Source: Limihaloglobus sulfuriphilus (GTDB taxonomy: Bacteria; Planctomycetota; Phycisphaerae; Sedimentisphaerales; Sedimentisphaeraceae). Taken from it: 64,000 bases of DNA. Location of the stretch: the NCBI RefSeq assembly GCF_001999965.1, contig NZ_CP019646.1, positions 2,046,001-2,110,000 on the forward strand, written 5' to 3'. Shown one piece after another: positions 1 through 64,000 of the stretch. Below the pieces are notes generated by a model. It saw nothing but the letters and a program-made list of their open reading frames with translations, did no database searches and had not been told where the DNA came from. The first letter of the stretch is position 1, and every line of letters begins with the position of its first letter. The position numbers were made by a program, and so were the translations under genes.

Positions 1-19
1 CAGGCGCGGAGATAGCACA

Positions 20-943
20 GTGAGAAAAATCGCAGTCCTAAACCAGAAAGGCGGTGTCGGCAAGACCACAACCGTCGTCAACGTTGCCGCCGCACTGGCA
101 GACCGCAGAAAACGCGTACTGGTGATAGATCTCGACCCGCAGGCCCACCTTACAATACACCTTGGCGTTGACCCGGAGAATATCGAATACGGGCTTTACG
201 AGCTGCTCATTGGCCATTGCGAGCCGCACCAGGCGGTTGTCGAAGTCCGCGAAAACATCAGCCTTATCGGGGCGCATATCGACCTGGTAGGCACAGAAAG
301 TGAGCTTGGCGGCGTTGACAACCGGGAGCAGAGACTCAAAAACGCCCTTGAGCCGCTGGAAAACGATTTTGATTATCTTCTCATCGACTGCCCTCCCTCA
401 CTGGGGCTGCTCAGTTTAAACGCGCTGGCGGCGGTTACTGAGATAATCATACCTCTCGTGCCGCATTTTCTCGCCCTGCAGGGACTTGGAAAACTCTTCG
501 AGACGGTAATGCTGATAAATCAGCGGATAAATCCCCGGCTCAAAGTCAGCGGCATCCTGCTCTGTATGTTCGACTCGAGGACTTCGCTCAGCGGCGAGGT
601 AAAAAACGATATCGACCAGTTCCTCGACGCGGCACGCGGCACAGATGCCCCTTGGGCCGATGCCCAGATAATGCCGATTGAGATACGAAGAAACATAAAG
701 CTCGCAGAAGCACCGAGTTACGGCCAGACAATCTTTGAGTATGAGCCAAACTGCAACGGGGCTGTGGACTATATGCAGATCGCGGCGTTTATTCTCGGCA
801 CCCAAAAGCCGCAAAGGCAACCCCGGCAGCCGGCAAACGACCGGATAAACCCGCTTATAAGAGCCCTCTCAAAAGCGTCAGAGGCACATCAGAAAGCAGA
901 AACAGACAGCCGGGATATAGATGAAAACAAGTCTCAAATTTAA
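20..943 (+). CDS. ParA/Soj-family ATPase
   Basis: This 307-residue protein is a ParA/MinD-superfamily P-loop ATPase of the kind that drives chromosome or plasmid partition by nucleotide-dependent DNA binding. The deviant Walker A motif KGGVGKTT lies at residues 10-17, a DLDPQ switch follows near 37-41, and the Walker B-like LLIDCPPSLG lies near 120. The last ~45 residues are a Gln/Pro/Arg-rich, probably disordered tail. The GTG start at 20 is preceded by GGAG eight bases upstream. No ParB gene or parS-like site follows, so the partner must lie to the left or elsewhere. Family assignment is firm; whether it segregates the chromosome or another cargo cannot be told from the window. Confidence 0.93.
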   Translation: MRKIAVLNQKGGVGKTTTVVNVAAALADRRKRVLVIDLDPQAHLTIHLGVDPENIEYGLYELLIGHCEPHQAVVEVRENISLIGAHIDLVGTESELGGVDNREQRLKNALEPLENDFDYLLIDCPPSLGLLSLNALAAVTEIIIPLVPHFLALQGLGKLFETVMLINQRINPRLKVSGILLCMFDSRTSLSGEVKNDIDQFLDAARGTDAPWADAQIMPIEIRRNIKLAEAPSYGQTIFEYEPNCNGAVDYMQIAAFILGTQKPQRQPRQPANDRINPLIRALSKASEAHQKAETDSRDIDENKSQI

Positions 944-998
944 AAGTCTAATGTTATTTTTGCTGAATATTTTGTAATAACCTCTATAAGGTAAATTG

Positions 999-1241
999 GT
1001 GTGGAATTTTAATGAAATTAAAGAAATAAAATATAAAGGCGGATATATTTATCACATAGAGTTTGATGATTCTATCAAAGGTGACATTGATTTCTCATCT
1101 TACCTTGATAAAGGACCTGTATTTAAGCCCTTGGCTGACATTGATTTCTTTAAAAGTGCAAGGATAGATGGCGGTACAATAGTTTGGCCAAATGGTGTAG
1201 ATATAGCTCCAGAAACGCTGTACGAAAAATTACAGAATTAA
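999..1241 (+). CDS. DUF2442-like small protein
   Basis: This is a small (80-81 residue) cytoplasmic protein resembling the DUF2442 family, with an FxDG-style strand pattern ([18 protein letters not shown]) and the C-terminal [14 protein letters not shown] that is typical of these proteins. Members often sit beside toxin-like genes and are thought to be antitoxin-like, but no partner toxin is adjacent here. GTG at 999 or TTG at 996 could start translation; TAAGG at 987-991 fits either. Function is not established. Confidence 0.72.
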
Positions 1242-1274
1242 ACCGAAGTCACCGGACAACCAGAGGATTCAGTA

Positions 1275-1553
1275 ATGCCAACCATAAAAGATGTTATAGT
1301 TAGAAAACCCAGTGAGCAGGAAAAACAGGAATGTCTTCAGTGGCCGACATGGTCAAGCGGTGTAAGTAAGTTTGACTGGGAATACACCCAGAGAGAAACC
1401 TGCCTGGTCATGGAGGGCAGGGTTACCGTTTACAGCCCTGACCAGAGAGAATCTGTGTCATTCGGCGCCGGAGATATGGTTATTTTCCCCAATGACCTTG
1501 CCTGTATATGGGATGTAAAAGAGCCGGTGCTCAAACATTATAACTTCAGTTAA
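1275..1553 (+). CDS. Small cupin-domain protein (cupin_3/EutQ-like)
   Basis: This 92-residue protein is a single beta-barrel cupin. The sequence shows WSSGVSKFDWEY near residue 27, the ETCLVMEGRVTVY strand pair, and the FGAGDMVIFPNDLACIWDV barrel end that is typical of the DUF861/cupin_3 group. Related proteins are annotated as ethanolamine-utilisation EutQ-like or as enzymes acting on small sugars. Two acidic/aromatic metal-site residues can be guessed, but there is no full His cluster, so catalytic activity is uncertain. ATG 1275 is preceded by a weak AGAGGA at 1261-1266. Confidence 0.82.
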   Translation: MPTIKDVIVRKPSEQEKQECLQWPTWSSGVSKFDWEYTQRETCLVMEGRVTVYSPDQRESVSFGAGDMVIFPNDLACIWDVKEPVLKHYNFS

Positions 1554-1595
1554 AGCATCCGGCATATAAGAAAACTATCATCGCGGAGCAGAATA

Positions 1596-2017
1596 ATGAA
1601 TGATATCCGCTTGAAACGGCGATTCATTAATTACAAAAAGGCATTTGCCGGACTTGCTGACGCGGTCGCGCTCGCCGAAAAGCGGGAACTTTCCGACCTG
1701 GAAAAACAGGGAATTATACAGAGCTTTGAGTTTGCACACGAACTGGCCTGGAATGTACTTAAGGATTATCTTGAGCACAAGGGCTACACCAACATTATCG
1801 GCTCACGGGATGCAAGCCGCACAGCTTTTAAGAACAGTCTCATACAGGATGGAGACGCCTGAATGAAAATGATCATGGATCGAAACAAAACATCCCACAC
1901 CTATGATATGAATACAGCCGACGATGTAGTGAAAATATCATAAAGGCGTTTTATCCGACGTTCAAAAAACTGCTTGATAATTTCAACGCCCTATACACAG
2001 AGGAGGATACTGATTGA
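1596..2017 (+). pseudogene. HEPN/HI0074-type nucleotidyltransferase substrate-binding protein, broken
   Basis: This is the substrate-binding (HEPN-like, HI0074) half of an MNT-HEPN toxin-antitoxin pair. The first 88 residues read intact (QSFEFAHELAWNVLKDYLEHKG and SRDASRTAFK are family-typical). A TGA at 1860-1862 stands where the family has Trp, and the frame then continues as MKMIMDRNKTSHTYD. A second lesion, apparently one missing A near 1933-1937, ends that frame in TAA. In the neighbouring frame the rest of the protein follows (KAFYPTFKKLL) to a stop at 2015-2017. Two independent lesions indicate a pseudogene. Its stop overlaps the TTG start of the nucleotidyltransferase gene, the normal coupling for these pairs. 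Confidence 0.85.
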
Positions 2018-2271
2018 GGTTCGGGCTCAAAGATTTGGATATCAGCAGAATACAAGGTGTATTAAAAGACTTTCCGAATGTGCAGCGGGCTATGATCTAC
2101 GGCTCAAGAGCAATGGGTACCTATAAAAGAGGCTCTGACATTGACCTTGCACTATACGGCAAATCACTCAACCCTGATGAGATAGGCAGAATAAGAATCC
2201 AACTCGACGACCTAAAGTCAACATACGTGTCCACGGTGAGCTTGAAAGAAGCAGTATCCTCTCACTCATAG
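2014..2271 (+). pseudogene. Minimal nucleotidyltransferase (MNT), 3'-truncated or chimeric
   Basis: This 85-residue reading frame carries the minimal nucleotidyltransferase core, with GSRAMGTYKRGSDIDLAL at about residues 26-43 including the catalytic GSx(n)DxD motif. MNT proteins NMP-modify their HEPN partner. The family usually continues ~15-20 residues past the LDDL motif with a conserved strand and a C-terminal VGxxFY. Here similarity stops at LDDL (about 2210) and an unrelated 17-residue tail ends at TAG 2269-2271. With its partner also broken, the module is probably inactive. Confidence 0.72.
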
Positions 2272-2342
2272 GGCCGCAAAACGTGCTCAAGTCGTTTAAT
2301 GAATCACTCGAACGGGCAAAACAGCTCGTGGTGGATAACTGA
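2226..2342 (+). pseudogene. 3' end of an unidentified gene in another frame
   Basis: From about 2226 a second frame, offset from the nucleotidyltransferase frame, reads RVHGELERSSIL followed by a Gln/Lys-rich helical stretch, to TGA at 2340-2342. It has no start of its own and looks like the tail of a different protein joined to the truncated nucleotidyltransferase. I do not recognise the parent family. Confidence 0.35.
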
Positions 2343-2438
2343 GAATTGCCGCGGCCGGCAGGGCTGTCTTGTGAGCTGTATCCGGAACATGGCGATGTTT
2401 CGCAATCCGTTTCAGCAGAGATAACTCGCCGCAGACTC

Positions 2439-3695
2439 TTAACACAGAGAAGATTCTTCACTCTCGGGTGCGAGAGCTTGTTTGCTCTGCCGGCGTGATT
2501 GAGCCCTTGCATAGACAATATCTGCCGTAATCAGAATCGCCAGTATAGCAAAACATGCCGGTATAACGAAAAATGACATTCGCAGCCCGCCGATGTTGCC
2601 CAGCAGCCCCATCAGCCAGGTAATTACCCCGCAGCCGGGTATGCCGGCGCATGAAAGCAGGATAAAAATCATTGTCGTATCGCGTTCGTGCAGACGGTTA
2701 GTTGAATAGCTCTGAACGCTCGGCCAGAACGGAGCAACACAAACCCCTGTCAGAAACAGCAGAACAAACAAAACCCAAAGCCCCTGTACAAACGGCAGCG
2801 CAAGTGTAATCAAGGCCGCTGATGCCGCGGAATATGCCACCAGGTATTTGAGTTGATGCTGTTTTATGAAGAATCCCCAGCCAGACCTGCCAAGAAACAT
2901 CCCCCCTGCAAAACATGCCGTTCCAACACCGCCCGCCCAGGCGGCACTGACGAAGTTTAGCTGTATAAAGCTCGCCGTCCAGAAGGTAATGCCGAACTCG
3001 CCGCCGCCGGCGAAGAACATCGCCGCAAAAAACAGCCAGAAATGCCTGGTGGTGATTATGTCTTTGGCATGGTTTAAGGTTATACTCCAGTGAATTCTTT
3101 CCGGGTGGTCAGGGTATTCTTTGCCTTCGCGCTGCGGTGCCAGATATATCAATGATGTCAGAATAGAAAGCCCCGCGGCACTTGCCAGCAGAACCCGCCA
3201 TGAAACACCCATGGAAAGCAAAGCTCCAACGACAAGAACCGTAACAACAACCCCCACAGACCAGAACGAATGGGTAAAGTTGATATACCTGCCCGGTTCA
3301 TCGGTGTGCAGATCCTGAATAAACGGCGTAGCAAGACCCTCTATAACACCCTCGCCCATACCGGCTATCGACATGGCAATAAAAAGAATCCAGTACGAGG
3401 GTGATATAGCGCAAGTCATTATCCCAATGCCCATTACCAGAACCGAAAGCCCCATTGTCCATCGTTTGCCGATATGCCCCGCGATAAAGCCGCACGACAG
3501 CATTATCAGCAGCATTGAGATTGTCCTGCCCAGCTGCATCGCTCCGCCGGCGGTCATGCCGCCCTCTTCCAGCGAGAATCCAAGCTCTGCCGCAAGCGGT
3601 ACAAGTGAAACGGGCAAAATCACCGAACACGCGGCATAGGCGAAGAAGCATATAAAAGAGGCATAGTCGTATCTGCCAAAACGCAATCGAGCCAC
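2439..3695 (-). CDS. Major facilitator superfamily transporter
   Basis: This 418-residue inner-membrane protein has about 12 predicted helices and MFS signatures: GHIGKRWTMG in the loop after helix 2 (about residues 73-82) and GEGVIEGLATPF in helix 4-5. The cytoplasmic mid-loop (about 190-210) is charged, and the C-terminus is Arg/Glu-rich. It looks closest to FucP/sugar-type or uncharacterised MFS permeases, but the substrate cannot be read from the sequence. It starts 1 bp after the stop of the upstream MFS gene, so the two are translated from one message. Confidence 0.9.
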   Translation of the reverse strand: MARLRFGRYDYASFICFFAYAACSVILPVSLVPLAAELGFSLEEGGMTAGGAMQLGRTISMLLIMLSCGFIAGHIGKRWTMGLSVLVMGIGIMTCAISPSYWILFIAMSIAGMGEGVIEGLATPFIQDLHTDEPGRYINFTHSFWSVGVVVTVLVVGALLSMGVSWRVLLASAAGLSILTSLIYLAPQREGKEYPDHPERIHWSITLNHAKDIITTRHFWLFFAAMFFAGGGEFGITFWTASFIQLNFVSAAWAGGVGTACFAGGMFLGRSGWGFFIKQHQLKYLVAYSAASAALITLALPFVQGLWVLFVLLFLTGVCVAPFWPSVQSYSTNRLHERDTTMIFILLSCAGIPGCGVITWLMGLLGNIGGLRMSFFVIPACFAILAILITADIVYARAQSRRQSKQALAPESEESSLC

Positions 3696-3696
3696 G

Positions 3697-4884
3697 CTAC
3701 TGCTCCACGTTTACAGGGTTAACATCTTTCCTCAGCCGCCGCAAAAGCCCAAGAGCCATTATCCCCTGCGCCAGGGACAGCAGAGGCACTGACCACAGCG
3801 CCGCCCTGAGGCCGATAAAGTCGGCGGCAAAAGTCATCAACAGCAGCATCATGCTGGCGATTCCCCATGCCCCGCCGACTGCTAAGCCCATTCTCTGGCC
3901 GAGTTTCAGCCCTCGCGCAGCCTTGCAAAGCGTGACAAGCAGCGGATAGGTAGAACCGGCCAGAAGCCCGGCAGGCAGCAGAAGGATTATCGCCCAGGAC
4001 CAATCCATCAGCAGCATATATGCCGCGTAAAACGGAAAACCGGCAAACGCGATCAAGGCAACTGTCTCGAGTTCACCCTTTTTATGGGCTATCACCGCCC
4101 AGAGCATTGAGCCCGCACCGAATCCTATGCCGTGCAGCATAACAGCCTTGCCGCCGTAAGTAAGGGCGAAGTTTTTCTCCGCCAGCAGTGTCGGCAGCAG
4201 TCCTATAAATATACTCGCCACAGATGCCGAGGCGAACACGATCGGAGTTATCCGCCAAATGCTGGGATGCTCTGACGCGGCAGTCCCGGGTTTGGCGGCG
4301 GGCAGGGAGTCTTCTGTCGCAAGCCGCAGCCGCGAGGCGTATATCAAAACAAGACAGATAATCGGGATTACCGACATTGCCCAAAGCCCTGGTATCCCCC
4401 AGCGGCTTACAAGCCCTGAAGCAATCCAGCCGCCCGCTGAGAAGCCTACAAAACCGAGAGTTACGAAAGCCGCGGAGGCTATCGGGGTGGGTATCAGAGG
4501 TATCGAGTAGAGGCTGCGCATAGATTCGGGATGGCTCAGCCCCACACCCAGAGCGATCAGCGACCATACGAGCATCAGCGGATAAAATGAGCCTTCCGTC
4601 TTTATAGCCGGCACAACGGCTATCAGAAACAGCATCATTATACCAATCGGTATCAGAAGCGGCTTAGTCTGGCGTTCTCTAAGGTGCCCGACGAGCAGCT
4701 GGATGCCGTTGCAGATGATGTTGAACACGCTTAGGATTATCACGCCCTGCTTGACGCTGAGACCGAAGTGCGAATTCAGAGCGGGCAATATCACCGGCAG
4801 CGAGCCGGGAAAGGTATCCAGTAGAAAATGCATCACACTCAACGATGAGAGCTGAAGAGTTGGAATGGTAAATCTTTTAATCAT
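3697..4884 (-). CDS. MFS transporter, fosmidomycin-resistance (Fsr)-like
   Basis: This 395-residue protein has ~12 hydrophobic helices. The N-terminal HFLLDTFPGSLPVILPALNS and the following VGHLRERQTKP loop resemble the Fsr group of MFS exporters. Fsr exports fosmidomycin in E. coli, but most relatives have no known substrate, so a drug role is not claimed. It is the upstream member of a two-gene MFS operon and lies 43 bp after purC on the same strand, so read-through from purC is possible. Confidence 0.85.
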   Translation of the reverse strand: MIKRFTIPTLQLSSLSVMHFLLDTFPGSLPVILPALNSHFGLSVKQGVIILSVFNIICNGIQLLVGHLRERQTKPLLIPIGIMMLFLIAVVPAIKTEGSFYPLMLVWSLIALGVGLSHPESMRSLYSIPLIPTPIASAAFVTLGFVGFSAGGWIASGLVSRWGIPGLWAMSVIPIICLVLIYASRLRLATEDSLPAAKPGTAASEHPSIWRITPIVFASASVASIFIGLLPTLLAEKNFALTYGGKAVMLHGIGFGAGSMLWAVIAHKKGELETVALIAFAGFPFYAAYMLLMDWSWAIILLLPAGLLAGSTYPLLVTLCKAARGLKLGQRMGLAVGGAWGIASMMLLLMTFAADFIGLRAALWSVPLLSLAQGIMALGLLRRLRKDVNPVNVEQ

Positions 4885-4927
4885 TGAGCCTGCGGCTTTT
4901 CCCGGGTTGCCCCGCCTTTCATACCAT

Positions 4928-5821
4928 CTACTTTGGGAATTTCAAGCCTGTCAGGCGGTCATAACACTCTATGTATTTATCGCTTGTCTTAGAAATGACA
5001 TCTTCGGGCAGTTCAATGCCTGCACCGGATTTGTCGAAGTTTATGCTTTCCAGGTAGTTACGCACAAACTGCTTGTCGAAGCTCTCCTGGTCGCGGCCGA
5101 CTTCGTATTTATCTGCCGGCCAGAAACGGGATGAATCAGGCGTGAGAACCTCATCAACGAGGATTATCTGACCGTCGTATAGACCCCATTCAAATTTAGT
5201 GTCGGCAAGGATTATTCCCTTTTCGAGGGCAAACTCACCGGCTTTTTCGAAGATATTCAGGCTCTTGCGCTCAATATACTCCGCGGCTTCCTCGCCGATA
5301 AGCTCAACCGTTTTATCGATGGTGATATCCATGTCATGCTCACCGATCTCGGCCTTGGTCGTGGGAGTAAACAGCGGCCGCGGCAGTTTTTCACACTGTT
5401 GCAGGCCGGCGGGCAATTTACGTCCGCAGATCTCGCCATCCTTTTGATAACTCTTCCAGCCTGAACCGGTTATGTAACCGCGGATGATGCACTCAACCGG
5501 CATTACACGCGCCTTTTTGACCATCATGGAGCGGCCCTCGAGCTGATCGCCGTGGTCGCAGAACGGCGCCGGGTACTGGCTGATATCGTCTGTTATGAAA
5601 TGATTTTCAATCTCGTCGGCGAAAAACTCAAACCAGAATTTGGATATCTGCGCCAGAACTGCGCCTTTATATGGTATGCCGCTTTTCATTATTACGTCAA
5701 ACGCACTTATTCTGTCCGTAGCGACAATTATCAGATTGTCTCCTAAGTCGTATATATCCCTTACTTTACCTCTAATTGGGTTTGTGCCTGGTATATTGGT
5801 TTCAAGAACTGCTCTTGCCAT
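4928..5821 (-). CDS. purC: Phosphoribosylaminoimidazole-succinocarboxamide synthase
   Basis: PurC (SAICAR synthase) makes SAICAR from CAIR, aspartate and ATP in de novo purine synthesis. The sequence shows the N-terminal GKVRDIYDLGD ATP-binding hairpin, ATDRISAFDVIM, PVECIIRGYITGSGWKSY, and the late LADTKFEWGL and DEVLTPDSSRFWPAD motifs of the eukaryote-like/long PurC group. The ATG at 5821 (protein starting MARAVLETN) is preferred over 5851 because GAAAGG lies nine bases upstream of it. This gives 297 residues, normal for this subgroup. No PurR or purine riboswitch element is visible upstream. Confidence 0.96.
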   Translation of the reverse strand: MARAVLETNIPGTNPIRGKVRDIYDLGDNLIIVATDRISAFDVIMKSGIPYKGAVLAQISKFWFEFFADEIENHFITDDISQYPAPFCDHGDQLEGRSMMVKKARVMPVECIIRGYITGSGWKSYQKDGEICGRKLPAGLQQCEKLPRPLFTPTTKAEIGEHDMDITIDKTVELIGEEAAEYIERKSLNIFEKAGEFALEKGIILADTKFEWGLYDGQIILVDEVLTPDSSRFWPADKYEVGRDQESFDKQFVRNYLESINFDKSGAGIELPEDVISKTSDKYIECYDRLTGLKFPK

Positions 5822-5851
5822 AACAATATGCCTTTCGTTTACATTGAACAT

Positions 5852-6258
5852 AATAATAAGCGGCCGGCCAATCAGTTAATAACCGACATATCGGGCATAT
5901 ATTAAGCAAATACGCCCCGATAGTCAAGACCGGCTTTTATTAAGCAAAAAATAGTACCCGTCTTTTACCCTGGAGTGCCGCGCCAAAAACCGGCGCGGCA
6001 CCGCTTTGTAATTCTGCTGCGGCGAAATATGATGCACGGCGTATAAAAGCTCACGATGCCTCGCTTCCATCGTCGACCCGCGTAATCCCAAAAAAGACTG
6101 CTCGACGGACAATATCGCCGACTGAATTTAAATTGACAGCAAGCATATCAATGATATATCAGGACATAGTAACATGGTATTCAAAACGACAAGTTTAATG
6201 CCAAAAGATTTTTATAAAGCTCTATCTTGAATTTAGTTACAGAAAAATTACCTACCCC
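5852..6258. other. Intergenic region without a recognised gene
   Basis: This AT-rich stretch lies between purC and the convergent-side membrane gene. It holds a GC-rich block (about 5970-6110) with short inverted segments such as GCCGCGCC and GGCGCGGC near 5976-5999, ending in a CCGCTTTGTAATTC segment that partly recurs near 54261-54275. A 62-codon minus-strand frame over the block (6112-5924) has no ribosome-binding site or family resemblance and is probably not a gene. Confidence 0.4.
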
Positions 6259-7776
6259 TCATTCTTTCAGAAAACAGGTTCCTTTGTTGCACAGGTCAGA
6301 GGTAATGACAAAATCCATACCCTCGCAGAGCTTGCCCATCTTCATGTTTTTGTAGTCGATAATGTATAATCCTCCGCGGGCCTCGCATATAAGCTCGCTG
6401 CTACCCGGCAGAAAACCACACTCTGTAAAACTGCACCAATAATAAGGGACAAGAAAATGGCTGTCATTTATGCGGATATGATATGAAGGATCTTCGGAGT
6501 TTGTGACCGCGAATGCTCCCCAGCCAGATACAGCGGAAACATTGTAACTGTTGTAACTGTCAGATTTAAATTCTGTATTGCGGGAAAGATACGAATCTGA
6601 ACCTATCCGACCATAAGACATGCAAAGCATTTCGGGCTCTATATTTATGACTGATTCACAAGCCAGAATATCGTTACCTCCAATTCTCACACGGGTGTAT
6701 TTCCAGCTGTTTTGGTCAGAAGCAGCATTTTTTAAATAAAGTATATTATTTTTAGAACCCCAGGCAATTGTTATACCGAAACCGCGGATATCTTTTTCGA
6801 TAGTCTTGCCGGTTAAGGTATCATAGATGAACAGGGTGTAGTAATCCGGCTCATTTTTATCTTTGGTCAGATTGTACCCCCCCTTTAAAGGCATACATAC
6901 AGCGGCCCGTTCACCGCCTGGACTGATGGCGACCGATTGAGCCGAAGAGAATTTGCCGGCGGCTATGTTTCTTATTGGTGCGAATGTCGCTCCCTTGTCA
7001 TGTTTGCTGCGCCAGGCAAGTTTTTTTTCGCCGGTCTCAATGTTGTGGTGGTGAAGCTCATACCCGTCAGTCCATGAAATGAAGCATTTTAAATCCTCGC
7101 AGAGCAGGTAGTTTTCAATCTTATCATTGAAAACCACCTTTCTATTCATGCCATCAGTCAAAATCGACATCAGTTTCCCGTCAGTACTGAGATAATAAAC
7201 TATCTTCGCCGGCTTTTGCGACCAAGCTGTATCATCTACGATATTTCGTAGGGGTTTTGGAGGTCTTGCATGATAATAGTGCATTGGAACGGCAATGCAG
7301 TAACTAAGGAGGTTTGCAGTAAGGATCGTTTTAAAAATAACTTTCGTATTAATGCCTTCTTTACGGAATAATATCATTGCCTTGGCCGCTATGAACTCTA
7401 TTGTAACGGTTGCAAAGAGCAGGATAGCATAGCATATCAATGCGGTTGGAAATACCAGGTTTACGTACTGAATCAGGTCTTCAGGATTGGGCAGGATAGC
7501 GGTGGCTGCTGAGCCTACAAAAAAAGTTGCGGCACCTCCGGCAACTGTAGAAAGCAAATTGATTGTAAATACCAGAAAAAATGCTTTACCCATTTTTAGT
7601 TTGAAAAACGATTTGCAGACCCAAGTCTCGATCAGCAGGCATAAAGCGACAACAACAGGCCACATAAGCGAATTGGGGAGAATAATAAAAAACGGAAAGA
7701 TTACATTCGCAAGCATATCAGATCTCATCTTTACTACATTTCTACATTGACTCAAAAAAGGGCGAAGGGTAAACAA
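6259..7776 (-). CDS. Unknown membrane protein with C-terminal propeller-like domain
   Basis: This 505-residue protein is not recognised. Residues ~20-165 contain about five hydrophobic helices. The remaining ~330 residues are soluble and show repeated strand patterns with aromatic/Asp turns (KIVYYLSTDGKLMSIL, SVAISPGGERAAVCM, YTLFIYDTLTGKTIEKD). These resemble WD40/TolB-type beta-propeller blades that report or sense state outside the membrane. The start could be any of Met 1, 17 or 21. It stands alone, downstream of nothing obvious. A role as a membrane-anchored sensor is inference only. Confidence 0.7.
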   Translation of the reverse strand: MFTLRPFLSQCRNVVKMRSDMLANVIFPFFIILPNSLMWPVVVALCLLIETWVCKSFFKLKMGKAFFLVFTINLLSTVAGGAATFFVGSAATAILPNPEDLIQYVNLVFPTALICYAILLFATVTIEFIAAKAMILFRKEGINTKVIFKTILTANLLSYCIAVPMHYYHARPPKPLRNIVDDTAWSQKPAKIVYYLSTDGKLMSILTDGMNRKVVFNDKIENYLLCEDLKCFISWTDGYELHHHNIETGEKKLAWRSKHDKGATFAPIRNIAAGKFSSAQSVAISPGGERAAVCMPLKGGYNLTKDKNEPDYYTLFIYDTLTGKTIEKDIRGFGITIAWGSKNNILYLKNAASDQNSWKYTRVRIGGNDILACESVINIEPEMLCMSYGRIGSDSYLSRNTEFKSDSYNSYNVSAVSGWGAFAVTNSEDPSYHIRINDSHFLVPYYWCSFTECGFLPGSSELICEARGGLYIIDYKNMKMGKLCEGMDFVITSDLCNKGTCFLKE

Positions 7777-7895
7777 TTACCAATTCGGGAAACAGGCGAC
7801 AGTGGGGCTGTTAAAAAAGCCGCCGCTATCTGTATAATATAAAGATAGTATATTTTGTTAGATAATTCAACTGTTAATTTCGTTGGAGCATTTTA

Positions 7896-7943
7896 AGTTA
7901 AAGAAAGGGTGTCAGTTAAAGAAAGGGTGTCTGACACCTTTTC
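7896..7943. repeat. REP-type hairpin with duplicated 18-bp arm
   Basis: An 18-bp unit, AGTTAAAGAAAGGGTGTC, occurs twice in tandem (7896-7913 and 7914-7931). The second copy runs into TGACACC to make the palindrome GGTGTCTGACACC (7925-7937), flanked by AAAG and TTTT. A degenerate copy lies on the other side of the neighbouring transposase at 8764-8782. Such GTGTCAGACAC hairpins are typical substrates of REP-associated transposases. Confidence 0.75.
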
Positions 7944-7985
7944 TCTTTAAACAACTTTATATTCCTTATTAATAGGAACTTACAC

Positions 7986-8657
7986 TCATATCTTTGGCCT
8001 TCCAATAGGCTTTATGGAGGACTCCAGTCCCAGTTTTGCGGCGGTTTGTCTCGTCCATTCAGGATCACCGAAGGGAGCACCCCTGCGGATTGAATTCTGT
8101 ATCTTTTTTTCCGGCATCTCCGGCAGATTATCAAATCCATCTACCCAGCCGTCTCCAAGCTCAATTATCGGCTTGCACAGCTTAAACGGTTTTTTGCTGC
8201 CGGTGCGTATCGCCAGGCTGCTCCACTGCCAGTCAACCGCCCTTGAAACAAGCTTTGCTTTTTGCGGGTTGGCCTCTACATATCGCATCAGTGTCCGGTA
8301 ATACTTGTTGCTCTGGACGGGAAAACTCCTGTAACGCCCCTGGTAAACGTGGCCAATGCCGACTGTGCCGTGCGCCCTGTGCCATCGGTGCGAATGTGTG
8401 CCGGTAAGCCACTTCATAAACTCGCTGAGGTCGCCGTCAAGGCGGGGCTGGACAACCAGATGCCAGTGGTTTCCCATGACACAATAGCCGTGCAGCCGCA
8501 TATCAACCCTGTCTATGGCCTCGGCAAGAACGTTCTCGAACGCCTCAAAATCCCCCGGCTTCTTAAATATCCGCAACCGACCGTTAGCACGATTAAAGCA
8601 GTGATAGACTATCCCACCCAATACTTTCCGTTTCGATCTCATAAGCTCCGCCTTCAA
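7986..8657 (-). CDS. REP-associated tyrosine transposase (RAYT, Y1_Tnp family)
   Basis: This 223-residue protein is an IS200-like HUH transposase of the RAYT kind, a domesticated single-strand nuclease linked to dispersal of REP palindromes. Visible motifs are GIVYHCFNRANGR near the N-terminus, the HUH signature GNHWHLVVQPR at about 62-72, and the catalytic Tyr helix in NKYYRTLMRYVEANPQKA at about 117-134. The length is typical. REP-type hairpins flank the gene on both sides and no terminal repeats of a full insertion sequence are seen, as expected for a RAYT. The C-terminal RRGAPFGDPEWT segment is family-typical. Confidence 0.92.
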   Translation of the reverse strand: MKAELMRSKRKVLGGIVYHCFNRANGRLRIFKKPGDFEAFENVLAEAIDRVDMRLHGYCVMGNHWHLVVQPRLDGDLSEFMKWLTGTHSHRWHRAHGTVGIGHVYQGRYRSFPVQSNKYYRTLMRYVEANPQKAKLVSRAVDWQWSSLAIRTGSKKPFKLCKPIIELGDGWVDGFDNLPEMPEKKIQNSIRRGAPFGDPEWTRQTAAKLGLESSIKPIGRPKI

Positions 8658-9010
8658 AATACCAACATAACAATTACAATTTAAAACATTACGTGAAACA
8701 TTATATTCTAGTCTTTTGTCATTATACTATATAAATAAGTGATTTAAAACTTTTTTTCAATAAAAGGGGTCAGACACCCTTTGTTTTTTTGAATGAACAA
8801 CCGGTGGTCTTTTAGCGTTTACATTCATGCAAGAGTGTATAGTATTCAGTTAAACGAAAACGACAGAGACTCATTTAACTGTGCCATCGCAGAGCGGGAT
8901 AGAAGGTTATAAATATTTACGTTGAAATTATTGAAAAATCAAGTAACTTATGAACCTTAAGTAGAATAAAAACTATCATGGGCGATGCCCCGGAAGGTAT
9001 ATACTGAAAA
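8658..9010. other. Intergenic region with degenerate REP hairpin
   Basis: No gene is seen here. The AT-rich stretch contains the second REP-like hairpin (GGGGTCAGACACCC, 8766-8779), and near 8979-8992 a small GGGCGATGCCCC palindrome, just before the rhomboid gene. The same GGGCGATGCCCC hairpin occurs at 61758-61769. The promoter of the rhomboid gene is presumably here, but no clear -35/-10 pair stands out. Confidence 0.5.
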
Positions 9011-10249
9011 ATGCTGCCAATCGGAACAAATATAAAGCTGACAACGCGGCCGACCGCTAACTATGTGCTTATCGCAATTAATATAGTGATCTTTCTGCTC
9101 AGCTACAGCCCGCACCTGGAAGTGGTTCGTGTGCCGCACCCTGAATATGAAAATCTCTACTACAACCAGACGGTTAAACAGCCGCTGAGAGAGTGGGCTC
9201 AGCCGTTTCGGTTTGATCCGGAAAATTTCAGGCCCGCCGGACTTATCGGCTATCAGTTTCTCCACGCAAACTTTATGCACATACTGGGTAACATGTATTT
9301 TCTGTACTTTTTCGGCAACGCGGTAAACAGCCGACTCGGACATAAAAAGTATGTAATATTTTACCTTATCGGCGGGGTTATCGCCGGACTTGGACACGCC
9401 CTGTTCAGCAACAGTCCGGTAATCGGCGCCAGCGGCGCGGTAGCCGCGGTTACAGGGGCATTCCTGGCATTGTTCCCAAAGGCGTTAGTACAGGTGGTTT
9501 ACTGGTTTATATTTATCGGCTCAATCGAAATACCCGCTATATGGTTCATCGGGCTCAAGCTGATATTCCTGGATAACATACTCGCTTCGCAGTACTACGC
9601 GACAAATGTTGCCTATGACGCCCACCTTGCCGGCTACGCTGCGGGGATACTGGGAATACTGGCAATGCTGCATTTTAAGGTTATCAGCGGAAGCCATTTT
9701 GATCTCTACAGCATGATCGACCGCAAACGACGGCGACTTGAGTACAAAAAAGCCGCCGACGAATATAACCCCTTTACCGGCAACACCGCCGACGGCAAGG
9801 GTACCGCCTTCAAAGGGTTCAAGAATGCCAAAGATGCCGAATTTGAAGACAAAAACAGCGAAAACGATAACGACAGCAGCATAGACCAGCTGCGGCTGAA
9901 AATAAGCGCAGAAATGACCATGGGCAACCGCTCAAGAGCCGGAGAACTTTACGAAAAGCTCATCAAAAGAGACTCCGCGCAGATAATGCCGCTCAGGTGT
10001 CAGCTTGACCTGGCAAACCAGCTTATGAGCGACAGCAAATGGGAAACCGCCGCGGACGCGTATTTGAAGCTCACCCTGCACCACCCTACTTATGAACACA
10101 TCGAACAGATACACCTTATGCTGGGCATTCTGTATTCGAGATATCTGGACAAACCGCAGCAGGCCAAAGAATATCTGAGAAAATCGCTTGAAAAACTGCA
10201 CGACGAGAAACAGATAGAATTGTGCAAGGCGGAGCTGGAAAAACTCTAA
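9011..10249 (+). CDS. Rhomboid intramembrane serine protease with C-terminal TPR-like domain
   Basis: This protein cleaves membrane proteins inside the bilayer. The catalytic Ser is in GASG at residues 139-142 (Ser141) and the His in AHLAG (His205). The HANFMHILGN segment (85-94) supplies the oxyanion residues. Six or so helices occupy residues 15-225, with a long periplasmic insert after helix 1. Residues ~230-295 are a charged linker, and 300-412 form helical repeats (AGELYEKLIKRDS, ADAYLKLTLHHPTYEHI) like TPRs. The soluble tail suggests a partner-binding role. The upstream sequence shows only a weak GGAAGG at 8993-8998. Confidence 0.92.
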   Translation: MLPIGTNIKLTTRPTANYVLIAINIVIFLLSYSPHLEVVRVPHPEYENLYYNQTVKQPLREWAQPFRFDPENFRPAGLIGYQFLHANFMHILGNMYFLYFFGNAVNSRLGHKKYVIFYLIGGVIAGLGHALFSNSPVIGASGAVAAVTGAFLALFPKALVQVVYWFIFIGSIEIPAIWFIGLKLIFLDNILASQYYATNVAYDAHLAGYAAGILGILAMLHFKVISGSHFDLYSMIDRKRRRLEYKKAADEYNPFTGNTADGKGTAFKGFKNAKDAEFEDKNSENDNDSSIDQLRLKISAEMTMGNRSRAGELYEKLIKRDSAQIMPLRCQLDLANQLMSDSKWETAADAYLKLTLHHPTYEHIEQIHLMLGILYSRYLDKPQQAKEYLRKSLEKLHDEKQIELCKAELEKL

Positions 10250-10265
10250 GCCGCAGAGAGCAGAA

Positions 10266-10292
10266 TTGTAGAGAAAATTCATGAATTTTCTC
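10266..10292. repeat. Dispersed palindromic element, copy 1
   Basis: The sequence TGTAGAGA leads into a perfect palindrome with arms GAGAAAATTC and GAATTTTCTC (10271-10292). Near-identical copies occur at 54211-54236 and 60490-60515, and a reversed one at 52488-52511. The position just after the rhomboid stop also allows it to fold as a transcript-end hairpin. Confidence 0.75.
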
Positions 10293-10310
10293 CTGCCGCT
10301 CATGCGCATT

Positions 10311-10595
10311 TAGACGCTAAACAAACCTCGACAGACTTTTGCGCCCTGCTCCGGCACTCTTTACGTTTTACTGCGAATTCACGTTTTGAGAGAATTCGTG
10401 AATTAGACGCTAAACAAACCTCAACAGTCTTTTGCGCCCTTCTCCGGCACTCTTTACGTTTTACTGCAAATTCACGTTTTGAGAGAATTCGTGAATTAGA
10501 CGCGAAACAAACCTCGACAATCTTTTGCGCCCTGCTCCGGCAGTCTTTACGTTTTACTGCAAATTCACGTTTTGAGAGAATTCGTGAATTCTCTC
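10311..10595. repeat. Three-copy 93-bp tandem repeat
   Basis: Three direct copies with a period of exactly 93 bp begin at 10311, 10404 and 10497, differing by only a few bases. Each begins TAGACGC(T/G)AAACAAACCTC and ends in a hairpin with arms AATTCACG and CGTGAATT. The last copy runs into a longer palindrome (arms GAGAGAATTC and GAATTCTCTC, 10574-10595). Because 93 is a multiple of three, a minus-strand frame stays open across all copies (31-residue repeat). No ribosome-binding site or homology supports translation. Confidence 0.85.
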
Positions 10596-10684
10596 TACGG
10601 GGGGGCAAGCAGGATCTTGGCTAAAGAGACCTATGCTATGCGGATCTACGCGGGGCGGCTATACACGGGGGCGATTTTACGCGG

Positions 10685-11956
10685 TTATTCATGCCTGAGG
10701 GCGATAATCGGGTCCACTCCGGCGGCTATCACAGCGGGATAAAGGCCGAATATGATACCCGTAGCGCCGCTTATAACCAGCGGCAGCAGGACACTCCAGA
10801 GCGTTATAACCGTTGGCATACCGGCGATTGTGGTTATTATCAGGGGTATTCCGATACCGACACCTATGCCGATAATGCCGCCGATGATTGAGAGCACCAC
10901 AGTTTCTACGAGGAACTGTATGACGATCTGCCGTTTCTGAGCCCCGATTGCCCGACGGATACCGATCTCGCGTGTACGCTCGGTAACAGAGGCGAGCATG
11001 ATGTTCATAATCCCGATACCGCCGACCAGAAGGCTTATGCCGGCAATGGAACCCAATACTATATTAAAGGTACGTTTGGTTGCCTCTGCCTGTTTCAGCA
11101 AGGCCAGAGGAACGTTGACCTTATAGTCTGTCTTTTTATGAAACCGCTCAAGCATAGTCATGATGGCCGCGGCGGTTTTCTCGACATTTTCTGTATTGTT
11201 GACTTCTACTATAATCTGGTGCAGTTCAACCATTTCCATTTCCAGAGAGCCGGAAGAGAATTTTCGGTCAATATCACCGTAATACTGCTTGGCAACATTG
11301 AAAGGAATATACACGTCTATCTCCTGGTCGGGTATCTGCATATTTCCGGCAGTTCCGGATTCACTCTTAATTATACCTATAACTCTGAAACTGTCGCTGC
11401 CGATTCTGATTACCTGCCCGATTGTTTCCTTTGTAGCGAGGAGTTTTCTGGCTCCGTATTCTGTTAATACCGCAACCGGAGCAGAACTTTCCACATCATA
11501 ATCGAATATAACCCTGCCGGCCATAAGCTGCCTTGGAATGAGCTCAAACCAGTCCGCACTTGTGCCGACCACCCGCAGCTCCATAAGCCGGCTGCCCAGC
11601 CGTGTTTCTTTTCGGAAAATCTTAGCCGGAGCGGTTTTTTTTACATTCTCATAGCTGGCTGTTATCCTCTGATAATCATCATACTTGAGCCCATACATGC
11701 TCAAAAAAGAAGTGGTAGAGCTCTTCTGGCCTTCATCAGACAAAGGTTTTACAGAATTTACGATAATGTTTCTGCTTCCGAGCTTGTTTATCTGCTCTAA
11801 GGCGTCTTTGCTGGCGCCCTCTCCGACGGCAAGCATCGCGACGACACTGCCCACTCCAAAAACCACGCCGAGCATTGTCAGCATGGAACGGAGCTTGTGC
11901 AAAAGCAGATTCTCAACACCGGAAGATATATATTTTACTAATTTGCTTTGTTTCAT
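10685..11956 (-). CDS. MacB-type ABC transporter permease
   Basis: This 423-residue inner-membrane subunit belongs to a MacB/LolCE-like (type VII) ABC system. It has an N-terminal helix (about 20-45), a periplasmic MacB_PCD domain (about 50-285), and three C-terminal helices containing the FtsX signature NIMLASVTERTREIGIRRAIGA (split about residues 318-339). The ATPase is separate rather than fused, as in many non-proteobacterial systems. ATG at 11956 overlaps the ATPase stop in ATGA. It works with the adaptor and TolC-like channel upstream in the same operon to expel a substrate (drug, peptide or lipid) that cannot be named. Confidence 0.94.
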   Translation of the reverse strand: MKQSKLVKYISSGVENLLLHKLRSMLTMLGVVFGVGSVVAMLAVGEGASKDALEQINKLGSRNIIVNSVKPLSDEGQKSSTTSFLSMYGLKYDDYQRITASYENVKKTAPAKIFRKETRLGSRLMELRVVGTSADWFELIPRQLMAGRVIFDYDVESSAPVAVLTEYGARKLLATKETIGQVIRIGSDSFRVIGIIKSESGTAGNMQIPDQEIDVYIPFNVAKQYYGDIDRKFSSGSLEMEMVELHQIIVEVNNTENVEKTAAAIMTMLERFHKKTDYKVNVPLALLKQAEATKRTFNIVLGSIAGISLLVGGIGIMNIMLASVTERTREIGIRRAIGAQKRQIVIQFLVETVVLSIIGGIIGIGVGIGIPLIITTIAGMPTVITLWSVLLPLVISGATGIIFGLYPAVIAAGVDPIIALRHE

Positions 11957-12642
11957 CGGCTTTCGATATTATCTATAAACCCGTCTTTCATGTGCAGGCG
12001 ATGCTCGGCATGGGCCGCGACATCAGATTCATGAGTTACCATTATTATTGTTTTACCCTCACCGTGCAGGGATGTGAGCAGCTCCATTATCTGCTCTCCC
12101 GTGGCGGTATCGAGGTTTCCCGTAGGCTCATCAGCAAGCAGCATCTGGGGGTCATTAGCCAGCGCCCTTGCGATGGCAACCCTCTGCATCTGGCCGCCGG
12201 AAAGCTCTGTCGGTCTGTGATTGAGCCTGTCGCCAAGCCCGACACGGGCGGCGAGCTCTTCGGCCTTTTCCATTGACAGCTTTTCATCAACACCTGCATA
12301 ATACAGAGGAAGCTCGATATTGCGGCGAACAGTCAGCTGGGGTATCAGATTGAAACTTTGGAATATAAAGCCTATATAGTTGAGACGCAGCCGGCTGAGC
12401 TCATCGTCGCCCATTGTGCTTACATCAGAGCCGCCAAGACTGTAGCTGCCCGAGGTAATACGGTCAAGACAACCCAGTATGTTCATCAAGGTACTCTTTC
12501 CCGAGCCGCTGGCACCCATAATAGCCCAGAAACTGCCTTTTTCAAACTCATGGGTAACACCGGCCAGAGCGTGAACCTTCTCACGGCCCATCTGGTAAAT
12601 CTTAGTTATATTATTTAATTGTATCAGTTTCTTTTCAGCCAT
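11953..12642 (-). CDS. ABC transporter ATP-binding protein (MacB/LolD-type)
   Basis: This 229-residue cytoplasmic ATPase powers the adjacent permease. Walker [10 protein letters not shown] is at about 43-51, the Q-loop lies in [11 protein letters not shown], the signature is [15 protein letters not shown] at about 143-157, and Walker B is [12 protein letters not shown] followed by the H-loop MVTHE. This motif set is typical of the MacB/LolD/FtsE branch. It lies between the adaptor (50 bp upstream) and the permease (4-bp overlap). Confidence 0.96.
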
Positions 12643-12692
12643 TATGTATGCTTTTTAAAAGAGTCCGGGGTTAGATCCAATATTCTCGGCTG

Positions 12693-14390
12693 TTATTCCA
12701 ATTGCTGCTGCATTCTGTTTTTTAACTGTTCTCTTTGTTCAGGAGTCATATTCTCAATCTTTTTCTTAAGCTCTTCCCGCTGCTCGGGAGTGAGATTCTC
12801 AAGGTTTGCCGGCCGTTTTTTGCTCTTTCCTGCGGCAGCCGGAATATCCGTTCCCGCCGCCGGTGTCTCCGCCGCGGTAAGTTCGTCAGGCTTGGTTTCC
12901 TCAATTTGCGCCGGGATTACTTCACTCTGACCGGTGTAGGTCTCCGACTGCAGCGGCGGTGTCAGCTGAACCCGCTCACCGCCTTCGAGGCCGGATTTGA
13001 TGTGAACCATAACATTGTTATCAAGGCCGACCTCTACCGGATGCGGCTCATCACTGCCCTCAAGATAAACAACAGTCCTGCCCTCATGCCGGACAACTGC
13101 CTGTATCGGGACATACACAACATCGTCATAGGTCTCGCCGATAATCTCAACCTTGCAGCTCATGCCCGAACGCAGCTCAGGATCCGCCTGATCAATATGC
13201 ACTATGGTTGTATATACCTTTAGGTCGGGATTGAGCCACATGCTCTGCGGGTCGGGCAGCGGTGCGATCGAAAACACCTTTCCCGTGTATGTCCTGCCCG
13301 GAATCGCATCGACGCTGACAATAGTCCGCATTCCCGACTTTACCTTTTGCAGGCTCGCCTCGTGAAGAGCAAGCTCAGCGTTTGAAACGGCGTCTTTTGG
13401 AAGATGAATAAGTTCTTCGCGTTCGCTTACTTCACTGCCTTCGGTAAGCGGCTCGGTCCTGCCTCGCCAGCCGCTGCCTTTTGTACTTGAGGCGTATATC
13501 ACAAGACCGTCAGAAGGAGCGTAAATTTTTGTCTTGTCAAGCTGGTCAATGTATTTGGCGAGTTTTTCTTTCTGACGTTCAAACTCCGCCGTCTTGGCAC
13601 GCAGGTTTGCTTCTGCCTGTATGATATTGGCGTTTGATTTTCGCTTTATCCGATCCAGAGCCATCTCGGCCTGATCAACATCGCTTTCGTACTGCGCAAT
13701 ATTGCGGTTGTGAGTATATTCTTCCAGGAGCATCAGGTCATTCTCGGCAAGTTCAAGGTTGAGCCTTCGTTTCTGCTCGGCGATCTCATCGCTCTGAAGC
13801 TCAGATTTAGAAATAAATTTTTCTGCGTAGAGAACCTGAGAGTTAGCAAGCCTCTCTTCCGCCAGGGCAAGCTCTTCTTTGGCAAGTGTAATCTCTTTTT
13901 TCTTCTCTGTGAGCTGATTAGGATAATCGCCTTCTAAATATTTCTCCAGATCCTGTTTGGCAAAATCCAGATCCAGCTGGGCTTTGGAGATGTCACTTTT
14001 AGCCTGGTTTTTCGTTATTTCAAGGTCTTCTTTGGCATTTATTAAAGAGGCTTCGGCGTTCTGAACGGTTATTTCCTGATCTACCCTCTTATCAACAAGG
14101 TTGCTGGCGTCAAGCTCGACAAGCAGATCGCCCTTTTTAACGACAGTACCTTCGGGTATGAGGGTGATTATGGTGTTTCTGCCTTCAAGTTCGCTTTTTA
14201 TTACGATCTGATCACGGGATTTTATTGTCCCCGATTGAACAATGCTGATCTTAAGCGGGCCGCGCTGCGCCTCATAAACCGGCATATCAGAGGTTTCTGT
14301 TTTTTTATTGCCGTAAGCAAGTGAAAAGACTCCCACAGCAAGCACCACTGCTATAACAATTGTTACTATTATCTTTTTTTTCACGGTCAT
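12693..14390 (-). CDS. MacA/HlyD-type periplasmic adaptor with long C-terminal tail
   Basis: This 565-residue membrane-fusion protein has one N-terminal helix (about 6-27), a split lipoyl/barrel-sandwich domain (QRGPLKISIVQSGTIKSRDQ, then KIYAPSDGLVIYAS near 295), and a long alpha-helical hairpin (about 105-290). Beta-barrel and membrane-proximal domains end near 495. It bridges the ABC permease and the outer-membrane channel. Unusual is a tail (about 500-565) that is Pro/Ala-rich and ends in two copies of a helix beginning LTPEQREELKKK / MTPEQREQLKNR, resembling Spy/CpxP-type TPEQR motifs. Confidence 0.92.
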   Translation of the reverse strand: MTVKKKIIVTIVIAVVLAVGVFSLAYGNKKTETSDMPVYEAQRGPLKISIVQSGTIKSRDQIVIKSELEGRNTIITLIPEGTVVKKGDLLVELDASNLVDKRVDQEITVQNAEASLINAKEDLEITKNQAKSDISKAQLDLDFAKQDLEKYLEGDYPNQLTEKKKEITLAKEELALAEERLANSQVLYAEKFISKSELQSDEIAEQKRRLNLELAENDLMLLEEYTHNRNIAQYESDVDQAEMALDRIKRKSNANIIQAEANLRAKTAEFERQKEKLAKYIDQLDKTKIYAPSDGLVIYASSTKGSGWRGRTEPLTEGSEVSEREELIHLPKDAVSNAELALHEASLQKVKSGMRTIVSVDAIPGRTYTGKVFSIAPLPDPQSMWLNPDLKVYTTIVHIDQADPELRSGMSCKVEIIGETYDDVVYVPIQAVVRHEGRTVVYLEGSDEPHPVEVGLDNNVMVHIKSGLEGGERVQLTPPLQSETYTGQSEVIPAQIEETKPDELTAAETPAAGTDIPAAAGKSKKRPANLENLTPEQREELKKKIENMTPEQREQLKNRMQQQLE

Positions 14391-14405
14391 ATCCTAACTT
14401 AAAAT

Positions 14406-16337
14406 CTAATTGTCCTGGGGTACATATTCATTCCAGATGCCATCCTCATCAACTCTGAGCAGTCCCATATCTTTCTGAAGCTGAAGCTCCGATATACGGT
14501 AATTCACAACAGCGGCTGTGAGGGTGTTCTGGGCCTGCAGGAGGTCATCTTTGGCCTCGAGAACATCACGCATTTCCGCCCTGCCGAACTCGAGTGACAT
14601 ATTGGTACTTTTTACACGGTTTGTCGCTATGCCGACCGCCTTGGCCTGTATAAAAAGGCTTTCTCGCGCCAGAGAAAGATCTCTGAGCTGGCGGCGTATG
14701 TTTCTTTTTATCTGATCTTCAAGCGTCTGAAAACTCCTGAGCGACTTTTCCAGGTTTATCCAGCTGGTGCGGTAAAGGGCCTGTTCGCGTCTTCTGTGCA
14801 CCGGCAGATCAAGCGTAAGAAGCGACCTGAAATATCCGCGGTCAAACGCCAGATCAGCACTTTCAAGGTCAGAACTTGATATACTTCTGCTGCTTCCGGC
14901 TCTTAATGAACCTAACAATGTCAATTCCGCCCTCAAATTATCCGCCGCGACAACGACTTTCCGCTGCATATCCCTGACCTTTTCCCGCTGGACCTTCAGG
15001 TCGTAGCGGTTATCAAGAGCTGTTTTGATCGCAAACCCCTCATCAAACTCGAGCGGGCCGGCGTTTTCCATATCCAGGCCGCGGAGCTCTATCTCCGCAT
15101 CCGCAGGAGGAATTTCCTCGTCGCGTTTAATCTCCATCTCGGCATAAACCTTTTTCATCATCGGATTATCTTCTTCGCTTACGAGTTTCTGCAGCTCGTT
15201 CTGGTCAAGCGATATAGTTGAATCAGTAGGCAGGCCCAGCATGATTTTGAAGCTGTCAAGTTTGTTTTTCAGCTCTTCTTTGGCACTTATCCAGCTCTGG
15301 CGTGCCTTGAGCTCACTCTGCACCGCCTGGTCAGACTGAATAATGTCAAGCCGGCCCTTTTGCGTGAGGCTTCGGCTCTTACGGGAATTCCTGACTACAC
15401 TCTGGTAGTTCATCTCATTGTTTTTTATAGTATCTATCTGCTGGAGAACTCCCAGATAGCTCTGGGCGATATCAACTGCGAAGGTCTTTTTGAAACGTTC
15501 AAACTCATACATTGAATACAGCAGGTTACGCTGGGCCTGTGTAAGCGGCTCTGTAACTATATGCTCGCCTGAACCGCGAAGCAGCGGGACTGAAATTGTG
15601 GCATCGCCTGTTATGCCAAAAGACGAACTCGCCTCCGAGCTTAGCAGACTGGCAAGGCCGAAAGCAAGGTCAGCGCTGATTTCTGTGCCGTTTTTAAACT
15701 TTTTATCCACTCCAAGGCCGCCGTCAAGCTCCGAGCCGGTTGCGGGCTTGCCGCTGCCGTGGTCTGTACTTAAAAGAGCCTGGTACTGGGAATTAAAAAT
15801 ACTGCGGAATTCATCCATCTCAAGATCAAGAGCCAAAGCGTTTAGATAGACCTCTTCTTTACGGCTCTGGTATTCAAAGCTGTTCAAAGCACCAATCTGG
15901 AGTGCCTGCATGAGTGTCATTTTGACATCTTCGCCCGCCCCGACGACCTTTCTGGAATCGCCTTTAAATTCGCGGCCTTCTTCTGGCCAGTGTTCCGGCT
16001 GCTCAAGTTTATCCACACCCAGCGATTCGGGTCCGGTTATTATAAGCCCCTGCTCTTCAATCAGACGCCTGCGAAGAAGGTCAACAGGCCTTTCTACCGA
16101 CTGGAGTGACTTTTGCTCCTCTCCGAAGAGCTGCTTCTGGCCGCCGGCTATAAGCCCTGCGGCTATCTCATCGGCACTATCGTGATATTGCCGGGGAGAT
16201 TTGCACCCTGTTAAGACCATTATTACCGCGATCGCGGTAATAAACCCAAAAAGATTCGGAAATTTCCAAAATCGTTTGTATTTTGATGGCAAGACAAATG
16301 CCATAAAACTGTATCCCATTATATTTGCTCTGTCCAT
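14406..16337 (-). CDS. TolC-family outer-membrane efflux lipoprotein
   Basis: This 643-residue protein is the outer-membrane channel of the tripartite exporter. A signal sequence ends in the lipobox VLTGC near residue 45 (KSPRQYH follows), so it is probably lipid-anchored like OprM. Two long helical repeats typical of outer-membrane efflux proteins span about 155-400 and 420-620 (TQAQRNLLYSMYEFER, LRDLSLARESLFIQAKAVG). It is longer than most TolC/OprM proteins because of an ~80-residue segment before the first repeat. It heads the operon of channel, adaptor, ATPase and permease. The start may be Met1, Met7 or Met12. Confidence 0.9.
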   Translation of the reverse strand: MDRANIMGYSFMAFVLPSKYKRFWKFPNLFGFITAIAVIMVLTGCKSPRQYHDSADEIAAGLIAGGQKQLFGEEQKSLQSVERPVDLLRRRLIEEQGLIITGPESLGVDKLEQPEHWPEEGREFKGDSRKVVGAGEDVKMTLMQALQIGALNSFEYQSRKEEVYLNALALDLEMDEFRSIFNSQYQALLSTDHGSGKPATGSELDGGLGVDKKFKNGTEISADLAFGLASLLSSEASSSFGITGDATISVPLLRGSGEHIVTEPLTQAQRNLLYSMYEFERFKKTFAVDIAQSYLGVLQQIDTIKNNEMNYQSVVRNSRKSRSLTQKGRLDIIQSDQAVQSELKARQSWISAKEELKNKLDSFKIMLGLPTDSTISLDQNELQKLVSEEDNPMMKKVYAEMEIKRDEEIPPADAEIELRGLDMENAGPLEFDEGFAIKTALDNRYDLKVQREKVRDMQRKVVVAADNLRAELTLLGSLRAGSSRSISSSDLESADLAFDRGYFRSLLTLDLPVHRRREQALYRTSWINLEKSLRSFQTLEDQIKRNIRRQLRDLSLARESLFIQAKAVGIATNRVKSTNMSLEFGRAEMRDVLEAKDDLLQAQNTLTAAVVNYRISELQLQKDMGLLRVDEDGIWNEYVPQDN

Positions 16338-17042
16338 ATGTCTCAGATATTAACTAAATTTCAGAAATTAAAAACAAATTTCTTAAAACTTCTTTTATTT
16401 GCCGGAAAACCCGCAAAAAGACCGCTGCCGCCCTGGGGCAGATACACATTTTAAATGTTAGTGCCATAAATCATACGGCAGGTTACAGGCAACCTTCTTT
16501 TTTTTAAAAAAACATATAATTTTCGCTCTGAAAAGCCGCCGGCAGTTGCTGCGGTTTACTGCTCCAATTTGAGCCTGGAATTGAGACGTTTTACACGTAA
16601 CAAAAAATGTCTTTTTCTGTCTTTTGTCCTCTCTTTAACGAAGTATAAGCCAGCAAACAAGTTAGAAAGAGTATCACAAAATGAAAAATTTATCGTTTTT
16701 TTTGAATTTTTTTTGTCAAATGCCCTATACAAGCCTCATACCCCTGTTTGAAAGCATATCAGCAAAGTACATGAATTATCTGATTTCATAGAATTGCCTC
16801 GAAACGGGTGTTTCAAGGCAATATTCGGCATTTGGGGCTTTTTAGACGGCTGACTCTTAAAAGCCGTTTCAACCGCGGCGTTAAACCCTGAAACGCCTCG
16901 AAATATAGGTTTCAGTAAAAAATTTTTGAGTTGAGAAAAATTTTTTTGTTGCAATTTCACAAATTAAAGAGGATAACTATAACAAATAGACAGTATATAG
17001 TATGTCTAACCTTTATGTTGCAGTTAATTAGGAGATTAAATA
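16338..17042. other. 700-bp intergenic region upstream of the histone-like genes
   Basis: No gene is supported. The region is AT-rich with poly-T/poly-A runs (16500-16520, 16690-16715). A GC-richer part at 16795-16905 contains inverted fragments (GCCTCGAAACGGGTGTTTCAAGGC, described as arms GCCT.GAAAC and GTTTCAAGGC). It probably carries the promoters of both the efflux operon (minus) and the histone-like gene (plus). A candidate operator near 16987-17008 is listed separately. Confidence 0.45.
16987..17008. promoter_or_regulatory. Inverted repeat upstream of histone-H1-like gene
   Basis: Arms TAGACA (16987-16992) and TGTCTA (17003-17008) enclose a TA-rich 10-bp centre, GTATATAGTA. The element is 34 bp before the start codon and could be an operator overlapping a promoter; TATAGT at 16997-17002 could serve as a -10. 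No experimental family is matched. Confidence 0.3.
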
Positions 17043-17879
17043 ATGGCTAAAAAAGCAGTAAGAAAAGCAGTAAAAAAGACTGCTCCAAAGAAGACTTCAG
17101 TAAAGAAAACCACTTCGAAAAAGGCTCCTGCCAAAAAGACCACAGCTAAGAAATCTACGGCTAAGAAGAAAACAGCCAAAAAGGCTCCGGTAAAGAAGAC
17201 TGCTTCAAAGAAGACTACAGCAAAGAAATCTACGGCTAAGAAGAAAACAGCTAAAAAGGCTCCGGTAAAGAAGGCCGCTTCTAAGAAGACCACAGCAAAG
17301 AAGTCAACGGCTAAGAAGAAAACAGCTAAAAAGGCTCCGGTAAAGAAGACCGCTTCAAAGAAGACTACCGCAAAGAAGTCAACGGCTAAGAAGAAAACAG
17401 CTAAAAAGGCTCCGGTAAAGAAGACCGCTTCAAAGAAGACTACCGCAAAGAAGTCAACGGCTAAGAAGAAAACAGCTAAAAAGGCTCCGGTAAAGAAGAC
17501 CGCTTCGAAGAAGACTACCGCAAAGAAGTCAACGGCTAAGAAGAAAACAGCTAAAAAGGCTCCGGTAAAGAAGACCGCTTCAAAGAAGACTACCGCAAAG
17601 AAGTCAACGGCTAAGAAGAAAACAGCTAAAAAGGCTCCGGTAAAGAAGACCGCTTCTAAGAAGACCGCTTCTAAGAAGACTACCGCAAAGAAGTCAACGG
17701 CTAAGAAGAAAACAGCCAAAAAGGCTCCGGCAAAGAAGACCGCTTCTAAGAAGACTACCGCTAAGAAGTCAACGGCTAAGAAAAAAACAGCCAAAAAGGC
17801 TCCGGTAAAGAAGACCGCTTCAAAGAAGACCACAGCTAAGAAATCTACTGCCAAGAAAAAAACAGCAAAAAAGAAATAA
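17043..17879 (+). CDS. Lys/Ala-rich histone-H1-like repeat protein
   Basis: This 278-residue protein consists almost entirely of Lys, Ala, Thr, Ser, Pro and Val in pentapeptides of form KKxxA or KKxxS. The higher-order unit is 25 residues (KKAPV, KKTAS, KKTTA, KKSTA, KKKTA = 75 bp), repeated about nine times after a short variable lead. One copy has an extra KKTAS. It resembles C-terminal tails of eukaryotic histone H1 and bacterial AlgP/Hc1-like proteins, which bind and compact DNA non-specifically. RBS AGGAG (17030-17034) is strong. The gene is directly upstream of a histone-fold protein. Copy number should be unstable. The long antisense open frame over the gene is a composition artefact. 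Confidence 0.9.
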   Translation: MAKKAVRKAVKKTAPKKTSVKKTTSKKAPAKKTTAKKSTAKKKTAKKAPVKKTASKKTTAKKSTAKKKTAKKAPVKKAASKKTTAKKSTAKKKTAKKAPVKKTASKKTTAKKSTAKKKTAKKAPVKKTASKKTTAKKSTAKKKTAKKAPVKKTASKKTTAKKSTAKKKTAKKAPVKKTASKKTTAKKSTAKKKTAKKAPVKKTASKKTASKKTTAKKSTAKKKTAKKAPAKKTASKKTTAKKSTAKKKTAKKAPVKKTASKKTTAKKSTAKKKTAKKK

Positions 17880-17952
17880 CTGAACAAAAGTTTAGATAAC
17901 TTACTTTTGCTGACAAATTCAGGATGACTGTTTACCATGTTTAAACAAGACG

Positions 17953-17967
17953 TGCGTAGTGTACGCA
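17953..17967. promoter_or_regulatory. Palindrome between the two histone-like genes
   Basis: Perfect 6-bp arms TGCGTA and TACGCA surround GTG, 49 bp before the second start codon. A weaker CAAAAGT/ACTTTTG stem (17885-17909) directly follows the first gene's stop and may attenuate read-through. Together these suggest that the second gene has its own control, but no -35/-10 is certain. Confidence 0.3.
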
Positions 17968-18015
17968 TTTATTTAATGTAAAACTTTATATTGTAGCAAT
18001 TTAGGAGAAATCAAA

Positions 18016-18318
18016 ATGGCTAAGAAAACAGCTAAAAAAACAGCAAAGAAAACAGCCGCAAAGAAAACTGTAAAAAAAGCGGCTAAGAAAACAGCTAAAA
18101 AAACAGCAAAGAAATCAGCTGCAAAGAAAACAACAGCAAAACAGGCTGAGCCTCTGATCGTAGCAAGCAAAGTTAAGGCCTTCATCAAGGGTAAAGACAA
18201 GATGACTGCATCTGAAACTCTTGAAGCGATCAACGCAAAGATCTACTGCATGCTTGAGTCAGCTGTCTGCAGAGCCGAAGCAAACGGCCGCAAAACAGTC
18301 AAGCCTCAAGACCTGTAA
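18016..18318 (+). CDS. Bacterial histone-fold protein with H1-like N-terminal tail
   Basis: This is a 100-residue basic nucleoid protein in two parts. Residues 1-44 are a KKTA-type Lys-rich tail. Residues 48-100 read as a histone fold: short helix 1 (ASKVKAFIKG), loop, long helix 2 (SETLEAINAKIYCMLESAVCRAEAN), the loop GRKTV and the start of helix 3 (KPQDL). The closing NGRKTVKPQDL (90-100) matches the RKTV.P.D signature shared by archaeal histones and the short bacterial histones. Such bacterial histones form dimers that bind or bend DNA. Tail-plus-fold in one chain echoes eukaryotic core histones. RBS AGGAG (18002-18006). It probably acts with the upstream H1-like protein. Family placement is by motif, not by search. 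Confidence 0.85.
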   Translation: MAKKTAKKTAKKTAAKKTVKKAAKKTAKKTAKKSAAKKTTAKQAEPLIVASKVKAFIKGKDKMTASETLEAINAKIYCMLESAVCRAEANGRKTVKPQDL

Positions 18319-18334
18319 TACAACCGTCCGAAAA

Positions 18335-18365
18335 AAAGGCCGCTGATTTCAGCGGCCTTTATCTT
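18335..18365 (+). terminator. Rho-independent terminator after the histone-fold gene
   Basis: Stem arms AAAGGCCGCT (18335-18344) and AGCGGCCTTT (18351-18360) with loop GATTTC are followed by T-rich sequence. It lies 17 bp past the stop at 18318. It also faces the 3' end of the minus-strand aminopeptidase gene and may work in both directions. Confidence 0.88.
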
Positions 18366-18398
18366 TATATATAAGTAAATTCATAAAACACAAAACTG

Positions 18399-19457
18399 TT
18401 ACAGTCTGTAATCCCTGTCGGCGGGATGGGCGGCTATAAATTCTACAATGAGAGTTATTATATTCTCAAGGTCATCAAGTGAAATCACCTCGACCGGCGT
18501 ATGCATGTACCGGTTTGGAATACTGATCAGGCTCACCGCCACACCTCCTCTGCAAAGCTGAATAGCATTTGCGTCTGTACCTGTGCCGCGAGGCTGAGCC
18601 GTTATCTGGTACGGAATCTTGTGCTTATCCGCTGTCTTGAAGATTTCTTTCTGCAAAATCGGGTTAATATTTGCGCCTCTGTGCAGGTTTGCCCCGCCGC
18701 CGAGTTTATTATCGCCAATCTTCTTTATGTCTGTTTCGGGGTGATCAGAGGCGAAATTTACGTCAATTGCAATTCCGGCATCGGGGTTAACCGAATAACT
18801 CGAAGTCGTAGCACCTCTAAGACCGATCTCTTCCTGGACAGTTGCCACGCCGGCAACGCAGATATTCAACTCTCGTTTGGAAAGCCTGCGGAGCACCTCC
18901 GCAACGACAAACGCGCCGGCCTTGTCATCGGTTGCACGTGAGACAACCTTATTGCCGGCAAGCCTGCGGTACTCAACATCAACCACCATCGGATCGCCTA
19001 TTGCTACACGCTTGAGAGCGTCTTCCTTCGAATCGGCTCCTATATCCACCCATATATTTTCCATTTCTACGTTTTTCTTTCTTTCATCAGGCTTCATCTG
19101 ATGAATCGCCTTGCGGCCGATAACACCGAAGACCTCACCCTTCTCACTGATAATCCGCACACGCTGACCAATAAGAAGCGCTGGGTCCATCCCGCCTATC
19201 TGCTGGGTATAGATAAAGCCCTTATCGTCTATGTGGGTGATGATGAGCCCGATTTCATCAATATGGCCTGTTACGATAAATTTGAATTTAGCTTTGGGGT
19301 TGAGTATTCCAATGCTGTTGCCGTGCACATCGCTTATGAGTTCATCGACATGGCCCTTAACATGATCCCGCCATACTTTGGCGGCTGTAAGTTCGAAACC
19401 TGAGGGGCTGGGAGTTTCGAGAAGTTTTTTCAAAAAGTTTTCTGTTGTCTTGTTCAT
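18399..19457 (-). CDS. M42-family metallo-aminopeptidase
   Basis: This 352-residue cytoplasmic peptidase belongs to the tetrahedral-aminopeptidase (M42; PepA/FrvX/CelM) family, which trims peptides from their N-termini with two metal ions. Metal and catalytic motifs are GHIDEIG (His65, Asp67), ATDDKAGA (bridging Asp), VQEEIGLRG (catalytic Glu pair), AIDVNFASD and the late RYMHTPVEV (metal His). Length is standard. It is convergent with the histone-fold gene across the terminator at 18335 and has no operon partner. Confidence 0.94.
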   Translation of the reverse strand: MNKTTENFLKKLLETPSPSGFELTAAKVWRDHVKGHVDELISDVHGNSIGILNPKAKFKFIVTGHIDEIGLIITHIDDKGFIYTQQIGGMDPALLIGQRVRIISEKGEVFGVIGRKAIHQMKPDERKKNVEMENIWVDIGADSKEDALKRVAIGDPMVVDVEYRRLAGNKVVSRATDDKAGAFVVAEVLRRLSKRELNICVAGVATVQEEIGLRGATTSSYSVNPDAGIAIDVNFASDHPETDIKKIGDNKLGGGANLHRGANINPILQKEIFKTADKHKIPYQITAQPRGTGTDANAIQLCRGGVAVSLISIPNRYMHTPVEVISLDDLENIITLIVEFIAAHPADRDYRL

Positions 19458-19873
19458 ATTTCATTTCCTGTTAAAATTATACTATAATTATATACCATGT
19501 ATAATAAAGCTGTTGCCAAGGTCAAGGATATTTTACCAGGCAGGCAATAATTTACATAAAACAAGCCGCGAAGATGTTTCAGCGTAAGTTATTTATGAAC
19601 AACCTTTTAGGTTCAATAAAGTATATTTTTGGTTGCTAAGCTGATATACATATATAGATCAAAATGAATTCCGCTTAGACAGCTGTAACTCTGGCTGCGG
19701 GTCTTGCCGGCGGAAATAAAAGTTTTTTAGTCTCAATTTTTTGTGAAAAAAATAACTTTATTTGTTGATTTTCGAAACTTTAAAGGTATCTTATTCGTAA
19801 AGGATGTACCTGGAGAAACTTTTAAAAGATTAAAATTTATAAAATAACGTCATAAACCGGAATTCCAGAACCT
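19458..19873. other. 416-bp intergenic region between divergent pepM42-type gene and rex
   Basis: No gene is seen. The first half is AT-rich. The second half contains a likely rex promoter and a possible Rex half-site, both listed separately. The stretch 19680-19715 (GCTGTAACTCTGGCTGCGG) has no recognised role. Confidence 0.4.
19741..19792 (+). promoter_or_regulatory. Candidate rex promoter with half Rex box
   Basis: TTGATT (19765-19770) and TATCTT (19787-19792) are 16 bp apart and form a fair sigma70-type promoter 82 bp before the rex start. Just upstream, TTGTGAAAAAAATAAC (19741-19756) matches one half of the Rex operator consensus (TTGTGAA...TTCACAA). The second half is poor, so autoregulation by Rex is only a possibility. 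Confidence 0.4.
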
Positions 19874-20506
19874 ATGGATACTACAAACAAAAACTGCATA
19901 GTACGTATTTCAAGGTACAAGAACGCCTTGAAGAGGCTCAAAGGCCTTGGTTTTGTAAAGGTGTTCTCAAGCAACCTTGCAGATGCCACCGGTACGACCT
20001 CCGCCCAGGTAAGAAAAGACTTCTCACTCTTCGGAATAGCCGGCAACAAACGGGGCGGCTATAACGTTGATAACCTGATTGACCAGATGAACCGGATTTT
20101 CGGCAAGTATGACGTTCACAAGGTTGTCCTGGTGGGTATCGGGAATATCGGCAGGGCTCTATTGAGCCATAAAGCCTTTCAAAGAGAGAGCATACGTATA
20201 GTAGCAGCCTTTGATATCGACCCAAATAAACTTGACGAAAACGCGAGAATTCCTATCCTGCCGCTGGATCGGCTCGAAAGCTATATCATAGAGAACGAAG
20301 TTAAGCTCGGCATAATTACAGTTCCAGCGTTGGCGGCTCAACAGGTATTCACAATAATGAAAGATGCCGGCATAAAGGGCGTTTTAAATTTCGCCCCGCT
20401 GAACCTTCAGACAAAAGACAATGTAATAGTTAATAATATCAACCTGGAGATGGAGCTTGAAAATTTAGTTTATTATATCATGGCAGAAGAAAAAAAGATA
20501 ATATAG
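19874..20506 (+). CDS. rex: Redox-sensing transcriptional repressor Rex
   Basis: Rex senses the NADH/NAD+ ratio and represses fermentative and anaerobic genes when NADH is low. The 210-residue protein has an N-terminal winged helix (ISRYKNALKRLKGLGFVKVFSSNLADATGTTSAQVRKDFSLFG, i.e. residues ~12-54 in pieces), then a Rossmann domain with VLVGIGNIGRALL (about 85-97), AAFDIDPNK, and the late GVLNFAPL. All are standard Rex motifs. It sits 111 bp upstream of the hydrogenase genes on the same strand and is the obvious regulator of that cluster. Confidence 0.95.
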   Translation: MDTTNKNCIVRISRYKNALKRLKGLGFVKVFSSNLADATGTTSAQVRKDFSLFGIAGNKRGGYNVDNLIDQMNRIFGKYDVHKVVLVGIGNIGRALLSHKAFQRESIRIVAAFDIDPNKLDENARIPILPLDRLESYIIENEVKLGIITVPALAAQQVFTIMKDAGIKGVLNFAPLNLQTKDNVIVNNINLEMELENLVYYIMAEEKKII

Positions 20507-20617
20507 GCCGCCAGAACAGGAAACTTGCAGAATTAAACATAAACGCACATTTTACAGATGTTTATATGAAACTAACTAAAGCAGTTAAAACAGTTACCAA
20601 CTGAAAGGAATATAACA

Positions 20618-20971
20618 GTGTCAACACCATTAGAACAGATTTTACAGAAACAGCAGGACGCTTTGTCCAGAAACTCTGAAAAAAGCAAAGATGCCCAGAC
20701 AAAAATATTTGTCGGTATGGCAACCTGTGAAATCGCGGCCGGCTCCCGCAAGGCCATGGAAGTTTTCAAAAACGCCATAGAGGCCGGCGAATTAGAAAAT
20801 GTATATTTGAGCCAGAAAGGCTGCGCAGGCCGCTGCAATCTCGAGCCGACTGTGGAAATCTATGAAAAAGGCAAGGTTTACCAGTACGGCAAGGTTTCAG
20901 CGAAACGTGCCGAAGACATTATTGAGAAACATCTTAAGAACGGCCAGCCAATAAAGGAATGGTTTATATAG
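20618..20971 (+). CDS. Thioredoxin-like [2Fe-2S] ferredoxin subunit (HndB-like)
   Basis: This 117-residue electron carrier is the small subunit found with NAD(P)-linked [FeFe] hydrogenases (HndB position). Cys residues appear in ATCEIAAGSRKA and in GCAGRCNLEPTVEIYEKG, the TRX-like ferredoxin pattern; only three Cys are obvious in these motifs. The GTG start at 20618 has GAAAGG ten bases upstream. It opens the hydrogenase operon directly after rex, with GTG starts also used by the next gene. Confidence 0.88.
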   Translation: MSTPLEQILQKQQDALSRNSEKSKDAQTKIFVGMATCEIAAGSRKAMEVFKNAIEAGELENVYLSQKGCAGRCNLEPTVEIYEKGKVYQYGKVSAKRAEDIIEKHLKNGQPIKEWFI

Positions 20972-20995
20972 ATCTTACGAGAAAGGAATATTTTT

Positions 20996-22531
20996 GTGCA
21001 GAAAGCAAATAAAAACAACGGCAGCAACTGCCTTCACAACCGCTCTCTGAACCTGATAAAAGATTCAGATTTTCTCAAGAAGCAGCTTCGTATTGCTTTG
21101 AGGAATTGCGGCATAATTGACCCTGAAAATATAGACGATTACTTCTGCGTCAGAGGCTATGAAGCTCTCGGCAAGGCACTGACCGAAATGAAACCCTATG
21201 ATGTCGTAAAGGCTGTAAAGGATTCAGGTATCCGCGGCCGCGGCGGTGCGGGCTTTTCAACCGGTTTGAAGTGGGACTTTGCCTACCAGGCAAAAGGCGA
21301 TGTTAAATATATCGTCTGTAATGCTGACGAAGGCGACCCTGGAGCATTCATGGACCGAAGCGCCATCGAAGGCGATCCCCACTCGCTGATTGAAGGCATG
21401 GCGGTAGGCGGTTATGCCGTAGGTGCCCAAAAAGGCGTTATTTACATCCGCGCAGAGTACCCGCTTGCGATCAAACGCCTCGAAATCGCCCTCGAACAGG
21501 CACGCCAACACAACCTGCTTGGAGACAATATACTCGGAACAGACTACAGTTTTGATATCGAGCTGCGGCTCGGTGCAGGCGCATTTGTCTGCGGCGAAGA
21601 AACTGCCCTGCTAAATTCGATTGAGGGCAAAAGAGGTATGCCCCGGCCAAGGCCGCCCTTCCCGACACAGTCAGGCCTGTTCGGCAAGCCTACACTGATT
21701 AACAACGTTGAAACATGGTGCAACATCCCCGTAATACTTATTGACGGTGCAGACTGGTTCAAGGGGATCGGCACAGAAAACAGCAAAGGCACAAAGGTGT
21801 TTGCCCTGGCAGGAAAGGTTCACAACACGGGCCTTTTTGAGGTGCCTATGGGAACAACTCTGCGTGAGATGGTATATGACATCGGCGGCGGCATACCCAA
21901 CGGTAAGAAATTTAAGGCCGTACAGACCGGCGGACCATCTGGCGGATGCCTCACGGAAGACTACCTCGACACAAAAATTGACTACGAATCACTCGCCGCG
22001 GCAGGCTCAATCATGGGCTCGGGCGGTATGATTGTAATCGATGAAGACGCGTGCATGGTAAATATTGCCAAATTCTTCCTCGAGTTCACCCAGGACGAGT
22101 CCTGCGGCAAGTGTACTCCCTGCCGCGAAGGCACAAAGAGAATGCTCGAAATCCTTACACGCATAACAGAAGGCAAGGGCAAACAGGGCGATATCGAAAA
22201 GCTCGAACGCCTTGGAACAATGATACAGAAAGCATCGCTGTGCGGTCTGGGACAATCAGCCCCGAACCCTGTAATCAGTACAATAAAGAACTTCCGCGAG
22301 GAATATGAGCAGCACATAAACGATAAAAAGTGCATCGCGGGCGTTTGCCAGGCTCTCTTAAGCTACGTGATCAACGACAAATGTGTCGGCTGCGGCGCTT
22401 GTAAACGTGCCTGCCCGGTTGACTGCATCAGCGGTGAAAAGAAAGCCAAACACGAAATTGATCAAGATAAATGTATAAAATGCGGACAGTGCATGAGCGT
22501 ATGTAAGTTCGGCGCTGTTGATAAGATATGA
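20996..22531 (+). CDS. NAD(P)H-binding diaphorase subunit of [FeFe] hydrogenase (HndC/NuoF-like)
   Basis: This 511-residue flavin subunit passes electrons between NAD(P)H (and probably ferredoxin) and the catalytic subunit. Motifs in order are [14 protein letters not shown] (FMN/NADH fold, ~78-91), [31 protein letters not shown] segment, [14 protein letters not shown] (NuoF-type [4Fe-4S], ~368-381), and two ferredoxin-type clusters ([15 protein letters not shown] and [15 protein letters not shown]) at the C-terminus. The N-terminal thioredoxin-like domain of HydB from trimeric enzymes is absent, because it is the separate HndB-like gene. The stop overlaps the ribosome-binding region of the next gene. 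Confidence 0.95.
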
Positions 22532-22538
22532 GGTTGAC

Positions 22539-24308
22539 ATGCTTAGAATGAAAGAAAAAATCACAGTAAGTTTTAACAACAAGGAACACCGTGTTGACCC
22601 CGGTCAGACAATTATGCAGGCCGCGGATAAGCTCGGTTTTCATATCCCGCGGCTTTGCTACCACCCAAAGCTCTCTATTGAGGGCGCGTGCAGGGTGTGT
22701 ATCGTCGAGGTTGAAGGCTCTAAGAATTATGTAGCATCATGTGCGACACCGATTGCCGAGGGTATGAAAATTCATACTGACACACTCGAGCTTCGCCGGG
22801 CACGCAGGGATATTGTTGAGCTGATTCTCGACAATCACCCCCAGGACTGCCATACCTGCGAACGCGACGGAAGCTGTGAGCTCCAGAGGCTCTCTGCCAA
22901 GATGGGTATCAGAGGCCGCCATTTCGAAGGTGAAATGAAGAGCTACGAAGAAGACCTCAGCTCTGAGGCCGTCGTCCGCAATCCAAATAAATGTATCCTT
23001 TGCGGACGCTGCGTACGTATGTGTTCACAGATACAGAAGGTTTCCAACCTCGGCCTTGCCGGCAGAGGTTTCAAAACTGTCGTTATGCCGGCCTTTGACA
23101 TGCCGATGAAAGACAGCGTATGTACCGCCTGCGGACAGTGCATCAATATCTGCCCGACCGCGGCGTTCCTGGAAAAAGCATACATTGACGAAATTTATCA
23201 GGCGCTGAACGATCCTGATGTAGTCAAAGTCGTCAACGTCGCCCCCTCTGTTCGTGCCTCCATAGGCGAATCTTTCGGCTATGACCCGGGTACAAACACC
23301 GAGGGCAAGATGTTCGCGGCTATGCGTAAACTCGGCTTTGACTACGTGTTTGACAGCCAGTTCACCGCCGACCTTACAATCATGGAAGAGGCAAGCGAGC
23401 TGGTGGACAGGATACAGAACGGCGGCGTACTGCCGATGATAACATCCTGTTCCAGCGGCTGGATGAAATGCGTCGAGCAGTTCTATCCGGAGCTGCTGCC
23501 CAACATATCTACGTGTAAATCGCCTATGAGCATGATGGGAGCGCTTATCAAGTCATACTTCGCGGAACAGAACAACTACGACCCAAAGAAAATCATAAAC
23601 GTCGGAGTTATGCCCTGTACCGCTAAAAAGTACGAAGCCGCCCGTCCAGAGCTCAAGGTTAACGGCGTCAACGCGACCGACTATGTATTGACGACGCGTG
23701 AATTCGCATGGATGGTGAAGTCTTCGGCAATCGACTTCCGCAATCTCGATTCGGAACTGCCGGACAACCCGCTTGGCAGCTCTTCGGGGGCAGGAGCGAT
23801 TTTCGGAGCGACCGGCGGTGTAATGGAAGCCGCCATCAGAACTGCTTATTACATAGTAACCGGCAAAGAGCTTGACTACCTCGACGTACAGTCCGCCAGA
23901 GGCCTCAACGGAGTTAAGGAAAGCCTTATCGACTTCGACGGCCTTGAACTGAGAGTGGCGGTAGCGCACGGTCTGGGCAACGCAGCGAAACTGCTTGACC
24001 ACGTGAAACAGAACCCCGAACGCTACCACTTCGTCGAAATAATGGGATGCCCCGGCGGATGTGTCGGCGGCGGCGGACAGCCGTATCCGCTGACAAACAG
24101 CATACCGCTCGATGAAGAATGCCTGGCTAAGAGGGCTTCCGTCCTCTACGATATCGACAGAGACAAGCCGGACAGACGAAGCCACGATAACCCTGATATA
24201 AAGAAACTCTACAACGAATATCTTGGCGAACCTTTAGGTAAGAAGTCGCATAAGCTGCTTCATACTCATTATGAACAGAAATTCCCTAAGGGTATTTTTG
24301 AGAAATAA
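22539..24308 (+). CDS. [FeFe] hydrogenase catalytic subunit (HydA/HndD-like)
   Basis: This ~589-residue cytoplasmic enzyme makes or oxidises H2. In order it has a plant-type [2Fe-2S] domain, the His-Cys3 cluster (HPQDCHTCERDGSCELQ), two [4Fe-4S] motifs (CILCGRCVRMC, CTACGQCINICP), the H-domain, and the C-terminal small domain HEN..KSHKLLHTHY. H-cluster loops are L1 TSCSSGW (23445-23462), L2 MPCTAKKYE and L3 EIMGCPGGCVGGGGQP. L2 and L3 are canonical. L1 departs from the usual TSCCPGW by C to S and P to S. ATG 22539 with GAGG five bases upstream is favoured over the TTG at 22518. Confidence 0.94.
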   Translation: MLRMKEKITVSFNNKEHRVDPGQTIMQAADKLGFHIPRLCYHPKLSIEGACRVCIVEVEGSKNYVASCATPIAEGMKIHTDTLELRRARRDIVELILDNHPQDCHTCERDGSCELQRLSAKMGIRGRHFEGEMKSYEEDLSSEAVVRNPNKCILCGRCVRMCSQIQKVSNLGLAGRGFKTVVMPAFDMPMKDSVCTACGQCINICPTAAFLEKAYIDEIYQALNDPDVVKVVNVAPSVRASIGESFGYDPGTNTEGKMFAAMRKLGFDYVFDSQFTADLTIMEEASELVDRIQNGGVLPMITSCSSGWMKCVEQFYPELLPNISTCKSPMSMMGALIKSYFAEQNNYDPKKIINVGVMPCTAKKYEAARPELKVNGVNATDYVLTTREFAWMVKSSAIDFRNLDSELPDNPLGSSSGAGAIFGATGGVMEAAIRTAYYIVTGKELDYLDVQSARGLNGVKESLIDFDGLELRVAVAHGLGNAAKLLDHVKQNPERYHFVEIMGCPGGCVGGGGQPYPLTNSIPLDEECLAKRASVLYDIDRDKPDRRSHDNPDIKKLYNEYLGEPLGKKSHKLLHTHYEQKFPKGIFEK

Positions 24309-24351
24309 TTCGCCTCTGTTGCAGGGATAATCTAAGACATGAGGTAAAACA

Positions 24352-25845
24352 ATGAAAACCGCAAATAACGTAAAAAACTGGATAGCAGACAGGATACGTC
24401 CCGAAGAGATCGAGAAATATCTCGATAACGGCAAGGACTTTATGGATCACGACCTGATTGAGAGCTGCCTCGAGCCAAAACCCGCACCGGACAAGGCTCA
24501 GCTGCAGGACATTCTCGATAAATCGTTATCCGTAACAACACTTCTGCCCCAGGAAACAGCCGCACTGCTGCGGGTCGAAGATCCGGATCATTTAGCCCTG
24601 ATGCAGGAAACAGCACTTGAGGTTAAAAAGAAGGTCTATGACAACCGGATAGTGACTTTCGCCCCGCTGTATATGAGCGATTTATGTGTAAACAACTGTT
24701 TGTACTGCGGTTTCAGAACAGATAACAAAAACATGACAAGGCGCCGGCTCAGTATGGACGAGGTAGCCAAAGAGGTCGAAGTCCTTGCCGGGCAAATCGG
24801 CCACAAACGCCTTATCGTTGTTTATGGCGAACATCCCAAAAGCGGCGTTGATTATATCGCAGATACTATAAGCACCGTTTACGGCCTGAAATTCCCCACC
24901 CGAAAGGGATACGGCTCGATCCGCAGAGTCAACGTCAACGCGGCTCCTTTGCAGATTGACGAGCTGCGGAAACTGCGTGAGGTAGGAATAGGCACCTTCC
25001 AGGTATTCCAGGAAACCTATCACCGCCCTACATACGAATACGTACACCCTAAAAACACATTAAAAGGCAACTACCTCTGGAGGCTCTACTGTATGCACAG
25101 GGCCATGGAGGCAGGCGTGGACGATGTCGGCATAGGCGTTCTTTTCGGACTCTACGAGTGGAAATACGAAGTCATGGCACTGCTGCTTCATTCCCGTGAG
25201 CTTGAGGCTAAATTCGGTATAGGCCCCCATACCATATCATTCCCGAGGATTGAGCCGGCAGAAAATACGCCATACGCTTCAAAGCCAAAACGCAAGGTTG
25301 ATGACGCGGACTTCCTGAAACTCGTCAGTATTTTACGGCTTTCCGTTCCGCATACCGGAATGATTGTCACCTGCCGGGAAGGGGCTAAACTCAAGGATAA
25401 ATGCCTCGAAATCGGCTGTACCCAGACGGATTCGTCTTCTCAGATAGGAATCGGAGGATATTCTGAACTCGGAAATGTTCAGGAATCAAAACGTCAGCAG
25501 TTTATGCTTGGAGACACCCGAAGCCTCGATGAGATGATACACGATCTGGCGAAGAAAGGCTGTATAACCAGCTTCTGCACCGCAGGCTACCGCTGCGGGC
25601 GTACCGGAAAATGCATTATGGACATGCTCAGAAGCGGCCATGAAGGCAAATTCTGCAAGCTAAACGCAGTGATTACTTACCGCGAATGGCTCGATGACTT
25701 CGCAAGCGAAGAAACACTCCGGGCAGGCGAGAAGGTCATACAGGAAGAAATACAGCAGATCAAAGAAACAATGCCCAAGGCCTACCCGCAGTTTATTGAA
25801 AACTATAACAGAACCGTTAACGGCGAAAGAGATATATACTTTTAG
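24352..25845 (+). CDS. hydG: [FeFe] hydrogenase maturase HydG (radical SAM)
   Basis: HydG cleaves tyrosine to supply the CO and CN ligands of the H-cluster. The radical-SAM cluster motif CVNNCLYC is at residues 112-119 in the HydG/ThiH context (APLYMSDLCVNN.., GFRTDNK). The C-terminal auxiliary-cluster region has Cys409 and Cys435 in the expected spacing, but residue 412 is Gly where CX2CX22C expects Cys (CTAGYRCGRTGKC). Extra Cys at 415 and 421 lie nearby. At 497 residues it is slightly longer than usual. It lies inside the structural-gene operon; hydE and hydF are not in the window. Confidence 0.94.
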   Translation: MKTANNVKNWIADRIRPEEIEKYLDNGKDFMDHDLIESCLEPKPAPDKAQLQDILDKSLSVTTLLPQETAALLRVEDPDHLALMQETALEVKKKVYDNRIVTFAPLYMSDLCVNNCLYCGFRTDNKNMTRRRLSMDEVAKEVEVLAGQIGHKRLIVVYGEHPKSGVDYIADTISTVYGLKFPTRKGYGSIRRVNVNAAPLQIDELRKLREVGIGTFQVFQETYHRPTYEYVHPKNTLKGNYLWRLYCMHRAMEAGVDDVGIGVLFGLYEWKYEVMALLLHSRELEAKFGIGPHTISFPRIEPAENTPYASKPKRKVDDADFLKLVSILRLSVPHTGMIVTCREGAKLKDKCLEIGCTQTDSSSQIGIGGYSELGNVQESKRQQFMLGDTRSLDEMIHDLAKKGCITSFCTAGYRCGRTGKCIMDMLRSGHEGKFCKLNAVITYREWLDDFASEETLRAGEKVIQEEIQQIKETMPKAYPQFIENYNRTVNGERDIYF

Positions 25846-25867
25846 AAAATAAAAACTGGAGACAACA

Positions 25868-26365
25868 ATGACAGATAAAATAAATTATGATGAACTTAAG
25901 GCATTCATAGACACTCTCAGGGATAAACCCTACTTTGAGTCGTACCTTATCGCCGTACTGCATAAGGCACAGCAGCTCTACGGTTATATCTCACGCGAGA
26001 CAATGGATTTTGTCTCTGTAGAGATGCAGATTCCAACGGCAAATATATGGGGCGTGGCGACATTCTACCATTTCTTCAACCTCCAGCCCAGCGGCAGATA
26101 CACAGTGTCAGTGTGCATGGGTACTGCCTGTTACGTGAAAAACGCCGCCGGTATTCTTGATGCTGTCAAGCGGGAACTGGGCATTGGAGTCGGAGAAGTC
26201 TCCAAAGACGGCCTTTTCTCACTCCAGGAAGCCCGCTGCGTAGGTGCCTGCGGACTGGCTCCGGTTATAATGATTGAAAATGAAATTTACGGTGACCTTA
26301 CTCCCGAATCTGTAGTTGAGGTTCTAAACCAGTACAGAAGCAAAGCGAAAAAAGAATCTGCCTGA
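25868..26365 (+). CDS. NuoE-like [2Fe-2S] subunit of the hydrogenase (HndA/HydC-like)
   Basis: This 165-residue subunit carries a thioredoxin-like [2Fe-2S] cluster that accepts electrons from the flavin subunit. The four-Cys NuoE pattern is visible: CMGTAC (about residues 86-91) and CVGACGLAP (about 127-135). The N-terminal helical domain (ESYLIAVLHKAQQLYGYIS) is also standard. It closes the operon after hydG, an order different from hndA-first operons, and is followed by a terminator. Confidence 0.94.
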   Translation: MTDKINYDELKAFIDTLRDKPYFESYLIAVLHKAQQLYGYISRETMDFVSVEMQIPTANIWGVATFYHFFNLQPSGRYTVSVCMGTACYVKNAAGILDAVKRELGIGVGEVSKDGLFSLQEARCVGACGLAPVIMIENEIYGDLTPESVVEVLNQYRSKAKKESA

Positions 26366-26440
26366 GAGTTTTAAAATACGTGAATTCCCGCAATTAAACA
26401 GACATAACACTACTACTTCATAATACCCCCTTAATCAGGT

Positions 26441-26484
26441 CGGCTGCCATCCTCCCCTCCCCGGCAGCCGGCCGTTTTTTTTTT
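26441..26484 (+). terminator. Rho-independent terminator of the hydrogenase operon
   Basis: Arms CGGCTGCC (26441-26448) and GGCAGCCG (26463-26470) with a C-rich loop are followed by GCCG and a run of ten T. It lies 75 bp after the last hydrogenase gene and separates it from the convergent ftsQ-like gene. Confidence 0.9.
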
Positions 26485-26501
26485 ACTAAAAACAGCCCTG
26501 A

Positions 26502-27440
26502 TCAATTATCAGAAGAGAACGGAACCATACCCGCGGGCCTGCGGAGGTCAAGCGACTGGGCAGTGCCCCGCAATGTCCCGTATCTGCCGAAAAAACCATA
26601 CAAACGCATAAGTTTTTCAGAATCCGTAGCTTCCGCCTTAATGCTCGCCTTTTGAACGGGTTCGCCCCAGAATATTTTGGTGCCGTCGTCAACGACCATG
26701 GTAAGTTTAGAATCCTTTACGCTGCTGCTGTTGAATTTTGAAGTGTCAATTCTGGCAATTTCACTGAGAAGAGGCTTACCCGCCAGTTCACGGTCCATAT
26801 TTCGGCACAGGTTTATCAGAGTTACAGCCGCCTCAAGCTCGGGCCTCCTCCAGCGAACACCGGGCATCGGCACTGTCTGGCCCGAAGTGCTAAAACCGGT
26901 TATCTCTACAATATTAAGATCCTTAACCGGGCAGTAATTCAGTACATGGCAGCTGCTGTCCAGATAATACGGCGTATTGTCGTACTTAAACAAAGCTACC
27001 GGCTCACGGTAAGATATATATATATCAATCCCGTCACGAACTGTTACAACCTTAACATCTGAAAGCCAGTCCATCTCGAGGGCGAGTTTCTCACCAATCT
27101 CCACCGCCGCACCGCTTTCGATTGTGGCGCTGCCGACTGTTTCTATAGCGGCATTTATTATCCTCTCCTCAAGCTGAGCCGTTACCCAATCGGGCTTTGA
27201 AAACTTAACATCATATTTATCCTCAACCAGAAAGATGCTGGCCTGCTCATTTAATGCGGTGATGATATTTCGATGAACATATTTGTTCATCAGGGAAATC
27301 GAATACGGCAATCCAACTATGAGAGCCAGAAAAAAAATGACGGTAAACACCAAACCCAGCCGCCTGGCTGCGTGCTTAATATTAAAGCCGGTTTTGCCGG
27401 CGTTATTATCAGCCTTTTTAGATTTTGAAGATTTTGCCAT
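26502..27440 (-). CDS. ftsQ: FtsQ-like division protein
   Basis: This 312-residue bitopic protein has a basic cytoplasmic N-terminus, one transmembrane helix (about 29-50) and a periplasmic POTRA-plus-beta domain (about 75-300; WLSDVKVVTVRDGIDIYISYREPVALF split across 124-150). FtsQ links early and late divisome proteins. Direct similarity is modest, as usual for FtsQ. The position after murC-murB-ddl is the classical ftsQ location and carries much of the weight. Confidence 0.8.
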   Translation of the reverse strand: MAKSSKSKKADNNAGKTGFNIKHAARRLGLVFTVIFFLALIVGLPYSISLMNKYVHRNIITALNEQASIFLVEDKYDVKFSKPDWVTAQLEERIINAAIETVGSATIESGAAVEIGEKLALEMDWLSDVKVVTVRDGIDIYISYREPVALFKYDNTPYYLDSSCHVLNYCPVKDLNIVEITGFSTSGQTVPMPGVRWRRPELEAAVTLINLCRNMDRELAGKPLLSEIARIDTSKFNSSSVKDSKLTMVVDDGTKIFWGEPVQKASIKAEATDSEKLMRLYGFFGRYGTLRGTAQSLDLRRPAGMVPFSSDN

Positions 27441-27467
27441 TTTTCGCTATTATCTTATTACAATTGT

Positions 27468-28403
27468 TTATGATTTAACATGCCGTGCAATTGCCGCTTC
27501 GATTATTTCACGGCAGAGCCGGCCCTGACTCAGGCCGATATGCGCTGCCGCCTTGGGAACGAGCGAATGCGAAGTAAAGCCCGGCGAGGTATTTATCTCA
27601 AGTACATAAGGGACATTGTCATCGGACAATATAAAGTCCGCCCTCGCCGCGTCTTTTGCTCCTACAGCTTCATAACAAACACGCGCATCATGTTCAATTC
27701 GTTTTACAAGCTCCGGATCTTTGATTGTATCAAAGACGTATTCTGTCTGGTCACTGATATATTTCGATTCATAATCATAAAAACCGGCTTTGGCAATAAT
27801 TTCCAGTACCGGCAGTACATGCTCGTTAACAACCCCTACGGTTATTTCTCTGCCCGGAATAAAATCCTCTATCATAAGAGAGCCGAATTTTTCCAGGCGG
27901 TCAGCCGCCGAACGTATCGCGGCCTGTTTGCCGGTACGGATTTCAATGCCGACGCTGCTGCCGTCGCGCACCGGTTTGACAACATATTTGCCGGATTTTG
28001 AATCAAGCTCTTCTTCAAGCTCAGCCAAATCTGTTCGGCTGTTTACCTCAAAACCGGCGGGGGCTTGCAAACCGGCATTTCTGAAAAGCTCTATGCTCCG
28101 GAGCTTATCAAATGCAATTTCAGAGGCCTCCGCTGAGCTGCCGGTATATACAAGGCCTCTCTGCTCGAGGATTTTCTGTATTCCGCCGTCTTCGCCCCAA
28201 TGCCCGTGCAGAGCAGGGAAAAAGACATCAATGGTTTTATCGGTAAGTATATCAAGTTTTTCAGGCGTAACATCAGCCTCAACCACTGTCATACCCTCAC
28301 TCCGCAGAGCCGCGGCGATATTTTTGCCGGTCAAAAGCGAAATTTCTCGCTCGCTGCCGATCCCGCCCATCAAAACAGCTATCTTTAGGGAAGTTTCACT
28401 CAA
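27468..28403 (-). CDS. ddl: D-alanine--D-alanine ligase
   Basis: Ddl joins two D-Ala with ATP to build the peptidoglycan precursor dipeptide. This 311-residue ATP-grasp enzyme shows GGIGSEREISLLTG at the N-terminus, FPALHGHWGEDGGIQ, the KPVRDGSSVGIEI ATP-binding region, EDFIPGREITVGVV, and the catalytic/metal end VLEINTSPGFTSHSLVP. It overlaps no neighbour but lies 13 bp from murB in the same operon. Confidence 0.96.
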   Translation of the reverse strand: MSETSLKIAVLMGGIGSEREISLLTGKNIAAALRSEGMTVVEADVTPEKLDILTDKTIDVFFPALHGHWGEDGGIQKILEQRGLVYTGSSAEASEIAFDKLRSIELFRNAGLQAPAGFEVNSRTDLAELEEELDSKSGKYVVKPVRDGSSVGIEIRTGKQAAIRSAADRLEKFGSLMIEDFIPGREITVGVVNEHVLPVLEIIAKAGFYDYESKYISDQTEYVFDTIKDPELVKRIEHDARVCYEAVGAKDAARADFILSDDNVPYVLEINTSPGFTSHSLVPKAAAHIGLSQGRLCREIIEAAIARHVKS

Positions 28404-28416
28404 AACAGCCTCTCAA

Positions 28417-29298
28417 TCAAGTCCATATCTCGATTTCGAGCTCAAGCTCAACATCAAACTCCTGCTGAACCTTTTGCTGTATAATCTCTATCAGCTCTAT
28501 AATATCACTGCTTTTTGTGTCCTTGTCGGCTATGATGAAGTTTCCATGCTTTTCAGAAACCTGTGCCGTTCCGGCCTTTAAGCCTTTTAGCCCCGCACGG
28601 TCAATTAGTGAGCCGGCGGTATCTACTGACGGATTTTTGAAAACGCATCCGGCCGTTCTGCCGGTCACAGGCTGAATATTCTTTTTATAAATCCATATCT
28701 CCTGGGTAGCTTTCATGACCCTGTCCGGATCGGATTTAAAAAGTTTAAATTCAGCCTCGAGGATAAACGGCTCGGTTATGTTTGAACTTCTGTAATCGAA
28801 CTCTATGTCCGGTTTGGATTTGACATAGATACTGCCCAGATCGTCCATGAGTTTTAAAGACACAATAGATGTCCCGATATCTCCAAACTTGCCGCCGGCG
28901 TTCATCCTGACCGCCCCGCCGACACTGCCGGGGATTCCGGTAACACATTCCAGCCCGCTGAGACCCTCTCGAACACAGTTGAGGACAACCTCGTTGAGGC
29001 TTGCCCCGCTGCCGGCCAACACGCGGTCACCCTTGTAGCTGACATCCGAGAACGCCGCGGAATCGAGTTTTATTACTGCGCCCTTTACGCCCGCATCGCT
29101 TATAAGTACATTCGAACCGAGCCCGAGAACGTGTATTGGGATCGAGTTCTCCGTACAAATTTGGGCAACCTCTGCCAGCTGCTCGTGGTTATCGGGCCTG
29201 ATAAGGTATTCGGCGTTGCCGCCAAGCCCGTACCATGTGTACTTTCCTACCGGAGCGTCTTTTTTTACTATACTATCTAAGCCATTGAACAATTGCAT
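28417..29298 (-). CDS. murB: UDP-N-acetylenolpyruvoylglucosamine reductase
   Basis: MurB reduces the enolpyruvyl group to make UDP-MurNAc, using FAD and NADPH. Motifs are YTWYGLGGNAEYLIRP, GLGSNVLISDAGVKGAV, GLECVTGIPGSVGGAVRMNAG (split), the late GRTAGCVFKNP (catalytic Ser/Cys loop) and ISEKHGNFI-type end (VSEKHGNFIIAD). The 293-residue length fits type II MurB. Its 5' end overlaps the 3' end of murC by 26 bp, indicating coupled translation. Confidence 0.96.
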   Translation of the reverse strand: MQLFNGLDSIVKKDAPVGKYTWYGLGGNAEYLIRPDNHEQLAEVAQICTENSIPIHVLGLGSNVLISDAGVKGAVIKLDSAAFSDVSYKGDRVLAGSGASLNEVVLNCVREGLSGLECVTGIPGSVGGAVRMNAGGKFGDIGTSIVSLKLMDDLGSIYVKSKPDIEFDYRSSNITEPFILEAEFKLFKSDPDRVMKATQEIWIYKKNIQPVTGRTAGCVFKNPSVDTAGSLIDRAGLKGLKAGTAQVSEKHGNFIIADKDTKSSDIIELIEIIQQKVQQEFDVELELEIEIWT

Positions 29299-30730
29299 CT
29301 GCGACCTTCCAGATATCTCCTGCGCCCATAGTTATTATTACATCGCCGCTTGTGGCGTTATTCTTTATCTCGCTTATTATACCCTCTCTGGTCTCAATAA
29401 ACAATGCCCTTGGTTCACTTTTCTGGTGATTTCTGCCGGAAAGTTTCTCACATCGGTTATTGATTTTATCGACCAGCATTTGGGAGTTTACATTTTGGAG
29501 CGAATCTTCACTATCCCGAACAAAATAAATCTCAGGTACTATCACTAAATCAGCCTCATCAAAGCTCGAGGCAAAATCGTCTATCAAAAATCTCGTTCTG
29601 CTGTACTGGTGCGGCTGGAATATGCAAATCAGCCTGTTGCAGCCCTCGAACTGGCACATCTGCCGCATTGCCGAGAGCGTAGCCTTTATTTCTGTCGGGT
29701 GATGCGCGTAATCATCATAAACACGAATTCCTTTGCCGGATTTGAGCAGCGTCATTCGACGGTCAACTCCGCTGAAATCTCCGATCACCGAGAGAATTTT
29801 ATCCATCCCTACACCGGCCGCCGATAGAGAAGCCGTTACGGCAAGAGCATTATAGACATTATGGACCCCCGGAACCTTCAGCGACGCGGAACCAAGTCTG
29901 CGGCCGGCGAAGAGAATATCAAACTGATACCCGCCGCCGGATGTTAGAACAGCGTTTTGCGCACGGTAATCTGCCTGGGGGTTATTCATGCCGAATGTGT
30001 AAATCTGATGCGAGCGGTACTGATCCTTTTTGCTCTCATAATCGTCTCGAAGCCGCTGATAGTTCACATCGTCGGCGTTTAGGATAATTTTGCCGCCGGT
30101 GCGTGTGCCCCGCATAAAACTGCCGAACGCGTCAATAATATCATCAAGGTCCCTGTAATAATCAAGGTGATCCTCTTCAACGTTGAGAACTGTGCTGACA
30201 GTGGGATGCAGATTGAGAAAACTCCTTGCGTATTCGCAGGCCTCGGCAACGAAAAACTCACCGCTGCCGACACCGCTTGAGGCGGCAAGGTCGTTGACAT
30301 CTGCGCCTACTACATAATTGGGGCACATTCCAAGCCTGTCCAGAACAAATGCCGCCCAGCCGGAAGTAGTGCTTTTGCCGTGAGTACCGGCAATAGCAAC
30401 GCCGCGGTAAAGGCTCATTACAATACCAAGCATCTCGGCATAACGCACCACTTTCAGGCCCGCCTGCCTGGCATAAGCCAGCTCGGGGTTTGCCTCTGGG
30501 ATAGCAGCGCTTATCACCACGGCATCAACACCGCCGGGAATCGCCGAGAGATACTCTTTCATGTGACCTGTTTTAACATTGATTCCCAAATCCCGCAGAT
30601 TTTTCAGTACTATGCCCTCACCCATGTCCGAACCGGTTATAACCGCTCCAAACTTGAGGAGGATACGGGCAAGGCCGCTCATCCCAATGCCGCCAATGCC
30701 GATGAAGTGATATTTTTTATCTCGAAACAT
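29273..30730 (-). CDS. murC: UDP-N-acetylmuramate--L-alanine ligase
   Basis: MurC adds L-Ala to UDP-MurNAc. This 485-residue Mur ligase shows IGIGGIGMSGLARIL (UDP-binding N-domain), the ATP P-loop AGTHGKSTTSGW (about 114-125), NVEEDHLDYYRD, the central DDYAHHPTEIKATL, and IFQPHQYSRTR in the C-domain. First gene of the murC-murB-ddl-ftsQ block; upstream Mur genes are not in the window. Confidence 0.97.
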   Translation of the reverse strand: MFRDKKYHFIGIGGIGMSGLARILLKFGAVITGSDMGEGIVLKNLRDLGINVKTGHMKEYLSAIPGGVDAVVISAAIPEANPELAYARQAGLKVVRYAEMLGIVMSLYRGVAIAGTHGKSTTSGWAAFVLDRLGMCPNYVVGADVNDLAASSGVGSGEFFVAEACEYARSFLNLHPTVSTVLNVEEDHLDYYRDLDDIIDAFGSFMRGTRTGGKIILNADDVNYQRLRDDYESKKDQYRSHQIYTFGMNNPQADYRAQNAVLTSGGGYQFDILFAGRRLGSASLKVPGVHNVYNALAVTASLSAAGVGMDKILSVIGDFSGVDRRMTLLKSGKGIRVYDDYAHHPTEIKATLSAMRQMCQFEGCNRLICIFQPHQYSRTRFLIDDFASSFDEADLVIVPEIYFVRDSEDSLQNVNSQMLVDKINNRCEKLSGRNHQKSEPRALFIETREGIISEIKNNATSGDVIITMGAGDIWKVADAIVQWLR

Positions 30731-31072
30731 AAATTCCGTTTTTTATAACTCTGCCTGATAAAAAGACAAAGGGCTTAAAGTCGTCTGTAATTTCTATTTC
30801 TCTTTAAGATAAATCAAGTTTTTTTTTAATCAAACAAAAAACGTAAACTTTAGTATGAATTTTTAAATATTACGTTTAAAAAAGCTCTTTTACCGTGCAA
30901 ATCAGTAATCGCGGATAAAAAAGCCTAAAAAACGGTTGTTAACATGCTTTTTTATTGTATTGAAAGTGTTTTAAGGATACAATAAATGTGTGCGTTAAGT
31001 AAATACAATTAAAATTTAAATAGTTTTTAGAATGATTAACTTATAAGATCAGAAATGGGGTGAAGATAAGCG
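30731..31072. other. Intergenic divergent promoter region murC / response regulator
   Basis: This AT-rich 342 bp contains no gene. It must hold the promoters of both divergent units. A TTGTTAAC half-site of the clostridial Rex-box type lies at 30937-30944 without a clear second half. GGGGTGA at 31056-31062 is the ribosome-binding site of the response regulator. Confidence 0.4.
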
Positions 31073-31720
31073 ATGAAAAAAACCAGGCTTATACTTGCAG
31101 ATGATCATCAGATTATTGTTGAGGGTCTAAAGGGCGTACTCAGCACTGAACCGGACATTGAACTGATAGGCACAGCAGCCGACGGCCGCGAGCTTGTGGA
31201 AATGGCGTTTAAATACAGGCCGGACGTCATCATTGTTGACATTTCTATGCCTCTGCTCAACGGTATAGACGCCACTGAGCAGATGATAAGAGACGGGCTC
31301 AAATCAAAGATTATCATCCTTACCATGCACAATGACGCGATGTATGCCGCCAGGGCCTTTGATGCAGGCGCCAGCGGCTATGTGCTCAAGCATTCCGCAC
31401 CGAACGAGCTTGTTAAGGCAATACGAGAGGTCTTGAGGGGGCATAACTATATTACTCCGCTGGTTGACGGTGAGATAATCAGGGGCTACCGCAGCGGCTC
31501 AAACAAAAACCTGAACCTTTCAAGAAAACTTACAACCCGCCAGAAAGAAGTGCTCTCAATGCTGGCAGAGGGTTTTACTGCCAAAGAAATTGGAAAAAAA
31601 CTCCACATCTCTGTCAGGACAGTAGAGTTCCATAAATATAAAATGATGGAAGAGCTGGGTATAGACAGCAGCGCGGAGCTGATCATGTTCGCGGTCAAAC
31701 ACAAGCTCACCGAACCCTAA
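31073..31720 (+). CDS. NarL/FixJ-type two-component response regulator
   Basis: This 215-residue DNA-binding regulator has a receiver domain (residues 1-120; acidic pair Asp10-Asp11, phosphoacceptor Asp56 in IIVDISMPLLNG, Lys near 105 in GYVLKHS) and a LuxR-type helix-turn-helix (LTTRQKEVLSMLAEGFTAKE, then IGKKLHISVRTVEFHKYKMM at about 172-191). No histidine kinase is adjacent, so it is an orphan in this window. It is convergent with ftsH. Target genes are unknown. Confidence 0.94.
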   Translation: MKKTRLILADDHQIIVEGLKGVLSTEPDIELIGTAADGRELVEMAFKYRPDVIIVDISMPLLNGIDATEQMIRDGLKSKIIILTMHNDAMYAARAFDAGASGYVLKHSAPNELVKAIREVLRGHNYITPLVDGEIIRGYRSGSNKNLNLSRKLTTRQKEVLSMLAEGFTAKEIGKKLHISVRTVEFHKYKMMEELGIDSSAELIMFAVKHKLTEP

Positions 31721-31756
31721 AATCTTCTTCCGAAAACTGTTTATAAAGCCCGCGAG

Positions 31757-33862
31757 CTAAACCTCCGGCTGTGGAGAGGGCTTAATATCCTCGTTCTGAC
31801 CCGACTCTGGGCTCTCATCAGATGCTCTTTCTTTATCTGACTCAGGATCTGCCTGTTTTGCAGATTCCCCGCCGTCTGCCGAGGCTGCCTCTGCCTCGTC
31901 TTCACCGGAAACCTTTTGCTCGGCTGTTTTGGCGTGCTCTTTCTCAAGCAGCTCTGTCACAGTGGGCTTATCAAGTACCTCGCCGGCAAGAATTTTCTTA
32001 ACCTCATCAGCAGAAAGCGTCTCATACTTTACAAGTGCCGCGGCAAGATTCTCCAGTTTTGTCTTATTTGCCTCAAGAAGCTCTTTTGCCTCTTTGTAAC
32101 AGCTTTCTATAATTGCTTTTACCTCATCGTCTATCGCGCGGGCGGTTTCTTCGGAATACTTCCTCTGACCGGGAAAACCAAACTCGTAATTATCAGGAGT
32201 CAGGTCAAGCATTCCCAGCTTATCAGACATTCCCCAGTTCTGCACCATCTCACGTGCCATCTGCGTGGCCTGTTTGATGTCGCCGCTGGCGCCGCTGCCG
32301 ATATCATCACACATGAGCTCTTCTGCAATCCTGCCGCCAAAACAGATTTTTATAAACGCAAGACAGAATTTCTTTGTCAAAAACTGCCTGTCTTTTTCTG
32401 GCAGCGAAAAGGTAGCACCGCCGTAAGGACCTCTTGGGATTATACTTACCTTATGCAGCGGATCGGCGTCCTCCAGGCTTGCCTGTATTATCGCATGGCC
32501 GGCTTCGTGATAGGCGGTTTCGAGCTTCTCTTTCTGGTCAACCTTAAGGCTCTTTTTCGCCCTGCCCCAGCGAACCTTGTCGCGGGCCTCTTCGAGGTCT
32601 GAATGCTCTACAAATTCCTTGTTCGCCATAGTCGCAGCTATCGCAGCTTCGTTGATCAATGCCTCAAGCTGAGCGCCGCTGAACATCGGAGTGCCGCGGG
32701 CAATGATATCCAGCTTCACATCCTCGCTGAGCTTGATCTTGCGAGAATGAACCTTAAGTATTTCCAGCCGCCCCTTAACATCAGGGAACGGGACATATAT
32801 CTGACGGTCAAAACGCCCTGGTCTGGTCAGCGCCTTATCGAGTATATCAACCCTGTTGGTTGCGGCAATTACGATCACCTGGTCTGATGTATCAAAACCG
32901 TCCATCTCTACAAGTATTGCGTTTAGCGTCTGTTCACGCTCGTCATGTCCGCCGCTGGAGACTCCGGGGCCTCTTTTTTTGCCTATCGCGTCAATCTCAT
33001 CGAGAAATATGATGCACGGCGAGTTTTCTTTGGCCTGCCTGAAAAGGTCACGTACGCGGCTGGCGCCGACGCCGACAAACATTTCGACAAAGTCACTTCC
33101 TGAAATACTGAAAAACGGCACATCCGCTTCTCCGGCTATCGCCTTTGCCAGCAGTGTCTTGCCGCAGCCGGGAGGGCCTTCAAGCAGAACACCGCGGGGG
33201 ATTCGCCCGCCGATTCTGGCAAAACGTTTTGGATTCTTGAGAAATTCTATCGTTTCAGAGACTTCTTCTTTTGCCTCTTCTATGCCGGCGACATCATTAA
33301 AAGTAATCTTTCTGGCATCTTTGTCCTGGAGACGGTGTTTGCTGCGTCCAAAATTCATCAGCATACCGCCGGGGCCGCCCTTCATGTTTCTTGCAAAGAC
33401 AAAATAGAAAAGAGCTACTATAAACAAGAACGGCGCCAGACTTATCAGAAGCGAAGTCCAGAAACCGTCATGAACAAAACGGTAACTGATTTTGTTTTGA
33501 TCAAGCACCTCAACCAGCTTTTCACCGGTTATGCTGGGCAGATAATCTACAGTAAACGCGCCCGAGGCGGTCTCATCACGGTCTCTGCGGGCATTGAGCC
33601 CGGCTTCGGTGAACTTACCCTTAATAGTAGATGAGCCAATCTCAACGCTGGCAACCTGTCCGGATTTAACCGCGGCGAGAAATTCATCATAAGTGATCTT
33701 GTCTATCGGCATAAACCGATTTACAAGCATTAAAAGCGTCAGCATTATGAGCACTATGAACAGCCAGCTCATAGGCATAGGCGCACCCGGTTTGCCGCCC
33801 TTGCCGGGCATCTTGGGTATCTGGGGCATTTTCTTTTTGGGGTCTTTTTTATCGTTATTCAT
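31757..33862 (-). CDS. ftsH: ATP-dependent membrane zinc metalloprotease FtsH
   Basis: FtsH is a hexameric inner-membrane AAA+ protease for quality control of membrane and regulatory proteins. This 701-residue protein has two transmembrane helices (about 32-49 and 137-157) around a periplasmic domain. The AAA module follows, with Walker A GPPGCGKT at 229-236, Walker [12 protein letters not shown] and the second region of homology [19 protein letters not shown]. The zinc motif HEAGH is near 455. A Pro/Lys/Gly-rich N-tail and a long acidic Ser/Glu/Asp C-tail (about 640-701) are additions to the standard protein. Last gene of the envelope operon. Confidence 0.97.
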
Positions 33863-33955
33863 GTTATTTTCTTAAATATAAATTCAAATTAAAACCAGGG
33901 CACAAACAGACTGCCAAAATTGAATAAACAGTCTTAATCTGCTCAGCCGCTCGAC

Positions 33956-34474
33956 TTACCACTTGGTCTGCATGGATTGAAGTATCTTCTTCGCTGCGTC
34001 ATTTACGGCAACTTGCGCCGCGTAGCTGTAATCCTGATTCTCAAAATCAGAATAACTGCACGCCCCGATAACCTCGACATTGTCAGCATACATCCGCCCT
34101 GTTGTCATGTCTTTCCATGAGAATACTACTCTCACAGCGGCTTCTTGTTCAATAGGCCTTCCTGAATACCTTTCCATATCGAGTATTTCGTCGCTCATAT
34201 AAGATATATACCCATATAACATGGTTTGCGCCCTGTTTTTATCAGCAATAAGTTTATACGGGGTTTGAACTTCAATCTGCTTGCATACCGCTTCTGTCAA
34301 GGTGTATTCATAATCCCTGCGGAAATCTCTGCTGTCAAACATTTCGACATACACAGTTTCGACCTCTTCGGGAAACAACCAGCCCTGGCTGTAGCCCGAG
34401 CAGCCGCCGATGCCGATTAGAAAGCCTGCCAGGCAGCAAAACGCGGCAATGTACTTAAATGTTGTTTTTAACAT
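33956..34474 (-). CDS. LptE-like LPS-assembly lipoprotein
   Basis: This 172-residue lipoprotein has a signal peptide ending in the lipobox GIGGC (Cys at ~25) and a domain pattern of the LptE family (PEEVETVYVEMFDSRDFRRDYEYTLTEAVCKQI split about 36-69, then short strands and a closing helix AVNDAAKKILQSMQ). LptE plugs the LptD barrel that inserts lipopolysaccharide. Sequence conservation in LptE is low, so the call rests on layout, lipobox and the neighbouring envelope genes. Confidence 0.72.
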   Translation of the reverse strand: MLKTTFKYIAAFCCLAGFLIGIGGCSGYSQGWLFPEEVETVYVEMFDSRDFRRDYEYTLTEAVCKQIEVQTPYKLIADKNRAQTMLYGYISYMSDEILDMERYSGRPIEQEAAVRVVFSWKDMTTGRMYADNVEVIGACSYSDFENQDYSYAAQVAVNDAAKKILQSMQTKW

Positions 34475-34519
34475 AATATTTTCTCTGTTTAGATTCCTCT
34501 TTGGAACCGGATACTAAAA

Positions 34520-35560
34520 TTACAGTTTATAGCCTTTGATCTTCTTAATGTCAAAAAGATCAAAGAACCGCCATAAGCCTTTACGCTCTTTTGGCGGATT
34601 TTCTGCCACTTTTTCACGAAGTTTCGCCAACTCATGCATAGCCTTATCGGTCGGCTCTGCAATGCTTGTATCATCGTAATTGTCTATAATATTCTGAAAA
34701 TAAAGCTCAGCGCCCTCAAAATTTCCAACCTTTACGTAATACATGCCCAAAAGATATTCTTTATACGCCTCCTGGTTTCGTATCTGCTGCTGAACCTGTT
34801 CAACTCCGAGCTCCTCGGCGGCTTCGGGATACCTGACAGAAAATGTCTCATAGCTGTTGTAGGCATAATCAAGATTCGGCGACTGATAATCAGGCCCCTG
34901 GTATGATGAATGCAGTGAGCGTGCCATACCAAGCATCGCTTCGCGGCCTTTGGAACCTGTGGGCCAGAGGGCATAAATGCCGCTCCATTCTTCAAATGCC
35001 TCATCATAATCGCCCCTTCGCTCGTACGCCGTCGCCAGCGTCTTGAGACAGCGGTGAGCAATAGGCCTTGTGCCGGTTAGTCCGGCGGTATAATTGAGAA
35101 GCTGGGCGCCGTCCTCAAACATTGACAGGCGAAAAACCAGAAGAAACGGCTTTTTATAGCCGCTGATAAACGATGTCCCAACATCATAGAGCCTCTCAAT
35201 CGCCGCTTCATACCAGTTTGAAAGGGGATATTTAGCCGCGAATTCCTTATAAGCCTTGCCTGCTTTGTGCATCTTCCCGCTGGAATAAAGCATTTCAGCC
35301 TCCATAAAAGACTCCGCATCGGGTCCGCTGTACTCGGGGTACTTCTGCCGCAGAGTCTCATAAAGGTCTTTGGCCCGGCGGGTTTGCCCGCTGTCAATGA
35401 GCTTTTTCAACTCCGATTGTTTATAGGCAAAACTGCCCATACTCGAAGACGATATGTCCTCAAGGCCCGACTCTGAAAGAATATACGTCTCAGCCGTACA
35501 AATTAACGGCAATGCCAGTATGCCGGCCAGTATGATAATCATTTTCGTATTCATTGTCAT
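34520..35560 (-). CDS. BamD-like tetratricopeptide outer-membrane assembly protein
   Basis: This 346-residue exported protein has a signal sequence (about 1-23, TAETY cleavage region) without a clear lipobox Cys. It has TPR-like helical pairs of the YfiO/BamD type (LYETLRQKYPEYSGPDAES, AYKEFAAKYPLSNWYEAAIE, ETFSVRYPEAAEELG, AELYFQNIIDNYDDTSIAE). BamD recruits outer-membrane protein precursors to BamA. The position between rseP and an LptE-like gene supports an envelope-assembly role; other TPR proteins are possible. Confidence 0.75.
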   Translation of the reverse strand: MTMNTKMIIILAGILALPLICTAETYILSESGLEDISSSSMGSFAYKQSELKKLIDSGQTRRAKDLYETLRQKYPEYSGPDAESFMEAEMLYSSGKMHKAGKAYKEFAAKYPLSNWYEAAIERLYDVGTSFISGYKKPFLLVFRLSMFEDGAQLLNYTAGLTGTRPIAHRCLKTLATAYERRGDYDEAFEEWSGIYALWPTGSKGREAMLGMARSLHSSYQGPDYQSPNLDYAYNSYETFSVRYPEAAEELGVEQVQQQIRNQEAYKEYLLGMYYVKVGNFEGAELYFQNIIDNYDDTSIAEPTDKAMHELAKLREKVAENPPKERKGLWRFFDLFDIKKIKGYKL

Positions 35561-35639
35561 TTATCCTTACAATTTCCTTGTTTCATTATAACCTAATCTC
35601 CTATGAATACAATTGTTTATATAGCATTTACAGCCACTT

Positions 35640-37808
35640 TTATTCAAGCCCTATAAGCCTTAGTATATCGTGGAACGTTACATAAACAAAAAGCAGAAGT
35701 ATCAGTGCCAGACCAACATACATCAATGCCTGCTGAACCTTCATATTAACAGGGCTGCCTTTGATCTTCTCTATTATCAGCAGAACAGCATGGCCGCCGT
35801 CCACAATCGGTATCGGCAGAAAGTTCATCACTGCCAGCAGACAACTGATCAGACCCATAAGATTCAAAAACGATGCAAGACCGCGGTACTTGATCATTTT
35901 ATAGCTGAGCTGAGCGATTCCAACCGGGCCGGAAAGTTCTTTGGCTCCAACAGAACTGTCTTTCATAAACAGCGCCTTTAGAGTAGCGTAAGCCTGGCTC
36001 AAACTGTCATAAATCATATATACTCCAGTCTGAACTCCGGCAATAACCCCGTCTGCCTTATACTCTCTAAGCAGCTGCGCCGTAGGCAGATAATCCTGAG
36101 GGTACATCTGTATTTCGTTGATTTTATCTTCTTCGGCTGCGTTGATGACCGCACTGCCGCGGCTGTCAGTACCGTTAGCCTCGAAAGTCATCGAAACACG
36201 TTCTCCGGCAAGCCCGCTTAGAACTTCGTCCATTTCAAAGAAGCTCTTAACTTCCTTGCCGTCTATAGATTTTATTTTCACGCCGCGGGGAATATCTGTG
36301 TAAGAAGACACGAAACCGTCTTTCTTGATATACGCCGCGACATTGCTGTTAAGATCAAGGCCGAAGACAACGCCGACTTTCGGCGAATCTGAACCCTCGG
36401 GCACATACGGAACCAGCTCTAAGGAAACCTCGCTTGAGTCTCTTATTACCGTAACGGGCATAGACTTACCGGAATACTGCTCGGTTAGACTGCGAAACTC
36501 GGTGAATGAGGGATACTCTATGTCAGCGGCTTTTATAACAATATCACCGGACTTAAAGAAATCCCGCCCCTGCTGCTCGGCTCTTTCGGCCGCTTCTTCG
36601 CCGGGCTGCTCTACCAGAAGCCTGGGTACTATGGAACACAGCGAAGCGTCTGCCAGCTTATCGCCCGAACCGGAAGCATATGAAGGAGAGGCGTTTAACG
36701 GAATATCTATGCTGACAAAACTGCCGTCGCCGCCATTTTGTTTACGGAGTAACTTAACGGGCAAAGCGGGCTTGAACACAGAAATCATCATATCTTCAAG
36801 CTCAACACCAGATTTGAGAAGTTTGCCGTTGGCCTCGACAATCATGTCCCCGGGTTTTATATCATATTTCTCGAATAGCTCCTCGCCGCCGTCAACCTCG
36901 GCAATCTCAAGCGTTGACATGGGCATAATACCGAATTTGGGGAACTGATCGCCCGCACCCTTTTCCGGCACCATGGTAATCTCGCGGATATCTCCATCAG
37001 ACTCGAGAACTTTGAACGGCACTTCGCTGCCAGGGCGGGAAAGTATCGCGGCACGTGTAATATGGGTAAAATCAAGATTAGGTTTACCCTTGACCGACAT
37101 GGATACGCCGCCAATCTCCACAAATTCGTCCCCGGGCTCAAGACCCGCGCGATATGCAGGTGTGTCCTCTAAAACTCCGCCGACAACGGGAGGCATCTTT
37201 TCTATTCCATAAAGAGCAAGGGCCGTAAAAATAACAAAAGCACCAATAACGTTGAAAACCACGCCGGCAGATACAATCAGAAATCTCGCTCCAACAGATT
37301 TGTTCTGGAAATTTTTGGGGTTATCGTCTTTTTCAACGATATTTGTATCTTCCTGGCCAAGCATCTTAACAAACCCGCCAAGCGGCAGAAGCCCCAAACA
37401 GTATTCAGTTTCGCCCTCTTTGCATTTTCTCGGGATTGTAAACATGAACATGCAGTCCTGCTCGGGATTTTCCTTCACACCGGAGGTTTTCGCCATAATC
37501 CGGACACGCAGACCGTTTTCAACCTGCTTTACAGCAAGCAGAAACGGGCCGAAACCGATTGAAAACGCCTCGCAGGCTACGCCCACACTTCTGGCCGCGA
37601 CAAAATGTCCAAGCTCATGTATCACGATCATCGCGGTAAAGCCCAGCAGAGCAACAATAATTATGCTCGAAACTGCCCAGTTTGCCGCTATAAGGTAAAG
37701 AACTACCGCAATGGTAACGAACATAGCCGCCCAGTTGGCTTTTTTGGCCATATCTGGTTTGGCAGGAGACTGTTGTGTATTGTCTGTATTATTTTCTATT
37801 TCACTCAT
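35640..37808 (-). CDS. rseP: Site-2 (M50) intramembrane metalloprotease RseP-like
   Basis: This 722-residue protease cleaves transmembrane substrates such as anti-sigma factors. The zinc motif HELGH is at 64-68 in the first catalytic helix, and the second metal motif is in NFLPIPIVDGGHAV near 665. Between them lie about four PDZ-like segments (GVLEDTPAYRAGLEPGDEFV, YDIKPGDMIVEANGK, FFKSGDIVIKAADIE, IPRGVKIKSIDGKEV), more than the two of E. coli RseP, which explains the extra ~270 residues. It lies between dxr and the BamD-like gene, the usual dxr-rseP linkage. Confidence 0.93.
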   Translation of the reverse strand: MSEIENNTDNTQQSPAKPDMAKKANWAAMFVTIAVVLYLIAANWAVSSIIIVALLGFTAMIVIHELGHFVAARSVGVACEAFSIGFGPFLLAVKQVENGLRVRIMAKTSGVKENPEQDCMFMFTIPRKCKEGETEYCLGLLPLGGFVKMLGQEDTNIVEKDDNPKNFQNKSVGARFLIVSAGVVFNVIGAFVIFTALALYGIEKMPPVVGGVLEDTPAYRAGLEPGDEFVEIGGVSMSVKGKPNLDFTHITRAAILSRPGSEVPFKVLESDGDIREITMVPEKGAGDQFPKFGIMPMSTLEIAEVDGGEELFEKYDIKPGDMIVEANGKLLKSGVELEDMMISVFKPALPVKLLRKQNGGDGSFVSIDIPLNASPSYASGSGDKLADASLCSIVPRLLVEQPGEEAAERAEQQGRDFFKSGDIVIKAADIEYPSFTEFRSLTEQYSGKSMPVTVIRDSSEVSLELVPYVPEGSDSPKVGVVFGLDLNSNVAAYIKKDGFVSSYTDIPRGVKIKSIDGKEVKSFFEMDEVLSGLAGERVSMTFEANGTDSRGSAVINAAEEDKINEIQMYPQDYLPTAQLLREYKADGVIAGVQTGVYMIYDSLSQAYATLKALFMKDSSVGAKELSGPVGIAQLSYKMIKYRGLASFLNLMGLISCLLAVMNFLPIPIVDGGHAVLLIIEKIKGSPVNMKVQQALMYVGLALILLLFVYVTFHDILRLIGLE

Positions 37809-37835
37809 AAAATATTCTCAATAGCATTTTAATAG

Positions 37836-39014
37836 TTAATTACCGGCGTATGACCGGTGTTTTTTACAATCCTGGTGGAAAACTTTTTCCCTGGCCCACC
37901 TGTCGTACTCAATAAGCTCCTCAAGCTCCAAATCCGCCGCGGGGCTGTGGCTCTCGAGCGTATCCTCCACCAGATCAACAATATCTGTAAATCCAATGCT
38001 GCCGGCGAGAAACAACTCTACCGCCGCCTCGTTTGCCGCGTTGAAGACCGCCGCCGCCGAATCCGGGGCCGAAGCCACTTCAAAACAAAGCCTCAATGAC
38101 TTAAAAACGTCTGTATTCGGGCTCGCAAAGTTCATCTGCCCAAGACGTGCAAAATCGATCCGGCCGGCTATGCCCTTAACCCGCTGGGGGTAGGTAATCG
38201 CATATTGAATCGGCAGGCACATATCAGGCGCCCCCATCTGTGCGATAACCGAACCGTCAACAAACTCTACGAGAGAATGTATAATCGCCTCCGGATGTAT
38301 CAGCACGTCTATTTTATCGACCGGCATATCAAAAAGCCACCGCGCCTCTATCACCTCAAGCGCCTTGTTCATCATTGTCGCAGAGTCTATGGATATCTTG
38401 GGTCCCATATCCCATTTAGGGTGATTCAGCGCATCGCTTATGCCGGCTTTAGCCATTTCTTCTTCGGTATAATTTCTAAACGGCCCGCCGGAGGATGTGA
38501 GGATTATTTTATCGACTTCGTCTTTTGTGCCGGCCTGCATTGCCTGGAAAATCGCCGAGTGCTCGCTGTCAACGGGTATGATTTGGGCACCGCTTCTACG
38601 GGCGGTTTCTGTGAGCAGATGTCCGGCTACAACCAGCGGCTCTTTGTTGGCGATCGCCAGCCGCTTGCCCGCTCTGGCACCCTCGAGAACCCCCTTTAAG
38701 CCGACAGAGCCGACCACCGCGGTCAATATTGTATCAACGCAATCCATGCCCGCTATCTGCACAAGGCAATCAGGGCCGCTAAGAATCTCAACACCGCTGC
38801 CCTCAAGCAGCTGCGCAAGCCGGTCTGTGTATCTTGCGTCAGTGATACCGGCATATTTTACGCCCAGCCGTCTGGCCTGGTGAGCCAGCACTTCAACGCT
38901 GCTGTTGGCAGTCAAAGCCGTAACGCAATAATCATCGCCAAGTGCTTCAATAACACTGACCGCGTTTTTTCCTATAGAACCGGTAGAACCGAGTATAGCT
39001 ATTCTATTAACCAT
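37836..39014 (-). CDS. dxr: 1-deoxy-D-xylulose 5-phosphate reductoisomerase
   Basis: Dxr converts DXP to MEP with NADPH in isoprenoid synthesis. The start at 39014 puts the Rossmann motif RIAILGSTGSIGKNAV at the N-terminus; the in-frame extension to 39050 would overlap the upstream gene and has no family match. Other motifs are LAIANKEPLVVAG, PVDSEHSAIFQ (metal-binding Asp/Glu), SSGGPFRN, and HPKWDMGPKISIDSATMMNK (split). Length ~392 is normal. The MEP pathway is thus used by this organism. Confidence 0.96.
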   Translation of the reverse strand: MVNRIAILGSTGSIGKNAVSVIEALGDDYCVTALTANSSVEVLAHQARRLGVKYAGITDARYTDRLAQLLEGSGVEILSGPDCLVQIAGMDCVDTILTAVVGSVGLKGVLEGARAGKRLAIANKEPLVVAGHLLTETARRSGAQIIPVDSEHSAIFQAMQAGTKDEVDKIILTSSGGPFRNYTEEEMAKAGISDALNHPKWDMGPKISIDSATMMNKALEVIEARWLFDMPVDKIDVLIHPEAIIHSLVEFVDGSVIAQMGAPDMCLPIQYAITYPQRVKGIAGRIDFARLGQMNFASPNTDVFKSLRLCFEVASAPDSAAAVFNAANEAAVELFLAGSIGFTDIVDLVEDTLESHSPAADLELEELIEYDRWAREKVFHQDCKKHRSYAGN

Positions 39015-39039
39015 TATATCATATACCGCCGGGCGGTTT

Positions 39040-39909
39040 TTACGTTCCAAGCTGTCTTATAACATCAACGAGGGCCTGGGTGCCGTCGCGGCCCCGTCCC
39101 TGCGCCTGCAGGGAGCCCATCAACTGCCTCACCAGCCCGACACCGGGCAAAGGCTGTTTGAGCTGGTCGGCATATTCCAGAACAAGTTTAAGGTCTTTCA
39201 CCTGAAGGTCAACCATAAAGGCAGGTTTCATGTCCCCTTCAATAATTTTCAAGCCGAGATTAGTCAGTGAGTGGCTGCCCGCGGCACCTCTGGAGACGGC
39301 ATTGTAAGTTGTTTTCAGATCAAGGCCGGCTTTTTCAGCCAGCGCAAAGCCTTCTGATATACTCATTATAGTATGGATAACCATAACCTGGTTGACCAGT
39401 TTTGTCTTCTGGCCTGAACCGAGCGGCCCGCAATGGGTTATCTCTCTGCCCATCACCTCAAAGAGCGGCATAACAGCATCAATATCAGCCTTTTCGCCGC
39501 CTGCCATTATGGATAATTTCGCTTCTTCGGCACCTTTCTGGCCGCCGCTTATGGGGGCATCTATAAATTTAATCCCTTTTTCAGCAAGGACTTGACCCAT
39601 CTCAACGGTTGCTTTGGGAGAAATTGTTGACATATCAATACATATCAGCCCCTGCCGGCCGGTTTCAATAACGCCGTTTTCTCCGAGCAGCACAGCGCGG
39701 ACATCCGGCGTGTCGGTTACACAGGTAATCAAAACATCAGCGTTTTGGGCTGTCCGGGCGGGAGTATCACACCAATTCGCCCCTGCCGAGGCGGCCCTGT
39801 CAGCTTTAACTCGTGTTCTGGTATGAACATAAACTTCATATCCGGCATTGAGAAGATTGACCGCCATAGGCGAGCCCATGATTCCCATCCCTATAAATCC
39901 GACCTTCAT
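39040..39909 (-). CDS. 3-hydroxyisobutyrate dehydrogenase / tartronate-semialdehyde reductase family protein
   Basis: This 289-residue beta-hydroxyacid dehydrogenase has the NAD(P)-binding GFIGMGIMGSPMAVNLL at residues 4-20, the substrate-binding DAPISGGQKGAEEAKL (about 116-131) and the catalytic Lys in GSGQKTKLVNQVM (about 163-175). Homologues reduce tartronate semialdehyde or succinic semialdehyde, or oxidise hydroxyisobutyrate; the substrate cannot be fixed. It leads the dxr-rseP operon, which is probably incidental. Confidence 0.93.
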   Translation of the reverse strand: MKVGFIGMGIMGSPMAVNLLNAGYEVYVHTRTRVKADRAASAGANWCDTPARTAQNADVLITCVTDTPDVRAVLLGENGVIETGRQGLICIDMSTISPKATVEMGQVLAEKGIKFIDAPISGGQKGAEEAKLSIMAGGEKADIDAVMPLFEVMGREITHCGPLGSGQKTKLVNQVMVIHTIMSISEGFALAEKAGLDLKTTYNAVSRGAAGSHSLTNLGLKIIEGDMKPAFMVDLQVKDLKLVLEYADQLKQPLPGVGLVRQLMGSLQAQGRGRDGTQALVDVIRQLGT

Positions 39910-40113
39910 GCGTTAATCTTTCTGTAATTGTTTGTGAAACTCATTAGCCAATATTTAGAAAGTTTAATGGGGTTTAATATCCGAGAAACTCTCGGGTGCA
40001 GACATGGCATCTCCACGCGAAAATAAATATAAGCCCTTTAAAACTTGGGATTAAACTAAAAAAGAGTGAAATCTTCAGTTTTCAGTTCCCGCGGCTCTCT
40101 CCGGACGGCTCAA

Positions 40114-40947
40114 TCAGCCGACCAGGCCAAGGCGTTTTAATGATGCCTTTGCCCATCTGCGGCTGCGCAGCTGTGCTGTCCAGAGCAATAGAAATGCTAT
40201 CAGCCAGAGAGCAACAAAACGCCCATAGTAAAGTACGCCGAAATAGATTCCGCCTTCCTGCTTGGCAGAATACCAATCTGCAAGCTCGGCGGGGGTATAT
40301 ATAGCCCCTGCGATGCTCAGCTGCGGAAAAAGAGTCTGCCAGGGCAGAAGAAAAACCAGAAACATCAGCGAAGAAATAAAAGCCGAGGCTATCCACGCCA
40401 TGCCGCCGAGTCTGCCGACAAGTGAGACCTTAAGGGTAAACACAATTATCAAACAGTAGAGAACCGCTGAGACCAGAAGAATCGAGTTACAGAGGTTCAG
40501 AATAGCCTTGTACAGAGTCCAATCCGGCTCAAAGACATAACCCTTAACCTTTCCTACGGCTTTAGTTACAGCCTCCGGAACTACGTTCTCGCCGGAATTT
40601 GTATCCTGGGCTGGAGTCTCCTGGGTCTCTGTTTGAGCATCACCGGTCTCTGTACCGCCCTGCGCCTGTTTAAGCGATTCGGCATGAAGCGCCTCGATTG
40701 TATCGAGTACAACCTGATCTACCGGCTCTGTATCCGTCCCGGATGGCTGTGAAGTTTCCTGTTGCCCTGCCGCACTTTGGCTCATATCAAACTCAAGGAT
40801 GCCGATCTGGTTTGACCAGAAAACACCCTGGGTTATCAGCAGACACAAAAAACACACAATAAAAAAGAAATTTTTAGCAGCTTTGAAAACAGCCACGGTT
40901 TCAAGGCAATCGGTAGTATCAACAATATTATTTTTACCGTTGTCCAT
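40114..40947 (-). CDS. Unknown membrane protein with Gln/Thr/Glu-rich linker
   Basis: This 277-residue protein is not recognised. It has one N-terminal helix (about 25-45), a low-complexity Gln/Thr/Glu/Ser-rich stretch (about 55-120), and three or four C-terminal helices (about 145-265). The C-terminus is Arg/Lys-rich (RSRRWAKASLKRLG). It is monocistronic, between the reductase gene and a divergent L,D-transpeptidase. A planctomycete-restricted envelope protein is a guess. Confidence 0.65.
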   Translation of the reverse strand: MDNGKNNIVDTTDCLETVAVFKAAKNFFFIVCFLCLLITQGVFWSNQIGILEFDMSQSAAGQQETSQPSGTDTEPVDQVVLDTIEALHAESLKQAQGGTETGDAQTETQETPAQDTNSGENVVPEAVTKAVGKVKGYVFEPDWTLYKAILNLCNSILLVSAVLYCLIIVFTLKVSLVGRLGGMAWIASAFISSLMFLVFLLPWQTLFPQLSIAGAIYTPAELADWYSAKQEGGIYFGVLYYGRFVALWLIAFLLLWTAQLRSRRWAKASLKRLGLVG

Positions 40948-41112
40948 AGTACTTTCCTTAAAAGTAGATAGTTACATACATTCAATTAGTATAAAAGTGT
41001 ACACAAATAGCCAAATTTTTCAATAAATTTATCATCAAACGCGGAAAGTTTGTTATAATAGCTTTATCTGGATTAGAAAATTATCAATTTTATCAATCTA
41101 ACATAAAACAAA

Positions 41113-42234
41113 ATGGCAGCAAGAAGATACACAACATACAAATCCCGAAAGAAGAAAACCGGAAATCTAAAATACTTTGTCATAGCTATCCTGGGCATAG
41201 TAGCTATTTTTTTCTTTTTACCGATGTTCTGGGGCTCAGACGAGCAGCCCGAGTCCCAGCCGCAGCCCCAGCCGCCGGCACAGCCTGAATTTCCAGAGCC
41301 CCCTATCCGTTCCAGGGCGACTCTGCCGGGCTCTTCCGCCGCGGAAAGCCGGAACGAACAACCACAAAATAACACAGGCGAACCTGCCGCTAATGCCGAA
41401 AAAACCGACAGCAGCGAAGAGACCCTGCAGCCGGATCCAAAGGCCGACAAGCCGTTAACCGAAGAACAGCAGATTCAAAAACGAATCAATGAGCTGATGG
41501 CTGATGCCAACAAGGATATCGAAACCGGCAGAATTATCGCCGCCAGATACAAGCTCAGCAACCTGCTCTACAAGCAGCTTGACCCTCATTCAGAGGCCGC
41601 AGTCAAGAAACATCTCGAGATGCTCTCTGATCTATGGCTATTCAGCGGAAAGACTTATGAAGATGACAACCTGTGCACTGTCTATACCGTAAAATCCGGC
41701 GATAACCTTACACGCATCGGCTCAATACATAACGTGCCCTGGGAGATAATAGCCGAACTCAACGGCATCTCCAGGCCTGAAAGCATACGGGTCGGCCAGA
41801 AACTAAAAGTACCCCAGGGGCCGTTTCACGCTATAATCAACCTCTCAACTATGAAGATGGACCTTTATCTCCAGCAAACCTATGTCAAGACGTATGAGAT
41901 AGGCTCCGGCGAACCCGGCCGCGAAACACCAACCGGAATGTGGATTGTCAAAAAAGGCGGCAAGATGATCAAGCCTGACTGGTACGACGAAGAGATAAAC
42001 AAGAGTTTCACCGCCAAGGATCCGGAATACCCCCTTGGAGAAAGGTGGATCGAGCTGGAAGGCCAATCCGGCAACGCCGTCGGCCGCAAGGGATTCGCCA
42101 TTCACGGCACAAACGAGCCGGAAACCATCGGCACACAAAGCAGCCGCGGCTGTATCCGCATGTTTAACCCCGACGTAATAGAGGTTTACAGACTCCTCGA
42201 ACCGGGCCGCTCACAGGTACAGGTTGTTGACTGA
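41113..42234 (+). CDS. LysM-domain L,D-transpeptidase (YkuD)
   Basis: This 373-residue envelope enzyme makes 3-3 peptidoglycan crosslinks or anchors proteins to the wall. It has a basic N-terminus and one helix (about 18-36), then a Pro/Gln-rich linker (to ~120) and a helical region. A LysM domain follows (YTVKSGDNLTRIGSIHNVPW...LKVPQG, about 195-240), then the YkuD domain with catalytic His331 and Cys347 in HGTNEPETIG...SRGCIRM. All catalytic residues are present. It is divergent from the membrane protein at 40947. Confidence 0.94.
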   Translation: MAARRYTTYKSRKKKTGNLKYFVIAILGIVAIFFFLPMFWGSDEQPESQPQPQPPAQPEFPEPPIRSRATLPGSSAAESRNEQPQNNTGEPAANAEKTDSSEETLQPDPKADKPLTEEQQIQKRINELMADANKDIETGRIIAARYKLSNLLYKQLDPHSEAAVKKHLEMLSDLWLFSGKTYEDDNLCTVYTVKSGDNLTRIGSIHNVPWEIIAELNGISRPESIRVGQKLKVPQGPFHAIINLSTMKMDLYLQQTYVKTYEIGSGEPGRETPTGMWIVKKGGKMIKPDWYDEEINKSFTAKDPEYPLGERWIELEGQSGNAVGRKGFAIHGTNEPETIGTQSSRGCIRMFNPDVIEVYRLLEPGRSQVQVVD

Positions 42235-42254
42235 AGAAAATAAAAAAAAATAAA

Positions 42255-42282
42255 TTGACAATTATCGTCAGTTCAATAAAAT
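42255..42282 (+). promoter_or_regulatory. Sigma70-type promoter of the PEP-CTERM gene pair
   Basis: A perfect -35 TTGACA (42255-42260) and -10 TAAAAT (42277-42282) are spaced by 16 bp, ~110 bp before the start at 42395. An AGGGAG ribosome-binding site precedes the ATG at 42382-42387. It probably drives both PEP-CTERM genes. Confidence 0.7.
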
Positions 42283-42394
42283 TCGCACAAGATTTGTAAT
42301 CCGCCAGACGCAACGGGAAATTGCAGGCGGGAAATTATGGGAAAACATCTTCAGGGATGTAAATTTATTAATATTATTACAGGGAGAGTGCGGA

Positions 42395-43201
42395 ATGAAC
42401 TGTACAAGATTTATTTTGCCGGCTATGTTAGCCGTAACAAGTATCGCAACGGCGTCTTTTACACTAAACAGCAATGATACCGTTATGACATCAAACGGGT
42501 ACGAAGGCATTTCAAATTCAATTTATGCTTCATGGGGGAGTAACAGCAACCTGCAGTTGCGGATAGGTTACCTCAAATTAACCATTTTTACAAAAAACGG
42601 TCAGGACCTGACACTGGCCGACGAGGATCCGGTTTTTGCGGCTGTGTGTTCCGAGATGGACGAGAACGGCGTTTGGACTGCCTCTTCCGAAGACATGACA
42701 GTTATCGGCGTAAGCGGAGCCTGTGAAGCTGTTTATGGCACAGACGGCATTGGAGCAGACCGCGCCGACCAGATCCATTATCTATATAATCAATACAGCG
42801 CCGGATCACTGCTGAGTGACTGGAAAAACGGAGGAAGCCATACTGTGGGAGACGACAACAGTATCAGTGACGGTGTCTATTATGCCGCTTTTCAACTGGC
42901 AACCTGGGAGTTAACTCATGATAGCGATTTTGATCTTGAAAATACAGCTGGTGATTTTTACCTGAACAGCTGGAATCAATCCGGCAATGATTCAGATATT
43001 GTCGCCTACGCTAAAGAAATTGTCGCAGATGTAAAAGAAAATTATTCCATCAACGGGGAGAATCACCCGAATCTACACGCTTTGCAGGAAGTTACCCTAA
43101 GTGCCGACAGACAGGATGTATTTGTTGTTGTTCCCGAACCGGCGACTGCGTTTGTTTTTCTTGCAGGCTCCATCATCGCTGCTGCAAGAAGAAGAACATA
43201 A
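42395..43201 (+). CDS. PEP-CTERM exported protein, possible thioester domain
   Basis: This 268-residue exported protein has a signal peptide (residues 1-21) and a C-terminal PEP-CTERM sorting signal (VVPEPATAFVFLAGSIIAAA then ARRRT). Such proteins are processed by an exosortase and released or anchored at the envelope. The core contains AAVCSEMD (Cys85) and AAFQLATWEL (Gln167), the spacing and context seen in PEP-CTERM proteins and thioester-adhesin domains where a Cys-Gln bond may form. That chemistry is inference. It shares a promoter with the next gene. Confidence 0.85.
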   Translation: MNCTRFILPAMLAVTSIATASFTLNSNDTVMTSNGYEGISNSIYASWGSNSNLQLRIGYLKLTIFTKNGQDLTLADEDPVFAAVCSEMDENGVWTASSEDMTVIGVSGACEAVYGTDGIGADRADQIHYLYNQYSAGSLLSDWKNGGSHTVGDDNSISDGVYYAAFQLATWELTHDSDFDLENTAGDFYLNSWNQSGNDSDIVAYAKEIVADVKENYSINGENHPNLHALQEVTLSADRQDVFVVVPEPATAFVFLAGSIIAAARRRT

Positions 43202-43253
43202 AAGCATAACCAGTAAGCAATAACAATATTCACCTCAGGAACTGGAGGCTAAA

Positions 43254-44429
43254 ATGGTTTTACCCAGACATCTATCACTTTGTCTTGCGGTGTGTGCATT
43301 TGTTTCAGCAACTGCTTTTACAGAGTATAATTCCGAGATCAACACGGCTATCGAAGAAATCAGGCAGGCAAATAATTTCACCGCTGCGCTGGACAGCTAC
43401 CAGGATTACCTGATCGGCAGTTCAGCCGCACCCGACCCGCTCAATATTCAGCGTGTCAGCGGAACTGACTATGACCGGCCCGGCCAGATGAGAGGTTTTT
43501 ATTCTGATAACGGTATCTGGAAACCCACCCAGGGACACCTTGATTCGCGGTCATTTATTTATAACACGCTCGGCAGCATGAACCTTCATTCTGTTTCATA
43601 CCAGGATGTAACAGCGGATGGATATTCAAATGCCAGAAATATAATTGGACGTATCAACGGAAAAGATACCAGCAAAGCCGTGGTTATCGGGGCGCATTAT
43701 GATGCAACAGCCCAAAGGAGCTCCGACTCACAGCGATACAATTACGGCGGAAGTGACAACGCAACTGGTGTAGCCGGAGTGCTCGAGATTGCACGTGTCC
43801 TGAGCCAGAGCAAATATGAGTTTGATTACTGCATTGAATTTGTCCTTTTCGATACTGAAGAATCAAGAGACGGCTGGGGCGTCGGTTCAAGCCATTATGC
43901 TGCCAACTCCCAGGACACTATTGCCGGCATGGCCTCTCTGGATATGATAGGCTACAATCATAACGCGGAAAATACGGCTAAACTCTTCAGGAAAAGCAGC
44001 GAATACGGTGGAGAATTCATCTCGGTCATGGAGTCGGTAATTGACGATTATCAACTTGGCTTAAACGCCAAAACCGGCACTTCAGAATGGAGCGATCATA
44101 ATGCTTTCGATATTGATAACGCAGGCCTGCTAATCGAGGACGTGGACGGAGGATTCCCCCCGTACAACCCCTACTATCATAAATACGAGGATTATATAAT
44201 AAACGAAAATTATGATTATAATCTAAGCTATGAAGCAAATATCGCAAACGGGTCAGTCCAGATGTATAACGGCATCCAATATATAGACATGCAATATGCC
44301 GCGGAAATGACAAAACTTGCATTGGGCTGGGCTGCCTATAGTGCAAATCTCACCGTAGTTCCGGAGCCTGCGGCAATACTGATTCTTGGTCTTGGAAGCC
44401 TAATACTTAGACGCAGAAAATCCGCCTAA
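43254..44429 (+). CDS. M28-family zinc peptidase with PEP-CTERM signal
   Basis: This 391-residue exported aminopeptidase-like enzyme has a signal peptide (about 1-22), an M28 domain with the dizinc ligands in GAHYD (His148), GGSDNATG (Asp168), FDTEE (Glu202/203), SLDMIGY (Asp230) and a late SDHNAFD His. It ends in a PEP-CTERM signal (VVPEPAAILILGLGSLILRRRK in two pieces). It may mature or recycle peptides at the surface. It lies 52 bp after the preceding PEP-CTERM gene with GGAGG at its start. Confidence 0.93.
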   Translation: MVLPRHLSLCLAVCAFVSATAFTEYNSEINTAIEEIRQANNFTAALDSYQDYLIGSSAAPDPLNIQRVSGTDYDRPGQMRGFYSDNGIWKPTQGHLDSRSFIYNTLGSMNLHSVSYQDVTADGYSNARNIIGRINGKDTSKAVVIGAHYDATAQRSSDSQRYNYGGSDNATGVAGVLEIARVLSQSKYEFDYCIEFVLFDTEESRDGWGVGSSHYAANSQDTIAGMASLDMIGYNHNAENTAKLFRKSSEYGGEFISVMESVIDDYQLGLNAKTGTSEWSDHNAFDIDNAGLLIEDVDGGFPPYNPYYHKYEDYIINENYDYNLSYEANIANGSVQMYNGIQYIDMQYAAEMTKLALGWAAYSANLTVVPEPAAILILGLGSLILRRRKSA

Positions 44430-44459
44430 AGAGAAACACTAAGCATTATTCATCAGGAC

Positions 44460-44654
44460 TTACAGATTCCACGCCTTAGCAAAGGCCCTGAAACTGCGGT
44501 CATAGGTCTTTTCCACGTCCGGTGGGAAACAGCAGCCCGGCAGCTCTTTGGCGGCAAGGTGTGACTGGATACAATCACAGCAAACGCCCCGTTTGCCGCA
44601 GGATGTATATGTGCAGGTACAGTTTTTTAGATTTCTTTCTTTTTTGCATTCCAT
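44460..44654 (-). CDS. Small Cys-rich DUF6485-like protein
   Basis: This 64-residue protein carries eight Cys in the pattern MECKKERNLKNCTCTYTSC, GVCCDCIQSH and GCCFPPDVEKTYDRS, matching the small DUF6485 family of putative metal-binding proteins seen in anaerobes. Function is unknown; a zinc or iron-sulfur role is suggested by the Cys pairs only. GAAAGGAC lies upstream of its ATG. It is convergent with the M28 peptidase gene. Confidence 0.8.
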   Translation of the reverse strand: MECKKERNLKNCTCTYTSCGKRGVCCDCIQSHLAAKELPGCCFPPDVEKTYDRSFRAFAKAWNL

Positions 44655-44735
44655 GTTAAAGTCCTTTCTTATAGAATAATTGTAAATTCCTGACTGAATA
44701 TATAAAAAAAAGACAAATTTACAATAACTTCAGCT

Positions 44736-45800
44736 ATGAAAAATAAATCGCATACTCTAAAAATTGTTTTTACCGTTCTGATAATAGTATTTTTACTTCT
44801 GATCGGCACAAAAAAAATCAAATCGCACCGAAGCGGACAGAATCCAGGCTCAATGACCTTCTCCCTGCTGATAATGGACACCTATGCGAGGATAACCGCT
44901 GTCGGGCTCAACGAGGTTCAACAGTCCGAATGCGCCGCGGCTGTTGATTCAAAATTACGGGAACTGGAAACGAAATTCAGCTACTATCTGCCCGAATCGG
45001 AGCTAAGCAGAATTAACAGCACCGCCGGCACAATCGATATGCACCTAAGCGATGAGATGTTCGCGGTCATCTATGAGTCTATAAAAATGTGCCGGCTCAC
45101 CGATGGAGCTTTTGATGTAACTATAGCTTCCATAGAGGATTTATGGAAACAGGCACACATCTCCGGAGTAAAACCCGCAGCCGACAAGATCGCCGCGGCG
45201 AGAGAGCTGACCGGCTGCGGGGCATTAGTGCTGGATCCGGAAAATAAAACATTAAAATTCGCCGCAGAAGGCGTAAAAATAGACCTTGGCGGCATCGCAA
45301 AGGGATACGCCATAGACCAGGTATATAATATTCTCCGCAGATTCGGGGCTTCCGGCGGGATTATTGATATTGGCGGCGATATGAGGCTCTTCGGCCGCAG
45401 CGAGCTGGGCAAAAAATGGCTGGTAGGCATTCAGGATCCGCAATTCGCGTTCGAAAACGGGCCCGCCTCGGTGCCTGAGACACTGAAAAGGCTGGAGTTA
45501 TCGGACGTTGCAGTCGCCACCAGCGGCCATTACAGGCGGTTTACAACTTTCGGTGATGAGCGTATGAGCCATATTATAGACCCCCGCCTTGCCGCCGGCT
45601 CTGACAAGACAGCAAGCGTTACAATACTCGCCGCGTCCGCAATGCAGGCCGACGCCCTGGCAACGGCGGTATCGGTCATGGGGGCAGAAAAGGGGCTCGA
45701 TTTTGTCAACTCTCTGGACGGGGTAGAAGCTGTAATCATTGAAAACAACTCCGCGGATATTCTATACAGCCGCGGCGCAAAACAATTCATAACAGATTGA
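44736..45800 (+). CDS. apbE: FAD:protein FMN transferase (ApbE)
   Basis: ApbE covalently attaches FMN to Thr/Ser of flavoproteins such as Rnf/Nqr subunits. The 354-residue protein has an N-terminal membrane helix (about 8-24), MDTYARITAVG, FSYYLPESELSRIN, LTDGAFDVTIASIEDLW, DLGGIAKGYAIDQV (about 184-197), GGIIDIGGDMRLFG and the late HIIDPRLAAGSD with the Mg-binding Asp/Thr region (AMQADALATAVSVMG). No flavinylation target is adjacent. Confidence 0.95.
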   Translation: MKNKSHTLKIVFTVLIIVFLLLIGTKKIKSHRSGQNPGSMTFSLLIMDTYARITAVGLNEVQQSECAAAVDSKLRELETKFSYYLPESELSRINSTAGTIDMHLSDEMFAVIYESIKMCRLTDGAFDVTIASIEDLWKQAHISGVKPAADKIAAARELTGCGALVLDPENKTLKFAAEGVKIDLGGIAKGYAIDQVYNILRRFGASGGIIDIGGDMRLFGRSELGKKWLVGIQDPQFAFENGPASVPETLKRLELSDVAVATSGHYRRFTTFGDERMSHIIDPRLAAGSDKTASVTILAASAMQADALATAVSVMGAEKGLDFVNSLDGVEAVIIENNSADILYSRGAKQFITD

Positions 45801-45899
45801 GGTTGCAAAATCTGCCGTTTCCGGCATAATAACTGCTTTGTAAAAGGCACCGGCCAAATAGAAACCAATTACTGAAACAAGACTATTGACGGAGACACA

Positions 45900-46829
45900 A
45901 TGGGAGTATTCTCAAAAACCGTTGGATATTTAAAAGATAGATTAAGCAAAACCAGAGCGAAGATCAACAGCTCACTGTCCTCGATTATAGTGCTTGGACG
46001 GAAAATCGACGATGAGCTCATCGAAGAGCTTGAAGAAACGCTCATCAGCGATGATATCGGCGTGGAGACAACTGACAAAATCATAGATGATCTCCGCATC
46101 GCGTATAAGAAAAAAGAGATACAAAAGACCGACGATATCATCCCCTTCCTGAAAAACCGTATGAAAGATTACTGGCCAGAGCGGGACAGACAGCTCAATA
46201 CGGCAGAATCCGGCCCGACAGTGATACTGGTAGCCGGCGTGAACGGCTCGGGCAAAACCACCAGCATCGCCAAACTCGCGTTCAACCTCAGCTCTGCCGG
46301 CAATAACGTTATTGTCGCGGCATGTGACACCTTCCGCGCGGCGGCAGTTGACCAGCTCTCTATCTGGTCCGAGCGGATTGGAGTGCAGATTATCAAGCAC
46401 AAACAGGGCTCTGACCCGGCCGCGGTCGCTTTCGATGCCTGCGAGGCGGCTCTTGCCAGAAACGCCGATTTTCTGATAGTCGATACCGCCGGCCGCCTGC
46501 ACACGCAGCAGCACCTCATGAAGGAGCTTGAAAAAATCAAATCCATTATAGCAAAGAAAATCCCCGGCTCGCCGCACGAGGTGATCCTCGTGGTGGACGG
46601 GACTACCGGCCAGAACGCCATCGCACAGGCGGTCAACTTCACAAAATCAATAAACGTTACCGGAATCTTCCTGGCAAAGCTCGACGGCACCGCACGCGGC
46701 GGCATCGTGCTGGCAATCAAAGACCAGCTCGATATACCCGTGAAATTTGTAGGCCTGGGAGAAAAACCCGAAGACATCGCCGAGTTTGAACCCGGTGAGT
46801 TCGTAGAAGCCCTCTTCGGTACAAAATAA
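45900..46829 (+). CDS. ftsY: Signal recognition particle receptor FtsY
   Basis: FtsY is the SRP receptor GTPase that docks ribosome-nascent chain complexes at the translocon. The 309-residue protein has a short N-domain (about 1-95) and the NG GTPase: G1 GVNGSGKTTSIAKLAF, DTFRAAAVDQL, G3 DTAGRLHTQ, and AKLDGTARGG (G4). The acidic A-domain of E. coli FtsY is absent, as in many phyla. Its stop is only 6 bp from the stop of the convergent AT-rich NACHT gene. Confidence 0.97.
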   Translation: MGVFSKTVGYLKDRLSKTRAKINSSLSSIIVLGRKIDDELIEELEETLISDDIGVETTDKIIDDLRIAYKKKEIQKTDDIIPFLKNRMKDYWPERDRQLNTAESGPTVILVAGVNGSGKTTSIAKLAFNLSSAGNNVIVAACDTFRAAAVDQLSIWSERIGVQIIKHKQGSDPAAVAFDACEAALARNADFLIVDTAGRLHTQQHLMKELEKIKSIIAKKIPGSPHEVILVVDGTTGQNAIAQAVNFTKSINVTGIFLAKLDGTARGGIVLAIKDQLDIPVKFVGLGEKPEDIAEFEPGEFVEALFGTK

Positions 46830-46835
46830 CGCGCC

Positions 46836-49800
46836 TTAATTCTTTCTTAAATCAATTATTTCTATGAACACCTTGTCAGTATACTCATTTGGTATTTTCT
46901 TTTTGAGTAATGTATTCATCAATTTGAAATTCAATCGATTACCAAAATAAAACACGAGATAAATTCCATATTCTACTTTATTTAAAATATATTTATCAAT
47001 AAGTTGGTCTTTGACACCTTTATAAAGGTCTTTGTTTTTATCTTTCTTACATTCAATTTGAATTTCAAAATTCAATTCAGCTTTGTATTTCAGATTGATA
47101 TCAACACGATTGACTGCTTCGTATTTTTCTTTGGTTGCTATTACATCCTTTTCATACTTTAAGTTAAGAATATTAAGCAAAACGTCTCTACATGATTCCT
47201 CATTCTTTGAGGTTCCATCACTGCTATAAAAGAATTCCTTTTCGTTGTTCCTGTTTCCCTCTATCGACTTTTTTATATTTGAAATGCGTTTTCGCATTTC
47301 CATAAAGAAATCGCTCTTTGACAATATGGCGTCAGATAGCATAAAGTTTTTGATTTTCTCGATTTCATAAGCATCGTAGTTAACATCTGCTTCATTTTGC
47401 TCAAGCTTGCTTATTTGATGAAGGATTAGAGGTTTCCAAATATCATTTTCTAAATGAATTTTTCTTAATTCTTTAAGTTCTCCTAAGTCTAAAAAATTAA
47501 GAGAATTTTGACGCAGAAATGTGGCACACTGTTGTCTTATTGTTTGTATTCCACCTTTAAAGTCAATTAGCCTATAAGTGTTGAACTGTAGGAACATATA
47601 GTCCAAAAGCCTTAATTTTACAGACCTGTCCAATGAGTTAAACTTATCTTTAAACTCCTCACGACTCTTCTTAAGCAAGTCGTAAAGTTCTATTGCCATT
47701 TCGATTGTAAATTCACTTCTTTTTTGCTCTTTTATTACTGTAATAGCTTTCACTGCGATTACTGTTGCATTATCTTTAGAACTGTCCACTATTCTAGTTA
47801 AATGATCATTTTTTATATTGAAATTATAAATATGGACAAAACGATATATAATTAGCTCTCTCGCTGAATCTTTACCTACAACAAATCTAGTTGTCAAGGA
47901 TTTTAACACTCTCAATTCATCCTCTTTATCGATATATTCTTCAATGAAAGCCAGATCAGGCGTATAAGTTTCGATAAAAAGTTTAAGATAATCTTTTAAA
48001 ACAGTTTTCGCAAAAATGGGTTGTTTTTTTTCTATACAATCATCAAACTTGCCATGTGCAATATTACATGTATTTCTATGGATCAAACAATTAACATAAA
48101 GATATTCTTTTAATCCATCATCAATATCACCCAGTCTATATTCTTCATTCAACACACATGACACATGATATACGGTGTCAATCGCTCTGTTAGCTTTAGT
48201 AGCTTCACGAGCTAAACTTTGAAGAGTTGTATGTTCTGGAGAAATAGGTTTTCTATAAATAATATGTCCAAGTAAGCCTTTTAGCCGATCAAAAGTCGCT
48301 CGTTCTATATCTAACTCGGGTTCATGTTCAAAATAGCATTTCATTGCAATAAAGTGAAGTGCCCCAAAATCAGCTAAAACATCATGGTCAGTCATTTCTC
48401 GAAATGCAACTTCATTTTTTTCTTTAACTTCTCTTCTTTTTCTTTCTCTCTCTTCTCGTTTTCTTTCTCTTTCAATTTCCCATTCCTGCTTTGGGGGATT
48501 AAACCAATTACTAAAGGAGTCCTCAAGCTTATACTTTTTAGCAATTTTTCTTGCTTCGTCGAGCTGGCTCTGCTCACTCTTTGAAATACATCCAAGGTAA
48601 AAACGATATAAATTATTTCTCTTCTCTAAGGCAATGTCCTGATATTGCAGATACTTGAGGAATACGTCTTTCTGGTTAGTAGGAGAAACATATCCAAATA
48701 ATTCATCAAAACGAAATAATTTCACAATATCCTCTTCATGATTAATCCAATTACCAACGTACAAATCAAAAAGCGCATTGGCAAGCCGTTGAAATCTTAC
48801 TTGGTCCTCGCCGGGCATATCTTCAAACCTGTGCTTATATCGAGCTATTTGAATACCTTCATAGTCTAAATAGTATTGTTGAAAGTGGCAAAAAAGGTCA
48901 TATATTTTCTGGGCGTCAAAACCATTCTCGTATTTTAGAACAGTTTCCAGGAAATAATGCTCTACAAAATCTCTGACGTTTTCTGGTAAAACTGATTTCT
49001 TTAACTGCTCATTATAAGTATTTTTGTAAATATCATCAACTATTTCATATTTATAATCATATGGTGTATCATTTAAATAAAAGCAGTATCCTATTACTTC
49101 TTGATTATATAAAGAGACATATTTACCAATCTCCGAATAGCCTATATGTTTTGGATATAACGTTTTTAGTATTTGCTCTTTATAAGAATCACTGCTATCG
49201 TCTATTTCCCCGCGTCTTATACCATCTAAAACTTTCTTAAGAAATTCGATTTTATGAATAACTGCTTTAATGTGATATTTTGGATGGTTAAGCTTATTAC
49301 TCAATATTTTCGTTGTTAAATAACTTACCATCTTTTCACTTAAACAATCTGATGAATCAACAAGTATGTAAAGCAAAAACAACTCATAATGACTGTTTGC
49401 CTCTTGTGCTGCTTTTAATTCACTTATAAGAAAATCGTCTAACCCTATCTCATAAAAACCTGCTAACGGCTTGCCTTCGTAAAATTGACAGAAATATGGA
49501 TTTATTTTAGAGTGTTCTTTAACCGCAAGAATTATTTTTTCCTTCAGGTTACAATTAAAAAGCGAGTTATCTCCATGTATTGCTTGATAGTAAGGGTCTA
49601 CTGTATAGAAAAATTGGTCTTGCGTCATACAACAAAGCCACGCATAAGTACCCCTCAGCTCAGTAGGTATCTTTTTGTTATGCAAAAAGAGTGCTTTTAC
49701 CCTTTCTTTGTCTATCTGACAACCGGTATCAATTCTTTCAGTTTTTAGGATGTGGGCAAACGCATACTCAGCTATGGTTCTATGGCAAAACTCCCGGTTG

Positions 49801-50639
49801 TCAAATAGCTTTGACTTAAGAATAATATCAATATTACTCTTTGAATAACCATCGGGTTCACTCTCTATTTCATCTATCAAATCATCTGTAAATTTTCCTC
49901 GCCCAGATAAAATATAAAAAGCTGCCAAGTAACCAGTAATTTCAAAGAACTTTTCATTAGAGATACGGTTTAAATTGTTATGCTGATATTCTTCGTTTGT
50001 TTCCCGAGCGTTGTTAAAAAATTCTTTGTATAAATCTAACTTGGAATTTATAGTAATATTAGTAGAATCATTATAAATTCGGGCTAGCATACAAAACATT
50101 TGGGGATTGTCAAATAAGTTAGTGCCGCCAAATTTTTGAGTTAACTCAGCTATATTCAGATTAAATATTTCAGCTAAGTTTCTTTTTTCTTCGTCACCCA
50201 TCGGCAATATTTTATATATGCCAATTTCTCCGCTGATTTCTTCCTTTAAGGCCTTTACATCGTTTTCCCCATACCAGTCCATTTCTCTGCAGGATATAAC
50301 AATTTGTCGTGCACCAACCTTTCCTAATTCAGCTGCCAGTTCTTGTATCACAAAAGTCTTATCATTCGAAATACTTCGATATTCGTCAAGTCCGTCGACC
50401 AATAGAATTTTATTATTAAACTTGTAATCCTTTTGAATTTTCAGTAATTTCTTAACTGTTATGTACTCGGCGTTTTTCTCATTGTCCTGCTCATATTTTT
50501 TTAGTGTGGACGTTTTTCCGCTGCCGGGCATTCCCAAAAGGATTGTAACGTCATTTTTGCTGATTGCATTACCAAGAAAAACACTCTTCTCAAATTCTTT
50601 GGTTCGCTCTTGAAGCTGTAAATCTATATATTTATTCAT
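46836..50639 (-). CDS. NACHT-type STAND NTPase with C-terminal PD-(D/E)XK nuclease signature
   Basis: This 1267-residue protein is probably a defence or signalling ATPase. The NTPase has Walker A GMPGSGKTS (36-44), a Walker B with NACHT-like tail, ILLVDGLDEYR (78-88), and SCRE (116-119). A long helical middle (about 200-1130) with a Lys/Glu/Arg coil near 740-765 follows and may sense a ligand. The last ~130 residues contain E1147/E1148, D1180 (RVDI) and E1196-C-K1198 (IECKKD), a restriction-nuclease fold pattern. Base composition is AT-rich against both flanks. ATG 50639 overlaps the cyclase-like gene's TGA. Confidence 0.8.
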   Translation of the reverse strand: MNKYIDLQLQERTKEFEKSVFLGNAISKNDVTILLGMPGSGKTSTLKKYEQDNEKNAEYITVKKLLKIQKDYKFNNKILLVDGLDEYRSISNDKTFVIQELAAELGKVGARQIVISCREMDWYGENDVKALKEEISGEIGIYKILPMGDEEKRNLAEIFNLNIAELTQKFGGTNLFDNPQMFCMLARIYNDSTNITINSKLDLYKEFFNNARETNEEYQHNNLNRISNEKFFEITGYLAAFYILSGRGKFTDDLIDEIESEPDGYSKSNIDIILKSKLFDNREFCHRTIAEYAFAHILKTERIDTGCQIDKERVKALFLHNKKIPTELRGTYAWLCCMTQDQFFYTVDPYYQAIHGDNSLFNCNLKEKIILAVKEHSKINPYFCQFYEGKPLAGFYEIGLDDFLISELKAAQEANSHYELFLLYILVDSSDCLSEKMVSYLTTKILSNKLNHPKYHIKAVIHKIEFLKKVLDGIRRGEIDDSSDSYKEQILKTLYPKHIGYSEIGKYVSLYNQEVIGYCFYLNDTPYDYKYEIVDDIYKNTYNEQLKKSVLPENVRDFVEHYFLETVLKYENGFDAQKIYDLFCHFQQYYLDYEGIQIARYKHRFEDMPGEDQVRFQRLANALFDLYVGNWINHEEDIVKLFRFDELFGYVSPTNQKDVFLKYLQYQDIALEKRNNLYRFYLGCISKSEQSQLDEARKIAKKYKLEDSFSNWFNPPKQEWEIERERKREERERKRREVKEKNEVAFREMTDHDVLADFGALHFIAMKCYFEHEPELDIERATFDRLKGLLGHIIYRKPISPEHTTLQSLAREATKANRAIDTVYHVSCVLNEEYRLGDIDDGLKEYLYVNCLIHRNTCNIAHGKFDDCIEKKQPIFAKTVLKDYLKLFIETYTPDLAFIEEYIDKEDELRVLKSLTTRFVVGKDSARELIIYRFVHIYNFNIKNDHLTRIVDSSKDNATVIAVKAITVIKEQKRSEFTIEMAIELYDLLKKSREEFKDKFNSLDRSVKLRLLDYMFLQFNTYRLIDFKGGIQTIRQQCATFLRQNSLNFLDLGELKELRKIHLENDIWKPLILHQISKLEQNEADVNYDAYEIEKIKNFMLSDAILSKSDFFMEMRKRISNIKKSIEGNRNNEKEFFYSSDGTSKNEESCRDVLLNILNLKYEKDVIATKEKYEAVNRVDINLKYKAELNFEIQIECKKDKNKDLYKGVKDQLIDKYILNKVEYGIYLVFYFGNRLNFKLMNTLLKKKIPNEYTDKVFIEIIDLRKN

Positions 50640-51403
50640 ATAATTACTCCTTTAAGCGTCTCTGGCAGATTTTTGCATTCAAAACGTTCTCTGTAGTATC
50701 GTAGAAGCCAAACATACTTTAAATGTATTTTGGGGTTATCGTGGAATTCTTTTACCTTCCCATACAATATATTGATTATTTTCTCCTTATCTTGGTTATT
50801 TTGAACGTGATTCATAAAATCAATGAAATAAATAAGCCCGCCTTTTCTATTGAAGCATTTACTAAGACCAAAAAATTCCTTCTCGTTTTCGATTCGGCAT
50901 AAATCTCTAATTTCTTCTAAGTTTTGCTTATCTATACCAATTATGGGCCAATCAATTTTTGAATTCTCAATCTTTACTGACTTCGCAAGACCGCTGCTTA
51001 TTAGATAAGAATGATCTTTTCTGCAATCTCGTTGTTCTTCATAACTGGAGCCTACAGCAATTCCGCCTCTAATAAAATGACTGCATTCGAGGATAAATTC
51101 CTTCTGTTTTTCTCCTATTTTTTGAAAAAGGGTTTCTATTTCATCACATGAATAGTTCCTTTGTTTCAATATAAGGATTATACCATCTGATATTCTATTA
51201 GACTCGCAAACTTCAATGTCATAGAAACTACGTCGAAAACTGTCAAGTAGGTCTGATAGAGTTTTGTATTCGCTTTCTTTTTCCAAAGCATCAGAAAAAC
51301 CCAAAATATCAATCCATACAAATATACTTTTATTTAACGATAGAATAGTATTTTCAGGATTAATTTTCTTTTGCTCAAATAATTTGTTAAGTGATAATTC
51401 CAT
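50636..51403 (-). CDS. Cyclase/palm-fold-like protein, partner of the NACHT gene
   Basis: This 255-residue protein resembles a broad family with a nucleotide-cyclase or polymerase-palm fold. Key features are IDILGF (Asp32, potential metal ligand), ISDGIIL (Asp73), IRGGIAVG (111-118) and a later LAKSVKIE segment. The full class III cyclase set is not certain, so it may make or bind a nucleotide signal, or be a degenerate sensor. It is first in a two-gene AT-rich operon and overlaps the NACHT gene by 4 bp, strong evidence of a joint system. Confidence 0.7.
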   Translation of the reverse strand: MELSLNKLFEQKKINPENTILSLNKSIFVWIDILGFSDALEKESEYKTLSDLLDSFRRSFYDIEVCESNRISDGIILILKQRNYSCDEIETLFQKIGEKQKEFILECSHFIRGGIAVGSSYEEQRDCRKDHSYLISSGLAKSVKIENSKIDWPIIGIDKQNLEEIRDLCRIENEKEFFGLSKCFNRKGGLIYFIDFMNHVQNNQDKEKIINILYGKVKEFHDNPKIHLKYVWLLRYYRERFECKNLPETLKGVII

Positions 51404-51677
51404 ATTTCAAATATACCCTGTATATCAAGCTAATAATCCTGTACATTTCTACGTTAAAATATAACACACATATTTATAACAAAAAGGCTAACTATGGATC
51501 AATCAGCCCTAAAATCCAATAATAGCAATAATATACAACAAAACAACAAAAAAGCGGCGCCGCCTCGCTTCGCATGAGGCCAAGTTTCAGCTTGTTTTTT
51601 AGGGCCCCCAACAGGGGCATAAACACTAAGTGTGGGCTCTTACAAAGGATGTCTCATTACACCCCGCTCATTTCTTT
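51404..51677. other. AT-rich intergenic region with GC-rich repeat fragment
   Basis: No gene is seen. The first 120 bp are AT-rich and should hold the promoter of the cyclase-NACHT operon. At 51553-51640 there is GC-rich sequence (GCGGCGCCGCC, then GGGCCCCCAACAGGGGC) that looks like a decayed dispersed repeat marking the island edge. Confidence 0.4.
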
Positions 51678-51678
51678 C

Positions 51679-51711
51679 TTGACATTTACTCATGATGTAT
51701 ATACAATATAC
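51679..51711 (+). promoter_or_regulatory. Promoter and autoregulatory palindrome of the relB-like gene
   Basis: TTGACA (51679-51684) and TACAAT (51702-51707) are 17 bp apart. The -10 lies inside the palindrome GTATAT-ACA-ATATAC (51697-51711), the expected arrangement for a RelB/DinJ autorepressor operator. Confidence 0.75.
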
Positions 51712-51751
51712 TTATCATAGATTTATCTTATATGTTATTAGTGAGTTTAAA

Positions 51752-52009
51752 ATGAGCATTGTAACAATAAACGCAAAGATAGACAGTGAGACCAAGAACG
51801 CGGCAAAAAGCGTCTTGAATGACCTTGGGTTGAACATGTCTGAAGCTATCAACCTGTTCTTCAAGCAGGTGGTTTATACCAAAAGTATCCCTTTTGAGCT
51901 GAAACTGCCCAACAAAACAACCCTTGAGACGTTCAAAAACACAGATAACGGCCGCGACCTGCACCGTGTCTCTGATGTCAACCACCTCGCTGAGGAACTC
52001 AACGATTGA
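51752..52009 (+). CDS. RelB/DinJ-family antitoxin
   Basis: This 85-residue antitoxin begins with the ribbon-helix-helix SIVTINAKIDSETKNAAKSVL, then LGLNMSEAINLFFKQVVYTKSIPFELK, and has an acidic C-terminus (AEELND). It would neutralise a YafQ/RelE toxin and repress its own promoter. ATG 51752 is chosen because it lies after the promoter and starts the domain. Its TGA overlaps the toxin's TTG start. Confidence 0.92.
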   Translation: MSIVTINAKIDSETKNAAKSVLNDLGLNMSEAINLFFKQVVYTKSIPFELKLPNKTTLETFKNTDNGRDLHRVSDVNHLAEELND

Positions 52010-52261
52010 ACATAGTCTATACAGGCAGGTTCAAAAGAGATTTCAAGCGTATGGTTAAGCGCGGATTTGACCAGAACAAACTCTTCGCCGCTGTAGAAAT
52101 ACTCGCAGCAGACCAACCCTTACCGGCTACATCCTCTTGTCGGGAATTGGCACGGACGGCGGGATTGCCATATCGAACCCGACTGGGTATTGATTTACTG
52201 TATCAGGGGTGACGATCTGATTCTTGAACGTACAGGCTCGCATTCTGATCTTTTCAGATGA
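52006..52261 (+). pseudogene. YafQ-like mRNA interferase toxin, frameshifted
   Basis: The frame opens with TTG 52006 (YTGRFKRDFKRMVKRGFDQNK), a normal YafQ start. After PLPAT at about 52130 it leaves frame and ends at TGA 52210-52212. The rest of the toxin is present in another frame: HPLVGNWHGRRDCHIEPDW (about 52131-52190), then LIYCIRGDDLILERTGSHSD to TGA at 52259-52261. About 10-11 bp, coding for YRD-like residues, seem missing at the junction. Catalytic His/Asp residues are therefore no longer made in frame. The intact antitoxin is next to it. Confidence 0.88.
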
Positions 52262-52603
52262 TTCAGCTTTACAGGCGTTTAAGGTTATTCCAGCAACCCG
52301 GTGACGGATAAAACACGTAAAAACCGGCAGGAATTTTATACCCCTCACAGCAGACAGCGTTTATTCCGGTATTTTGCCGTTATACTGCACACAGACTAAC
52401 CGCTCATTGACATTCGCGGCTCTGAAACACAACCTGACGCAGCACTAACAGCTATGTTTTTTGTGTACAGATGAGCATAACCGTCTGGAGCAAATTCGTG
52501 AATTTGCTCTACTGTAATCACCAGCGGCAAGACCGGTTGTAAAATCTAAAATTCCGCATTCTGAATTCTTAATTCTTAATTCTTAATTCTCAATTCTTAA
52601 TTC
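52262..52603. other. Intergenic region between the toxin remnant and gatB
   Basis: No gene is supported. It contains the reversed dispersed palindrome (52488-52511) and ends in the heptanucleotide microsatellite that abuts the gatB stop. The 52300-52460 part shows no recognisable signal. Confidence 0.4.
52488..52511. repeat. Dispersed palindromic element, reversed copy
   Basis: Palindrome with arms GAGCAAATTC and GAATTTGCTC (52488-52509), followed by TAC, i.e. the TAGAG...CTC element in reverse with A/C substitutions in the arms. Confidence 0.6.
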
Positions 52604-52625
52604 TCAATTCTTAATTCTCAATTTC
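52562..52625. repeat. 7-bp microsatellite at the 3' end of gatB
   Basis: About eight tandem copies of ATTCTTA or ATTCTCA run from 52562 into the last codons of gatB. The gatB stop (TAA on the minus strand, 52604-52606) and codons for its last residues are themselves repeat units. Confidence 0.85.
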
Positions 52626-54073
52626 TCACCCAGCAACTGATTAACCACCTTAGGGTTGGCCTGGCCTTTTGTCTTCTGCATTACCTGGCCCATCAGGAAG
52701 CCGCGGGCCTTGCCGGACTTCTTACCTCCGCTCAATACGTCCTCTACCGCCTTGGAGTTCTCAGAAAGTACCGCGTCAACAATACCTTCAAGCTCGCCGG
52801 CATCGCTTTTCTGGATCAGGTTGAGCTGTTCGGCCAGTTTTTCCGGGTCTCCGCCGTCAGCCGCCATCTTCTCCAGAATGCTGCTCGCGGCGGTTGCGTT
52901 TACTGTGCCCTCATCGGTCATCACGCATAATTTCGCCATCGCCGCGGCAGATACGCCAAGTTCAACGAAACTTTTGCCGGCGTCTTTGGCCAGCTTGAAA
53001 CCCGTCTGGGTCAGGATATTGCAAAGCCGCTTTGGGTCGGCCCCGCCCCTGACCGCGTCTTCGAAGTAATCCGCCATATCTCGCTCCGCAGTCAGGACTC
53101 CTGCGTCATATTCGCTCAAGCCGTATTCACTTACGAAACGCATCTCACGCGCCAGGGGCAGCTCGCACATACGGGATTTGATGTCCTCAAACCATTCATC
53201 GTCCAGCTCTACCGGCACAAGGTCCGGATCGGGGAAGTAACGGTAATCGTTGGCGGCTTCTTTGCTGCGCTGGTGGAGAGTAACCTCGCGGTCGGCATCC
53301 CAGCCGCGGGTGGTCTTCTGGCCGGTTTCCATTGTTACCCCGTTTTCAACAAATTCCCCGAGCTGGCGTTTTATCTCATATTCTACACTTAACTCAAGTG
53401 CTTTAAAGCTGTTAAGATTTTTAATCTCAGCAATGGGGGTCTTGTATTTCTCGCCGCCGCGGCTGATGTGCAGGTTCACGTTGGGCTCGAACCGCATGTG
53501 CCCCTTCTGCATGTCGGCCTGCGATACACCCAGATAGCGGATAATCCGCTGCAGCTGCACTGCAAGCTCACGCACCTCAAAACCGTTGCTAAGGTCAGGC
53601 TCGGTAACGATTTCCAACAGCGGCGTGCCGGCACGGTTCAGGTCAACCTGAGAGAAGCTGCCAGAGTGGGTGTTTTTGCCGGCGTCTTCTTCGAGATGCG
53701 CACGGGTGATGCGGATTTTTTTCACATCGCCCTCTTTTGTTGGAATCTCGATATATCCATGCTCGCTCATCGGCAAATCGTACTGGCTGATCTGGTAATT
53801 TTTCGGTAAGTCCGGATAATAGTAGCTTTTACGGTCCCATTTGGTGTAGCGGGGAATGTTGCAGTTCAGCGCCAGCCCCGCCAGCACGGCATACTCGTAC
53901 GCCTTTTTGTTCATCACCGGCAACACGCCCGGCATACCAAGACACACCGGACACACACAGGTATTCGGCTCGCCGCCGTACTCAAGAGGACAACTGCAGA
54001 ACATCTTGGTTTTTGTGTTCAAATGAACATGTATCTCAAGACCGATAATAGCTTTATATTTTAAGTCGCTCAT
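52604..54073 (-). CDS. gatB: Asp-tRNA(Asn)/Glu-tRNA(Gln) amidotransferase subunit B
   Basis: GatB, with GatA and GatC, converts Glu-tRNA(Gln) or Asp-tRNA(Asn) to the amide form. The 489-residue protein shows IGLEIHVHLNTKTKMFCSC, the zinc-binding NTCVCPVCLGMPGVLP, KSYYYPDLPKNYQISQYD, DLNRAGTPLLEIVTEPD and the C-terminal YqeY-like helical domain (GFLMGQVMQKTKGQANP). Length is standard. gatA and gatC are not in the window. The last residues are encoded within a 7-bp microsatellite. Confidence 0.97.
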   Translation of the reverse strand: MSDLKYKAIIGLEIHVHLNTKTKMFCSCPLEYGGEPNTCVCPVCLGMPGVLPVMNKKAYEYAVLAGLALNCNIPRYTKWDRKSYYYPDLPKNYQISQYDLPMSEHGYIEIPTKEGDVKKIRITRAHLEEDAGKNTHSGSFSQVDLNRAGTPLLEIVTEPDLSNGFEVRELAVQLQRIIRYLGVSQADMQKGHMRFEPNVNLHISRGGEKYKTPIAEIKNLNSFKALELSVEYEIKRQLGEFVENGVTMETGQKTTRGWDADREVTLHQRSKEAANDYRYFPDPDLVPVELDDEWFEDIKSRMCELPLAREMRFVSEYGLSEYDAGVLTAERDMADYFEDAVRGGADPKRLCNILTQTGFKLAKDAGKSFVELGVSAAAMAKLCVMTDEGTVNATAASSILEKMAADGGDPEKLAEQLNLIQKSDAGELEGIVDAVLSENSKAVEDVLSGGKKSGKARGFLMGQVMQKTKGQANPKVVNQLLGEKLRIKN

Positions 54074-54210
54074 AATATTATATTCTTTGTTCCAAAATAA
54101 TCACATCAGGCGTATCCGCCTGCCGCCGCGTCGAAACAGGGTATTATAAACAATAATCCCCCCTTGTCCACACCTTAACAATACACAGGTTTGCTCATCG
54201 GCAGCAATAC

Positions 54211-54240
54211 TGTAGAGAAAATTCACGAATTTTCTCAAAA
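54211..54240. repeat. Dispersed palindromic element, copy 3
   Basis: TGTAGAGA is followed by arms GAGAAAATTC and GAATTTTCTC around CAC/G (palindrome 54215-54236), then AAAA. It is identical to the copy at 60490-60519 over the palindrome. Confidence 0.75.
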
Positions 54241-54325
54241 ACGTTAAACACAGCGCGACACCGCTTTGTCATTCCGGCGAAACCGGTGAATTAAATATGG
54301 AATATCTAATTTTTTCATAATTTCT

Positions 54326-54354
54326 TTGAACAATATACCCCCTGGGGGTATAGT
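54326..54354 (+). promoter_or_regulatory. CsoR-type operator inside a sigma70 promoter
   Basis: TTGAAC (54326-54331) and TATAGT (54349-54354) are spaced 17 bp. The spacer is filled by the perfect palindrome TATACCCCCTGGGGGTATA (54334-54352). G/C-tract palindromes of this type are the operators of CsoR/RcnR/FrmR repressors, so the operon should be repressed until metal or another ligand binds the regulator encoded just downstream. Confidence 0.88.
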
Positions 54355-54388
54355 AAGTGTATAGACATATTTAAAAAAGGTAATAACC

Positions 54389-54670
54389 ATGGCAAAAAAT
54401 CCGGATCACACAGACAACATGGCCGCACTCAGGCGAATCGAGGGCCAGGTACGCGGCGTTCAGAAAATGATAACTGAACGTAAATACTGTATTGATATAC
54501 TTATGCAGATATCCGCGATAAAAGGCGCTCTGAGCAGTGTCGAGTCAAAGATTCTCAAAAAGCACTTTCACAACTGTGTAGCTAACACCATGAAGGACGG
54601 CGGCGAAGCTGATAAGGAAGAGAAACTCGACGAGATATTCAAGCTCATACAGCGAATAAAAGGAGCCTGA
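54389..54670 (+). CDS. CsoR/RcnR-family metal-sensing repressor
   Basis: This 93-residue all-helical repressor releases its DNA when it binds ligand. The DNA-contact RRIEGQVRGVQKMI is at 15-28. The Cu(I) sensor triad of CsoR is present: Cys34 (KYCIDIL), His59 and Cys63 (KKHFHNCV), with the H-x3-C spacing of copper sensors rather than the HCHH pattern of nickel sensors. It directly follows its palindromic operator and heads a transport operon. Confidence 0.93.
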   Translation: MAKNPDHTDNMAALRRIEGQVRGVQKMITERKYCIDILMQISAIKGALSSVESKILKKHFHNCVANTMKDGGEADKEEKLDEIFKLIQRIKGA

Positions 54671-54672
54671 AG

Positions 54673-55689
54673 ATGGTCAAAACCACTGAAAACATATTAT
54701 TGATCGCCGCGGCAGTTATCCTGGCCGGCGTATCATACGCGGCGGCTGAGGGGGACTTCTACAAGGAAGCCCTGATAACCGGCGGTTATTCGGATAATGA
54801 CCAGTGGATCGGCAGCAGCGGCCGCGGCATGAGAAACGCAGTGGGATTCGAGTATTTCCGCAAATTCTCTGATGAGTACGGCGACTACATGACCATGGAT
54901 ATCCAGATGCGGTTTGCCTATGAGGACCGTGAAAGCGGCGATGATGCCTTCGGGCTGGAGATTCACAACGCCTGGCTGGATTTCAATACCGGCCTGGGCA
55001 GTGCCCTGCGGGTTGGGCATTTTTCGCCGGCGTTCGGGCTTGAACCGCTGATCGACACGCACAGCAGCCTCCTGCAAACGCTGGCAATGAAAAACATCGG
55101 CTTCAAGAAGGACTGGGGGCTGGGCTACCGCGGCCTGCTCGGTGATTTTGATTATCAGGTCGCAGCGCAGCTCGGCTCGGGCATGAGCATCATGGCAGAG
55201 GACGATAACTATCTGCTCTCGGGAAGGATAAGCACATCGCAAACCAGAGACAAACAGTTAGGCCTCTCAGTTCTCTACGGCAGGACACTTCAGGCATCAG
55301 AAATGTGGACGATACCAAAACCCCGGCTTATGTCAAATGAGAGCGTCCTGAAAAAACGAGTCGGCATTGACTATCAGTCGCCGCTGTGGCTGTTCGATTT
55401 CAAAACAGAGGCCGCTTTTGGTGAAGACGACGGAGAAACCGTCGGCGGCGCGATGGCTCAGATTGAATACACGCTCCCCCAGCAGCAAAGGACAAAACTC
55501 AAGATGCAGACAATATACTGGTCCGACAGCCTCGAGGATAAAAACCTGCGGGACCTTACCCTGCTGCCGGTTATCGAACACCAATTATCAGATACCACGA
55601 CTCTGCGGGCAGGGTATTACCATGACCTGCACTCAAGAAAAGACGAAGACAAAATGGTTGTTGTTCAGCTTTATTACTACGGAAAGTGA
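54673..55689 (+). CDS. Porin-like outer-membrane beta-barrel protein
   Basis: This 338-residue exported protein (signal peptide to about residue 26, VSYAAAEG) consists of alternating amphipathic strands (GFEYFRKFSDEYGDYMTMD, NAWLDFNTGLGSALRVGHF) and ends with the aromatic strand MVVVQLYYYG typical of outer-membrane barrels. The family is not recognised. As part of a CsoR-controlled export operon, it may provide passage across the outer membrane. It starts 2 bp after the regulator's stop. Confidence 0.75.
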   Translation: MVKTTENILLIAAAVILAGVSYAAAEGDFYKEALITGGYSDNDQWIGSSGRGMRNAVGFEYFRKFSDEYGDYMTMDIQMRFAYEDRESGDDAFGLEIHNAWLDFNTGLGSALRVGHFSPAFGLEPLIDTHSSLLQTLAMKNIGFKKDWGLGYRGLLGDFDYQVAAQLGSGMSIMAEDDNYLLSGRISTSQTRDKQLGLSVLYGRTLQASEMWTIPKPRLMSNESVLKKRVGIDYQSPLWLFDFKTEAAFGEDDGETVGGAMAQIEYTLPQQQRTKLKMQTIYWSDSLEDKNLRDLTLLPVIEHQLSDTTTLRAGYYHDLHSRKDEDKMVVVQLYYYGK

Positions 55690-55697
55690 GGTAAGAA

Positions 55698-56354
55698 ATG
55701 AAAAAAGCAATCACAATTTTTATTATAAATTTAATCGTCTGCGGCGGTTTGTTCGCGGCTGTGGGCTGTACGCTCAATGACCCGGACAGAGACATCAGGC
55801 GGCTTTTTCCCAAGGCGACAAACTATAAAACCGAGTTTATAACTATAAAGGAACGCGGCGGAGAAGAGCTGCTCAAAGAAACCCAGAAAAAACTCGGCGA
55901 TAAATTTGAACCCGTTTACGAGTCTATAGACGTGCCGTATGCCTATTACACGGTTTTGCACAAAAAAGACATTATTGGATACGTTCACGGTGTAAACCAG
56001 AAAGGCCGATTCGGCGGGATGCAGCTGATCCTCGCAACGAATTCCGCAGGGGTGATACTGGATTTCTACTATCAGAAGATAACCTCGCCGGAGTCTAAAA
56101 AATTCCGCGGCAAGGATTTTACCGGGCTTTTAAAAAATTTGAGCTTAAAGGAATTCTACACCACAGACATCAAAGAAAAGATTAAAGATCCAAGCGAAAA
56201 AAACTCGCAGGATTATCATGCAACAATACGCGGAATAAAGAAAAACCTGATCCTGCTTGACGAATTCAAGCTGGAAAACAAATATGACAAATATTTTTAT
56301 AAAGACGAAAACAAACAAAACAAGGAGAACGACCATGAAAAAGACAATGATTAA
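55698..56354 (+). CDS. FMN-binding-domain-like lipoprotein
   Basis: This 218-residue protein has a signal with lipobox AAVGC (Cys near 24), so it is anchored in a membrane. The middle (DIIGYVHGVNQKGRFGGMQL, AGVILDFYYQKITSPESKKF) resembles the FMN_bind domain of RnfG/NosR-type proteins, but no clear SGAT-type flavinylation site is seen. The C-terminus is Lys/Asn-rich. It overlaps the start of the next gene by 20 bp. Confidence 0.7.
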   Translation: MKKAITIFIINLIVCGGLFAAVGCTLNDPDRDIRRLFPKATNYKTEFITIKERGGEELLKETQKKLGDKFEPVYESIDVPYAYYTVLHKKDIIGYVHGVNQKGRFGGMQLILATNSAGVILDFYYQKITSPESKKFRGKDFTGLLKNLSLKEFYTTDIKEKIKDPSEKNSQDYHATIRGIKKNLILLDEFKLENKYDKYFYKDENKQNKENDHEKDND

Positions 56355-56715
56355 CATAACAGCATCAGCAGTAATTCTGGCAGCCGCACTCTTCATCGCC
56401 GGCTGCGGCGAAAAAGAGACCGAGCAATACGGCAGCGCGATAACATCTCAAGAGACCGTTTCTGTTAAGGAGATTTTGAGCGAGCCGGAGTCCTTCACCG
56501 ATAAACCGGTAGTCATAGAGGGCGAGATAGCGGCGGTATGCCCGAGCGGCTGCTGGTTTGACCTAAACAGCGACGGTCTGGAAATACATGTCGATATAAA
56601 ACCCAGCGGCTTTGAAATCCCCCAAAAGCAGGGATCACAGGCGGCCGTTGAAGGAACGGTAGAACTCACCGGCGGACAAGTAAACTTCATAGGAACGGGA
56701 GTGCGAATAAAATGA
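56335..56715 (+). CDS. OB-fold-like lipoprotein with CPSGCW motif
   Basis: This 126-residue lipoprotein (signal with lipobox FIAGC) contains a small beta domain with VVIEGEIAAVCPSGCWFDL and EIHVDIKP..., an OB-fold pattern seen in DUF4920-like proteins. Two Cys in CPSGC could bind metal or form a disulfide. ATG 56335 is preceded by GGAG; the longer frame from 56257 runs inside the upstream gene. It joins the permease gene with a 4-bp overlap. Confidence 0.78.
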   Translation: MKKTMINITASAVILAAALFIAGCGEKETEQYGSAITSQETVSVKEILSEPESFTDKPVVIEGEIAAVCPSGCWFDLNSDGLEIHVDIKPSGFEIPQKQGSQAAVEGTVELTGGQVNFIGTGVRIK

Positions 56716-57896
56716 ACGTGTTAAATTTATCAGCAAAGAACCTCAAGCGTAAAAAAATCCGTACCTCGCTGACAATCGGCGGCGTCGCGATCGCTGTGGC
56801 GGTTCTGGTGAGCCTGGCCGGTTTTGACCGGGGTTACCAGAAGTCGCTGACCGGCAATATTGACAAGATGGGTTATCAGCTTCTGGTAACCGCCAAGGGC
56901 TGCCCGTATGAAGCCGCGACACTTATGCTCAAAGGCGGCGGCGGGCTGCGATACATGGAAGACGATATATATAACAAAATTAAAAACGACCCGAGAATCG
57001 ACAAGATTACTCCCCAGCTGGTCTCAACGGCTTTTGACCCGGACAGACAGGAAGGCCAGGGCGGATTCGTGATGTATATGGGAATCACGGATTCGTATCT
57101 CGAACTCAAACCATGGTCGAAGTTTCAAAACGGCGGCTGGTTCTCCAGTGATACCGCCGAAGAGGTCATCATGGGCTACGAGGCCGCCGAGGTCGAACAG
57201 CGCCATGTCGGTGATGAGATTTATATTCCGAAGATAGACAAGATCCTCAAGGTTGTCGGCATATTCGAGCGAACCGGCACACAGGACGACGGCATAATAT
57301 TCATGCCTCTGAAAACCACACAGAATATTTTTTCACTCGATGGCAAACTCACCGGTGTCGGGCTCAAGCTCAAGGATATCCAGCAAATAGCCGAATTTGA
57401 AGAAGATCTCTACAACGAACCGGGGATCCAGGTAATCAGCATGGCACAGGTACGCGGAACGATACTAAACCTGATATCCTCGGCAAAGGTGATGGCAAAC
57501 TCAATCGGGATTATCGCCGTCTTCATAGCGGTCATAGGTGTGGTCAACACGATACTTATGTCAGTATTCGAGCGAACCCGCGAGATCGGAGTCATGAAAG
57601 CCATCGGTGCTTCTAAGGCGGCAGTATTCCGGCTGATATGGACAGAAACAATACTTGTCTGCTCTGTCGGCGGCCTTCTGGGCTGTGTACTCGCCATCGT
57701 CGGCAGCGGCATAGTAGAGCATATCATAAAGGCCGTTCTGCCATACGCGCCGGAGGGCGAAATCGTACTTATAGGGCCCTCGCTGCTCCTGGCAGCAATA
57801 GCGGGAACGATCATAACCGGCTTTGTCGCCGGCATATACCCTGCATGGCGGGCGTCTTCGATGCGGCCTGTAGAAGCCATAAGAACAGGAGAATAA
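56712..57896 (+). CDS. FtsX/MacB-type ABC permease
   Basis: This 394-residue permease has an N-terminal helix (about 15-40), a large extracytoplasmic domain, and three C-terminal helices with FERTREIGVMKAIGASKAAV and the closing ASSMRPVEAIRTGE. It is of the MacB/LolC class and works with the ATPase 1 bp downstream. ATG overlaps the stop of the OB-fold gene (ATGA). In this operon it probably moves a ligand-linked lipid, peptide or metal complex outward. Confidence 0.92.
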   Translation: MNVLNLSAKNLKRKKIRTSLTIGGVAIAVAVLVSLAGFDRGYQKSLTGNIDKMGYQLLVTAKGCPYEAATLMLKGGGGLRYMEDDIYNKIKNDPRIDKITPQLVSTAFDPDRQEGQGGFVMYMGITDSYLELKPWSKFQNGGWFSSDTAEEVIMGYEAAEVEQRHVGDEIYIPKIDKILKVVGIFERTGTQDDGIIFMPLKTTQNIFSLDGKLTGVGLKLKDIQQIAEFEEDLYNEPGIQVISMAQVRGTILNLISSAKVMANSIGIIAVFIAVIGVVNTILMSVFERTREIGVMKAIGASKAAVFRLIWTETILVCSVGGLLGCVLAIVGSGIVEHIIKAVLPYAPEGEIVLIGPSLLLAAIAGTIITGFVAGIYPAWRASSMRPVEAIRTGE

Positions 57897-57897
57897 A

Positions 57898-58587
57898 ATG
57901 ACAGACACAATTGTAAAAGCAGAAAAACTCTCCAAAACATATAAACTCTTCGCAGAAGAAATCAGAGCGGTTGACAACGTGGATATCGAGATAAAAAAAG
58001 GTGAATTTGTCTCCCTTATGGGCCCCTCCGGCTCGGGTAAGACGACGATGCTGGATATGATAGGCTGCCTGGACAGTGTGAGCTCCGGCAGGCTCGAGAT
58101 ACTCGGCCGCGACGTATCAAATCTGCCGGAAAAAAAACTTGTCGAGATACGCAGAGGAAAGATTGGATTTATTTTCCAGGACTTCTCGCTGATCCCGAGT
58201 CTTACGGCACTTGAGAATATACAGCTTACTCTCTACTTTGCCGGCATAAACCGCGATACGTCCGAGACGGTAAAGCTCCTTGAGCGTGTCGGGCTTGGAA
58301 AGCGTATTAACCATCTACCAAAGCAGATGTCCGGCGGAGAAAATCAGCGTGTCGCCATAGCCCGTTCACTCGCCGCCAATCCCGAATTTCTGCTGGCAGA
58401 CGAGCCGACCGGGCATCTTGACTCGGAGACGTCACAGGAGATTGTAAATGTTTTCAAACAGCTCAACGTCGAAGACGGTTTGACAATAATCCTGGCAACG
58501 CACGATAGCAGCCTCGGTCTCCAGACGCCGCGGACTATCTACCTGCGGGACGGCAAAATCGACAAAAAAGAAAAGGCTTCAGCGTGA
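57898..58587 (+). CDS. ABC transporter ATP-binding protein
   Basis: This 229-residue ATPase carries Walker A GPSGSGKTT (~42-50), GFIFQDFSLIPSLT (Q-loop), [28 protein letters not shown] and the H-loop ATHD. It powers the adjacent permease. Its last codons lie within an 18-bp sequence that recurs at the end of the convergent AraC gene 925 bp away. Confidence 0.95.
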   Translation: MTDTIVKAEKLSKTYKLFAEEIRAVDNVDIEIKKGEFVSLMGPSGSGKTTMLDMIGCLDSVSSGRLEILGRDVSNLPEKKLVEIRRGKIGFIFQDFSLIPSLTALENIQLTLYFAGINRDTSETVKLLERVGLGKRINHLPKQMSGGENQRVAIARSLAANPEFLLADEPTGHLDSETSQEIVNVFKQLNVEDGLTIILATHDSSLGLQTPRTIYLRDGKIDKKEKASA

Positions 58588-58589
58588 AT
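58572..58589. repeat. 18-bp direct repeat, left copy
   Basis: AAAGGCTTCAGCGTGAAT overlaps the stop codon of the ABC ATPase gene. The identical sequence lies at 59497-59514 over the stop of the convergent araC-type gene. Confidence 0.85.
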
Positions 58590-58660
58590 TGACAATATGA
58601 GCAGAGCATCCATCCCCTGAAGCCTTTACTGCTTAGCCCTTAGTTCCCGCGACAACACTG

Positions 58661-58754
58661 TAGAGACGCATTGCATGCGTCTCAAAACGTCGATACCCAT
58701 ATTATCGCCGGAACATGACATGACACGAAAGAGACGCAAGCATTGCGTCTCTAC
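58661..58754. repeat. Inverted pair of GAGACGC palindromes
   Basis: TAGAGACGCATTGCATGCG then TCTC (58661-58683) and, 47 bp on, GAGACGCAAGCATTGCGTCTC followed by TAC (58731-58754). The first has the TGTAGAGA...TCTCAAAA frame of the dispersed palindromes elsewhere in this window; the second is in reverse. This hairpin type is common in intergenic DNA of diverse bacteria. Confidence 0.8.
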
Positions 58755-58769
58755 ACCCGGCGCAGATAC

Positions 58770-59490
58770 ATGAGTCTGTCAAAGAGCTTTATTTTATATC
58801 ATTCGTATTATACAAGATTTACCGCAATCCGCAAGATGTATTTCTCAGATAATAAATTCAAACCGAGGCTGACGGGCAAACATAAACAAAAAAATTAAAA
58901 GGGCCTATGTCGCAACATTATTAAAAAGAGACTTCACCCCGTTCCGTTTGCCCTCTTATCATAAATGAATCAGGTTTCAACACATTTAAACAGGAACCAT
59001 AAAGTATTCATTTGTAATAGCTTACAAAAACAAAGAGTCTCAACCCTTTTAATTCAACCCTCGTAATTGAACATCCACTTGGAATCTTTCCTCCGCTTTG
59101 TTCTTTATGGTTTTTAATTTTTACCATGAAGGCATTGAAGCTAATGAAGTTAATAATATTTATTTCTTCATGCTCTTCACTTGCTTCATGGTTTATTATT
59201 ATATATCCGCAGATTATTTAATATATTGGACAGGATTAAACCCTGGTTTATTCAAATCTTGTTAATCGTGTAAATCATGTCCACTTAATTCCTGATTAAA
59301 TAAACTACCCCGTCAGGCTGCGCCTGGCACCCCTTCACAATCGAAGTGGAATTGTTTGCCGCGAAAAATATGAGTATGTCAGAGAGCTTTATTTTCTATC
59401 ATTACTATTATAGCAGATTTACAGAAATCCGCAAGATGTATTTCTCGGGTAACAGGTTAAAACCGCGGCTGAGGTATAAACATAAACTTA
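58770..59490. repeat. Two ~125-bp diverged direct repeats
   Basis: A unit starting ATGAGT(C/A)TGTCA(A/G)AGAGCT, passing through GCAAGATGTATTTCTC and ending near AAACATAAAC, occurs at about 58770-58890 and again at about 59370-59490. The copies are clearly related but have many substitutions. Confidence 0.75.
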
Positions 59491-59496
59491 TTAAGT

Positions 59497-59514
59497 AAAG
59501 GCTTCAGCGTGAAT
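59497..59514. repeat. 18-bp direct repeat, right copy
   Basis: Identical to 58572-58589. It contains the last codons and stop (TCA on the plus strand, 59504-59506) of the minus-strand AraC-type gene. Confidence 0.85.
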
Positions 59515-60376
59515 CGCGTCTGTACTGGATGGGGGTTTTCATTGTGTAGCGTTTAAAGACCGTAGCGAAATACTGACTCGATGAAAAGCCCAGCGAGTAG
59601 GCGATATCCGTAACGGATTTTGATGTCCGGCTGAGAAGCTGTGATGCGTTGTCGATCTTTTTGCGGAGCTGGTATTCCGCCGGCGGTATGCCGACACGGC
59701 GTTTGAATTTCGCCTTGAAGCGTGAGGCTGAGAGTCCCGCCGCCGCGGCAAGCTCATCAACACTGAAATATCTGTCGGGGTTTGCCTCGAGCAAATCAAG
59801 CACCCTTTGCAGCTCTGCCGTTACAGTAACAGAATCCTCCCGCCGGCTGCACTCCACCACCCTGAGCAGAAGCTCGGTAAGCCGGCTCGACATTGAGAGC
59901 CTCTGCAAATCAGCCCCGGGTGAGAAGGCGATCTTAAACAGCTCTTCAAACAAAACCTCTATCTTCTTATCGCCGTTGAACATGCAGCTGCCAATGCCGC
60001 CAAGGGCATCAGCCAGGAGAAGAGACTCCCTGTTTGTTAGCGAGAGTATGCTTTGCGGCGTTGGCGGGAGATACACGTGCAGCCAGTAAAAAAGGCTCCG
60101 CTGCATGATGTAGCTGCCGCTGCCGTGGGGGACATCGGGCTGGGTCAGGAAAATCTGGTTCCCGCTGACGTGATACTCCCTGCCGCCGACGGTAAACACC
60201 TGCCTGCCGCGTATCATATACACCAGCTCAAGACAGCCCCTATGCACGTGCTGTTCGAGCTCATTCGTGGCTGAGCTCTGGATATTAACCCCCAGAAGAG
60301 GCACTTCAGGAAGGCCGTAATCCGCAAGATTAAGCAGAACCCGCCGCCGCGTTCCTATTATATCATAAATACTCAT
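59504..60376 (-). CDS. AraC-family transcriptional regulator
   Basis: This 290-residue regulator has an N-terminal cupin-like sensory domain (about 10-140; HVHRGCLELVYMIRGRQVF, QPDVPHGSGSYI) and a C-terminal pair of helix-turn-helix motifs (DELAAAAGLSASRFKAKFKR; VTDIAYSLGFSSSQYFATVF). ATG 60376 is chosen: the longer frame to 60547 reads through a dispersed palindrome and has no homology. It is divergent from the UroD-like gene, which it probably controls in response to a small molecule, perhaps a sugar. Confidence 0.93.
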   Translation of the reverse strand: MSIYDIIGTRRRVLLNLADYGLPEVPLLGVNIQSSATNELEQHVHRGCLELVYMIRGRQVFTVGGREYHVSGNQIFLTQPDVPHGSGSYIMQRSLFYWLHVYLPPTPQSILSLTNRESLLLADALGGIGSCMFNGDKKIEVLFEELFKIAFSPGADLQRLSMSSRLTELLLRVVECSRREDSVTVTAELQRVLDLLEANPDRYFSVDELAAAAGLSASRFKAKFKRRVGIPPAEYQLRKKIDNASQLLSRTSKSVTDIAYSLGFSSSQYFATVFKRYTMKTPIQYRRDSR

Positions 60377-60600
60377 TATGTTTAAAATTGTACTGCAAAA
60401 CGAAATTAAACGCAAAACATTTTCAAATGCTGTATAATGTTTTAGTAGTATTTTTTTGGCGGCAGAAGATAGTCTGGCTAATGCAGTATTGTAGAGAAAA
60501 TTCACGAATTTTCTCAAAACTCCCAGCATACCTGGGACTGCAAACAAGACCAGAAAACGTTTATGCCGCGGCAGATAAAACTAAATTTCTGGAGTTAGTT
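60377..60600. promoter_or_regulatory. Divergent AraC/UroD-like promoter region with palindrome
   Basis: The 224-bp gap contains one more dispersed palindrome (60490-60519, arms GAGAAAATTC and GAATTTTCTC). AraC binding sites are presumably here but no direct-repeat operator is obvious. GGAG at 60591-60594 precedes the UroD-like ATG. Confidence 0.5.
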
Positions 60601-61644
60601 ATGGCACAAACGCCCCGTGAAATAGTAAAAAACGCACTTACATTTAACTACCCTGAGCGTCTGCCCAGGCATCTGTGGTATCTGCCCTGGGCAGAAAAGC
60701 ACCATCCTCAGGCACTGGCAGAGGTTAAGGAGAAATACCCCGATGACTTTGTGTATCCCCCAAACATATATAATGACTCGCCCGTGTCCAAGGGAGACCC
60801 CTTCAAGGTAGGGACATATATCGACGAATGGGGCTGCAAATTCGAGAACATCCATGAGGGCATCATAGGCGAGGTCAAGGAGCCGGTCGTTACAGACATC
60901 AACGATCTCTCCACGATGCACGTTCCATGGGACATAATGCCCGATGATTTGCACAAGGCCAGAGACGAGGTAAACAGATTCTGCGCCGAGACGGACAAGT
61001 TCGTATTCGCCGCGGCGTGTCCCCGGCCATGGGAGCGTATGCAGTTCCTTCGCGGCACGGTTGATGCTATGATGGATATAATGAGCTCGCCGGAGCAGTC
61101 AAAGAAGCTGCTGGAGAAGATGCACGATTTTGACATGAAACTGCTGGAGTTCTGGGCGGGAACGGACGTTGACGCGCTGACATTCATGGACGACTGGGGC
61201 TCGCAGAATTCTCTGCTGATTCCGCCTCCGCTGTGGGCCGAGATGTTCAAGCCGCTCTACAAGGATTACTGCGACCTGGCAAAGGCAAACAACAAGTTTA
61301 TCTTTATGCACAGTGACGGACATATAACCGCGATATATCCACACCTGATCGAGATCGGCGTTAGTGCGGTCAACTCACAGCTGTTCTGCATGGATATGGA
61401 TGAGCTGGCGAAGATCGCAAAGGGCAAGATTACATTCTGGGGCGAGATTGACCGCCAGCATGTATTGCCGGATACAAACGAGGCAAACGTCCGCGCCGCG
61501 GTACGCAAGGTAGCAGACACACTTTATGACCCGGCGGGCGGAATAATCGCCCAGTTTGAGCTTAGCCCCGGTTCATACGGCCCTAACGCCTGCATTATCT
61601 ACGATGAGTGGGACAAAATCCACGCCCAGCGCCGCGGCAGATAG
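60601..61644 (+). CDS. Uroporphyrinogen decarboxylase-family protein
   Basis: This 347-residue TIM-barrel protein belongs to the UroD/MtaA/CmuA superfamily. Visible segments are FDEWGC-like YIDEWGCKFEN, AACPRPWERMQFLRG, FMDDWGSQNSLLIPP, FMHSDGHITAIYPHLIEIG (metal/substrate region) and the closing FELSPGSYGPNA. It is unlikely to be heme HemE, since the N-terminal Arg-rich substrate motif is not typical. Members like this often act as corrinoid methyltransferases or in sugar-linked clusters. Control by the divergent AraC gene supports a catabolic role. Confidence 0.85.
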   Translation: MAQTPREIVKNALTFNYPERLPRHLWYLPWAEKHHPQALAEVKEKYPDDFVYPPNIYNDSPVSKGDPFKVGTYIDEWGCKFENIHEGIIGEVKEPVVTDINDLSTMHVPWDIMPDDLHKARDEVNRFCAETDKFVFAAACPRPWERMQFLRGTVDAMMDIMSSPEQSKKLLEKMHDFDMKLLEFWAGTDVDALTFMDDWGSQNSLLIPPPLWAEMFKPLYKDYCDLAKANNKFIFMHSDGHITAIYPHLIEIGVSAVNSQLFCMDMDELAKIAKGKITFWGEIDRQHVLPDTNEANVRAAVRKVADTLYDPAGGIIAQFELSPGSYGPNACIIYDEWDKIHAQRRGR

Positions 61645-61840
61645 CACATAAGGCCGACACCCTGGCAACCCGTTCATTGCAGTTCGCGCCATATTTCCAG
61701 GCATGAAGGGCTTGCTAACTTAGCCCGCGGCAACCGGTGTCCACATATAAACATAGGGCGATGCCCCATGCTAAGATATTTCGCACCTTTGGTGCTGATG
61801 CAAAATATTCTGTGCTGCTGTCAACAAATATCTTACCGTC
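61645..61840. other. Intergenic region with GGGCGATGCCCC hairpin
   Basis: No gene. It contains the same GGGCGATGCCCC hairpin as before the rhomboid gene (61758-61769) and a GCACCTTTGGTGC hairpin (61787-61799). These look like decayed intergenic repeats. Confidence 0.5.
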
Positions 61841-62434
61841 TCACTGCTGTTTTGAGGTATTAACACCACCGGTCAACATAAACTTTAGAGCTACGTTCAC
61901 ATCCATTTCAAGAGGCTCCAGTCTTGAGCGGGAAACCACTATGGTTATTCCGCCCATCTGATAACTCCACGGAAGCAGAACGGCAACCTTGTCATCCATG
62001 CCCAGCTCGCATGGCAGGCCCTCGAAATCCTCACGGGTGACAAGGCCTATCATTTTTACTTCCTTGTGGAAATTCACCAGGACAACTCTATTGAAATCCT
62101 TTTTCTTGGATGAATCAAGGAAATCCATCAGGCTGCTTATCGCCCCATAGATCGATTTTATAAGAGGCAGCCGCTGCAGAAGCCTCTCACCCCAGCGAAA
62201 GAGCCGCCTGAACAGCCAGAGCCGAAGCAGTGCGCCGGCGGCAAACACTACCCCAACACCCGCAGCGACGCCCATGCCGGGAATGTAGTACTCAGAGGGC
62301 AATACCAGTTTTATCATGCTGCCCAGAACAGATTCAGCCGTCGAGGCCAGCCAGTAAAGGATGTAGGCCGTGACTATTATCGGCAAAACAGCCATCAGCC
62401 CCTGAAAAAATAGTTTGCTGATTTTTCTTATCAT
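61841..62434 (-). CDS. DUF502-family membrane protein
   Basis: This 197-residue protein has two N-terminal transmembrane helices (about 10-32 and 50-75) and a soluble C-terminal domain with LPLIKSIYGAISSLMDFL, VVLVNFHKEVKMIGLVTRE and the closing PLEMDVNVALKFMLTGGV, the DUF502 pattern. Function is unknown; plant relatives (LCV-like) suggest membrane trafficking or stress roles, which need not apply here. It is followed on the same strand, upstream, by tyrS. Confidence 0.9.
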   Translation of the reverse strand: MIRKISKLFFQGLMAVLPIIVTAYILYWLASTAESVLGSMIKLVLPSEYYIPGMGVAAGVGVVFAAGALLRLWLFRRLFRWGERLLQRLPLIKSIYGAISSLMDFLDSSKKKDFNRVVLVNFHKEVKMIGLVTREDFEGLPCELGMDDKVAVLLPWSYQMGGITIVVSRSRLEPLEMDVNVALKFMLTGGVNTSKQQ

Positions 62435-62513
62435 TTCAATTCCTTTTGAATAACTAAGTCCCGAACAACCTTTGGTGATTCTTTATCTTACCTTAGAAAA
62501 TGCCTGTCGAAAT

Positions 62514-63716
62514 TTAGTTTAAGCTGATCTTTGCGTATTTTAGTTTGCCGACTTTCAGTATCATGCCCTCGGCGGGGGTAATCATCTCTGCGGGGTTGGT
62601 TTTCTTTTCGCCGTCGATTGTTACGCCGCCCTGTTTTGCCAGGCGTTTTGCCTCTCCGCCGGAGGCCGCGAATCCGCATTCGGTTATCAGTTTGCTCAGC
62701 ATGATATCCTCGGCGGGGATTTTGACCTCGTCCATATCGCTTGGAAGCTGTTTCTGTGAGAACACCTTGTCGAACTCATCCGCGGCGGCGTCAGCGGCGT
62801 CGGCGCCGTGGTAGGTCTTGATGATCTCCTTTGCCAGGGCGATTTTCGAGTCGCGGGGGTGAGATTTTGCCGGATTGACGAGCTCTTTTATCTTATCCTC
62901 GGGCACATCGGTCAGCAGCGTGAAGTAATTCTCCATCATCTCATCGGATATGCTCATCACCTTGCCGAACATATCGCCGGGCGAATCGGTAACGCCGATG
63001 TAGTTGCCCTTGCTCTTGCTCATCTTCTCCACGCCGTCAAGCCCGACGAGTATCGGCATGGTCATGACAATCTGGGGTTTCTGGCCGTGCTGTTTCTGCA
63101 GGTCGCGGCCGACGAGGTTGTTGAACGTCTGGTCTGTGCCGCCCAGCTCGACATCGGCCTCTATGCAGACCGAATCGTAGCCCTGCATCAGCGGGTAGAG
63201 AAACTCGTGTATGCTGATCGGATCGCCCTTTTTGTACCGCAGGTCAAACGTATCCCGCTCGAGCATCCGCGCGACGGTCATGGAGCTGCACAGCTTGATA
63301 ACCGCCACCAGGTCAAGATTTTTGAGCCACTCACTGTTTGGCCGCACCTCAAGTTTGTCCTCACTGGTGTCGAGAATCCTGCCGGCCTGCTCGAAGTACG
63401 TCTGGGCGTTGGCCTCGATATCCTCGCCCGAGAGCACAGGCCGCGTTGAGTTCTGGCCGGTAGGATCGCCGATACGGGCGGTATAATCGCCGATAATCAG
63501 GATCGCCTTGTGCCCCATATCCTGAAACTGGCGGAGCTTACGCAGAACCACGGTATGGCCCAGGTGAATATCCGGCGCGGTCGGGTCCATGCCCAGCTTA
63601 ACGCGGAGCTGTATGCCGCGTTTGGCGGCTTCTTCGAGCCTCTCGCCAAGTTCATCTTCGCTGTAAACCTCTACAGTGCCGCGTTTAAGCAGCTTCAAAC
63701 TCTCTGCTGTGTCCAT
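62514..63716 (-). CDS. tyrS: Tyrosyl-tRNA synthetase
   Basis: TyrS charges tRNA(Tyr). This 400-residue class I enzyme shows the HIGH motif as HLGH (51-54) after KLGMDPTAPDI, the KMSKS motif (KMSKSKGNYIGV, about 232-243), GGTDQTFNNLVGRD (tyrosine site) and a C-terminal S4 RNA-binding domain (LITECGFAASGGEAKRLAKQ, GVTIDGEKK). This is the longer TyrZ-like form. No T-box or other leader is visible upstream. Confidence 0.97.
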   Translation of the reverse strand: MDTAESLKLLKRGTVEVYSEDELGERLEEAAKRGIQLRVKLGMDPTAPDIHLGHTVVLRKLRQFQDMGHKAILIIGDYTARIGDPTGQNSTRPVLSGEDIEANAQTYFEQAGRILDTSEDKLEVRPNSEWLKNLDLVAVIKLCSSMTVARMLERDTFDLRYKKGDPISIHEFLYPLMQGYDSVCIEADVELGGTDQTFNNLVGRDLQKQHGQKPQIVMTMPILVGLDGVEKMSKSKGNYIGVTDSPGDMFGKVMSISDEMMENYFTLLTDVPEDKIKELVNPAKSHPRDSKIALAKEIIKTYHGADAADAAADEFDKVFSQKQLPSDMDEVKIPAEDIMLSKLITECGFAASGGEAKRLAKQGGVTIDGEKKTNPAEMITPAEGMILKVGKLKYAKISLN

Positions 63717-63863
63717 TGTTAAACCTTCAATAATAAATGAGACGATCCAAAAACAGTAAAATAATAAATCTAAAATATCAGATTTGAAATTTCAGATTCG
63801 CTATTATAAACCCGCCGCCGGGATATGCAAGCAGGGATTGAGATGAAAAAAGCGGGAATACGG

Positions 63864-64000
63864 TTAAACTCGTCTATCCCTGTTATTTATCCTTTTTTGA
63901 ATGGTGCCGGGTTGTATTCTCATATCCAGAACTGCTACAACAATTGCAATCTCATCTGCAATATCGTAATATACAGCAAAAGGGAAATGCTTAGAAAGCG
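63864..64000 (-). CDS. ParE/RelE-like toxin, 3' end (runs off the window)
   Basis: On the minus strand from the window edge a frame reads LSKHFPFAVYYDIADEIAIV, then VAVLDMRIQPGTIQKRI, and stops at TAA (63864-63866). FPFAVYY followed by VVAVLDMRIQP is the C-terminal signature of ParE/RelE-family type II toxins. The 5' end and any antitoxin lie beyond position 64000. Confidence 0.75.
   Translation of the reverse strand, partial: LSKHFPFAVYYDIADEIAIVVAVLDMRIQPGTIQKRINNRDRRV

Follow-up and report, generated by a model that had tools for sequence, protein, structure and literature searches.

A two-gene, AT-rich unit on the minus strand (positions 46836–51403) of the window, the 64-kb stretch of the Limihaloglobus sulfuriphilus chromosome analysed here, encodes a small protein predicted to adopt the class III nucleotidyl-cyclase fold, followed by a large NACHT-type protein that is related to the antiphage protein EruA and carries a putative C-terminal nuclease. 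We give an even chance to the reading that this unit is a horizontally acquired antiphage operon in which the NACHT-nuclease is functionally coupled to its cyclase-like partner. The first gene, P0002, spans positions 50636–51403 (255 aa), and the second, P0001, positions 46836–50639 (1267 aa). Stop and start codons share a 4-nt ATGA (50636–50639), and a Shine-Dalgarno-like site of the P0001 gene, AAAGGAG (50647–50653), lies within the end of the P0002 gene. The GC content of the two genes is 0.316 (P0002) and 0.323 (P0001), as against a mean of 0.476 in the rest of the window (sd 0.020, minimum 0.415, from 96 segments of equal size). The overlapping AT-rich pair described in a preliminary description, made from the letters alone, was thus confirmed at these coordinates. 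The overlap, the location of the ribosome site within the upstream gene and the near-identical low GC together suggest that P0001 and P0002 are expressed, and have been travelling, together. A scan for promoters and terminators gave nothing above chance.

The host chromosome is a single contig of 3.87 Mb. On one side the island is bordered by what we take, from reading the sequence, to be ftsY, the end of which lies 6 bp from that of P0001, and on the other by genes that we read in the same way as a relB-like antitoxin gene and gatB. Upstream of the island, on the opposite strand, the relB/dinJ-like antitoxin gene is followed by a frame-shifted remnant of a yafQ/relE-like toxin gene (51692–52213). 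No empty site was found at the ftsY neighbourhood of related genomes, where the gene order differs.

When compared with NCBIfam, P0001 matched the model for antiphage EruA (NF058535) with an E-value of 8.7e-99 and 332.2 bits, the match spanning residues 18–852 plus another C-terminal stretch; residues 1080–1235 matched the model for HyoA (NF058534; E 1.5e-10, 39 bits). Both scores fall below the curated cut-offs, which are 1000 bits for EruA and 1200 bits for HyoA. Since 332 bits is well below 1000, P0001 is, to judge by these scores, a divergent relative of EruA and not EruA proper. The Walker A motif GMPGSGKT (residues 36–43; 50511–50534) and the NACHT-type Walker B motif ILLVDGLDE (residues 78–86; 50382–50408) lie at the N-terminus, and G39, G41 and K42 of the former, and D82, D85 and E86 of the latter, were invariant in 19/19 aligned sequences. 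The Pfam NACHT model (PF05729) did not match P0001, which gave weak AAA matches alone (best E 0.012), so that the protein is called NACHT on the strength of its NCBIfam match and the motifs. Across Pfam, PADLOC and PHROGs weak P-loop matches alone were obtained, that in PADLOC being to mad8. The NACHT-type NTPase proposed earlier was nevertheless borne out by the NCBIfam match, as one of the antiphage EruA/HyoA kind. A literature search for EruA and HyoA found no report, and both are known here from NCBIfam alone.

The C-terminus of P0001 (residues 1128–1267; 46839–47258) contains the PD-(D/E)XK active-site pattern (E)...D...(E)xK...Q and may form a nuclease of that kind. Its five residues, E1147, D1180, E1196, K1198 and Q1212, were invariant in 19/19 sequences and also in an 8-member subset. 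P0001 thus shows both features of the EruA/HyoA-like superfamily, the NACHT-type Walker A/B core and the invariant C-terminal E/D/ExK/Q residues. A profile of the C-terminal region matched no PDB chain, and no Pfam nuclease model matched the P0001 C-terminus. All the motifs that the preliminary description had named in this protein were therefore present (GMPGSGKTS, LLVDGLDE, D1180 and E1196-C-K1198) and, being invariant across the aligned relatives, are not due to chance. The nuclease motif is not peculiar to this locus: it is common to all the EruA-like relatives aligned, and its invariance in 19/19 makes it, within this alignment, a trait of the whole family.

Of 392 genomes of the phylum, 18 had a match to the EruA-like family (17 besides that containing the window), and further matches lay on proteobacterial plasmids and in six viral contigs; the genes on plasmids have defence genes beside them, ppl, Abi and SIR2 among others. 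When a Pantoea EruA-like sequence was searched for in E. coli with blastn, no matches were obtained. In a maximum-likelihood tree, P0001 grouped with the proteobacterial plasmid EruA-likes (support 100/99) and not with its planctomycete relatives. The same group includes the protein encoded on the Vibrio plasmid pVIBHAR (locus L004), which is a true EruA (1478 bits), while a HyoA-like protein (L042) lies on another branch. The P0001 branch is the longest in the tree (2.54), and the program warns that a branch of such length cannot be placed with certainty; with that proviso, the position of P0001 among the plasmid proteins, apart from its planctomycete relatives, fits a horizontal arrival.

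Sequence searches gave little information on P0002. No credible match was found in Pfam, NCBIfam or PADLOC, and the best Pfam matches (TPR_Trm732 and L544_NTransf) were discarded because they scored under the cut-off and disagreed with the fold; PHROGs gave one match, to the function-unknown family phrog_23933 (E 8.5e-12). Searches with peptide patterns found no close homologues. Homologues were collected stepwise, and an alignment of P0002 with 30 of them was used for AlphaFold2. The resulting model (pLDDT 84.8, pTM 0.83, 31 sequences) superseded a poor one obtained from the single sequence (pLDDT 41). When it was compared with the PDB using Foldseek, the best 50 matches were all class III nucleotidyl cyclases, the first of them with an E-value of 8.4e-7 and a TM-score of 0.60 by target length. 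When the profile of the P0002 family was compared with that of genuine class III cyclases from the phylum, an E-value of 5.2e-6 was obtained (probability 86%, 144 columns); used alone, the family profile reached PDB adenylate cyclases at E 0.015. The Pfam model Guanylate_cyc did not match P0002. By predicted structure and profile-profile comparison, P0002 is thus a protein of class III nucleotidyl-cyclase fold, in agreement with the cyclase/palm fold that had been suspected from its motifs. Five family members from Bacteroidota and an archaeal MAG (L009, L064, L068, L079 and L085) are proteins of ∼600 aa whose C-terminal half is the cyclase-like domain.

The motifs noted earlier in P0002 (IDILGF, ISDG and RGGIAVG) are all present. 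The two metal-site aspartates, D32 in IDILGF (51308–51310) and D73 in ISDG (51185–51187), were invariant in 31/31 sequences and align with the Asp of FADI.GF and with IGDA, respectively, in cyclases. For part of the sample the pattern scans demanded IDILGF or RGG, which introduces some selection for D32 and R112. No such selection applied to D73, and members found by profile only (L088–L091) also keep D32. The transition-state Asn and Arg of class III cyclases align with positions 140 and 144 of P0002. Position 140 is Ile, Val or Ala across the family (A in P0002), and position 144 is mixed (K in P0002). The family looks like a cyclase-fold protein in which the metal site has been kept and the chemistry changed, and ordinary synthesis of cAMP or cGMP by P0002 is doubtful because both transition-state residues have been lost. 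Of the cyclase-like protein proposed earlier, the fold and the metal-binding aspartates are upheld, while the transition-state residues of working class III cyclases are absent.

The pairing of the two genes was examined in both directions. Among the 392 genomes, 18 had an EruA-like match and 19 a match to the small family, and four had both (G000, G152, G210 and G391; ∼0.9 expected by simple proportion); the two genes are adjacent in the window's genome alone. A small-family neighbour was absent from all 28 other EruA-like loci (8 plasmid, 14 from the phylum and 6 viral, some of them truncated), and an EruA-like neighbour was absent from 48/48 small-family loci other than the window. The pair is a singleton in the sample. 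By the standard of the preliminary description itself, it would count against the proposal if homologues of the two never occurred together; outside this locus they never did, in a sample containing no close P0002 homologue for a proper test. At locus L128, a NACHT-WD40 gene (L128:2064-8548) was considered as EruA-like and rejected, given its weak match (49 bits), its PRTase-CE and WD40 domains and its opposite orientation. This PRTase-CE/NACHT/WD40 gene lies ∼1.5 kb from the divergent small-family gene.

These counts bear on a different explanation, namely that P0001 is a complete single-gene defence like EruA and the P0002 gene a chance passenger of a defence island that happens to lie upstream. 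The lack of co-occurrence elsewhere in the sample speaks for it, as do the true EruA on pVIBHAR, which has no small-family partner gene beside it, and the changing neighbours of the small family. Against it stand the ATGA overlap, the ribosome site within the upstream gene and the near-identical low GC. P0001 departs in this respect from the single-gene EruA/HyoA-like pattern: P0002 overlaps it, whereas 28 relatives have no such partner. A joint function is favoured by this physical coupling, though not yet by comparative genomics, and we consider the passenger explanation rather unlikely, if still a serious one.

The small family itself was sampled at 49 loci, that of the window included. In 7/49 a gene for a ParA-like ATPase lies directly upstream and touches or overlaps the small-family gene. 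This two-gene unit of a ParA-like ATPase (∼350 aa) and a P0002-family protein (L060:6958-8717, L061, L062, L063, L073, L077 and L080) occurs in Pseudomonas, Buttiauxella, Herbaspirillum, Rheinheimera, Paenibacillus and others, as well as in viral contigs. To our knowledge the unit is undescribed, and it could serve in defence or act as a partition-like module. Type I restriction-modification operons contain or adjoin small-family genes at three loci (L083, L087 and L129), and others have nearby GajA/GajB (L008), an Mrr-type nuclease (L088), a SIR2-like gene (weak match; L125) or an AAA_15 ATPase with a type IIG-like methylase (L085). Ordinary neighbours were also seen, such as AlaRS (L067) and a GLUG-repeat protein (L123). 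Judged from these listed neighbours, the small family is often in defence surroundings. At L082 (6696-13173), the small-family gene is followed by genes for a metallo-beta-lactamase-fold protein and a 1282-aa trypsin-like protein, possibly a protease-linked defence cluster. A broader and quite tentative idea, to which we give less than an even chance by a wide measure, is that P0002 founds a widespread, undescribed defence-associated family of class III cyclase fold that retains the metal site but performs another chemistry or only senses nucleotides. Its members would serve as signalling modules beside ParA-like ATPases and restriction-modification systems, and in the present locus P0002 would license the NACHT-nuclease.

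For the preferred reading, that of a coupled antiphage operon, the following scheme can be proposed. NACHT defence proteins are known to work by sensing, NTP-dependent assembly and effector activation. By this mode, P0001 would sense an infection cue and assemble by means of its NACHT NTPase at the N-terminus and its long helical middle; assembly would activate the PD-(D/E)XK-like nuclease at the C-terminus, which, as its invariant motif suggests, would cut nucleic acid. P0002, made from the same message, would most likely bind a nucleotide or modify it in a non-standard way, and so supply a nucleotide- and metal-dependent input to P0001; it would be an added sensor or a licensing partner rather than an ordinary cAMP/cGMP cyclase. 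Nucleotide signalling between P0001 and P0002 is plausible. The gene structure, the family relationships, the invariant motifs and the cyclase fold of the model are observed; the defence function, the nuclease activity and the functional coupling of the two proteins are our inferences. In favour of the coupled operon are the kinship of P0001 with antiphage EruA and HyoA, the invariant nuclease motif, the fold and metal aspartates of P0002, the frequent defence genes around its family, the overlap and the shared low GC. Counting against it are the failure to find the pair in a second genome, the single-gene state of EruA, and the lack of a match between P0001 and the Pfam NACHT model, between its C-terminus and any PDB chain, and between P0002 and any PADLOC model.

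P0002 might instead be an active cyclase or polymerase, producing a second messenger that activates the NACHT-nuclease, by analogy with CBASS or Pycsar. Class III cyclases make the Pycsar signals, and P0002 has both their fold and the two invariant metal aspartates. Class III cyclases without the Asn are reported to be active, for example Rv1900c (cited in PMC4886424), so cyclase activity of P0002 is conceivable. However, the Asn and Arg positions are both replaced across the family, EruA-likes occur without the small gene, and no cyclic-nucleotide-binding domain was recognised in P0001 by Pfam, NCBIfam, PADLOC or PHROGs; a messenger of this type is accordingly improbable. Less probable still is that P0002 acts like an antitoxin and holds the nuclease off until infection: antitoxin genes usually precede toxin genes in operons, and the P0002 gene is likewise first, overlapping and translated before P0001, but EruA-likes are found without any such partner, so restraint is not generally needed, and no antitoxin-like features were seen.

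In the light of what is known, P0001 is one of the EruA/HyoA-like proteins; the novelty lies in its cyclase-fold partner and in the apparently undescribed family behind P0002. NACHT proteins of the EruA/HyoA type seem to work singly; a coupled, cyclase-shaped partner, if true, would be the first hint of how this group of C-terminal-nuclease NACHT proteins is gated. The P0002 family, which has retained the metal site, lost the transition-state residues and acquired a recurrent ParA-like partner, offers a concrete new target in the search for nucleotide signals in bacterial immunity.

Among known systems, Pycsar resembles this unit in that a putative effector gene comes after one for a protein of class III cyclase fold, but the second gene here encodes a NACHT-nuclease and not a cyclic-nucleotide-binding TM or TIR effector; the PADLOC Pycsar models matched neither protein, and P0002 had no PADLOC match at E ≤ 1. 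Class III adenylyl and guanylyl cyclases share with P0002 the fold and the two metal aspartates, and differ from it in their transition-state Asn and Arg, which P0002 lacks, as it does a match to the Pfam model Guanylate_cyc. Like P0002, the nucleotide cyclase-like proteins with DUF2652 (Ramakrishnan et al. 2016; PMC4886424) are soluble, divergent class III-like proteins in which the metal aspartates are kept and some catalytic residues changed; theirs is another Pfam family, matched by 0/33 members of the P0002 alignment. HyoA is similar to P0001 in the C-terminal region (residues 1080–1235), but the 39 bits obtained compare with a cut-off of 1200, and the HyoA-like protein L042 sits on a separate branch. 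With EruA, P0001 shares the NACHT-type N-terminus, the long helical middle and the C-terminal E...D...ExK...Q motif; it differs in its score under the cut-off, its branch, the longest in the tree, and the overlapping cyclase-like gene, absent beside the EruA of pVIBHAR. The clade 6 NACHT defence proteins bNACHT25 and bNACHT32 also link a NACHT module to PD-(D/E)XK, a likeness that for P0001 is motif-based; their PD-(D/E)XK DNase is needed for defence, and bNACHT25 degrades DNA by means of this domain (PMC12169576). In those proteins the DNase is N-terminal and the C-terminus senses, whereas in P0001 the nuclease motif is C-terminal and Walker A lies within the first 45 residues.
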